DNA of 34,769 nucleotides from an uncultured Erysipelotrichaceae bacterium (lineage in GTDB: Bacteria; Bacillota_I; Bacilli_A; Erysipelotrichales; Erysipelotrichaceae). This document shows, one piece after another, positions 1 to 34,769 of the stretch. The position numbers were made by a program, and so were the translations under genes. The first letter of the stretch is position 1. The number at the start of each line of letters is the position of its first letter. The notes under the pieces were generated by a model. That model had not been told where the DNA came from and made no database searches. It worked only from the letters and a program-made list of their open reading frames with translations. The stretch is from positions 1-34,769 of the forward strand of contig CALVGQ010000064.1 of NCBI GenBank assembly GCA_944327135.1. Direction: 5' to 3'.

Positions 1-375
1 ACATGGATTATCCATATCTGGGTTTTCTGCATCGGAACCCGCCGTATTCGGCTCGTCCTCTCACGGTTGATCCGTGTCCAGGGGATGGGTTTTGTAGATG
101 ACATACTCCACATCCACGATCTTGCCCTTAGTGTCCCGCAGCCGGTTGCGAACTATGTATCCGGTTCGCCCCAGCTCCTTCAGGGCAGAGCCAATGCTGT
201 CCGTGCCCTCCTTGCAGATTTTGGCCAGGCCCCTGGTGGTGTAGTTCCAGTCTTTCGTCAAGGACAGCATCATGAAGAGCAGCCCTTGGATTTCAGCGAT
301 AGCCCTGCATTGCGCAGGGGGGTGGTTGGACATTCCTGTGTAATCGCGGATTTTCTCAATACGAAATACCGCCAT
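1..375 (-). pseudogene. Decayed helix-turn-helix gene of integrative-element type
   Basis: The readable frame starts at 375 behind a strong AAGGAGG site and encodes 104 residues that resemble the small winged-helix/replication-initiator-like proteins of clostridial conjugative elements (conserved stretch MMLSLTKDWNYTTRGLAKICKEG). Two faults are visible. Residues 18-29 read as nonsense, but shifting the frame by one there gives LRNAGLSLKSKG, the expected family sequence. This implies one base gained in the G run at 317-322 and one lost in the C run at 283-285. The frame then stops at a TGA (61-63), while the same frame continues upstream to base 1 as plausible coding sequence (EDEPNTAGSDAENPDMDNP). 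A CGA to TGA change would explain the stop. The gene runs off the window edge. The family call is from memory of the motif and is fairly sure; the pseudogene call is inference. Confidence 0.7.
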
Positions 376-599
376 GATATCACCTCCTTTCAGCGATCAA
401 AAAAGTGTCGATTTTTTTGGGAAAAGACGTCCCCTATACCGCCCGGGCACCCCGGAGGGGAAATCCTATGGGCGGTGGCTTTGCGGCTGATTGCAGGGGA
501 AAAAATATTGGGCTTCCGACTCCTTCAGTCCATTTTGGTGTATGTTTATAAGGATCTTGAAATAATCCGCAGAGCGAAAAATATTTGAAAACGAAAAGA
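376..599. other. Non-coding leftover upstream of the mobile-element gene
   Basis: This stretch separates the broken helix-turn-helix gene from the hairpin at 600-624. It is GC-rich around 430-480 and then turns AT-rich. I see no gene with a credible ribosome binding site. An A/T-flanked dyad around 398-417 just upstream of the ribosome binding site may be part of the original element's leader. Its base composition differs from the chromosomal genes that follow, which fits imported DNA. Confidence 0.35.
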
Positions 600-624
600 C
601 GCTATAGACCTTTGGTCTATAGCG
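600..624 (-). terminator. Perfect 11-bp hairpin, likely terminator for the minus strand
   Basis: CGCTATAGACC (600-610) and GGTCTATAGCG (614-624) are perfect complements around a TTT loop. Read on the minus strand the hairpin is followed by a T-rich stretch, so it may end transcripts coming leftward from the transposase remnant. No comparable T run follows on the plus strand. Confidence 0.5.
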
Positions 625-671
625 CAAACATCGAGCAAATGAAGGCAACGCAATTTAACCGTGTAGGTTTG

Positions 672-914
672 TCAAACATATTGGACAGAGAACTCTGAGG
701 TGGAAAGCCAGTCCAAAGGCCGCATGGGGAAGTTGTTAAAATGACGGTTGAGGGCAGTAAGCTGCTTTGCAAAGTCATTCGGGGAAAAAGCGTTTTTGGC
801 TTTCGCAGTGGCTGTGTTCGAGAAGGCGTATAAGGACGTAGCAGCTTCTGCCGGATGCCGCATTTTTCTGCGAGGTCATCAAAAATGGCCGATGTATCAT
901 GTCTTGTGTTGCCC
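672..914 (-). pseudogene. C-terminal remnant of a DDE (rve-type) transposase
   Basis: Two reading frames of the minus strand together carry the end of an integrase-core transposase of the IS481/IS3 kind. At 914-824 the frame reads DDLAEKCGIRQKLLRPYTP, which in intact enzymes continues RHNGKVERSHR. At about 790-672 another frame reads NDFAKQLTALNRHFNNFPMRPLDW and ends ...VQYV followed by a stop, a typical C-terminus. The linking part, including the catalytic glutamate of the VERSH motif, is missing, so a deletion with frame change has removed it. The N-terminal half is absent and I cannot find clear terminal inverted repeats. The gene is certainly not functional. Assignment to a particular IS family is uncertain. 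Confidence 0.7.
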
Positions 915-1044
915 TTTTTCTTGTTCTGATATTGTTTATCACTTCAACGATAACCGATGGGGATGAATCCTTTATTTTTTTCTTCCATCATCCAAATTGT
1001 ATTCCCGCAGCTTCGATCAATAGAATCGTTTTCTTTCTTGTTTG

Positions 1045-1073
1045 TTGACAAGAAGAGGAGGCTGTCTTACTAT
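1045..1073 (+). promoter_or_regulatory. Sigma-A promoter of the padR operon
   Basis: TTGACA (1045-1050) and TACTAT (1068-1073) are spaced by 17 bases, 54 bases upstream of the padR start codon. The -10 box overlaps the left arm of the dyad at 1070-1105, so a bound repressor would block the polymerase. Confidence 0.7.
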
Positions 1074-1105
1074 TATGTTATACGATATATCGAGAAGCAT
1101 AATAG
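1070..1105. promoter_or_regulatory. Extended dyad, probable PadR operator
   Basis: CTATTATG (1070-1077) and CATAATAG (1098-1105) are perfect inverted repeats, and the palindrome CGATATATCG (1083-1092) sits exactly at their shared centre (1087.5). The arrangement lies just downstream of the -35 box and covers the -10 box and the expected start site. Autoregulation by the adjacent PadR protein is inferred from position and symmetry. Confidence 0.6.
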
Positions 1106-1126
1106 TTAAAAGAAAGGAGAATTGTC

Positions 1127-1438
1127 ATGCAGGAACAGGGCCCCATGACTGAAGCCATGTACTATGTTTTATTGGCTCTTTTAAGGCCAGGTTACGGTTA
1201 TGGCATGATGCAGCGAATCAAAGAGCTCTCCAGGGGGCGGCTGGTAATGGGACCGGGGACGCTGTATGGCGTGTTAAGCCGGATGAATAAAGATGGCTGG
1301 ATCATTTTAAAGGGAGAAGAAGGACGAAGAAAAAATTATGCGATTACCGCAAAAGGGCGTGAAGCTTTATTGACGGAATATGAGCGGCTGCTGCGGCTGG
1401 TGGAGGATGGAAGTCTATTAAAGGAGGAACTCCGATGA
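1127..1438 (+). CDS. PadR family transcriptional regulator
   Basis: A 103-residue winged-helix protein of the short PadR class. The N-terminal helix MTEAMYYVLLALLRPGYGYGMM and the motif GPGTLYGVLSRMNKDGWI (about residues 43-60) are typical, with the winged helix ending in the RRKNYAITAKGREAL wing. The start at 1127 follows AAAGGAG with good spacing. The stop overlaps the next start as ATGA, so the two genes are translationally coupled. PadR proteins paired with DUF2812 membrane proteins are common in Firmicutes, where the regulator usually represses its own operon. The ligand is unknown. The upstream dyad at 1070-1105 is the likely binding site. Confidence 0.9.
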   Translation: MQEQGPMTEAMYYVLLALLRPGYGYGMMQRIKELSRGRLVMGPGTLYGVLSRMNKDGWIILKGEEGRRKNYAITAKGREALLTEYERLLRLVEDGSLLKEELR

Positions 1439-2601
1439 AATACAAATGGAAGCTTCATCCCAGTGATTACGCATTGGGTGAAAACGAGAAATTTTACAGT
1501 GTGATGGAAGCCAAAGGATGGCGGCTTAAAAAGCGAGGAGCTCACTGGAGTCAGTTTGAACAGGTTCTTCCCAGCCAAGCTCGTTACCGAATTGAAGTCG
1601 CAAAAGTTGATTTTCTGGAAGGAGCCAGTGGCGCTTTACCAGAAGAGCAGCTGGCGATTTATGAAGATTGCGGCTGGGAATATATTACCAGCCGAAGAAT
1701 GCTGCACTTTTTCCGTGCTCCTGAGGGCAGTGATGCTCCGGAATTTTATCAGGATCCACGCCAGCAGGCTGAAACATTAAAAGGGGTGCGCCAGAGCCTT
1801 TTGATCGGCCTTGTGGTGAGTTTTGTTTTTTTGATTCTGCTGGTTCCGATCCTGCTGACGTTTCGCGGAGGAGCAGAGGGACTGATTGCTTGGATTCGAA
1901 AGCTTTGGCTGTTGTGTCCGGAAATCCCGTTGTTTTATACGCTGATCCTTCTTTCAGGAGTGTTTGTGTCGATCCTGGATACCTGGCAGATCAGTCGTAC
2001 GTATCGTCGACTGAAGAAAGGTATTCCTTTGGATCATGCGCCGAAAAAAAGGGGTTTGCTTCGCTTTATTCTGGATCCTGGATTACCTTGGCTTGCGATG
2101 CTGTGTCTGGTACTGCTAGCAGCGCAATTGATCCTTTATCAACGGGATGAACTTCCGATCGAACCGGATGGGCCTTATTTGGTTCTTCGTGATCTTGGCT
2201 GGAATCAGGCTCGGACGGAATCATTGGGCAACACTAGCCGAAGGGATCATACCCGTACTTTTTTGGCTGAATTTTGGGAAACACGGGAATATGTAGAAAA
2301 TTCCGGCAATGTAGAGATTTCTTTATATCAGGAGATCTACTGCCTAAAAAATGGACTGGATCCGATGGATTGGGTCGATAGCCTGACAGTCAATCAGATT
2401 TTTGTCAAGGATTTGGATGCGTATACTCGGGTAGAAATTGAAGGTTTGGAGGCGGCTTGGGTGGCTGAAAACGGTATGGAAGCAATCGCAGTGCAAGGAC
2501 AGCGAATGGCCTATCTGACTTATTTGGATGGTCAGTACAGCACGGAGCATCTGGTACAGCTATTAGAGGCGTTGTCTGTTCGCTGGGCGGTTTATAAATA
2601 G
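1435..2601 (+). CDS. DUF2812 domain membrane protein
   Basis: A 388-residue protein whose first 110 residues match the DUF2812 domain (features such as EKFYSVMEAKGWRLKK, CGWEYITSRRMLHFFRAP). Three hydrophobic segments follow at about residues 121-142, 165-183 and 216-235. The last 150 residues form a soluble part with no recognised family. It shares an ATGA overlap with padR. DUF2812 genes are regularly found behind padR genes. Their biochemical role is not known, and a link to membrane stress or efflux is only a guess from context. The following region to 2,875 holds no other gene. Confidence 0.85.
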   Translation: MKYKWKLHPSDYALGENEKFYSVMEAKGWRLKKRGAHWSQFEQVLPSQARYRIEVAKVDFLEGASGALPEEQLAIYEDCGWEYITSRRMLHFFRAPEGSDAPEFYQDPRQQAETLKGVRQSLLIGLVVSFVFLILLVPILLTFRGGAEGLIAWIRKLWLLCPEIPLFYTLILLSGVFVSILDTWQISRTYRRLKKGIPLDHAPKKRGLLRFILDPGLPWLAMLCLVLLAAQLILYQRDELPIEPDGPYLVLRDLGWNQARTESLGNTSRRDHTRTFLAEFWETREYVENSGNVEISLYQEIYCLKNGLDPMDWVDSLTVNQIFVKDLDAYTRVEIEGLEAAWVAENGMEAIAVQGQRMAYLTYLDGQYSTEHLVQLLEALSVRWAVYK

Positions 2602-2841
2602 CGGCTTGTGGCAATGATTGGAATTGAAGCTTTGTGGATGATAACAACATAAGCCTGCTTTGAATTTGAAATTGTTTTTCTTTCTGCCGCAAAACATAAA
2701 AAATGTTTCTGATGGGGAAAGTCTGAAAATCCGAAGATGACTTAAAAAATCGAATCAATAATCTTTCAGATAAAGCGTTCATGGTGTGTAAGTTTAATCT
2801 TTTGAGTAAATCAGAGAGTAATTTTAATCTTACTTGGCTTA

Positions 2842-2850
2842 TGTTAGAAT
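2842..2850 (+). promoter_or_regulatory. Extended -10 promoter for the small lipoprotein gene
   Basis: TGT followed by TAGAAT (2845-2850) forms an extended -10 element 26 bases upstream of the lipoprotein start. No good -35 box is seen at 17 bases, as is usual for extended -10 promoters. Confidence 0.4.
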
Positions 2851-2875
2851 AAAAATGAAAAGGGGGAAAGATAAA

Positions 2876-3208
2876 ATGAAAAAATGGAAAAGATGGGGAG
2901 CATTTTTTTTGATTTTGGGATTGACTGGCTGCAAGGAAAAACAATCGGAAGAGATTCTTGTTCAGTTCAAGGAAATCACTTCGATTCCTATGGAAACGGA
3001 GGAAGGAACGGTTGAAAAGGTGATTCATCCAGGAGATGGGTTTGTCGTTGATTCCAAAGAGGCAATTGTTGAAGAGAATGGGAGCTATTATCTGCATTTT
3101 ATTTATGATGCTCCATATGGAAGTGAAATTGAACTCAAATTGGATCTTGGAAAGAAGCTTTCTGAGGAGGAATATGATCTTGTTACGGTAAAGCCATGGG
3201 AGGAATAG
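2876..3208 (+). CDS. Small putative lipoprotein of unknown function
   Basis: The 110-residue product starts MKKWKRWGAFFLILGLTGC, a lipoprotein signal peptide with cysteine 19 as lipidation site. The start at 2876 follows AGGGGGA with correct spacing. In-frame start codons further upstream (from 2834) would spoil the signal peptide and overlap the promoter. The mature part is acidic and rich in beta-type residues, with no family that I recognise. It is monocistronic, closed by the hairpin at 3321. It is probably anchored on the outer face of the membrane. Confidence 0.75.
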   Translation: MKKWKRWGAFFLILGLTGCKEKQSEEILVQFKEITSIPMETEEGTVEKVIHPGDGFVVDSKEAIVEENGSYYLHFIYDAPYGSEIELKLDLGKKLSEEEYDLVTVKPWEE

Positions 3209-3320
3209 AAGGAAATTAGATCGTTTTCTGATTTTCAAATTGATTGAAGATCGTCCATGGAGAAGTTCCTGATTGCATAGTAAGAAAACTTGGTGTTTCA
3301 AAAAGATAAAATGATTGAAA

Positions 3321-3354
3321 AAAAGCGAAGAGCTGGTTTATCCTCTTCGCTTTT
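3321..3354. terminator. Bidirectional terminator
   Basis: AAAAGCGAAGAG (3321-3332) pairs with CTCTTCGCTTTT (3343-3354) around a 10-base loop. Flanking A and T tracts let it serve both the lipoprotein gene and the convergent minus-strand gene, whose stop codon lies inside it. Confidence 0.8.
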
Positions 3355-3667
3355 CATTCGCCTCTTCCCCTAAAGTTTCTACCAAAAAACTAACCGGGCG
3401 GAATCCATCATTGCAGGAAAGAAGTACAGATCTTGGATTCTTCATCCAGCCATCATACAGGCCTTCCGCACCATGGCTAAGGGCTAAGACAAAGGGAGAA
3501 AGCGTTTCCCAGGCACTGGAGCAGAAACCTTCCGGTTTTTGCCAGCCTTGGGTGATGAAAACTTGTCCTACTTCTAATGGACAAGCGTTGTCGATGGGGT
3601 TTTCATATTGTTGGATCAGGTCATTATATTCGGTTTTGCGCAGGACCGTTATGCGGCATTTTTTCAT
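3338..3667 (-). CDS. TIGR04076 family protein
   Basis: A 109-residue soluble protein whose pattern fits the TIGR04076 family: N-terminal KKCRITVLRKTEYNDLIQQYE, then CPLEVGQVFI, PEGFCSSAW with a conserved cysteine, LSPFVLALSHG, and a C-terminal SCNDGFRPVSFLVE. The function of the family is unknown; the conserved cysteines suggest metal or thiol chemistry. It starts 11 bases after the deformylase gene behind AAAGGAG, so both are expressed from the promoter at 4127-4154. The C-terminal GEEANEKRRG tail is an extension beyond the usual family end. Confidence 0.75.
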   Translation of the reverse strand: MKKCRITVLRKTEYNDLIQQYENPIDNACPLEVGQVFITQGWQKPEGFCSSAWETLSPFVLALSHGAEGLYDGWMKNPRSVLLSCNDGFRPVSFLVETLGEEANEKRRG

Positions 3668-3678
3668 GTTGGTCTCCT

Positions 3679-4089
3679 TTAGATCAAAATTCCTTCACAG
3701 TGATCCAGTTCATGCTGGATGATCTGGGCACTCCATCCGGTAAAGGTTTTGATGCGTATCTGAAACGATTCGTTTTGCCAGCGGACCTTGATCTTATTCC
3801 AGCGTTTTGTGGTACGAACGCCTTCTAAAGAAAGGCATCCTTCCTCAGTGAAAAACAATTCTTCTTTGCGCAGGATCTCTGGATTAAACATGATCATGAA
3901 AGTTCCTTGATGATTGAAAGCAATGATTCGTTTGTTGATGCCAATCATGTTGGCGGCCATTCCTACACAGCGGTCCTGATAGTGTTGTAAAGTATCCAAA
4001 AGATCCTGTGCCGCTGAAGCATCTTCACAAGTGGCCCATTCAGCCTTTTGTGATAAAAACAGTTTGTCTTTGCAGATTTCTCGGATCAT
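3679..4089 (-). CDS. def: Short peptide deformylase
   Basis: A 136-residue metalloenzyme family member that removes the formyl group from nascent proteins. All three deformylase motifs are present in order: CVGMAANMIG (motif 1), EEGCLSLEG (motif 2, metal-binding cysteine) and QHELDH (motif 3, two metal-binding histidines and the catalytic glutamate). Motif 1 has methionine where classical enzymes have the glutamine that stabilises the transition state; short clostridial homologues appear to share this. The start MIREICKD at 4089 is preferred because AGGAAAGG lies 8 bases upstream. The ATG six bases earlier is too close to it, and a longer open frame up to 4224 runs through the promoter. It is probably a secondary deformylase rather than the main one. 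Confidence 0.85.
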   Translation of the reverse strand: MIREICKDKLFLSQKAEWATCEDASAAQDLLDTLQHYQDRCVGMAANMIGINKRIIAFNHQGTFMIMFNPEILRKEELFFTEEGCLSLEGVRTTKRWNKIKVRWQNESFQIRIKTFTGWSAQIIQHELDHCEGILI

Positions 4090-4126
4090 AGGCATTTCCT
4101 TTCCTGGTTTTAGATTGTGCAATTGT

Positions 4127-4154
4127 ATTATACAGGCTGGTTTGACAGATGCAA
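4127..4154 (-). promoter_or_regulatory. Promoter of the deformylase/TIGR04076 operon
   Basis: On the minus strand TTGCAT (4149-4154) and TATAAT (4127-4132) are separated by 16 bases, 37 bases upstream of the deformylase start codon. Confidence 0.7.
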
Positions 4155-4272
4155 ATAGAGATTTTAATTTGAAAATGAGGCGTTCTTGAAAAGAAAAGCT
4201 GTTGATCGGGGAAAGGATCATCAAGCAGGTTCAAAGAGCTAAGTCGGGAGTTGATTTTTTTATTCTCACAGA

Positions 4273-4301
4273 TGTTCATCCATGGAAAAAATAAGTATAA
4301 T
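4273..4301 (+). promoter_or_regulatory. Promoter of the mazG-like/DUF2075 operon
   Basis: A perfect TATAAT at 4296-4301 has a weak -35 box TGTTCA (4273-4278) 17 bases upstream. It lies 31 bases before the mazG-like start and overlaps an earlier in-frame ATG (4282), which argues against that longer start. Confidence 0.55.
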
Positions 4302-4332
4302 AGGGGTAGTTTTAGAAAAGCAGGAGAACATC

Positions 4333-4647
4333 ATGGAAAAAGCGATCAGAGAAATTATTCAATTCAATCAGGAAAGAGACTGGGATCAATTTCATACTCC
4401 GGAAAATCTGGCAAAATCGATTTGTATTGAAGCAGGGGAACTGTTGGAATGTTTTCAATGGAATCAGGATTTTGATCAGGAATCGGTTTGCGAAGAGCTG
4501 GCGGATGTCATGAATTATTGCATTGTTCTGGCCAATCGGTTAGGAGTTGATTTGGAAGAAATCCTGTTAAAAAAGCTGGAAAAAAATCGGCAGAAATATC
4601 CGGTAGAAAAAGCTAAAGGGAATTCGAGGAAGTATACCGAATTATGA
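4333..4647 (+). CDS. MazG-like nucleotide pyrophosphohydrolase
   Basis: A 104-residue all-alpha NTP pyrophosphohydrolase of the MazG-like/dCTPase type, expected to split (d)NTPs into (d)NMP and pyrophosphate. The metal-binding signature is visible: IEAGELLECFQW (EAxEL-type, about residues 34-45) and EELADVMNYCIVLANRLG (ExxD, about 56-73). The C-terminal part YPVEKAKGNSRKYTEL is typical of the group, which in many cases ends with KY. The start at 4333 follows AGGAG with 6-base spacing. The stop overlaps the next start (ATGA at 4644), so it is tightly coupled to the nuclease-helicase gene. Substrate specificity cannot be read from sequence. Confidence 0.85.
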   Translation: MEKAIREIIQFNQERDWDQFHTPENLAKSICIEAGELLECFQWNQDFDQESVCEELADVMNYCIVLANRLGVDLEEILLKKLEKNRQKYPVEKAKGNSRKYTEL

Positions 4648-6527
4648 TCGTTTATCAGGAAACTAAAAAACAGTTTCTTTTGGATGTGAGACAGGATCTG
4701 ATTGAAGAAAAGATTGAACAGAAAGTAAGAGAAAAGCTGCATAAGAAAACGTCTAAAAATGAGTTTATGGCATGGATGAATTCCATGCAGTACATGTATC
4801 GGGTCATGGAGGATCAAAAGATTCCAGAAGATAGTCGAGTTGCGATCGAATATCGCATTCCTAATTCTAATAAACGGGTTGATTTTATTGTCAGCGGCGA
4901 GGACGAACAGGGAAGGGAAAGTGCAGTGATCGTCGAACTGAAACAATGGCAAAAGCTTGAAAAAGTGGAGTCCAAAGAAGCGATTGTTAAAACCCGTTTA
5001 CAAGGGCGAATTGTGGAAACGACTCATCCTTCCTATCAGGCGTGGTCCTATGTCAGTTTGATTCAAGATTATAATGAGGATGTGCGGAAATATCGGATCT
5101 GCTTGCAGCCCTGTGCTTATTTGCATAATTACAAACTGCAGCGTGCAGATGATTTGCTAGCCCCGTGTTATCAATATTATATTCAGCAAGCCCCGATATT
5201 TACACGCGGTGATGCACAGAAGCTGGCGGATTTTATTTCCCGTTATGTTCGAAAAGGCAATTCAGAAGTGATGTATCATATCGATCAGGGGCGGATCGTG
5301 CCTAGTAAATCCTTGCAGGACAGTTTGGCCTCCATGTTAAGAGGAAATCCAGAGTTTACCTTGATTGATGAACAAAAGGTCATATTTGAGAAGGCACTTG
5401 ATTTTGTGCGCCATTCGACCAGAAAAAAACAGGTCTATCTGATTCATGGAGGGCCTGGAACAGGTAAGACGGTTTTGGCAGTGAATCTTTTGGTGGCGTT
5501 GCTGAATCAGGATCAAAATGTATTGTATGTGACGAAAAATTCCGCTCCTCGGGAAGTGTATCGAAAAAAGCTGACCGAAGGAAAATATCGCAAAGCTTAT
5601 GTAGATAACTTATTTAAAGGCTCAGGTGCGTTTACAGAATCACTGAGAGATGAATTTGACTGTTTGATCGTGGATGAGGCCCACCGTCTGACGGAAAAGT
5701 CGGGAATGTTTCAGAATTTAGGAGAGAATCAGATCAAAGAAATGATCCATGCGGCTAAAACGTGTTTCTTTTTTGTGGATGATTTTCAACGAGTCACGAT
5801 TCGGGATATTGGCAGTACTGAAGAAATAAAGAAATGGGCGGTTTATTTTGATGCTGAGGTTTTTGAGGATACCCTGATTTCCCAATTTCGATGCAACGGA
5901 AGCGATTCTTATCTTTCCTGGATCGATCATGTTTTGGAAATCAATCCCGAAGCAACAGATGATTTTGATCACGATTATGATCTTCGGATCTATGATACGC
6001 CAGAGGAGGTTTATCAGCAGATTGTAAAAAAAGACGAGCTTCATCATCGTTCACGGATGGTCGCTGGTTATTGCTGGAACTGGATATCGGAAGGAAAAAA
6101 TGATCCGAAAATTCATGACATCCAGATTGGCGGTTTTAGTAAGTCATGGAATTTGGGATCGACATCGACTTGGGCGATTGATCCGGATTCGGTAAGTGAA
6201 ATTGGATGCATTCATACCTGTCAGGGATTGGAATTTGATTATGTGGGGGTGATCATTGGACCGGATCTTCGCTATGAAAATGGAATCGTGACCGATTATA
6301 CTCAAAGAGCCAAAACAGATCAGTCTTTAAAAGGATTAAAAACGCTCATGAAAAAAGATCCAAGTCAGGCTTCCCAGATCGCCGAGCAGATTATTAAAAA
6401 TACTTATAGAACGCTTTTGACTCGAGGGCAAAGAGGCTGCTATGTTTATTGTGTCGATGATCAGCTTAAAATTTATTTAAAAGAATGTCTGAAACGAAGA
6501 AAAAATAAAGCTGAAGAAATGGAATGA
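4644..6527 (+). CDS. Nuclease-helicase fusion, DUF2075 family
   Basis: A 627-residue protein. Residues 60-135 look like a PD-(D/E)xK nuclease core: E69, D80 in KRVDFIV, and E98-L-K100 in VIVELK, with a later YQAWSY. The second half is a superfamily-1-like DUF2075 helicase/ATPase: Walker A GGPGTGKT (269-276), Walker B CLIVDEAH (340-347), FFVDDFQ (about 377-382), SQFRCNGSDSY, then HTCQGLEFDYVGVIIG and a final NTYRTLLTRGQRGCYVY arginine motif. It lies in a two-gene operon with a MazG-like protein. DUF2075 proteins are often found in variable or defence-related regions. A role in handling foreign or damaged nucleic acid is inferred. All core ATPase motifs look intact. Confidence 0.85.
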   Translation: MIVYQETKKQFLLDVRQDLIEEKIEQKVREKLHKKTSKNEFMAWMNSMQYMYRVMEDQKIPEDSRVAIEYRIPNSNKRVDFIVSGEDEQGRESAVIVELKQWQKLEKVESKEAIVKTRLQGRIVETTHPSYQAWSYVSLIQDYNEDVRKYRICLQPCAYLHNYKLQRADDLLAPCYQYYIQQAPIFTRGDAQKLADFISRYVRKGNSEVMYHIDQGRIVPSKSLQDSLASMLRGNPEFTLIDEQKVIFEKALDFVRHSTRKKQVYLIHGGPGTGKTVLAVNLLVALLNQDQNVLYVTKNSAPREVYRKKLTEGKYRKAYVDNLFKGSGAFTESLRDEFDCLIVDEAHRLTEKSGMFQNLGENQIKEMIHAAKTCFFFVDDFQRVTIRDIGSTEEIKKWAVYFDAEVFEDTLISQFRCNGSDSYLSWIDHVLEINPEATDDFDHDYDLRIYDTPEEVYQQIVKKDELHHRSRMVAGYCWNWISEGKNDPKIHDIQIGGFSKSWNLGSTSTWAIDPDSVSEIGCIHTCQGLEFDYVGVIIGPDLRYENGIVTDYTQRAKTDQSLKGLKTLMKKDPSQASQIAEQIIKNTYRTLLTRGQRGCYVYCVDDQLKIYLKECLKRRKNKAEEME

Positions 6528-6561
6528 GTGAAGGCGGTTTTGATTGAATTGTTAAGAAATG

Positions 6562-6627
6562 AAAAAGGAGCTGAAAGACTTCAGATGCTTTTATGGCAAA
6601 CCGAAATTTTTCATCGCTCCTTTTTTT
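6562..6627. terminator. Convergent terminator between nuclease-helicase and PTS genes
   Basis: AAAAAGGAGC (6562-6571) pairs with GCTCCTTTTT (6616-6625) across a long loop that holds a small inner CTGAA/TTCAG stem. It ends in seven T on the plus strand and has five A on the other side, so it can act for both convergent operons. Confidence 0.65.
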
Positions 6628-7456
6628 ATACTAAGCCGATCATTGCAAGGATAGCACAAAGAATCCAAGTGCCAATAATTAACCAAATATAATTGATTTT
6701 TTTACCCACTAGTCCATAATAGATAAACAAAATAATCAATACAAGCAATCCAGGACATGCGGCATCCAGTTTGTCTTGCAAAAAATAAACGGTTTCTCCA
6801 ACACTCCAGGAGTATTGAATAGAGAAAGAGGTATATTTTGCAGCCATTCCGCCCATGATTGCCATCGAAGCCACACCGGCAGCTCCGGTCAGAGCCTTGA
6901 GCCATGGAGTGCCTAGAAGCTTGGAAACCGCTTCTTTTCCATATTTGTATCCGGTTTTCAGGAAGATCATGAATAATGGCATACTGATGCAGCAGATGTA
7001 AATCAGCCACCAGGCCGGGGCGGCCCAAACCGCTCCTTCCAGGGCATAGCTTAAAAACAGAACGAGAAGAATTTGACGGATGGTTCCTCCCATCAAGGAA
7101 TCTCCAATTCCGGAAATCGGCCCCATTAGACTGGATTTGACTTGACGAATCATGTTTGGATCGATGTCAGCGCCATTGGCGTATTGTTCTTCCATGGAAA
7201 GATAGATGCCAAAGATAATCGTCCCAAAGGTCTGTTCACATAAGAAATAATCTCTTGTTCTTTCTAAAGATTCCTTAAATTCATCTGGATTGTCGTGATA
7301 CAGATATTCCAAGGCAGGAAGGCATCCACAGGTCCAGCCATTGACATATTTTCGATCGTATCCGGTACTTAAATGATTGTAAAACTGCCATAAAAACCAG
7401 CTTTTAAGCAGGATATTTTTCGGGATTGCCCGATATTCAACTGGAGTTGTTGTCAT
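6626..7456 (-). CDS. PTS mannose/fructose/sorbose family EIID
   Basis: A 276-residue membrane component of a mannose-type phosphotransferase permease. Family features are SWFLWQFYNHLSTGYDRKYVNGW at the N-terminus, CGCLPALEYLYHDNPDEF, the LMGPISGIGDSLMGGTIRQIL motif near residue 110-130, and hydrophobic C-terminal helices. The ATG at 7456 is chosen because GGAGGTGA lies 8 bases upstream; an earlier GTG falls inside that site. It is the last gene of the operon, one base after the EIIC stop. EIIC and EIID together form the translocation channel. The sugar is unknown. Confidence 0.92.
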   Translation of the reverse strand: MTTTPVEYRAIPKNILLKSWFLWQFYNHLSTGYDRKYVNGWTCGCLPALEYLYHDNPDEFKESLERTRDYFLCEQTFGTIIFGIYLSMEEQYANGADIDPNMIRQVKSSLMGPISGIGDSLMGGTIRQILLVLFLSYALEGAVWAAPAWWLIYICCISMPLFMIFLKTGYKYGKEAVSKLLGTPWLKALTGAAGVASMAIMGGMAAKYTSFSIQYSWSVGETVYFLQDKLDAACPGLLVLIILFIYYGLVGKKINYIWLIIGTWILCAILAMIGLV

Positions 7457-7457
7457 T

Positions 7458-8213
7458 TTACTGCTCACCTCCCATCAGTTGTTTGTCGGAGTATAAAATC
7501 ATATAAGCAAACGTGAAGGCGATGACGGCAAGACCAATGATCGGTAAATCCAGAATCTTCATGAGGAAGAAACCAAAAATGAAGAATGGCAGGGTTTTGG
7601 TGGTACCAATCACGCGAATATAGGTGGCGAAGCCCAGTGCAGGCAATAAATTCCCCATCACAGTAAAGGAAGTTTGCAGCCAGGCTGGCATATTTGCGAT
7701 TAAACCGGCAACAAATTGATCTCCCAGATACAGGCAGATAAAGCATACACCGCCTTTGATGATCAAGTTGGTCAGAAACGGAAACAAGCCCGCTCCCAAT
7801 TTGATTTTCATAGTATTCGATTCCTCGCATGCTTTATCCACATAAGGGGTCCATACCGAAGTGTTGATGGTTTGAACGATTGGAGCAATAATGGAACCCA
7901 AAGCAGCACAAGGAACAGCGATAATTAAACAGCTGCCGATATCAAGACCACTGGAGATGGCCAAAGGAATGCAAATGGCACAAGCAATAGCCGTATCGGC
8001 CGGAAGCGTTCCACCATAGTAGGTCATTCCTAAATACATTGCATTGATTTGTGCTCCGATCAGAGCACCTGTCGCGACGTCTCCCATGAGCAAACCAATT
8101 AGCCAGCCAAAGGCAAAAGCCTGCGTGAAAACAATCGAGGTAAATGCGCCAAGCCAGCTGGCAGTAAATGCGCCATAGAAAACAGAAATAAGTAAAATCT
8201 GCATTAAGCTCAT
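7458..8213 (-). CDS. PTS mannose/fructose/sorbose family EIIC
   Basis: A 251-residue polytopic membrane protein of the PTS EII-C (sorbose type) family. Motifs include GAFTSIVFTQAFAFGWLIGLLMGDVATGALIGAQINAMYLGMT and GGTLPADTAIACAICIPLA, typical of the first half of EIIC. It starts behind GGAGGAC. It lies between EIIB (23 bases upstream) and EIID. With EIID it moves the sugar across the membrane while EIIB phosphorylates it. Confidence 0.92.
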   Translation of the reverse strand: MSLMQILLISVFYGAFTASWLGAFTSIVFTQAFAFGWLIGLLMGDVATGALIGAQINAMYLGMTYYGGTLPADTAIACAICIPLAISSGLDIGSCLIIAVPCAALGSIIAPIVQTINTSVWTPYVDKACEESNTMKIKLGAGLFPFLTNLIIKGGVCFICLYLGDQFVAGLIANMPAWLQTSFTVMGNLLPALGFATYIRVIGTTKTLPFFIFGFFLMKILDLPIIGLAVIAFTFAYMILYSDKQLMGGEQ

Positions 8214-8236
8214 TTTTCTGTCCTCCTTATTGTTTT

Positions 8237-8737
8237 TTAAAATCCGGCATTTTTGATGCCTTCTTCAATAGAAATCGGTCGATCAGTTGCAGGCATGAGC
8301 TGCATATAGGCATGCGTGCCTTGAGCAACAATTTCTCTTAATTTTCTTGCGTCTTCTTCATCGATATACACGTAATTTGTCGCTTGTTTTTTGGTTTCTC
8401 CCCGTTTTAGCTTAATGGAAGCGACATCCAATTCTGGATAACGAATTCCAGCCATCAAAGCGCGGTAAGCCGTATCAATGTTTCCAAATAAAAGCAGGTA
8501 TCGAACATTCTTGAACTTTTCAGAATCAAAGGCCTCTTTTGCTTCTTTGACAGAATAGATTTCAACCGCGGCTCCACAGGCATTGCCAGAAAAAATATAA
8601 ATATTTTTCATAAAGTCGTCGGCAGCAATCTGATCATCGATGATACAGATTTTCTGTACATCAAATTGTTTTACGATACGTGCTCCAACCTGTCCGTGAA
8701 CATATCGGTCATCAATACGTGTAAATACAAATGCCAT
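8237..8737 (-). CDS. PTS mannose/fructose/sorbose family EIIB
   Basis: A 166-residue cytoplasmic phosphocarrier of the PTSIIB sorbose family. The active-site motif RIDDRYVHGQV puts the phosphorylated histidine at residue 14. The second of two close ATGs (8737) is preferred because AAGGGA has correct spacing to it, while the first (8743) is directly adjacent. It receives phosphate from an EIIA that is not encoded in this operon. It lies between the aldolase and EIIC genes. Confidence 0.92.
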   Translation of the reverse strand: MAFVFTRIDDRYVHGQVGARIVKQFDVQKICIIDDQIAADDFMKNIYIFSGNACGAAVEIYSVKEAKEAFDSEKFKNVRYLLLFGNIDTAYRALMAGIRYPELDVASIKLKRGETKKQATNYVYIDEEDARKLREIVAQGTHAYMQLMPATDRPISIEEGIKNAGF

Positions 8738-8784
8738 ACTCATTCCCTTTCTTCTTATTGATCATTCTATTGAATTGATTTGGA

Positions 8785-9687
8785 TTACCAGGCTTTGTTC
8801 TCGCTGCCTAGTAATTTGATTTGACGGATGATTTCTGCTTTGTATCCTTTCCGTGCTACGGAAAATGGATTGGTCACTCTTCCTTTAGCCTGATAGATTT
8901 CTACAATGGCTTTCCAGGCTCCGGCTTCCACATCGGTTCCAACATTGATTTTGCAGATTCCCATTTTTGCAGCCTTGGCGATATTTTCATCGCCAGTTCC
9001 AGAACCACCATGAAGAACCAACGGTGTTTCTGGGGCTGCTTTTCGAAGCGCCGATAGACGATCAAAATCGATGTGAGGAATAATTTTTTTAGCGTAAGGG
9101 CCATGGGCATTTCCAATGGAAACAGCAACGCAATCTGCACCAGTTAATTGAATGAATTCATGTAATTCTGCTGGATCAGTGAGCACTGAATTTGCCTCAA
9201 GCTCGAAATCCTTATCGTTCGTTGTTTCTGAATGATCTTGTACATCCCCAATACCGACATGGCCCAGTTCTGCTTCTACTGAAACTCCTGCAGCATGGGC
9301 GGCTATTACCACTTCCTTGACGTGTTGGACATTTTCTGCAAATGGCAGGGTAGAACAATCGATCATAACAGAGGTAACCCCCGCAGCAATTGCCTGCATG
9401 CATCCTTCAAAGGTTGGAGTATGGTCGCGGTTGATGGCAACAGGAATATGCGTTCTTAAAGCGTACTCTCTTGCCAAAGCAACTTGAAAGCGGATTGCTT
9501 CGGAATCTCCTTGATCCCAATCATAATCCCATGAAGGAAACATGCAATTAAGGATCATGGGGGAATTTAATTCTTCTGCAGCTTCAATGGCTGCCCGCAT
9601 GCAGCTTTCATCTCGAATGCTTGGAGCGATAATGCAATATCGTTCTTTTAAAGCACGTGACAAAAGCTCGCTCATTGGATACAGCAT
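8785..9687 (-). CDS. Class II fructose/tagatose-bisphosphate aldolase family
   Basis: A 300-residue TIM-barrel zinc aldolase of the FbaA/GatY/KbaY type. Visible features are AINRDHTPTFE (catalytic aspartate plus zinc histidine), the acidic VEAELGHVGIGDVQD segment, GNAHGPY (second zinc histidine), LVLHGGSGTGDE (third histidine and phosphate loop) and ICKINVGTDVE. The start follows AGGTGA. It lies 8 bases after the dehydrogenase gene. The enzyme should cleave a ketose phosphate to a triose phosphate; which one depends on the imported sugar. The N-terminal third (FPSWDYDWDQGDSE) is unusual for FBP aldolases, so a special substrate is plausible. Confidence 0.88.
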   Translation of the reverse strand: MLYPMSELLSRALKERYCIIAPSIRDESCMRAAIEAAEELNSPMILNCMFPSWDYDWDQGDSEAIRFQVALAREYALRTHIPVAINRDHTPTFEGCMQAIAAGVTSVMIDCSTLPFAENVQHVKEVVIAAHAAGVSVEAELGHVGIGDVQDHSETTNDKDFELEANSVLTDPAELHEFIQLTGADCVAVSIGNAHGPYAKKIIPHIDFDRLSALRKAAPETPLVLHGGSGTGDENIAKAAKMGICKINVGTDVEAGAWKAIVEIYQAKGRVTNPFSVARKGYKAEIIRQIKLLGSENKAW

Positions 9688-9695
9688 TTTTTCAC

Positions 9696-10763
9696 CTAAC
9701 CTTTCAATGTGAATAGCAGTGCTCCATGCTGAGCATATCCTGAGGACTGTTTTACTTGAGGGGTAAGCCGAAATGTCTTTGTCTTTCCTTGAATCAAGTC
9801 AAGATATTGATGATAGAGCAGATCACATTGGTGCCAGTTTCGTTCAGCGGTTTTTCCCGCCATATGTGGCGTGATAATCAATTTATCCGGATCAATGGAA
9901 AATTCCATATTTCCCTCTCCCAAAGGTTCTATTGCATGGGTGTCTAAGGCGGCCCCTTTGATTCGATTCTTTTCTAAGGCTTCCAGTAAGGCCTGATTGT
10001 CAACCAAAGCGCCTCGCCCGGTGTTGATCAATACTGCGGACTTTTTCATTTTGGCAATCTTTTCCCTGGAAATGATTCCCTGAGTTTCTTTGGTGACTCT
10101 GGCCAAAGTGACAAGATAGTCAGAAGATTCCATCAAAGTGTCCAAGTCAACCATGATAATGCCGTCTTCTTTCATTTTTTCGGCGTTAACATAGGGATCT
10201 GTTGCTAGAATTTTCATCTGAAAAGCCTGACATAATTTTGCAAGTGTATAACCATTTCTTCCCAAGCCTAAGATTCCAACGGTTTTCCCAAACAGTTCAG
10301 TTGAAAAGTCATCATACATATGGCGGATTTCTGCGCTGTTTTCGTTTGTCCATCCATACTTTCGAACATAATTGTTCATCTTGATGATTGGCCGTGCCAG
10401 ATTCAGCATCAGTGCAAGGGTCAGTTCTCCAACTGACACCGCACATCTTCCAGCACTTGAAATTACAGGGATTCCCGCTTCTTCACAGGCTTTTAAATCA
10501 ATGTTTTCTTCCGGCCCATCGCGAACAGACATGACCAATTTCAAGCTTGGGCATTGGTCGATAATTTCTTTTGTGAATTCATCATAGCCACACAAATAGA
10601 CATCGGCCTCTTTTAGCGCATTGATGAGTGATTGTCCCTTTAGTTTATCTGCTACTGTGGTATTGGGCAAAGCTACTCCTGCAAGGGTGATGTCAAAATG
10701 CTGGGAAAAACGGTCAAAGCCTTCTTGATCAAATTCACCGGTCCATAACATTTTTAGTTTCAT
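9696..10763 (-). CDS. D-isomer-specific 2-hydroxyacid dehydrogenase
   Basis: A 355-residue NAD-dependent dehydrogenase of the phosphoglycerate dehydrogenase fold. The Rossmann motif GILGLGRNG is followed by the aspartate of ATDPYVN, suggesting NAD. Catalytic residues are seen as R in INTGRGALVD, E in THAIEPLG and H in ITPHMAGKT. The substrate-side SVRDGPEENIDL fits the usual SxRxGxxNID. The start at 10763 follows AGGAGAG; the open frame continues to 10838 but through the cre-like site. As first gene of a PTS operon it likely oxidises or reduces a sugar-derived acid; the substrate is unknown. The C-terminal 25 residues are an extra tail. Confidence 0.88.
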   Translation of the reverse strand: MKLKMLWTGEFDQEGFDRFSQHFDITLAGVALPNTTVADKLKGQSLINALKEADVYLCGYDEFTKEIIDQCPSLKLVMSVRDGPEENIDLKACEEAGIPVISSAGRCAVSVGELTLALMLNLARPIIKMNNYVRKYGWTNENSAEIRHMYDDFSTELFGKTVGILGLGRNGYTLAKLCQAFQMKILATDPYVNAEKMKEDGIIMVDLDTLMESSDYLVTLARVTKETQGIISREKIAKMKKSAVLINTGRGALVDNQALLEALEKNRIKGAALDTHAIEPLGEGNMEFSIDPDKLIITPHMAGKTAERNWHQCDLLYHQYLDLIQGKTKTFRLTPQVKQSSGYAQHGALLFTLKG

Positions 10764-10786
10764 AAGGCTCTCCTCTTTTCTGAAAT

Positions 10787-10800
10787 AGAAATCGATTTCA
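10787..10800. promoter_or_regulatory. Probable cre site (CcpA) before the first PTS operon
   Basis: AGAAATCGATTTCA matches the catabolite-response consensus TGWNANCGNTNWCA at all but the first position and has a perfect GAAATCGATTTC core. It lies 24 bases upstream of the dehydrogenase start, downstream of a possible minus-strand extended -10 (10829-10837). A TGAAAT/ATTTCA dyad (10781-10800) overlaps it and could instead be an RpiR-type operator. Confidence 0.6.
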
Positions 10801-10849
10801 TGAACAAAGCATAGCATAAAAAATGCATAATATATCACATATTAAAATC

Positions 10850-10876
10850 ATTATTTGCATATTTTATTCAAATAAT
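10850..10876. promoter_or_regulatory. Dyad in the rpiR/PTS divergent promoter region
   Basis: ATTATTTG (10850-10857) and CAAATAAT (10869-10876) are perfect inverted repeats with an 11-base spacer. The dyad covers the -35 region and spacer of the rpiR promoter, so it is a good candidate for autoregulation by RpiR. Confidence 0.45.
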
Positions 10877-10883
10877 GTATAAT
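10855..10883 (+). promoter_or_regulatory. Promoter of the rpiR gene
   Basis: TTGCAT (10855-10860) and TATAAT (10878-10883) are spaced by 17 bases. The first plausible start codon lies only 6 bases after the -10 box, which suggests a leaderless transcript. Confidence 0.7.
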
Positions 10884-10889
10884 ATGTCT

Positions 10890-11696
10890 ATGTTTATCGT
10901 GAAATTAAGAAATTTAAGATCCTTATCTAAGACAAACAAAAGAATTGCTCAGTACTTTGAAGAAAATCTTTCAGAAGGGAGGTACCTTACTTCATCGGCG
11001 ATTGCAGCTCAGCTGAACATCTCACAATCAAGCATCAGCCGTTTTGCAACGGAAGTGATGGGCTATGGCAGTTTCCGTGAAATGCAGCTGGATATTGAAA
11101 ATCCCAATGATTATGGAATTGATGAAATTATTGAGAAGGACAATGGGGGGATCATCAAACAAAAAATCCTGAGACAAACAAAGGATATTATTGAATTAAC
11201 TGATTCTTTGAATGATATTGAGATTTTCGAAAAAATTGTAGATAAAACGATCCATGCGCATAATATTATCTGTTATGGAATGGGAAACTCCGGACTGTTT
11301 GCGGAATATTTATCGAATCGTTTGATTCGTTTGGGATTAGATTCTTTTTATTCTACGAATTCGCATACTGTGAGAACCAATGCGATCAAGCTATCTAACC
11401 AAGATTTGATCTTTATTTTGTCAGAATCTGGTACTACGGAAGAAATCATCAAACTTGCCAAGATTGCTCAGATAAAAAACGTACCGTTGGTTTCTATTAC
11501 TGGAGATGTTAACAGTGAGCTTGCTATGCTTTCTGATTATGTGCTTTGTTCTTTTGATAAAACATACAATTATGGAATTGATTACATTTCAATGAGAGCG
11601 GCACAACTGCATATTATTGATGTTATTTTCTTTTTAATTATTTCTAAAGAAGTTGATAAGTACAAACAATGCCTCTATAACAGCCGATTATTATAA
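10890..11696 (+). CDS. RpiR/MurR family regulator (HTH plus SIS domain)
   Basis: A 268-residue regulator. The N-terminal HTH_6 domain is seen as KTNKRIAQYFEENLSEGRYLTSSAIAAQLNISQSSISRFATEVMGYGSFREMQ. A C-terminal sugar-isomerase (SIS) domain begins near NIICYGMGNSGLFAEYLSNRLIRLG and contains the phosphosugar loop LSESGTTEEIIKLAKIA. Such proteins sense sugar phosphates. It is transcribed away from the PTS/aldolase/dehydrogenase operon and probably controls it. No Shine-Dalgarno sequence precedes any usable start. ATGs at 10875 and 10884 fall inside or beside the -10 box, so ATG 10890 is chosen. Confidence 0.88.
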   Translation: MFIVKLRNLRSLSKTNKRIAQYFEENLSEGRYLTSSAIAAQLNISQSSISRFATEVMGYGSFREMQLDIENPNDYGIDEIIEKDNGGIIKQKILRQTKDIIELTDSLNDIEIFEKIVDKTIHAHNIICYGMGNSGLFAEYLSNRLIRLGLDSFYSTNSHTVRTNAIKLSNQDLIFILSESGTTEEIIKLAKIAQIKNVPLVSITGDVNSELAMLSDYVLCSFDKTYNYGIDYISMRAAQLHIIDVIFFLIISKEVDKYKQCLYNSRLL

Positions 11697-11775
11697 ATGT
11701 ACTGAATTTGTAATAATAGAGCTGAAAGTTGAGATTTTTAATAAAAATAAAGATCATTATCATTATAATCTTATT

Positions 11776-11799
11776 GCAGCTCATTCAGCTGCTTTTTTT
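11776..11799 (+). terminator. Terminator of rpiR
   Basis: GCAGCT (11776-11781) and AGCTGC (11787-11792) pair around a 5-base loop, followed by seven T. Confidence 0.8.
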
Positions 11800-11810
11800 C
11801 ATTTTTAAGA

Positions 11811-11838
11811 TTGACAATTTTTTCCATTTTTTTATAAT
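11811..11838 (+). promoter_or_regulatory. Promoter of the PerR-like gene
   Basis: Consensus TTGACA (11811-11816) and TATAAT (11833-11838) with 16-base spacing, just upstream of the operator at 11843-11857. Confidence 0.85.
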
Positions 11839-11842
11839 AAAA

Positions 11843-11857
11843 TTAGAATGATTCTAA
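11843..11857. promoter_or_regulatory. PerR/Fur-type box, perfect 7-1-7 palindrome
   Basis: TTAGAAT-G-ATTCTAA is a perfect 7-1-7 inverted repeat, two symmetric changes away from the PerR consensus TTATAATNATTATAA. It lies 4 bases after the -10 box, where a bound repressor would block initiation of its own gene. A weaker match (TCATTAT-C-ATTATAA) is at 11754-11768. Confidence 0.75.
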
Positions 11858-11873
11858 AAATGGAAGATGATTT

Positions 11874-12242
11874 ATGACAAAATATGCCAGAAAGATCTTA
11901 GAAATAGTAGAGAATTCTCATGATCACTTGAGCGCAGAACAAGTTTTCGAACAATTACGGGAAAGTTACCCCTCTGTCGTATTGGCTACGGTTTATAATA
12001 ATCTGAATCGGCTTTGTGAAGAGGAGCGGATTCGAAGGATTGCGTATGAAGGAATGCCGGATCGTTTTGATCGAATAAGACGTCATGATCATTTGGTTTG
12101 TAAAAGCTGTGGAAAGCTGCTGGATGTACAATTAACGGATCTGACTGAATTGTTGGAAAAACAGGCAGGTCTTTCGATCTTAGCCTATGATTTAAAACTG
12201 ATTTATTTGTGTGAGGAATGCCGTAAGAAAATGAAGGAATAA
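11874..12242 (+). CDS. perR: Fur family regulator, PerR-like peroxide sensor
   Basis: A 122-residue Fur-family repressor. The recognition helix ATVYNNLNRL (38-47) is typical. Aligning by motif with Bacillus PerR, the regulatory metal ligands correspond to H18, D66, H71, H73 and D84. The aspartate at the last position is characteristic of PerR rather than Fur or Zur. Structural zinc cysteines are C76, C79, C113 and C116. The N-terminus is short. A perfect operator in its own promoter indicates autoregulation. The two downstream genes encode rubredoxin/rubrerythrin proteins, the usual peroxide-detoxifying targets in anaerobes. This context supports peroxide sensing through histidine oxidation, although that is inferred. 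Confidence 0.85.
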   Translation: MTKYARKILEIVENSHDHLSAEQVFEQLRESYPSVVLATVYNNLNRLCEEERIRRIAYEGMPDRFDRIRRHDHLVCKSCGKLLDVQLTDLTELLEKQAGLSILAYDLKLIYLCEECRKKMKE

Positions 12243-12368
12243 AAAATGATTATTTCATCTCCATCAAAATTCTCTAAAAATTGCAGGAAACAACTAAAGG
12301 ATCGTTAAATTAGCTGTAAGAAAGGATCCGTTGTTCTTGGTTTTAAAAATAAGAAAGGAGGCAACACA

Positions 12369-13007
12369 ATGAGTCAATGGGTATGCAGTATTTGCGGCTA
12401 TGTTTATGATGAAGAAAAGGAACAGATTCCTTTTGAAAAACTGTCGGATGACTGGGTATGCCCGCTCTGCGGTGCGGAAAAAAGCGCGTTTTTCCAAGAA
12501 AAAGAAGAGAATCATGCCGCGGTATCCGAACCGATCCATCTTGATGCCAAAATGAAAGAGCTGTCTGCCGGTGAGCTGGCAGCCGTTTGTTCTAATCTGG
12601 CTCGAGGATGCGAAAAACAGGTTCAGCTTGAGGAGGCTGCCCTTTTTAAGGAACTGGCAGATTTCTTCACTGCTGCGGCTGAACCGGTCCCTGATGCAGA
12701 TTTAGATCATTTATGGGCACTGATTCAGGAGGATCTGACATCAGGTTATCCGGCATTAAGTCAGGCAGCAAAACAGGCGTCAGATCGAGGAACGCTGCGA
12801 ATCTGTGGATGGGGGGAAAAAGTGACCCGTATTTTGGAATCGCTGCTGAATCGCTATCGCAAAGAAGGAGAAGCTTTTTTAGTGGACACTCAGGTGTGGG
12901 TGTGTACCGTGTGCGGTTTTATCTATGTAGCAGAGCAAGCACCAGAGCTTTGCCCGGTATGCAAGGTGCCAGCCTGGAAATTTGAGAAAATGGAAGGAGG
13001 GCGTTGA
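12369..13007 (+). CDS. Protein with a rubredoxin domain at each end
   Basis: A 212-residue protein. Residues 1-41 form a rubredoxin fold with iron-binding cysteines C6, C9, C31 and C34. Residues 175-207 form a second, short rubrerythrin-type rubredoxin with C179, C182, C195 and C198. The roughly 110-residue middle is helical ([13 protein letters not shown]) and faintly like the four-helix domain of rubrerythrins but lacks the clear repeated ExxH iron motifs, so it may be a degenerate ferritin-like spacer. It probably moves electrons to the rubrerythrin fusion encoded just downstream. It starts behind AAGGAGG at 12356-12362. The stop overlaps the region just before the next start. Confidence 0.8.
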
Positions 13008-13009
13008 AG

Positions 13010-14200
13010 ATGAAACGGGTGGCAGTAAGGAATCTGCGGTTGTGTACAAAAGACTGTCTGTGCCTTTATGTTTGTAAGACCGGTGCAACGGATACTGAAA
13101 ATAGCGTGATCGATACAAAAAAATGTATAGGTTGTGGATTGTGTGCGGATGCTTGTCCAAGCGGAGCCATTTCGATGGTGCCTGTTGCGTATCCGCCGCA
13201 GCAGAAAAAAACGGAAACGGTTATTGCCATTGCCAATCAGCTGGCTTCAAGCAAGGCCAAACAGGAGAGCCTTGCGCGGCAAATGCTTCAGCAGGCAAAG
13301 CTGCCGGGACTTTCCCGTTTGTTAAAGGCGATTGAAAAATCGGTTCGGCTGGTGAATGAAGATCTGCTTCGGGAAGCGGGTTATATGCTTCCGCAAAGCG
13401 CTAATGCCCATCATCTTTTACAGCAATGGGTAGATAATCCACCGGCGGATTCTTTTCCGCTGAAGGCAGCTCAAGAACTGCTGAAGCGAATTCCATGCAA
13501 TGAAGAAGAAAAAGAAGGAGAATTGAAAACGATGAGTAAATGGAAATGCAAAGTATGTGGCTACATTTATGAAGGAGAAACACTTCCGGAGGACTTTACC
13601 TGTCCGATCTGCAAACAGCCTGCTTCGGCTTTTGAAAAAATAGAAGAAGCCCCTGCTAAAGCAGAGAATAAATACGCTGGAACCCAGACCGAAAAGAATC
13701 TGCAGGCGGCTTTTGCCGGAGAATCTCAGGCTCGCAACAAATATACGTATTTCTCATCTGTTGCTCAAAATGAGGGCTATGAACAGATTGCCGCATTATT
13801 CTTAAAAACCGCGGAGAATGAACGGGCGCATGCCAAAATGTGGTTTGAGGAGCTAAATGGACTGAAAGATACAGCTCAGAATCTGCTTCATGCGGCTGAG
13901 GGAGAAAATTATGAATGGACAGACATGTACGATGGTTTTGCGAAAACGGCAGAAGAAGAAGGCTTTCCTGAACTAGCGGCAAAATTCCGTCTGGTTGCCG
14001 CAATCGAAAAGCGCCATGAAGAACGGTATCGTGCTTTGTTGAAGAATGTTGAAACAGCTCAGGTTTTTGAAAAGAGCGAAGTCAAGGTATGGGAATGCCG
14101 CAATTGCGGGCATATCGTGGTAGGAACCGCAGCACCGGAAAGTTGTCCGACTTGCGGATATGCGAAAAGCTTTTTTGAAATTACCAGCGAAAACTATTAA
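13010..14200 (+). CDS. Ferredoxin-rubredoxin-rubrerythrin fusion
   Basis: A 396-residue multidomain redox protein. Residues 1-60 carry cysteine sets for two clusters: C12, C16, C18, C22 and the ferredoxin motif [12 protein letters not shown] (C39, C42, C45, C49). A helical linker follows. Residues 175-205 are a rubredoxin (C180, C183, C198, C201). Residues 221-345 are the ferritin-like di-iron domain with E238, E269, H274, E302, E333 and H336 in the expected motifs. Residues 360-385 are a terminal rubredoxin (C363, C366, C379, C382). It should reduce hydrogen peroxide using ferredoxin-level electrons. The ATG at 13010 follows AAGGAGG. An internal ATG at 13532 with AAGGAG could also yield a 222-residue rubrerythrin. 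It is likely under PerR control, inferred from position. Confidence 0.88.
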
Positions 14201-14204
14201 AAAA

Positions 14205-14225
14205 CCGCAGAATTCTGCGGTTTTT
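14205..14225 (+). terminator. Terminator of the peroxide-defence genes
   Basis: CCGCAG (14205-14210) and CTGCGG (14215-14220) pair around AATT, preceded by A and followed by five T. Confidence 0.85.
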
Positions 14226-14341
14226 ATATAAATTTTCCTTGGATGAACAAGAGGAAGGGGCTGAGCCTTTTGACAGATTCTTTTGGAATAAGAATCGTAT
14301 TTGATCTTTTTTCTTTTTCTTTTTATGAAAAAGGAATAGGA

Positions 14342-14364
14342 CAGCTTTACAATCATCAAAGCTG
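14342..14364. promoter_or_regulatory. Inverted repeat inside the FMN-lipoprotein promoter
   Basis: CAGCTTT (14342-14348) and AAAGCTG (14358-14364) are perfect inverted repeats that overlap the -35 box and the spacer of the promoter at 14346-14373. A repressor or activator site is likely; the protein is unknown. Confidence 0.5.
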
Positions 14365-14373
14365 CATTATAAT
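14346..14373 (+). promoter_or_regulatory. Promoter of the large FMN-binding lipoprotein gene
   Basis: TTTACA (14346-14351) and TATAAT (14368-14373) with a 16-base spacer, 39 bases before the start codon. Confidence 0.75.
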
Positions 14374-14412
14374 GAAGTTGAATAAGAAATTATTCACAAG
14401 GAGGAAAAAAGA

Positions 14413-15654
14413 ATGGGAAAGAAATTATTGCACCTGCTGTTAGCTGTGCTGCTGGCAGCTTCCATGACGGCTTGCGCTCAGGAAACTGGAAACACCGATC
14501 CTCAGCCAGATCCAACAGATCAGCCGGAAGTTACAGAGGATCCAATTGAAGAACCAGAATTTAGTGCTCCTTATACACGAGTTGCTGGAGTCGCTGCGGA
14601 GGGAGAGTTCCCAGTTGCGGTGTGGGTCGATTTTGATCCGGCTACCGATGAAGTTTTGAAAGTGACCTTGACCGGATATGGTAATCCAGTGATGATGGAA
14701 GCTTTCGGTGACCAGATGGAAGAGCTGAATGCAGCGAAGGAAGAGTATATTGGAAAGGGTGCCAGCACGTTAAGCGCTGAAGAAGATGCTTTAAGCATTG
14801 CGGTTGCCCAGGCAGCAGATTCTTATTTGAAGACCAAGGATGCTTTCGTGATCCGTCCGTATCAGAGCTTGATGACGGGCCGTTATATGGCGAACAATCC
14901 ATATCCAACCGATATTGCTGCTTTGTCAGAAGAAACAGTGATCGAAACGGAAATTATTGCCCAGTATCCTTCTGATGCGATCTCGCTGATGACAGAAGAT
15001 GTAATGAACGGAGATAAACTGACTTACCCAGCCGGAGCCTCGGTAGCAACCGTCGCGAAGGAAGATGGAACAGAGGCGAAAATTTCTTCGCAGGTCATTT
15101 ATGCGAACAATCCAGGTATTGCGATCGTGGCATATCATTATAATGATCTGGTTTTGTATGATGCTGTAGACATTTATGAAAACTTCACCACTGAGCTGAG
15201 CGGTTCAGATGCTTATGGAAAAGTGGTGGGTATCGTCAATCAGACAGATACAACGGTAACATATCGTGTACTGGGTGACAAAGCTATGAATTTCCCAGGA
15301 GGAACCTGTGGATCGACAGTAATCGATGTTACGATCGATACGGAAAACAATGTAATTGCCGATGTTGAGGTTATCGAGCATTCAGATTCGACCTACTTGG
15401 CCAATGCCTGGGAATATGGTGGAAGCTATGCCCATGTGGGTCAGTTTATTTATCAGATCGATCAATTTACGGAGAAATTTATAGGAAAAGATGCAACCAC
15501 TCCGATTACTGCCTTTAAGCTGACTAGTGATGAAAATCCGGAAGGCGGAACTCCAGAAGAGGGCGGAATTGATATGGTGGTAACCGGGGCAACCCGTACT
15601 CCGAATGCGATTGTCTATGGTGTCAACGCCGCAATCGCTGAATATTCCAAATAA
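14413..15654 (+). CDS. FMN-binding (flavinylated) lipoprotein
   Basis: A 413-residue exported lipoprotein. The signal peptide ends in the lipobox SMTAC with C21 lipidated, followed by a Pro/Asp/Glu-rich linker to about residue 50. The C-terminus has the flavinylation motif IDMVVTGATRTPNA; the family (FMN_bind, PF04205) carries FMN covalently on the last threonine, here T394. An earlier part of the protein (about 55-140) resembles a second FMN_bind-like fold without the motif. It starts behind AAGGAGG with 8-base spacing. With the FAD reductase and the small FMN lipoprotein nearby it is probably an electron carrier on the outer face of the membrane. The ApbE transferase needed for flavinylation is not in this window. 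Confidence 0.82.
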   Translation: MGKKLLHLLLAVLLAASMTACAQETGNTDPQPDPTDQPEVTEDPIEEPEFSAPYTRVAGVAAEGEFPVAVWVDFDPATDEVLKVTLTGYGNPVMMEAFGDQMEELNAAKEEYIGKGASTLSAEEDALSIAVAQAADSYLKTKDAFVIRPYQSLMTGRYMANNPYPTDIAALSEETVIETEIIAQYPSDAISLMTEDVMNGDKLTYPAGASVATVAKEDGTEAKISSQVIYANNPGIAIVAYHYNDLVLYDAVDIYENFTTELSGSDAYGKVVGIVNQTDTTVTYRVLGDKAMNFPGGTCGSTVIDVTIDTENNVIADVEVIEHSDSTYLANAWEYGGSYAHVGQFIYQIDQFTEKFIGKDATTPITAFKLTSDENPEGGTPEEGGIDMVVTGATRTPNAIVYGVNAAIAEYSK

Positions 15655-15664
15655 AAAGAGTCTG

Positions 15665-15702
15665 AAAAAGCGGAATGTTCCAAGGGAACGCTCCGCTTTT
15701 TT
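15665..15702. terminator. Terminator after the FMN-binding lipoprotein
   Basis: AAAAAGCGGA (15665-15674) pairs with TCCGCTTTTT (15692-15701), and an inner GTTCC/GGAAC stem extends the hairpin. A and T tracts on both sides let it serve the convergent regulator gene too. Confidence 0.85.
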
Positions 15703-15759
15703 ATCAAAATAATCGGCATTCTTGCTTCTGATTGGCTAAGGATGTTCAGAAGGATCTTT

Positions 15760-17244
15760 TTATTTCTCTGATGGTTCTAATAATTTCAGCGTCAGCAATA
15801 AGTTGTTTTTGGCGTTGGAATCATTGAAATCGATCTGAAGAAGATCAGATATTTTTTCCAGACGATAAGAAAGAGTGTTGCGGTGGATGCATAATTGTTC
15901 CGCTGTGTCATTCAAATTGGAATGAGAGAAAATGTATAACTTCAATGTCTGATAAAAATCTGACATCCGTTCTGAATTTTGATCTATCAAAGGCAAAAGC
16001 TGGTCATAATAAAACAGATTCTCCCGGTTTTCTTTAGAAAATAGATCTGGATTGGCAAAAACAAGCTCGTAATAATGCTGAGAGGTCAGCAGAAGCCCGC
16101 TTTGTTCCGCGGTTCGTTCCAGCAGCTGACTGCCTAAAAAATAGGCAAAGTCTGTTTTCAGCAGCGGCCGGGGATAATCGTCAATGGCGATCATCCACTG
16201 GTTCGTGTTTGCAGCGGAAGCAAGCTGCTTTTTCATTTCTGCATTCCATTGCTGACAAGGGATCGAGAAAATCAGTTTCATTTCAATAAAGGCATAAAGA
16301 TCGGCATTTAAGATTCGTTTCAAAGACATCAGCTGATTTTCTGAAAGTCCATTGGCTTGGGTGGATTGAATTATCAGTGTGATGTAGCCAGCAGTAGTGT
16401 CTAATTTGAATTTGGCCATGTCATCAAGGACCGATCCGATATTGAAAGAATGATTCAGCAGCGTATGGTAAAACGTAGTAAGGCTGTTTTTTTCTTTGAT
16501 TTGACGAATAAAAGATTTTCCGGCAATCAGCAAAAGAAGATAATCGATCAGTTTGACATCGATCTGTGTGATGGGCTGGTTGTGGGCAAAAAGAGCCATA
16601 CTGCCAATTATTTTCCCATCGGCATAAATGCCTCCGTTAATGCTGGGAACCATAAATGGTTTGAATGAAGTGAGGTAGGTTCGAAAAATTTCAGGATAAA
16701 TCAGCTCTCGGATGTTGTCTTCTGAAATAGCCAGATTAAGCGCTGGAAAAGGGATTTGAAGAAATGCGTCATAGGGCTTGCAATGCGTAGGATCTTTCGG
16801 ATAACAGGCAATGTTATTGAAGAAATCATCGACAAAAACGATGGGATTATTAAAGTAGCAAGAAAGTTCAAATGCGATTTCATCAAGATCCTGACAACGA
16901 TTGAGGATATTTTCTATATCCATGATTTTTTCAAAGAAAAGCGATCGGTCAACGATCAGATTCTGCAGAAAAAGAAAGAGCTCAATAAAGACTTTTCGAT
17001 CATACAGCGTAACATTCTGCTGACTGTAGTTGGACAAGTAATCGATGGGAACCAAATAATGACATTGGCTTTCCAAGGTAAAATTTTTTTCATATTTCGT
17101 TAAAATGCATAAACTGTTTGGAATAGAGACTTGATTTCCGCTGGTGATCAGCTGAATCAGATGGATGTCCAGATTCTTGATTATTTTTGAGTTGATAAGA
17201 GAAAATTGTTTGGAACATTGTTCGAAAATTTGTGATAAAAGCAT
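15760..17244 (-). CDS. PucR/CdaR-type transcriptional regulator
   Basis: A 494-residue regulator. The C-terminal helix-turn-helix of the PucR family is clear: LYIFSHSNLNDTAEQLCIHRNTLSYRLEKISDLLQIDF. The middle (about 135-250) may be a GAF-like sensor domain, with NPIVFVDDFFNNIACYP resembling the start of such domains. The start at 17244 (MLLSQIFEQ) follows GAGGGAT; the frame is open to 17286 but without a ribosome site. It is divergent from the FAD reductase gene by 125 bases, so it is the likely activator of that gene in response to the electron acceptor. That promoter has a good TATAAT (about 17330) but no proper -35 box, which fits activation. Confidence 0.82.
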   Translation of the reverse strand: MLLSQIFEQCSKQFSLINSKIIKNLDIHLIQLITSGNQVSIPNSLCILTKYEKNFTLESQCHYLVPIDYLSNYSQQNVTLYDRKVFIELFLFLQNLIVDRSLFFEKIMDIENILNRCQDLDEIAFELSCYFNNPIVFVDDFFNNIACYPKDPTHCKPYDAFLQIPFPALNLAISEDNIRELIYPEIFRTYLTSFKPFMVPSINGGIYADGKIIGSMALFAHNQPITQIDVKLIDYLLLLIAGKSFIRQIKEKNSLTTFYHTLLNHSFNIGSVLDDMAKFKLDTTAGYITLIIQSTQANGLSENQLMSLKRILNADLYAFIEMKLIFSIPCQQWNAEMKKQLASAANTNQWMIAIDDYPRPLLKTDFAYFLGSQLLERTAEQSGLLLTSQHYYELVFANPDLFSKENRENLFYYDQLLPLIDQNSERMSDFYQTLKLYIFSHSNLNDTAEQLCIHRNTLSYRLEKISDLLQIDFNDSNAKNNLLLTLKLLEPSEK

Positions 17245-17369
17245 GTTATCCCTCAATTCGTTAAAATGCACAAAAATAATAATCAAAGTTCATGATAGTT
17301 GTCAATAGTATCTTGTGAAAAAAGTAATTATAATAAATCCGTACAAAAGAAGTACACGGAGGAGAGAAA

Positions 17370-19016
17370 ATGAAAAACATTTCTAGACGCGACTTCCTGA
17401 AAGGGGCAGCCATTGGGGCAGCCGGCTTGGCAGTAGCGGGGCTGACAGGCTGTACTACTGGAACGACCGGAAACACTGAAAATGGAAACGAAAATGAAGC
17501 GGTTTCCACCAAGCATTCCTGGGAAGTAAAACCAGCAGCGATTACCGATATTGCCAGCACAGTGGATACTGAGATCCTGGTGATTGGCGGCGGTTATGCC
17601 GGCTGTGCAGCAGCAGCAGCGGCGGCTGAAAAGGGAGCACAGGTCATCCTGGTTGAAAAAGATGACAAACTGCATGGCAATGGTGTCGGCGGTACAGGAG
17701 TAATGGGCTCACGGATTCTGGATGAGGCCGGAATCAAGCTGGACAAAGTGGATGCTCAGAAACGCTGGGTGAAAACTTGTGGTGGACGCTGCCGTGAATC
17801 CTTGGTAGCAAGCTTCATGAGAGAATCTGAAGACGCTATGAACTGGCTATTGGACATTGCTGAACCAGACGGATGCGGCGTTTTGATTACGCAGAACCAT
17901 TCTAATGACCCAGTTCATAAAGAAGATCAGACTTATCATATGCTTTTTGGCGGAACGACCTATGATGAAGTAGGAATGACCGTTTTAACTCCGCATCTTT
18001 TGCGTAAGCATGCTGAAAAATTCGGCGCACAATTTGTTTATAATACAGCAGCAGAACAGCTGGTTCAGGATGAAACCGGAAAAGTTACTGGAGCAATCTG
18101 CAAGACAGAGGAAGGCTACGTTCAGTACAATGCTTCCAAGGGCGTTGTTCTGGCAACCGGTGATATTTCTTACAATGCTGAAATGATGGAATATTTTGCA
18201 CCGATCGGCAATGAAACGATGATGAAACTGAATGGAGCGGCGACGGATACCGGAGACGGACATTTGATGGCTGCTTGGGCTGGTGCAGCATTCCAGGAAG
18301 GTCCTTGGCCAACGATGATGCATCCGCAGGCTGCAGGGATGTTCTCTGGGGCATTCTTGTTTGTTAGCCCGGAAGGCAAACGGTTCATGAATGAAGGAAC
18401 TTGGGTACAAGGAAAGTGTGTAGGAATCATGAAACAGGCAAAAGCCAAATACGCTTTCTCGATCTTTGATAAAAACTTCCAGCAGGATGTTGTAAATGAT
18501 CTGCCTTATGGTGGAGGAATGTTCTGGGATAGCTTCCGTGGTTTGGGAACGACTTATGAAGACGGAGCAGCTTCCATGGCCGAAACTGTAGCAACCGGAC
18601 TTGAGAATGATCCAAATAACTATTTCCAGGCAGATACGCTGGAAGAGCTGGCCGAGAAGATTGGTGTTGATAAGGAAACCTTCTTGGCAACTTGCGAGCG
18701 CTACAACAGCATGGTAGAACAGGGAGAGGATACCGATTTCTACAAGGATACGGCTTTCCTGCATCCGTTGAAAGAAGCTCCTTTCTATGCAACCCGAATT
18801 GGTGCTGGTCTTCTGGCTGTAGTGGGTGGAGTTCATGTTAATGATGACTACCAGTGTCTGACTGCGGATGATCAGCCAATTGAAGGACTGTACGCGATTG
18901 GTAACGTTTCTGGGGATATGTATGCTTATGACTATCCAATCAACGTTATGGGAAATTCTCACGGCCGCTGCTTGGTATCAGGCAAACACGTGGGTGAGCT
19001 GCTTGCTGCCCTGTAA
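17370..19016 (+). CDS. Tat-exported FAD-dependent reductase (fumarate reductase-like)
   Basis: A 548-residue flavoprotein. The N-terminus has a twin-arginine motif SRRDFLKG and a lipobox LTGC (C28), so it should be exported folded and lipid-anchored. The FAD-binding Rossmann motif is ILVIGGGYAGCAAAAAAAEKG followed by VEKDD. The C-terminal FAD contact region reads GLYAIGNVSG and MGNSHGRCLVSG. This is the FAD_binding_2 family that includes fumarate, urocanate and cinnamate reductases and steroid dehydrogenases. Unlike many of these, no FMN-binding domain is fused; two separate FMN lipoproteins nearby could supply electrons. The substrate is unknown. The divergent PucR-type regulator likely controls it. 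Confidence 0.87.
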   Translation: MKNISRRDFLKGAAIGAAGLAVAGLTGCTTGTTGNTENGNENEAVSTKHSWEVKPAAITDIASTVDTEILVIGGGYAGCAAAAAAAEKGAQVILVEKDDKLHGNGVGGTGVMGSRILDEAGIKLDKVDAQKRWVKTCGGRCRESLVASFMRESEDAMNWLLDIAEPDGCGVLITQNHSNDPVHKEDQTYHMLFGGTTYDEVGMTVLTPHLLRKHAEKFGAQFVYNTAAEQLVQDETGKVTGAICKTEEGYVQYNASKGVVLATGDISYNAEMMEYFAPIGNETMMKLNGAATDTGDGHLMAAWAGAAFQEGPWPTMMHPQAAGMFSGAFLFVSPEGKRFMNEGTWVQGKCVGIMKQAKAKYAFSIFDKNFQQDVVNDLPYGGGMFWDSFRGLGTTYEDGAASMAETVATGLENDPNNYFQADTLEELAEKIGVDKETFLATCERYNSMVEQGEDTDFYKDTAFLHPLKEAPFYATRIGAGLLAVVGGVHVNDDYQCLTADDQPIEGLYAIGNVSGDMYAYDYPINVMGNSHGRCLVSGKHVGELLAAL

Positions 19017-19040
19017 GCAAAGCAAATACAGTGAAATAAA

Positions 19041-19063
19041 AGCCCTCTTGTTTCAAGAGGGCT
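19041..19063. terminator. Bidirectional terminator after the FAD reductase
   Basis: AGCCCTCTTG (19041-19050) and CAAGAGGGCT (19054-19063) pair perfectly around TTT. It lies between two convergent genes, with T-rich sequence on both outgoing strands. Confidence 0.8.
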
Positions 19064-19089
19064 TCCTTTAAAAAATAAAAAGAAGCAGA

Positions 19090-19902
19090 TTATTCCGCTT
19101 CTTGTAAGGGTTGGATGGGATGCGCGATCTTTTCGAAATCTTCGGAATATTCCAGATAAGTGGAAAGATCTGCTGTATTTTGATAGGCAATGTTTTCAAA
19201 AATAGTGACGGCATTGATCCCGCAGCCGATCTGATCCAGCGGTGTGGAATGAAACGGCTGCTTTCTGAATGCTTGCTGATCCCATTTGAAGCCATAAGGA
19301 GACAGGGTCGTTTCGCCTAAATCTTTTTGCTGCTGTGTTAGTGGGCGCATGAAGCAAATAGCTGAAATCTTAGCTGGGGCTAGAATTTCAAGGGTTGCTT
19401 GAAGATGCTGATTTGGTTCGATCCGGCATTCCAATGCCGGATATTGCAGATCAAACGCTTGCTTTAGAATCCCTTGGATCGAGGCTTCTGTGCTGCTGTA
19501 GCCATGGCTTTTCAGATCCTCTGGATCAAAGGAAGGAAATTCCATCGTTATTGCCGCCTGATTGAAATGACGGCCGATTGTAAATTTGTAAAAATCCAGC
19601 CCGGCAGGAGTTGCGAACAGGGTGACCCGCACTTTCTTATCGACATGATAATGAGTCTGGATCAGTCGGTAAAGATCTTCCATATCAGAAATCACCTGGT
19701 GCGTGAAGGAACCGATTCCAAATTCGATTTCTGTGACCAGACAGTCTTCTGTTCCAACAGAAGAAGCGATAATTTCTTTTTTCAATGCTTCCAGATAGTT
19801 TCGCATTGTAATCGGCTCAAGATTGAAAATCGCTTCTGGATGAGCTTCTGGCTTTCCTTCTTTTCGGAAAGCCAAGGAAATAAAAAGTTTGATGTTTTCC
19901 AT
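19090..19902 (-). CDS. HemW/HemN-like protein without radical-SAM cysteines
   Basis: A 270-residue protein that I align by eye with the radical-SAM enzymes HemW/HemN. LFISLAFRKEGKPEA takes the place of LYIHIPFCxxxCxYC; YLEALKKEI, VTEIEFGIGSF (for the YFGGGTPS loop), TMEFPSFDPEDLKSHGYSSTEA (for GVQSFDxxxLxxxGRxH) and QIGCGINAVTIFENIAYQNTADLSTYLE (for GIGAGAHS...Y) follow in the right order. The CxxxCxxC cluster motif is missing and the glycine-rich SAM loop is altered, so it is unlikely to do radical chemistry. It may bind haem or porphyrin as a pseudoenzyme. It lies between the FAD reductase and the small FMN lipoprotein, divergent from the latter. The function is uncertain; homology is fairly convincing. 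Confidence 0.6.
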   Translation of the reverse strand: MENIKLFISLAFRKEGKPEAHPEAIFNLEPITMRNYLEALKKEIIASSVGTEDCLVTEIEFGIGSFTHQVISDMEDLYRLIQTHYHVDKKVRVTLFATPAGLDFYKFTIGRHFNQAAITMEFPSFDPEDLKSHGYSSTEASIQGILKQAFDLQYPALECRIEPNQHLQATLEILAPAKISAICFMRPLTQQQKDLGETTLSPYGFKWDQQAFRKQPFHSTPLDQIGCGINAVTIFENIAYQNTADLSTYLEYSEDFEKIAHPIQPLQEAE

Positions 19903-19977
19903 AACATTACCCCTTGTAAAAAGATTATAACATAGATTAAAATAAAAATGATGACAAGAGTCACAACGGAGGAAAAG

Positions 19978-20331
19978 ATGAAGAAAATTTTAGTTACATT
20001 AGCACTGGCAGCATTGCTGTTTGCGGGCTGCAGCAGCAAGGAAAAAGGACCTGTCGATGGAACCTATTCGGCAACAGGAACAGGAATTCATGGTGAAGTT
20101 TCGGTAGAAATCGTGGTTGAAGGCGGTGCAATCAAATCGGCCACAGTGGATGTCAGTGGCGAGACGGTAGGCTATGGAGCTGACCATCAGGCTGATTTTG
20201 AGGAACAGATCGTGAAGGCCAATGGCGCAGAAATCGATGGTGTTTCCGGCAGCACATTTACTTCTAATGGAATCAAAGAAGCGTATGCTAAGGTTCTGGA
20301 AGAAGCCGGTTTTACAACTAGCGAAGAATAA
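19978..20331 (+). CDS. Small FMN-binding (flavinylated) lipoprotein
   Basis: A 117-residue lipoprotein. The signal peptide ends LLFAGC with C18 lipidated. The rest is a single FMN_bind domain: GTYSATGTGIHGEVSVEIVVEGGAIKSATV at the start and the attachment motif IDGVSGSTFTSNGIKEA near the end, which puts FMN on T93. The start at 19978 follows GGAGG; upstream in-frame codons from 19948 lack a ribosome site. It is the minimal electron-shuttle type seen next to extracellular flavin reductases. It probably passes electrons from the membrane to the FAD reductase encoded upstream. Confidence 0.87.
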   Translation: MKKILVTLALAALLFAGCSSKEKGPVDGTYSATGTGIHGEVSVEIVVEGGAIKSATVDVSGETVGYGADHQADFEEQIVKANGAEIDGVSGSTFTSNGIKEAYAKVLEEAGFTTSEE

Positions 20332-20339
20332 TTGAAAAG

Positions 20340-20397
20340 AGCGGAAAAGTTTGATATGTCCCCAGCATCCTGGGCGCATATCCACTCCGCTTTTTTT
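20340..20397 (+). terminator. Terminator of the small FMN lipoprotein gene
   Basis: AGCGGA (20340-20345) pairs with TCCGCT (20386-20391); inner GATATG/CATATC and CCCAG/CTGGG stems complete a long hairpin, followed by a T run. Confidence 0.8.
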
Positions 20398-20647
20398 AAT
20401 TAATTTTATTGGAAAATTGATTAGAAAACCAACTATAAAATTCCAAGAGAGATTTGATTTTGAATGAAAGTGCAGGCAGCTATCAGTATCTAAAGCGATA
20501 ATTAAAATGCAAAACAAATTAAAACTGCCAAAGCAGCAAGTATATTAGGATGCAAAAAGTGGTAGGGGATTGGTTCAAAAGAAGGTTAAATCCCTTTGGT
20601 TTTGATAAAAAAGATCTTTTAATCTTTTGAAAAAATATCATTCGACT
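20398..20647. other. AT-rich gap without a gene
   Basis: Between the terminator and the stop codon of the minus-strand gene I see no credible gene, no strong hairpin and no promoter with both boxes. It may be the 3' end region of the minus-strand operon. Confidence 0.4.
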
Positions 20648-21865
20648 TTATTTTAAAAATTCGTATTGAATCCGTTTCATTTTTTGAGGATTTTGTTTCA
20701 AATAAGCGATCAGCCAGCTTTTCCAGGATGTTTCATTCTCATCCAGCTGATCCAGTGAAAATTCAGCATCAAAAACAAAGGCTTCTTCAAAGCCGGCTCG
20801 CAAAAGAAAAAATAATTCACGCTCGGTGCAGGAGTCGAAGAAAACGCTGTACTCTTCTTCAAAAAATAAATCAGCTTCCAGCAGATCCATGACATCATCA
20901 ATTCCGATCTGTAAGCGATGGATCGCACTGATTTTTTCGTCGAGCCGATTTAGCCGGAGAATGAAATGAAAGGCTTCCGGATCAGAAGTATGGTTTAGCA
21001 GGGTCTGGTGGGATTCAGGGCGATGTTCAATCAGGCCGTGATAGCTTAGAGGGGTACGGCTTTGCTGAAGATATTGCTGGATCGGCAGCGGAAGCATTTG
21101 GATGCGAACAGGAAGTTCTTGACAGGCTTGGATCTCTTCGTGGGTCAGCAGCAAGCCGGGGCTATGTTTTTTTTCGATATGAGCCAGACATTGCCGAACA
21201 GTCAATCCAAATAAATTGATTCCCGCCTGGTCAAAGGGAATATTCAGCCACTGTTCAAAATCACGGATGAGCGTCTTCAAATCGCTGAAACCCAAGCAAA
21301 AAGCTTCTTCCAATTGAAATTTTTCCAAGTATTCCAAAACAAAAAGACAAGTTCTTGAGGAAGTCAGATCTTTGCCTTCCCATAATTCGTAACTGAAGTC
21401 CAAATCATCACTGTCACAGTAATAAAAAAAACCATCTGGACGGCGCAGCCGCTGAAGATAAAGAGGCAGATCACGGTAGATCTGATCATGTTCCTCGTTG
21501 TGAATCCATAGCGGTTTTCTTTGTAGAAGACGAACAATCGCTTCAATACGAAGGATCAGCTGGTCTAGAACATGCTGCCCGCGATCAAGCTGTTCCCGCA
21601 GAGAATAAAGCTGCAAATCTGCTGAAGATGAAAAACCAAGGGAAAAAAGAAAATCGAGGGACCGCAGGATCCGCTGATAGTCTGGACGGCTAATTGAGGA
21701 ACTGCGCTGCCGATTGCGAATCTGAACATATTCATAAATGATGACAGAATATTCCTGGATCTTATGGTCATATTCGCTGACAGTGAGAATTCCAGATGAT
21801 AAGGCCTGCTCCAGGATCAGGCGGATTGCGTGCGGATGGAAAGGAAGAACAAGATCATTTTTCAT
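20648..21865 (-). CDS. Protein of unknown function, probably DUF6179
   Basis: A 405-residue soluble protein, mostly helical, rich in Leu, Gln and Glu and with no signal peptide or membrane segment. The sequence resembles the DUF6179 family as I remember it, but this cannot be checked here. It starts inside the end of the upstream gene (11-base overlap) without a clear ribosome site, so it is translated by coupling. The C-terminal part EEYSVFFDSCTERELFFLLRAGFEEAFVFD is a notable conserved-looking block. The two genes form a unit with no enzyme motif that I can see; the function is unknown. Confidence 0.65.
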   Translation of the reverse strand: MKNDLVLPFHPHAIRLILEQALSSGILTVSEYDHKIQEYSVIIYEYVQIRNRQRSSSISRPDYQRILRSLDFLFSLGFSSSADLQLYSLREQLDRGQHVLDQLILRIEAIVRLLQRKPLWIHNEEHDQIYRDLPLYLQRLRRPDGFFYYCDSDDLDFSYELWEGKDLTSSRTCLFVLEYLEKFQLEEAFCLGFSDLKTLIRDFEQWLNIPFDQAGINLFGLTVRQCLAHIEKKHSPGLLLTHEEIQACQELPVRIQMLPLPIQQYLQQSRTPLSYHGLIEHRPESHQTLLNHTSDPEAFHFILRLNRLDEKISAIHRLQIGIDDVMDLLEADLFFEEEYSVFFDSCTERELFFLLRAGFEEAFVFDAEFSLDQLDENETSWKSWLIAYLKQNPQKMKRIQYEFLK

Positions 21866-22283
21866 TGGCCGACAGCATCACTTTCATTAATTTTTGTTGA
21901 GGCTTTAGCCCAAAACAATTCTGTTGGGCAGCATGAAGCAACTGAAACTGCTTGGTTTTAGCTAGATAAGACTGGATATGGTGCTGCAAAGTGGAAAAAA
22001 GCGATTGGATCAGCTGCTGATCTGAAATTCGAATCGAAGTTTGACTGCGCAAAAGATAATAAGCGCGAATCATTCCTTTTGACAAATACAGGACATTGTT
22101 TTCCAGAATTTCCATGGACAGCAGCGGCTCAAGGATATCTGCCAGCTTATGGGGATCCAGTTCGATCCAGTCCAACTGATCACAAATCTTCTGCTGGTAG
22201 CGCTGCAGTTCTTTTTGTTGTGACTCGTCTAGAACCCATTGACGAAAAATGAGGGCATGCGAAGATGCGGATTCGATGTTCAT
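21855..22283 (-). CDS. Protein of unknown function, probably DUF6323
   Basis: A 142-residue helical protein, first gene of a two-gene operon with the 405-residue protein. It starts behind AAGGAGG with 7-base spacing. Features are KGMIRAYYLLRSQTSIRISDQQLIQSLFSTL in the middle and NCFGLKPQQKLMKVML near the end. I think it belongs to DUF6323, which tends to accompany DUF6179, but this is from memory. It has no membrane segment, cysteine cluster or known catalytic motif. The two proteins probably form a complex. Confidence 0.6.
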   Translation of the reverse strand: MNIESASSHALIFRQWVLDESQQKELQRYQQKICDQLDWIELDPHKLADILEPLLSMEILENNVLYLSKGMIRAYYLLRSQTSIRISDQQLIQSLFSTLQHHIQSYLAKTKQFQLLHAAQQNCFGLKPQQKLMKVMLSANEK

Positions 22284-22376
22284 AGAGAAGCCTCCTTGTG
22301 AATCAAAGTTTTATCGCAAAGCATCATGGAATGCAAGACTAGAAAAAAGCGAAGAAAAGTGTTATGATAATAGTGC

Positions 22377-22411
22377 AAAAAAAAGGAAACGAAATGATCG
22401 TTTCCTTTTTT
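22377..22411 (-). terminator. Terminator of the ABC exporter operon
   Basis: GGAAACGA (22385-22392) pairs with TCGTTTCC (22398-22405) around a 5-base loop. On the minus strand it is followed by eight T. Confidence 0.85.
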
Positions 22412-22437
22412 GTTTTAGCCAATAAACGCGGTTTCTT

Positions 22438-23235
22438 TTAAAGCGATAAATCTTTTTTGACAAAAAGATGGACCGCCATCGAAGATAGTCCTCCTGCAGT
22501 AAATAAAAGAATCAGCGGGCCCCATAAAGCGCCAGCAGGATCACTGAGCAGCTTTTGCGGATCAAACAGGGTCAGGAGCGTCAGATAACGCAAAAACTCG
22601 AATTGATCCCCAACCTGGCTGAGCATCTGCAGCAGCAAAGAGGCAATGATCAAAGCAGCACCGGCTCCATCAGCGAAGCGTGTATCAGCAAAACAGCAGA
22701 CGCAGAAGAAGCAAAGCGCTGCTAGAAATCCATGAAGGGCTAACAGTCCTGCGGCTAGTCTGAAATAACAGATCAGATCCAGCTCATCTGGAAAGAAGAA
22801 TTCGCTAAGCAGCAGAATCAATCCTGTCAGATAACCATTGAGCAGCAAAATAGTGAATAGGAAGAAAAACAGCTGAGTCATGAGGATCTTTTTTCTGGAT
22901 ATCCCAGCCGAAAGAAGCCAGGCCATGGATCCGCTGTCGATATAGCGGGTGAGCAGCCGATGGCCTAATAGCAGAATCAGGACGACCGGAAACGCGATCA
23001 ACAAAAATCCATACAGATAATTGGCAATAAATTCAACGAGGGTGGATCCAACATGCATCATGCCAAAAGCTGCGAACAGCTGCGGCATGCTTTCTGCCAT
23101 TAGATTAAGGCTTTCTCCCAGTTTGGGATCAAACATCATGATGATGATCCCGGCATACAAGGTCAGTACGGCCATAAAAAGGATTAACAGCTTCCAATTG
23201 GTTTTCCATTCTTTCAGAAATAAAGTTTTATTCAT
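22438..23235 (-). CDS. ABC-2 type exporter permease
   Basis: A 265-residue membrane protein with about six hydrophobic segments: residues 15-35, 70-90, 110-135, 145-165, 170-190 and 235-255 roughly. The pattern fits ABC-2 type permeases of drug or peptide exporters; MAWLLSAGISRKKILMTQ is the typical loop. The start at 23235 follows GGAG with 8-base spacing and overlaps the ATPase stop by 8 bases; an ATG 15 bases earlier lacks a site. It forms an exporter with the ATPase. The substrate is unknown. Confidence 0.85.
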   Translation of the reverse strand: MNKTLFLKEWKTNWKLLILFMAVLTLYAGIIIMMFDPKLGESLNLMAESMPQLFAAFGMMHVGSTLVEFIANYLYGFLLIAFPVVLILLLGHRLLTRYIDSGSMAWLLSAGISRKKILMTQLFFFLFTILLLNGYLTGLILLLSEFFFPDELDLICYFRLAAGLLALHGFLAALCFFCVCCFADTRFADGAGAALIIASLLLQMLSQVGDQFEFLRYLTLLTLFDPQKLLSDPAGALWGPLILLFTAGGLSSMAVHLFVKKDLSL

Positions 23236-24115
23236 GATCGTGTTCTCCATAGAAATGCATAAACAATTCTTCTAGGCTTTGCGGTTGCACACTGAGATCC
23301 TCGATAAAGAGGCCGCTGAGCTCCTGGATCAATTCTTGAGGGCTTCCGGAAATACTCAGGCTGACCTGACGGCCTTCTTTGATTGCTTTCGCATGATTTT
23401 TCTGGAAAGAAGCGGCATCCTGCTCACAACCAAAATCGATGATGTAGGTTTTTGGGCGATTTTGACGAAGCTTTTGCATTTCTTCCATGGCTGCAATTCG
23501 GCCGCTTCGGATAATGATAGCCCGATCACAGGTGCGTTCGACCTCCTCAAACATGTGAGAGGAAAGCAGGATGGTGGTTCCTTCCTGTTTCTTTTTGCGA
23601 ATCAGCTCAATAAAACGGTTTTGCATCAGAGGATCCAAACCACTGGTCGGCTCATCAAGAATCAGGATTTCTGGATCCTGCATCATGGCTACCACCAGTC
23701 CGATTTTCTGCTTGGTCCCTTTGGACATCCGAAGAATTTTTCCATCTGCCTGAAGATCGAAGTACTCCATCAATTCATGGGCAAGCCGCAGGTCCTGGAT
23801 GCCTTTCAGCCGGGCCATGAAAGTGATAAAGTCGAGTGCAGTCAGCTCGTTTATAAGACTGATTTCTCCTGGCAGATATCCAACTTTGCGGGTGATTGCT
23901 GCGGCGTGTTCAAAACAGTCCAAACCCTGAATCTGGACCGTTCCATGATCGGGACGGATAAATCCAAGCAGATGTCGGAGCGTGGTTGTTTTGCCGGCCC
24001 CATTGGGGCCTAAGAAACCTACGGTTTCTCCTTTTTCGATAGTGAAGCTGATGTTGAAGATACCGCGGGATTGACCGTAATCCTTGGTCAGATTCTGAAT
24101 TTGAATGACGCTCAT
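23228..24115 (-). CDS. ABC transporter ATP-binding protein
   Basis: A 295-residue ATPase of the drug/antimicrobial exporter type. Walker A GPNGAGKT is at 36-43. The signature region is MSKGTKQKIGLVVAMM, and Walker B is EILILDEPTSGLDP, followed by the switch histidine in LLSSHMFEEVERTCD. The last 80 residues are the C-terminal domain typical of this group. The start at 24115 follows GGAGG. The frame stays open to 24367, but that part is leader RNA and promoter. It is cotranscribed with the permease from the promoter at 24356-24383. Confidence 0.9.
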   Translation of the reverse strand: MSVIQIQNLTKDYGQSRGIFNISFTIEKGETVGFLGPNGAGKTTTLRHLLGFIRPDHGTVQIQGLDCFEHAAAITRKVGYLPGEISLINELTALDFITFMARLKGIQDLRLAHELMEYFDLQADGKILRMSKGTKQKIGLVVAMMQDPEILILDEPTSGLDPLMQNRFIELIRKKKQEGTTILLSSHMFEEVERTCDRAIIIRSGRIAAMEEMQKLRQNRPKTYIIDFGCEQDAASFQKNHAKAIKEGRQVSLSISGSPQELIQELSGLFIEDLSVQPQSLEELFMHFYGEHDHE

Positions 24116-24190
24116 AATGAGTCCTCCTGATAAACCGTTTTTATGCAGTACGTTCTCTTTGTAAAAATGATCGATGAACTTCATGCTCAA

Positions 24191-24217
24191 AAGCAGCCTA
24201 TGAAATCTGCTGCTTTT
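24191..24217. promoter_or_regulatory. Hairpin in the ABC operon leader
   Basis: AAGCAGC (24191-24197) pairs with GCTGCTT (24209-24215), flanked by A and T, about 75 bases upstream of the ATPase start. On the minus strand two further hairpins (ACCAG/CTGGT and CTGG/CCAG) precede it and share one arm, so they exclude each other. This could be an attenuator, but the T run is short. Confidence 0.3.
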
Positions 24218-24355
24218 ATCTGGAAAACCAGTGAAAAAAATCTGGTCTATGCGGAAGTCTCTTCTTTCAAGGCATGCCGCCTTTTTAAGCAACACAATTT
24301 TGGGTCGCTTTCTTTGTGATCTTAGTGCTGGATGTGTCATTGTAGCTTCTATTTT

Positions 24356-24383
24356 ATTATAATTCATGGATATTTTTAGACAA
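24356..24383 (-). promoter_or_regulatory. Promoter of the ABC exporter operon
   Basis: On the minus strand TTGTCT (24378-24383) and TATAAT (24356-24361) have a 16-base spacer. It is the mirror image of the MATE promoter, and both share GGGTTGTCT. Confidence 0.7.
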
Positions 24384-24423
24384 CCCTTAAGGCAAGAAAA
24401 AACCGAGGGATCGGGGGTTGTCT
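24378..24423. promoter_or_regulatory. Inverted repeat joining two divergent -35 boxes
   Basis: AGACAACCC (24378-24386) and GGGTTGTCT (24415-24423) are perfect inverted repeats with a 28-base spacer. Each arm contains the -35 box of one promoter. A shared regulator that controls both exporters in parallel is a reasonable inference. Confidence 0.5.
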
Positions 24424-24445
24424 CTTAAAAGAAAGCTGATATAAT
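24418..24445 (+). promoter_or_regulatory. Promoter of the MATE exporter gene
   Basis: TTGTCT (24418-24423) and TATAAT (24440-24445) with a 16-base spacer and an extended TGA before the -10 box. The leader of about 120 bases can form an ACGGTTAA/TTAACCGT stem (24456-24463 with 24492-24499). Confidence 0.7.
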
Positions 24446-24569
24446 GAGGGAACAGACGGTTAAGAGCGGGGACAAAGAAGAAAAGCAGATTTTAACCGTT
24501 TCAGCTATTTTGAAAGCGAAAATTGAAAATGGCAGGGGCCAAAGAATTAAAAAGCAGAGGAGGACGACG

Positions 24570-25937
24570 ATGCGTTCTGCAACGAAAAATGGAATCATTG
24601 AAGGGGTAATCTGGAAACAGATTTTGATCTTTTTCTTTCCAATCTTATTTGGAACTTTTTTTCAGCAGCTTTATAACACGGTAGATGCGATCATTGTTGG
24701 AAATTTTGTTGGAAAGGAAGCGCTGGGAGCTGTCGGTGGAACGACAGGGACATTGATCAATCTGCTGGTCGGCTTCTTTGTTGGGCTTTCCGGAGGAGCG
24801 ACAGTGATTATTTCTCAGTATTATGGAGCAGCCGATCGAGACAAACTTTCAAAGGCGGTCCATACTTCTTTGATGCTGGCCATTACCGGAGGCGCGGTGC
24901 TGATGCTGGTCGGATTGCTGGCTGCAGAGCCGGCATTGAATCTGATGCAGGTTCCAGAAGAAATCATGGGATATTCCTTGACTTATATCCGAATTTATTT
25001 CTTAGGGATGATTCCGAATATGATCTACAATATCGGCTCGGGAATTCTTCGTGCTGTGGGAGATTCGCGCCGCCCGTTATTTTTTTTGATGGCTGCCTGC
25101 TTGGTCAACATTGTCCTTGATTTGTTTTTTGTGGTTGCGCTGCATTGGGAAGTGATGGGAGTGGCTGTGGCCACGATTCTTAGCCAAGCCGTGAGTGCTG
25201 TGCTGGTGATTTTTACGCTGACACGCAGCGAAACCGATTATCAGGTTCGGATTCATGAGCTGCATATGACTTCTGGAATCCTGAAAAGCATTGTTTTGAT
25301 CGGACTTCCGGCAGGCCTTCAGTCCGTGGCTTATTCCCTGTCCAATGTGATCATTCAGTCCAGCGTCAATGCGTTTGGAACGGATGCCATAGCTGCCTGG
25401 ACCGCTTATGGCAAGATCGATTCGCTGTTTTGGATGGCCATGAGCGCTTTTGGTGTGGCCATTACGACCTTTGCCGGTCAAAATTTTGGTGCTGGTCGGA
25501 TCGATCGAATGAAGAAAAGCGTCCGGGTCTGCCTGGGCATGGCGATTGGTACAGCCTTGATGATGAGCGTACTGTTCTGGTTCAGCGGAGCCTGGATTTA
25601 CCGGCTTTTTACGCAGGATGCCGAGGTTATTGCGAAGGGAATGGAAATTTTGCGGCTGCTGAGTCCTTTCTTTGTCTCGTATGTCTTTATTGAAATTTTC
25701 AGCGGAGCGATGCGCGGCTGTGGGGATGCCTTGATCCCGATGCTGATGACGGCACTGGGCGTGTGCGGGGTAAGGGTTGTCTGGATTTTGGCGGTTGCGC
25801 CTCATTGGCAGCAGCTGAGTCGGGTGCTGCTTTGTTATCCGCTTTCCTGGGTTTTGACAGCGTTGTTTTTTCTGGTTTATTATCTGCAAGGCGGCTGGCT
25901 TCGAAAACGAATCCGTCTGCGTCAAAAGACGAAATAA
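24570..25937 (+). CDS. MATE family efflux transporter
   Basis: A 455-residue transporter with about 12 membrane helices and two MatE repeats. Typical features are FFFPILFGTFFQQLYNTVDAIIVGNFVG in the first helix pair, GLSGGATVIISQYYGA, and AFGVAITTFAGQNFGAGR in the second repeat. It should export drugs or metabolites using a sodium or proton gradient. The start at 24570 follows AGAGGAGG; the open frame extends back to 24444, but through the leader RNA and the -10 box. It is divergent from the ABC exporter, with mirrored promoters. Confidence 0.9.
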   Translation: MRSATKNGIIEGVIWKQILIFFFPILFGTFFQQLYNTVDAIIVGNFVGKEALGAVGGTTGTLINLLVGFFVGLSGGATVIISQYYGAADRDKLSKAVHTSLMLAITGGAVLMLVGLLAAEPALNLMQVPEEIMGYSLTYIRIYFLGMIPNMIYNIGSGILRAVGDSRRPLFFLMAACLVNIVLDLFFVVALHWEVMGVAVATILSQAVSAVLVIFTLTRSETDYQVRIHELHMTSGILKSIVLIGLPAGLQSVAYSLSNVIIQSSVNAFGTDAIAAWTAYGKIDSLFWMAMSAFGVAITTFAGQNFGAGRIDRMKKSVRVCLGMAIGTALMMSVLFWFSGAWIYRLFTQDAEVIAKGMEILRLLSPFFVSYVFIEIFSGAMRGCGDALIPMLMTALGVCGVRVVWILAVAPHWQQLSRVLLCYPLSWVLTALFFLVYYLQGGWLRKRIRLRQKTK

Positions 25938-25950
25938 AGCGGTTTGGCTG

Positions 25951-25976
25951 AGACTCTCTTTGGAGGGTCTTTTTTT
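25951..25976 (+). terminator. Terminator of the MATE gene
   Basis: AGACTCTC (25951-25958) pairs with GAGGGTCT (25963-25970) with one G-T pair, followed by a run of T. Confidence 0.8.
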
Positions 25977-25997
25977 GATTTGTGAGAAAAAAATAGT

Positions 25998-26089
25998 AAT
26001 GATTGAAAACGGTCAAATAAATGATTGAAAACAATCTAATATTTGATTGTTTATTTAAAATAATCAAAATATATTGACTGATTCAATCA
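25998..26089. promoter_or_regulatory. Operator array before the second sugar operon
   Basis: The 13-base repeat AATGATTGAAAAC occurs at 25998-26010 and 26020-26032, exactly 22 bases (two helix turns) apart. An inverted repeat AAACAATC/GATTGTTT follows (26029-26036, 26045-26052), and a palindrome TGATT-C-AATCA (26079-26089) lies inside the promoter. The half-site TGATT recurs throughout. The DeoR protein encoded at the operon end is the likely ligand; DeoR proteins bind such spaced repeats. Confidence 0.6.
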
Positions 26090-26102
26090 AAATGATTATA
26101 TT
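26074..26102 (+). promoter_or_regulatory. Promoter of the second sugar operon
   Basis: TTGACT (26074-26079) and TATATT (26097-26102) with a 17-base spacer, 44 bases before the pfkB-type gene, with operator half-sites inside. Confidence 0.7.
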
Positions 26103-26109
26103 AAAATCA

Positions 26110-26123
26110 GTTAAGCGCTTACA
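26110..26123. promoter_or_regulatory. Possible cre site (CcpA)
   Basis: GTTAAGCGCTTACA has the palindromic core TAAGCGCTTA and matches the catabolite-response consensus at 12 of 14 positions (first two bases differ). It lies just after the -10 box, a typical place for roadblock repression. Confidence 0.5.
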
Positions 26124-26146
26124 CTACTTTGGGAGGATGTGAATTC

Positions 26147-27094
26147 ATGATTGTAACCCATACTTCCAATCCTTCAATCGACTACTTTCTGGAATTGCCG
26201 CATGATCTGGCTCCGGGGATCCAGCGGGCCAGTCAGGGCTATCTTTTACCAGGGGGCAAAGGGCTGAATGTCTCGATGATCCTGAATCAGCTGGAAATTC
26301 CTTCGATAGCGACGGCTTTTTTGGGAGGCTTCTCAGGAGAGTATATCAGCCAGACGATGACGAACTATCCGTGGATCACGCTGCAGTCAATCAAGATCGA
26401 GGAAGCCAATCGGATCAATGTCAAGATCCGTGGGACCTGTGAGACCGATATCAATGCTCCAGGCCCATTGATCAGTCCGCTTGCTCAGCAGCAGATGCTG
26501 AAAGAACTGGCTAGGCTGCTGCATGCTAAAGATTGGTTGCTGATTTCCGGAAGCCTGTCCCGCTGTGTCCAGGAAGATTTTCTTTTAAAGGCGGCACAGT
26601 TGGTTCATCGTGTTTCTGCGCGGCTGGTGCTGGATGTCCCGGGAATCAAAGCTTCGCTGATCGCTCGTTTGAAGCCAACGCTGATCAAGCCCAATGTGGA
26701 AGAACTCAACGCAATGTTTGGACGGCTTGGAACGGTGGATGAACAGGTCAGTCAATTGCTGGACGCCGGAGTGGAGCAGATCCTGCTGTCCAATGGCAGC
26801 CAAGGAGCATTCTTTTATACACGGACAAAACGATACCGGATCGAACATCCCTGTTTGAAGGCTATTAGTACGGTTGGTTCAGGAGACAGCATGCTGGCGG
26901 CCTTTGTGGGGATGCTGGAGCAGGGACGCACGATCGAAGAAGCACTGGTCTGGGCGGCAGCGGCGGGTGAGGCAACAGCGATTTCGAAAGGACTGGCAGA
27001 TCGCGCCAAGATCGAAGCATTGAAGGAAAACGTCAGGATTATTCAAGAAGAAGCAAGGAGAGAACAAGATGAAGATAACGATGGCACGAATTGA
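26147..27094 (+). CDS. PfkB-family sugar phosphate kinase (1-phosphofructokinase-like)
   Basis: A 315-residue kinase of the PfkB family, subgroup FruK/LacC. The first signature PGGKGLNVS is at 35-43. The second, STVGSGDS, at 241-248 includes the catalytic D247. LIKPNVEEL (179-187) is also typical. It should phosphorylate fructose-1-phosphate, tagatose-6-phosphate or a similar sugar phosphate made by the PTS that follows. The start at 26147 follows GGGAGG with 10-base spacing; an upstream in-frame codon at 26129 is ruled out by position of this site. It overlaps the EIIB gene by 26 bases. Confidence 0.87.
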   Translation: MIVTHTSNPSIDYFLELPHDLAPGIQRASQGYLLPGGKGLNVSMILNQLEIPSIATAFLGGFSGEYISQTMTNYPWITLQSIKIEEANRINVKIRGTCETDINAPGPLISPLAQQQMLKELARLLHAKDWLLISGSLSRCVQEDFLLKAAQLVHRVSARLVLDVPGIKASLIARLKPTLIKPNVEELNAMFGRLGTVDEQVSQLLDAGVEQILLSNGSQGAFFYTRTKRYRIEHPCLKAISTVGSGDSMLAAFVGMLEQGRTIEEALVWAAAAGEATAISKGLADRAKIEALKENVRIIQEEARREQDEDNDGTN

Positions 27095-27545
27095 CAATCG
27101 CTTGCTGCATGGCATTGTGATTGCTCAGTATCTTCCGCGATCCAATTGTCAACGTATCATGGTCATTGATGATGAGGTGGCATTGGATCCAAAGAAAAAA
27201 GAGATGATGATGTTTGCCAAACCCAATGGCTATGCTGCCAGCATCATTCCGCTGCAGAAAGCAGTAGAAAATTTTAAGGCAAACAAATATGAAGGTCAGC
27301 GAATTTTCATTCTGGCAAAAACTCCGCATGTTTTTTTGGAATTGGTCAAGGCCGGAGTGAAGATCCCGGAATTGATGATCGGAGCAACGGATCGCCTTAA
27401 TGAGGGAATCAAGCTGAGCAACCGGGCGTTTATTAGCGAAGAAGAAGCGGAAGAATATCGCCAGCTGAGGAAACTGGGCGTTGCGATCATCGTGCAGCAT
27501 GCGCCATCGGTCACACCGGTGGATCTGTTCAAAATCATTCATTAA
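27069..27545 (+). CDS. PTS mannose/fructose/sorbose family EIIB
   Basis: A 158-residue phosphocarrier. The motif ARIDNRLLHGIVIAQYLP puts the phosphorylated histidine at residue 14. It starts behind AAGGAGAG within the end of the kinase gene. It receives phosphate from the EIIA of the same operon and gives it to the sugar in the EIIC/EIID channel. It differs clearly from the EIIB at 8237-8737, so the two systems are not a recent duplication. Confidence 0.92.
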   Translation: MKITMARIDNRLLHGIVIAQYLPRSNCQRIMVIDDEVALDPKKKEMMMFAKPNGYAASIIPLQKAVENFKANKYEGQRIFILAKTPHVFLELVKAGVKIPELMIGATDRLNEGIKLSNRAFISEEEAEEYRQLRKLGVAIIVQHAPSVTPVDLFKIIH

Positions 27546-27560
27546 GGAAGGGGAAAATAT

Positions 27561-28349
27561 ATGTTTGGTTTAACCGCAATACAACTGTTTCTTATTATTC
27601 TTTTGACCGAGCTGATCGCTTTGGACAGCGGCGGTCCGCAGACGCAGGTCATTTCTAAGCCCTTGGTGGTTGGAACCTTGATCGGAATGGTGTTGGGGGA
27701 TACCGCGCAAGGAATGTTTATTGGCGCGACCTTACAGCTGATGTCGATGGGAGTGGTCGGTCTGGGTGGTGCCAGCGTTCCAAACTATGTCATCACCACG
27801 ATTATCACAGTCATTGTGGCGATCCAGTCAGGACAGGGCTATGAGATCGGATTGACGATCGGGCTGCCAGTGGGAATGCTTTATGTCAATCTGGATATTT
27901 TGCATAAGATCTTAAATGGCTATGTCATGCGCTGGTCGCAAAAGCTGGCTAATGAAAAGAAATTTAAGGAAAGCATCAGCGTGCTCTATCTGCATTTGGT
28001 CCTGATGTCCCTGAAGTTCTTGCTTCCAGTGCTAATCGTACTTCTGGCTGGACAGGCAGTGACTCAGACGATTGTCGATGCGATGCCGGCTTGGCTGTTT
28101 AATGGAATGACCGTTGCTGGAAAGATCTTACCAGTAACTGGTATGGCAATGCTGCTGAATTATATGCCGGTTGAAAAGAATTTCCTGTATTTGTGCATCG
28201 GCTTTGTAATGTACGCATATATGGGAGTGGGCACCTTAGGCGTCGCCATCATTGGCTTTGGTCTTGCCTTTAAGTATTATTATGATCAGACGCATCAAGT
28301 CGCTGCAGCATCAGCAGCAGGAAATGCAGGAGGGTTAGAAGATGAATAA
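27561..28349 (+). CDS. PTS mannose/fructose/sorbose family EIIC
   Basis: A 262-residue polytopic membrane protein of the PTS EII-C sorbose family. Signs are FLIILLTELIALDSGGPQTQVISKPLVVGTLIGMVLGDTAQGMFIGATLQLMSMGVV at the N-terminus and GKILPVTGMAMLLNYMP later. It starts behind GGAAGGGG. The stop overlaps the EIID start by 8 bases, so these channel subunits are coupled. Confidence 0.92.
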   Translation: MFGLTAIQLFLIILLTELIALDSGGPQTQVISKPLVVGTLIGMVLGDTAQGMFIGATLQLMSMGVVGLGGASVPNYVITTIITVIVAIQSGQGYEIGLTIGLPVGMLYVNLDILHKILNGYVMRWSQKLANEKKFKESISVLYLHLVLMSLKFLLPVLIVLLAGQAVTQTIVDAMPAWLFNGMTVAGKILPVTGMAMLLNYMPVEKNFLYLCIGFVMYAYMGVGTLGVAIIGFGLAFKYYYDQTHQVAAASAAGNAGGLEDE

Positions 28350-29139
28350 GGTCTTAACAAAACAGGATGTCAATCGTGCTGGTTTACGCTGGATGGTCAT
28401 GCCGATGTCTTCATTCTGCTATGAAGCGCAGTTTGGTCAGGCCGTGGTTTATGCCCTGGCGCCGGCTTTGCGTAAGCTTTATCCGGATGATGACGATTAT
28501 CTGGCCGCCATCAACAATCATTTTAAATACTTCAATACCCAGCCCTATATGTGTCAGATCGTTTTAGGAGCGGCCCTAGGAATGGAAGAACAGCTAGGCC
28601 GGGCTGGTGCTGAAACGATCCAGGATTTTAAGACCGGAGTCATGGGCCCGCTGGCGGGAATCGGTGATACGCTGTTCTGGGTCGTCATTCCGACAATCTG
28701 GGCGTCGATTGCTTCGCCGATGGCTTTGGAAGGCAATGCGACCGGATTGATCCTGTGGACGCTGTTTGGTATTGCGCTGACGTTGTTCCGTCTAAAATTC
28801 TTTGAATGGGGATACAATCTTGGAACTCGGCTAATTACCGAATTGAAATCGACGCTGCAGGTGTTGACCGATGCGTGCTCGATCCTTGGTTTAACGGTCG
28901 TTGGTGCTTTGATTCCTTCGGTGGTTTCCGTTCAGGTTCCATTGACCCTTAATTTTGCGACAGGGACTTCCATGTCGATTCAGGAACAGCTGGACAAGAT
29001 CATGCCTTGTCTGGTTCCGGTTTTGCTGACGCTGATCTGCTACAAACTGCTGGGCAAGAAAAAGGTCAGCATGACCTGGCTGGTTCTGGTTGTTTTGATT
29101 ATCAGCATCCTTGGTTCGGCCTTGGGAATTCTTGGCTAA
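28342..29139 (+). CDS. PTS mannose/fructose/sorbose family EIID
   Basis: A 265-residue EIID subunit. Family marks are LRWMVMPMSSFCYEAQFGQAVVYALAPALRKLY, FFNTQPYM-like FKYFNTQPYMCQIVLGAALGMEEQ, and VMGPLAGIGDTLFWVVIPTIW. Hydrophobic helices fill the C-terminal half. It starts behind GGAGGG. It is separated from EIIA by a hairpin at 29148-29169. Confidence 0.92.
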   Translation: MNKVLTKQDVNRAGLRWMVMPMSSFCYEAQFGQAVVYALAPALRKLYPDDDDYLAAINNHFKYFNTQPYMCQIVLGAALGMEEQLGRAGAETIQDFKTGVMGPLAGIGDTLFWVVIPTIWASIASPMALEGNATGLILWTLFGIALTLFRLKFFEWGYNLGTRLITELKSTLQVLTDACSILGLTVVGALIPSVVSVQVPLTLNFATGTSMSIQEQLDKIMPCLVPVLLTLICYKLLGKKKVSMTWLVLVVLIISILGSALGILG

Positions 29140-29147
29140 AATAGAAA

Positions 29148-29169
29148 GCTGCAGCTTGCTTGCTGCAGC
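29148..29169 (+). promoter_or_regulatory. Intercistronic hairpin between EIID and EIIA
   Basis: GCTGCAGC (29148-29155) and GCTGCAGC (29162-29169) are self-complementary arms around TTGCTT. Only scattered T follow, so it is more likely an RNA processing or partial-termination element than a full terminator. Confidence 0.5.
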
Positions 29170-29194
29170 CTTCTTTACAAAAGAAAGGAAGAGA

Positions 29195-29608
29195 ATGAAA
29201 AAGATCGTTTTTTGCAGTCATGGAAGGCTGTGTGAAGGAATGCTGGATACTTTGAAGGTCTTTTCCTTGTATGAGGAAAAGAGGATGGAGGCAATTCCTT
29301 TTTACACTGAAGGAATCGATGCTGAAGCCCGTTTAAATGCATATAAGGAAAGACTTCAGGCAGAAGATCAGCTGCTGATATTTACAGATGTGGCTTTTGG
29401 CAGTGTCAATCAGTGGGTCATGGCCGCGTTTCAGGATTTTTCTAACGTTTTTATTGTAACGGGAATGAATTTAATGATCGTTCTGGAATTGCTTTCGTTG
29501 GATGGAGCATGGACGGAAGCAGCCGTGAGCGCGAAAGTAGAAGAAGCGCAGGCTTCGATCCAGTTTACTCGAAAGATGAGTTTTTCTTTGAGCGAGGAAG
29601 ATGAATAG
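29195..29608 (+). CDS. PTS mannose/fructose family EIIA
   Basis: A 137-residue EIIA-man type domain: KKIVFCSHGRLCEGMLDTLKVF has the phosphorylated histidine at residue 9, and LLIFTDVAFGSVNQW matches the LFxDLxGGSPxN motif. The start at 29195 follows AAAGGAAG; the open frame reaches back to 29111 through the hairpin. It is the only EIIA in the window and could in principle also serve the first PTS system, which lacks one. Confidence 0.87.
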   Translation: MKKIVFCSHGRLCEGMLDTLKVFSLYEEKRMEAIPFYTEGIDAEARLNAYKERLQAEDQLLIFTDVAFGSVNQWVMAAFQDFSNVFIVTGMNLMIVLELLSLDGAWTEAAVSAKVEEAQASIQFTRKMSFSLSEEDE

Positions 29609-29619
29609 GGAGGATATTG

Positions 29620-30858
29620 ATGAAAATAGCAATACGACAATGTGATCTTACTCCTTCCCGGCCTTGCTGGCAGGGAGGATATGTTCAGCGCACGAATTTT
29701 TATGAGAAGGTCCATGATCCGATCACTGCGACCCTCTTCGTTTTGACCTTTGAAAAAACCAAGATGGTCTTTGGAAGCTTGGATGTCAGTGGGGTCGATC
29801 AGGCACTGACAGATCTGATTTTAGAGCGCACCGCGAAAAAAGGGGTAAAATTGGACCCTCAAGAGCTTTTATTAAGTGCGACCCATACGCACAGTGGCCC
29901 GCTGGTTGGGGCCTATTATGATCGAAAGATCGATCCGGATTATTACGAAAAGGTGATCGAAACAATTAGTACAGCCATTGTTGAGGCATATCAGCAAGAA
30001 GGCGAAGAATGTCAGCTGTACTATCGCAATACATGGATCGATGGCCTGTATTCGAACCGCAATGATCCCAACAAGCTTTCAGATAAATGGATCCATCAGT
30101 TCGGTTTTTTTCAAGATGGAAAGCTGCTGGCCATGATTACTTCACTAGCCCATCATTGTACGGTCTTAGGTCCTAATTTCACGGATCTGAGTGCTGATTT
30201 ATTTGGCGAGATGCGCCGTCTTTTGCAGCAGGAGGTTCAGGCTCCGGTGATGATGGTGCAGGGCAATGCCGGGGATATGGGCAACAAACAGTACCGCCGC
30301 AGCAATTTGTTTGACGAGGTCGAGCGGCAGGCCGCTGCACTGGTGGATCAGATCCGAAAAAAACATAGTGCATGGCAGCTTTTGAAATGCGACCATTGCA
30401 CGATTCGTACCGTTGCCTATCAGGCGGTATATGATGTGAATGCAGAAGACTATGTAGCAAAAAAACAGGAATTCGAGGAACAATTGAAGACCGAAACCAA
30501 TTTCGATACAATCAAGCTGCTGGTAACGGGAATCCGCAGTTTTGAACGAAAGATCGAACAAGGATCCCGTCATGTAGAACGGACGATGGAGGCGCGGATC
30601 TATGATCTGGAAGAATTGCAGATCGTGGCGGTACCGGGAGAGCTGGGCTCGATCCTTGGCTTGCGAATCAAGGCGGCATCGGCGGCCAAGGTATGCTTTT
30701 TATGGGGCTATGCGAATCCGACCAACCTTGGTTATATGATCGAAAAAGAAGCTTATGAGGGCTTTTCTCAGGAAAGCAACGTTACGGATTATCCCGCCGG
30801 GATCCCGGATGAATATGCTGCGGCCATAATGGATGCGCTGCAGCAGCCGCATGAATAA
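29620..30858 (+). CDS. Ceramidase-fold protein (neutral ceramidase-like), cytoplasmic
   Basis: A 412-residue protein of the neutral/alkaline ceramidase-like family without signal peptide. The metal motif SATHTHSGP has histidines H89 and H91; SLAHHCTVLG has H178/H179, in place of the next zinc histidine. MVQGNAGDMGN (212-222) aligns with the QSNxGD motif of ceramidases, but the serine nucleophile is replaced by G215. So true ceramide hydrolysis is doubtful. The start at 29620 follows GGGAGG. In a sugar PTS operon with a metallo-hydrolase it may hydrolyse an amide or ester of an imported sugar phosphate; this is a guess. Confidence 0.72.
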   Translation: MKIAIRQCDLTPSRPCWQGGYVQRTNFYEKVHDPITATLFVLTFEKTKMVFGSLDVSGVDQALTDLILERTAKKGVKLDPQELLLSATHTHSGPLVGAYYDRKIDPDYYEKVIETISTAIVEAYQQEGEECQLYYRNTWIDGLYSNRNDPNKLSDKWIHQFGFFQDGKLLAMITSLAHHCTVLGPNFTDLSADLFGEMRRLLQQEVQAPVMMVQGNAGDMGNKQYRRSNLFDEVERQAAALVDQIRKKHSAWQLLKCDHCTIRTVAYQAVYDVNAEDYVAKKQEFEEQLKTETNFDTIKLLVTGIRSFERKIEQGSRHVERTMEARIYDLEELQIVAVPGELGSILGLRIKAASAAKVCFLWGYANPTNLGYMIEKEAYEGFSQESNVTDYPAGIPDEYAAAIMDALQQPHE

Positions 30859-31831
30859 CACAGCGAGCCGTCCGATTCGATCAGAGCTGAAATCGTATCG
30901 GATCAAGGAGGCTACAGAAAAACCATCACGCTGGAATTTTATGAAGATTTTACGGGAATTCAGCACGTTAAAAGAATTTTATCCGGAAATCGATCCGTAT
31001 GCAGAGGTTTATCGCTTTCGGAAAAATCTGTATGCGATCTTTAGCCTGGGGCTGACCACTGGCTGCGCGGATACCTGGAATTATTTGATTTTAGGTCCTA
31101 AAAAAGCGATGCTGATCGATACTGGATGCGGTGCGGGGAATTTGCGTGGCTTGTGTGAAAAGCTGGCTGAGGGAAAAGAGATCCTTTGTGTTAATACGCA
31201 TTATCATTTGGATCATTCTGGTGGGAATGCAGCGTTTGATGCGGTTTATATCCATGCGTACGATGTGCCGCATTTACAAGAAACCAGAAAAAAGGGCTTT
31301 GTTGATTATTTTGATGAACATGGAAACCCTAAGGAAACCTATTTTGATCCGGCTGATTTAGTGAAACCCAAAGAGTATAAAATCATTCCCTTTGAAGATG
31401 GCGATTTTTTTGATCTGGGAGAGGGATACCGGGTCGAGGCAAAGCATCTTTCCGGGCATACTCCTGGACAAAGCGCCTTTTATGATCATCAGAATCACTG
31501 TCTTTTTATCGGTGATAATACCAGCTGTTTTGGACCGCAGCCCAAGGAAGCCCATCCAGAATGCTGCACGGTGCGTTCTTTACGGGATGGTTTGCAGAGC
31601 TTGCTGCCGCTTTTGGATGAGGTCGACGGTGTTTTTGCCGGTCATGGGACCATCGATCAGCATCCGCTGGTGATTCAGTATATCCTGGATGCGGCAAATC
31701 GGATCCTGGCCCATCCTGACTGGGCAGACGATCAGGTCAGCTTTGGCGGTCGTAAAATGCTGGCAAAGATGATCTATCAGCAGGGCAGTGATTTAAAATA
31801 CACGCCTGACAGCGTCGGATCAAGGGAATAA
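30851..31831 (+). CDS. Metallo-beta-lactamase-fold hydrolase
   Basis: A hydrolase of the metallo-beta-lactamase superfamily with a full two-metal site: THYHLDHSGG (HxHxDH), LSGHTPGQS (histidine), IGDNTS (aspartate) and AGHGT (last histidine). It has no signal peptide. The start is uncertain. ATG 30851 overlaps the stop of the previous gene (ATGAATAA) and would be coupled. ATG 30941 (MKILREFS, 296 residues) fits the family better but has no site at a normal distance; an AAGGAGG lies 29 bases upstream. Lactonase, thioesterase or phosphodiester activity are all possible. Confidence 0.82.
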   Translation: MNNTASRPIRSELKSYRIKEATEKPSRWNFMKILREFSTLKEFYPEIDPYAEVYRFRKNLYAIFSLGLTTGCADTWNYLILGPKKAMLIDTGCGAGNLRGLCEKLAEGKEILCVNTHYHLDHSGGNAAFDAVYIHAYDVPHLQETRKKGFVDYFDEHGNPKETYFDPADLVKPKEYKIIPFEDGDFFDLGEGYRVEAKHLSGHTPGQSAFYDHQNHCLFIGDNTSCFGPQPKEAHPECCTVRSLRDGLQSLLPLLDEVDGVFAGHGTIDQHPLVIQYILDAANRILAHPDWADDQVSFGGRKMLAKMIYQQGSDLKYTPDSVGSRE

Positions 31832-31841
31832 AACCGCCAAC

Positions 31842-31868
31842 AGAGCCCTTTTTGAGGGCTCTTTTTTT
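31842..31868 (+). terminator. Terminator of the second sugar operon
   Basis: AGAGCCCT (31842-31849) pairs with AGGGCTCT (31855-31862) around TTTTG and ends in a T run. The deoR gene that follows is therefore mostly expressed separately. Confidence 0.85.
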
Positions 31869-32036
31869 GATGCATATTGAAGAAGCAGACAGAAAATGCG
31901 AAAATAGAAACAAGGGAAGCAGTCATGAGGTCCTTTGTTTAATAATCTGAAAATTTGCGGCTGAAAGCAGAAAAGATCATGTAAACACCCGCAGACAGAA
32001 CCCCTTTTTAAAAACAGAAAAAGCGAGGATGAGGAA

Positions 32037-32774
32037 ATGAAAAACAAGCGGTGGAGCAGCATTCTTGAGCTGTGTGAGAATCAGGGAGCAGTAACGGTAG
32101 AACAGCTGACTGCAGTTTTGCAGGTCTCTGAAGCTACCGTTCGCCGGGATTTGCAGAAGATGGAGGACAACGGACTGATTTTCCGGTTTCATGGCGGAGC
32201 TCGGCTGATTGACAATGAACTGAAGGAAAAATCGATGACGATGAAATCGCTGCTGAATATAGAGGAAAAAGAAAAGATCTCACGGTATGGGGCTTCGTTG
32301 ATCCAGGATGGACAGATCGTGTTTTTGGATGCCGGGACAACAACGTATAATCTGATTGATTATATTGAAGCGCGGGAGATTACCGTGGTTACGACTGGAA
32401 TTCCTCATCTGACCAAATTATCACAGCGCAACATCAAGACGTTCGCCCTGAGCGGGTTTGTCAAATCGAGCACGGTGGCGGTGACGGGAAAGGAAACCGT
32501 CAATCAGCTAAGCAATATGAATTTTGATATTGCTTTATTAGGGACCAATGGCGTTCATCCGGCTGCCGGCTTTACCACCCCGGAAGAATATGAGGGAGAA
32601 GCCAAAGCAATGGCCATGCGGCGGGCTAAGAAATCGTATATTTTAGCGGATAAAAGTAAATTCAACAAGCTTTGTTTCGTACATTTTGCTGATCTTCAGG
32701 ATGCAACGGTGATCATCGATGCCAAAATTGAAGATTTTGATTATCAGCTGATTGACTATATCGTTGCCCCATGA
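32037..32774 (+). CDS. DeoR/GlpR family transcriptional regulator
   Basis: A 245-residue repressor. The N-terminal HTH reads VTVEQLTAVLQVSEATVRRDLQKMEDNGLIFRFHGGARL. The C-terminal DeoRC sensor has VFLDAGTTTYNLIDYI, ITVVTTGIPHLTKL and the ADKSKF motif that contacts a sugar phosphate. It starts behind GAGGATGAGG. Placed after the PTS/kinase operon, it likely controls the operator array at 25998-26089 in response to a phosphorylated sugar. No strong own promoter is seen in the 168 bases upstream. Confidence 0.88.
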   Translation: MKNKRWSSILELCENQGAVTVEQLTAVLQVSEATVRRDLQKMEDNGLIFRFHGGARLIDNELKEKSMTMKSLLNIEEKEKISRYGASLIQDGQIVFLDAGTTTYNLIDYIEAREITVVTTGIPHLTKLSQRNIKTFALSGFVKSSTVAVTGKETVNQLSNMNFDIALLGTNGVHPAAGFTTPEEYEGEAKAMAMRRAKKSYILADKSKFNKLCFVHFADLQDATVIIDAKIEDFDYQLIDYIVAP

Positions 32775-32798
32775 TCAGCAAAACGAATGGAGGAAGGG

Positions 32799-32826
32799 TT
32801 GCATTTCCCGTTATTTCAGTTATAAT
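32799..32826 (+). promoter_or_regulatory. Promoter of pheST
   Basis: TTGCAT (32799-32804) and TATAAT (32821-32826) with a 16-base spacer, just upstream of the T-box leader. Confidence 0.8.
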
Positions 32827-32832
32827 TAACAC

Positions 32833-33058
32833 TATCAAAGCGTCATAAACAAAGGACCAGTACACAGAAACCGGCAGGAAAGAGAGAGGAAGCAGGCTGA
32901 AAATTCCTTACTGAACGGACTGTCGAATTCACCTTTCGAGTGGGAGTAATGACCCCCGGAGCTCCTCCGTTAAAGGGAGAGAAAGGTGTATCCATCCCAG
33001 GATGGATAAATCAGGATGGTACCGCGCTCGTCGTTCCTGCAATGGAACGGCTTTTTTA
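32833..33058 (+). ncRNA. T-box leader, phenylalanine-specific
   Basis: The leader of pheS has the conserved T-box AGGATGGTACCGCG (33013-33026) and a terminator with GTCGTTCC (33030-33037) pairing with GGAACGGC (33044-33051), then T. In Stem I the specifier codon is TTC (32928-32930) followed by ACC, which fits tRNA-Phe. Uncharged tRNA-Phe would stabilise the antiterminator and allow pheST transcription. The exact 5' end is estimated. Confidence 0.9.
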
Positions 33059-33077
33059 TTTTCTAGGAGGAAAGAGT

Positions 33078-34112
33078 ATGGAAAAGATACAGCAGGTCAA
33101 GGCGGAAGCTTTGGCAAACATCGAACAGTGCACGACCGTTGAAGCGCTGCAGCAGGTCCGCATCACGGTGCTGGGAAAGAAAGGCCCGATCCAATCTTTG
33201 ATGATGCTGATGAAGGATCTGGCACCTGAGGAAAAACCGTCTTTTGGAGCTGAAGTCAACGAGTGCAAACAGACGGTGGCCAAAGCGATCGAAGAAAAAA
33301 TGGCCGAGTTGGAAGCAGGGGCACTAGCAGCACGTCTAAAGGCAGAAAAGATTGATATCACTTTGCCTGGAATTTCACTGCGGCTGGGAACGATGCATCC
33401 GCTGACACTGGTCAGTCAGGAGATTGAGGATCTTTTTATTGGAATGGGTTATACCGTGGCAGAGGGGCCAGAGGTGGAATTGGATTTCTATAACTTTGAA
33501 CGGGCCAACATTCCGGCGGATCATCCGGCCCGGGATATGCAGGACACCTTCTATATCAATGCCAAAGAGCTTTTGCGTACGCATACTACTGCAATCCAGA
33601 TGCGGGTATTGGAAAAGGCGGATGGAGTGCTGCCAATTAAAGTCATCTGTCCAGGAAAAACCTACCGTCGGGATGATGATGATGCAACGCATTCGCATCA
33701 GTTCATGCAGGCGGAAGGGCTGGTTGTCGATCGCAACATCACGCTGACCGATCTGAAAGGAACCTTGCAGCTGATGGCGGAGCGGATGTTTGGAAAAGGC
33801 CGTCAGATCCGTTTTAGGCCGTCTTATTTCCAGTTCACCGAACCTAGCGTGGAAGTCGATGTCAGCTGCCATCTGTGCGGAGGCAAAGGCTGTCCGGTCT
33901 GCAAGGGGACAGGCTGGATCGAAGTGCTGGGAGCCGGCATGGTTCATCCCAATGTTTTAAAGATGGCCGGCTTTGATCCGACGCAATGCTCCGGTTTTGC
34001 CTTTGGTGTAGGACTGGAGCGGGTCGCGATGCTGAAATATGGCATTGATGATATTCGAAATTTCTATGTTAACGACGTGCGTTTCTTGAAGATGTTTGAT
34101 CGTTTTGATTAA
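33078..34112 (+). CDS. pheS: Phenylalanine-tRNA ligase alpha subunit
   Basis: A 344-residue class II aminoacyl-tRNA synthetase subunit. The N-terminal coiled coil is followed by [28 protein letters not shown], then [12 protein letters not shown] (motif 1 region), [21 protein letters not shown] (motif 2), a cysteine-rich [24 protein letters not shown], and motif 3 [32 protein letters not shown]. The start at 33078 follows TAGGAGG. The open frame upstream is the T-box leader. It forms an alpha2-beta2 enzyme with PheT. Confidence 0.95.
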
Positions 34113-34129
34113 GAAAGAAGGGCTGGAAA

Positions 34130-34769
34130 ATGAGATTAAGTTTTAATTGGCTAAAGGAATATATTGATCTGGATGGAATCAGTCCGCAAGAGCTGGCCGA
34201 GCGGCTGACGATTGCCGGACTGGAAGTGGAAGGCATTGAAAAAATGGCTGAAGGGACGAATCTGGTGATTGGAAAGGTATTGACCTGTGAGGATCATCCG
34301 GATTCTGATCACCTGCATGTGACAACCGTCGATGTTGGAAATGAGGTTTTGAATATTGTTTGCGGGGCGCCCAATGTGGCCGCTGGACAGAAGGTCATCG
34401 TTTCCAAAGTAGGGGCTCGATTGGCCAATGGCGTAGAGATCAAGGCTGCCATGGTCCGCGGTGTTCCCTCCAACGGGATGATCTGCAGCCTTTCTGAGCT
34501 GGGGGTAGATAAAAAAGCTCAGACCGAGGAACAGCTGAATGGAATTTATGTTTTTGAGGAAGAGGCTGAGGTCGGAGCGGAAAACGTTTTGGAACAGTTG
34601 GGATTGGATGATACGATCCTGGATATCGGATTGACCCCGAATCGTGCTGACTGCAATGCAATGTGGAATTTGGCAAAGGAAGTCGGTGCCGTGCTGCATC
34701 GTCCGGTGCATTGGCCTGATTGTAAAGGAGCCTCCAAGATCGGGGGACCATCCACCTTTAAGCTGGCTA
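34130..34769 (+). CDS. pheT: Phenylalanine-tRNA ligase beta subunit, partial
   Basis: The first 213 codons of pheT, cut by the window edge. It starts MRLSFNWLKEYIDL behind AAGAAGGG, 17 bases after pheS. The N-terminal tRNA-binding (EMAP-like) domain is seen as VIGKVLTCEDHPDSDHLHVTTVDVG, IVCGAPNVAAGQKVIVSKVGA and MVRGVPSNGMICSLSELG. The B3/B4 editing region begins with LDIGLTPNRADCNAMWNLAKEVGAV. It is cotranscribed with pheS under T-box control. Confidence 0.93.
   Translation, partial: MRLSFNWLKEYIDLDGISPQELAERLTIAGLEVEGIEKMAEGTNLVIGKVLTCEDHPDSDHLHVTTVDVGNEVLNIVCGAPNVAAGQKVIVSKVGARLANGVEIKAAMVRGVPSNGMICSLSELGVDKKAQTEEQLNGIYVFEEEAEVGAENVLEQLGLDDTILDIGLTPNRADCNAMWNLAKEVGAVLHRPVHWPDCKGASKIGGPSTFKLA

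Follow-up and report, generated by a model that had tools for sequence, protein, structure and literature searches.

The plus strand of the window (i.e., the whole stretch of DNA analysed, 34,769 nt in length) harbors, at positions 26147-31831, a PTS operon with the gene order pfkB, IIB, IIC, IID, IIA, CER, MBL; hereafter, CER stands for the ceramidase-fold protein encoded at 29620-30858 and MBL for the MBL-fold hydrolase encoded at 30851-31831. The preliminary description of this DNA had placed a ceramidase-fold protein and a metallo-hydrolase inside a sugar PTS operon, and this layout is borne out by the Pfam matches of the genes together with a single promoter upstream and a terminator-like hairpin after the MBL gene (both consensus matches). 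The features are as follows:

25998..26102, + strand: candidate promoter/operator carrying inverted repeats along with a direct repeat of 22 nt (AATGATTGAAAAC...)
26074-26102, + strand: sigma-70-like promoter (-35 TTGACT, 17 nt, -10 TATATT; consensus match only)
26147..27094, + strand: PfkB-family hexose kinase, 1-PFK/tagatose-6-P kinase subfamily (PF00294, 116.6 bits; TIGR03168, 251.5 bits)
27069..27545, + strand: PTS IIB, sorbose/mannose family (PF03830, 132.6 bits; motif RLLHG)
27561..28349, + strand: PTS IIC, sorbose/mannose family (PF03609, 204.4 bits)
28342..29139, + strand: PTS IID, mannose family (PF03613, 279.6 bits)
29195..29608, + strand: PTS IIA, mannose family (PF03610, 35.1 bits; motif SHGRL)
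29620..30858, + strand: cytoplasmic ceramidase-fold protein CER, predicted zinc hydrolase, 412 aa (PF04734, 2zws profile match, fold model)
30851..31831, + strand: MBL-fold two-metal hydrolase, 326 aa (PF00753, homologue-aligned start, metal motifs, fold model)
31842..31862, + strand: intrinsic-terminator-like hairpin 3' of MBL, operon end (consensus match only)
32037..32774, + strand: DeoR-family regulator, separate gene (PF00455/PF08220)

The PTS encoded in the window is complete (IIA, IIB, IIC, and IID), and the phospho-His motifs of IIA and IIB were both found. The PfkB-family kinase passes the TIGR03168 cut-off (251.5 vs. 216.4) and fails that of the 1-phosphofructokinase equivalog (252 vs. 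292). Members of the TIGR03168 subfamily act on ketohexose phosphates, so the passing of the former cut-off suggests a ketose-type end product. Upstream of the operon, the sigma-70-like promoter is accompanied by nested repeats TGATTGAAAAC/TGATTGTTT; promoter-like matches are no commoner in the window than in shuffled sequence, hence it is the position and the quality of the match only that speak for the promoter at 26074-26102. The upstream repeats may plausibly constitute an operator for a DeoR-type protein, since the operon of Holdemania massiliensis (L046) features two TTGATTGT repeats with likewise 22-nt spacing. The CER start at 29620 is preceded by GGGAGG. The gap between IID and IIA contains a perfect 8-bp hairpin (29148-29169, GCTGCAGC...GCTGCAGC) without a strong T run, possibly a site of mRNA processing or attenuation.

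With 35.1 bits, the match of CER to PF04734 exceeds the gathering score of 32.1. Pfam scores of single proteins are weak (27-42 bits), and the single-sequence match to the human enzyme is modest (4wgk, E 0.0034); NCBIfam contains no model for this protein. The profile and fold matches, however, are not weak. The profile built from 53 CER relatives retrieved 2zws with E 5.8e-29 and 4wgk with E 9.8e-26. The AlphaFold2 model of CER (pLDDT 95.8, pTM 0.93) superimposed on 2zws with Z 38.6, 380 residues being aligned to residues 5-490 of the latter, and on 4wgk with Z 35.4, whereas unrelated structures scored Z 6.7 or less. According to the model, CER therefore possesses the fold of the catalytic domain of neutral ceramidases, at an identity of only ~19%, and it comprises this domain only: the match stops at residue 490 of the 646-residue 2zws chain, and neither the profile nor the fold alignment to 2zws includes a C-terminal Ig-like domain. 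Neither a signal peptide nor a hydrophobic N-terminus is present in the CER sequence, and the protein is predicted to be cytoplasmic, so its initial designation as a cytoplasmic neutral-ceramidase-like protein holds.

In the profile alignment with 2zws, residues H89, H179, E341, and Y372 of CER coincide with H97, H204, E411, and Y448 of the Pseudomonas aeruginosa chain, which are reportedly the zinc ligands of that ceramidase (Inoue 2009). The His, His, Glu, Tyr set characteristic of the family is complete in CER, where H91 is kept too, and the four positions are conserved in 52/53, 52/53, 51/53, and 53/53 members, respectively; H91, R147, T181, and Y372 are invariant across the 53-member alignment. 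In the vicinity of the Ser/Gly loop discussed below, basic residues (K or R) occupy positions 223 and 226 in 53/53 members, including those without a PTS; judging from their placement, K/R223 and R226 could hold the phosphate of a substrate.

It had been noticed at the outset that the active-site serine of ceramidases appears to be replaced in CER, by G215. The substitution is real, but the position was misassigned: the serine position corresponds to G221, and the glycine at 215 is another one, shared by 51/53 members. The GDVSPN-type active-site Ser of functional neutral ceramidase is not present in CER; across the family, this position harbors Ser in 39/53 members and Gly in 14/53. Ten of the 14 Gly members, including the CER of the window, form a single clade (support 100/100), and the distribution of the two residues takes at least three changes on the CER tree. 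In neutral ceramidases, the role of the nucleophile belongs to zinc-bound water. As stated in a paper citing the structure of human NCDase, its catalytic site is Zn-dependent (PMC6303388); given this and the retention of all Zn ligands in CER, the label of "nucleophile" for the serine appears doubtful. Likewise, Gly at position 221 does not imply inactivity, because the enzyme class is zinc-dependent. The view of CER as a catalytically dead remnant, to which the Ser-to-Gly replacement might lead, is hardly credible, given that the metal ligands persist across an alignment of 53 divergent proteins and that the Gly clade itself retains both the zinc ligands and the operon context.

The same replacement can be read in another way: CER could bind zinc without being a hydrolase and act as an isomerase, an epimerase, or a phospho-sugar sensor built on the ceramidase scaffold. 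Such a role would be in line with conservation limited to the ligand set and a few other residues, and with the lack of an obvious isomerase gene among the Pfam-annotated ORFs of the operon. Still, the full ligand set and the invariant residues surrounding it are hydrolase-like, and the serine is kept in most of the family, which makes a non-hydrolytic CER rather unlikely.

CER relatives were detected in 59/195 Erysipelotrichaceae genomes, with up to six matches per genome, and in 23/392 genomes of a phylum-wide draw, 18 of these 23 belonging to Erysipelotrichaceae; the closest named relatives are Holdemania. The 2.05-Mb genome from which the window originates contains five ceramidase-like matches in all, and in its second PTS operon (L060:6844-11353), two ceramidase-like genes are situated around a PRD/Mga-type activator cluster gene. 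Tandem ceramidase-like genes also occur in other genomes (L088:7033-9813, L099:4865-6693).

The neighborhood analysis, advised in the preliminary description, was carried out on 60 stretches fetched around CER and MBL homologues, their ORFs being labelled by the operon proteins of the window, and it revealed that the PTS link recurs far beyond the strain of the window. At 34/52 CER-cluster loci, same-strand mannose-family IIC and IID genes were found no more than seven genes away, vs. ~6% expected from the density of IID genes (4.5 per Mb in 32 genomes); this count is possibly an underestimate, since the crude ORF caller always favored the longest ORF and overlooked genes in one locus or more (L051, mended by tblastn). 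No IIC/IID genes were called near the remaining 18/52 loci, some of which lie on short contigs; others adjoin M20 peptidases, an ABC transporter, or housekeeping genes, so not all CER relatives serve a PTS. The orthologous operons retain pfkB, IIB, IIC, IID, IIA, and CER, with an identity of 60-73% for CER and 79-92% for IIC/IID, and in the distant operons L056 and L059 PfkB is swapped for another P-loop kinase. Two distant CER genes (L104:6480-11065 and L107:6582-11309) have, in place of the mannose-family PTS, a PTS gene of the EIIABC type and a GH1 gene resembling those of phospho-glycosidases (phospho-glucosidases) as neighbors. This setting ties CER to PTS-delivered sugars more generally and, as far as gene content goes, suggests its wider role with PTS-imported glycosides. 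Partners of the YdjC, IMPase, and SIS_2 types, which do not belong to the operon of the window, were recorded near distant CER members and hint at amino-sugar or sugar-phosphate chemistry. Four loci (L068, L070, L082, and L083) gather ceramidase-like, MBL, mannose-family PTS, and YdjC-type (deacetylase-like) genes in one neighborhood, possibly an amino-sugar oligosaccharide system.

With this context at hand, one can consider that CER acts as a genuine ceramidase or lipid amidase, cytoplasmic by chance, its link to the PTS being a matter of co-regulation in the use of host glycolipids. The neutral ceramidases are indeed the only solved relatives of CER, which retains their zinc ligands. This possibility is nevertheless very unlikely in view of the lack of both a signal peptide and a C-terminal Ig-like domain, the low identity to ceramidases, the charged residues at 223 (K/R) and 226 (R) close to the loop of the serine, and the placement of the gene between PTS IIA and MBL/HAD/DeoR genes.

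As for the second hydrolase, MBL matches PF00753 with 61.4 bits, its model (pLDDT 92.5) reaches Z 21.8 to MBLs, and its two-metal site of the HxHxDH...H...D...H type is whole (HYHLDH, SGH, IGD, AGHG), in accord with its early characterization as a complete two-metal hydrolase. MBL falls short of the cut-offs of the NCBIfam class B beta-lactamase models, scoring 37.1 vs. 100 (bla_class_B_core) and 27.8 vs. 200 (subclass B1). Since the homologues begin with M...RPIKSDLKS in the alignment, the most likely start of MBL is 30851; consequently, MBL and CER share 8 nt at the CER stop, inside the last CER codons (ATGAATAA).

The proposed coupling of CER and MBL proved to be valid in part. MBL homologues are enriched near CER genes: at 9/30 MBL loci, a CER gene is no more than 10 kb away, vs. 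0.9 expected under uniform placement (p 9e-7 without the window). In 4/195 genomes, a CER of the window clade occurs together with MBL, against an expectation of 0.36 (p 1e-4; 1.3e-3 when the window's own genome is left out), in a test that treats genomes as independent, with counts compiled by hand. Both tests ignore phylogeny. As a directly adjoining pair, however, MBL 3' of CER is confined to the window, L049, and L050, the PTS of the latter two being more divergent (down to 44-50% in L050). Elsewhere, CER is followed by a HAD-IIB phosphatase gene (L045/L051, L053, L054) or directly by deoR (L046/L052), deoR being the next gene after CER or HAD in the orthologous operons L051-L054. Overall, of the eight closest orthologous loci inspected (window, L045, L046, L049, L050, L053, L054, and L058), five lack MBL, and three of these five have the HAD phosphatase instead. 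The gene after CER varies while CER is constant; hence the conserved part is CER and not the CER-MBL pair, and MBL is an optional accessory. On the MBL tree, the proteins of the window and L049 are joined (100/99), whereas that of L050 is grouped with an unlinked MBL; the pairing must therefore have been formed or lost on several occasions. Locus L049:127-4579, from a MAG labelled Oscillospiraceae, encodes the closest MBL (71%) and a 60%-identical CER in the same order as in the window, a result of either horizontal transfer or mis-binning. At the MBL-only loci, no clear clue to the substrate was obtained, the neighbors being mostly housekeeping genes or a PTS with DUF34 and tyrosine-phosphatase-like genes. 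The absence of MBL from most of the closest loci could also mean that it is functionally unrelated to CER and adjoins it by chance or operon drift; the proximity, the co-occurrence, and the 8-nt gene overlap argue against this, and we consider such independence somewhat unlikely.

Taken together, these findings are best accommodated by CER being a putative zinc amidase/esterase acting on a PTS-delivered phospho-sugar ahead of the PfkB kinase, a reading to which we assign a probability of roughly 55%. The mannose-family PTS would import and phosphorylate a modified, probably ketose-type, sugar. After the import and before the kinase step, as we infer, the Zn-bound water of CER would serve to hydrolyze a C(=O)-N/O bond (amide, ester, or lactone-like) in the phosphorylated sugar, and the PfkB kinase would then make a bisphosphate for glycolysis. 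MBL, sited where the relatives have a HAD phosphatase, may serve as an optional second hydrolase for the side chain, a lactone, or a by-product. A putative deacylation or lactone hydrolysis of the imported sugar phosphate, as suggested initially, is plausible. The broader proposal remains tentative, with the odds slightly against it: a new type of sugar-catabolic pathway, in which a CER-fold zinc enzyme deacylates or ring-opens a phospho-sugar imported by the mannose-family PTS, the lineage-expanded family of Erysipelotrichaceae providing paralogues for different PTS substrates.

The recurrence of CER beside the mannose-family PTS in many Erysipelotrichaceae suggests an undescribed step in the use of modified sugars. 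Since CER-type proteins match the Pfam ceramidase family, they could be interpreted as gut-microbial sphingolipid enzymes, while their context points to sugar use. If the proposed role is true, this annotation would be corrected and the ceramidase fold would gain a second chemistry; a class of modified sugars used by Erysipelotrichaceae would be indicated, with the list of paralogues and operons ready for finding that sugar. In the open-access literature, no paper on PTS-linked ceramidase-like proteins was found, and none of the PF04734 papers concerns PTS as far as their titles and abstracts tell. Thus, as far as found, a known fold occurs here in a recurrent operon setting undescribed in that literature.

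The known systems include mannose-family PTS operons that also encode a hexose kinase (the Lev, Sor, and Gfr types). The operon of the window resembles them in combining IIA-IIB-IIC-IID with sugar-phosphate enzymes and differs in the addition of the ceramidase-fold and MBL hydrolases. The initial statement that neither of the two hydrolases belongs to a known sugar pathway was too strong for MBL. A precedent for MBL enzymes in PTS regulons is UlaG, the MBL-fold L-ascorbate-6-phosphate lactonase of the ula PTS regulon with its DeoR-type regulator (PMC3219644). The MBL of the window is likewise an MBL-fold hydrolase beside a PTS and a DeoR-type regulator, but the PTS belongs to a different family. 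UlaG does not appear among the PDB sequence or fold matches listed for this MBL. Its best sequence matches are glyoxalase II-like/lactonase-like MBL-fold hydrolases (2xf4, 2zo4), with which it shares the HxHxDH-H-D-H site; unlike them, it is extended at the N-terminus by a segment (RPIKSDLKS...RW) that is conserved among its own family members. Finally, CER shares with the neutral ceramidases (P. aeruginosa 2zws, human ASAH2 4wgk) the catalytic-domain fold, the positions of zinc ligands, and the HTHSGP motif. Functional neutral ceramidases are secreted or membrane-anchored and end with the Ig-like domain, whereas CER is a putatively cytoplasmic protein of 412 aa lacking this domain, encoded in a PTS operon and featuring Gly at the serine position, followed by K/R-x-x-R after the loop.
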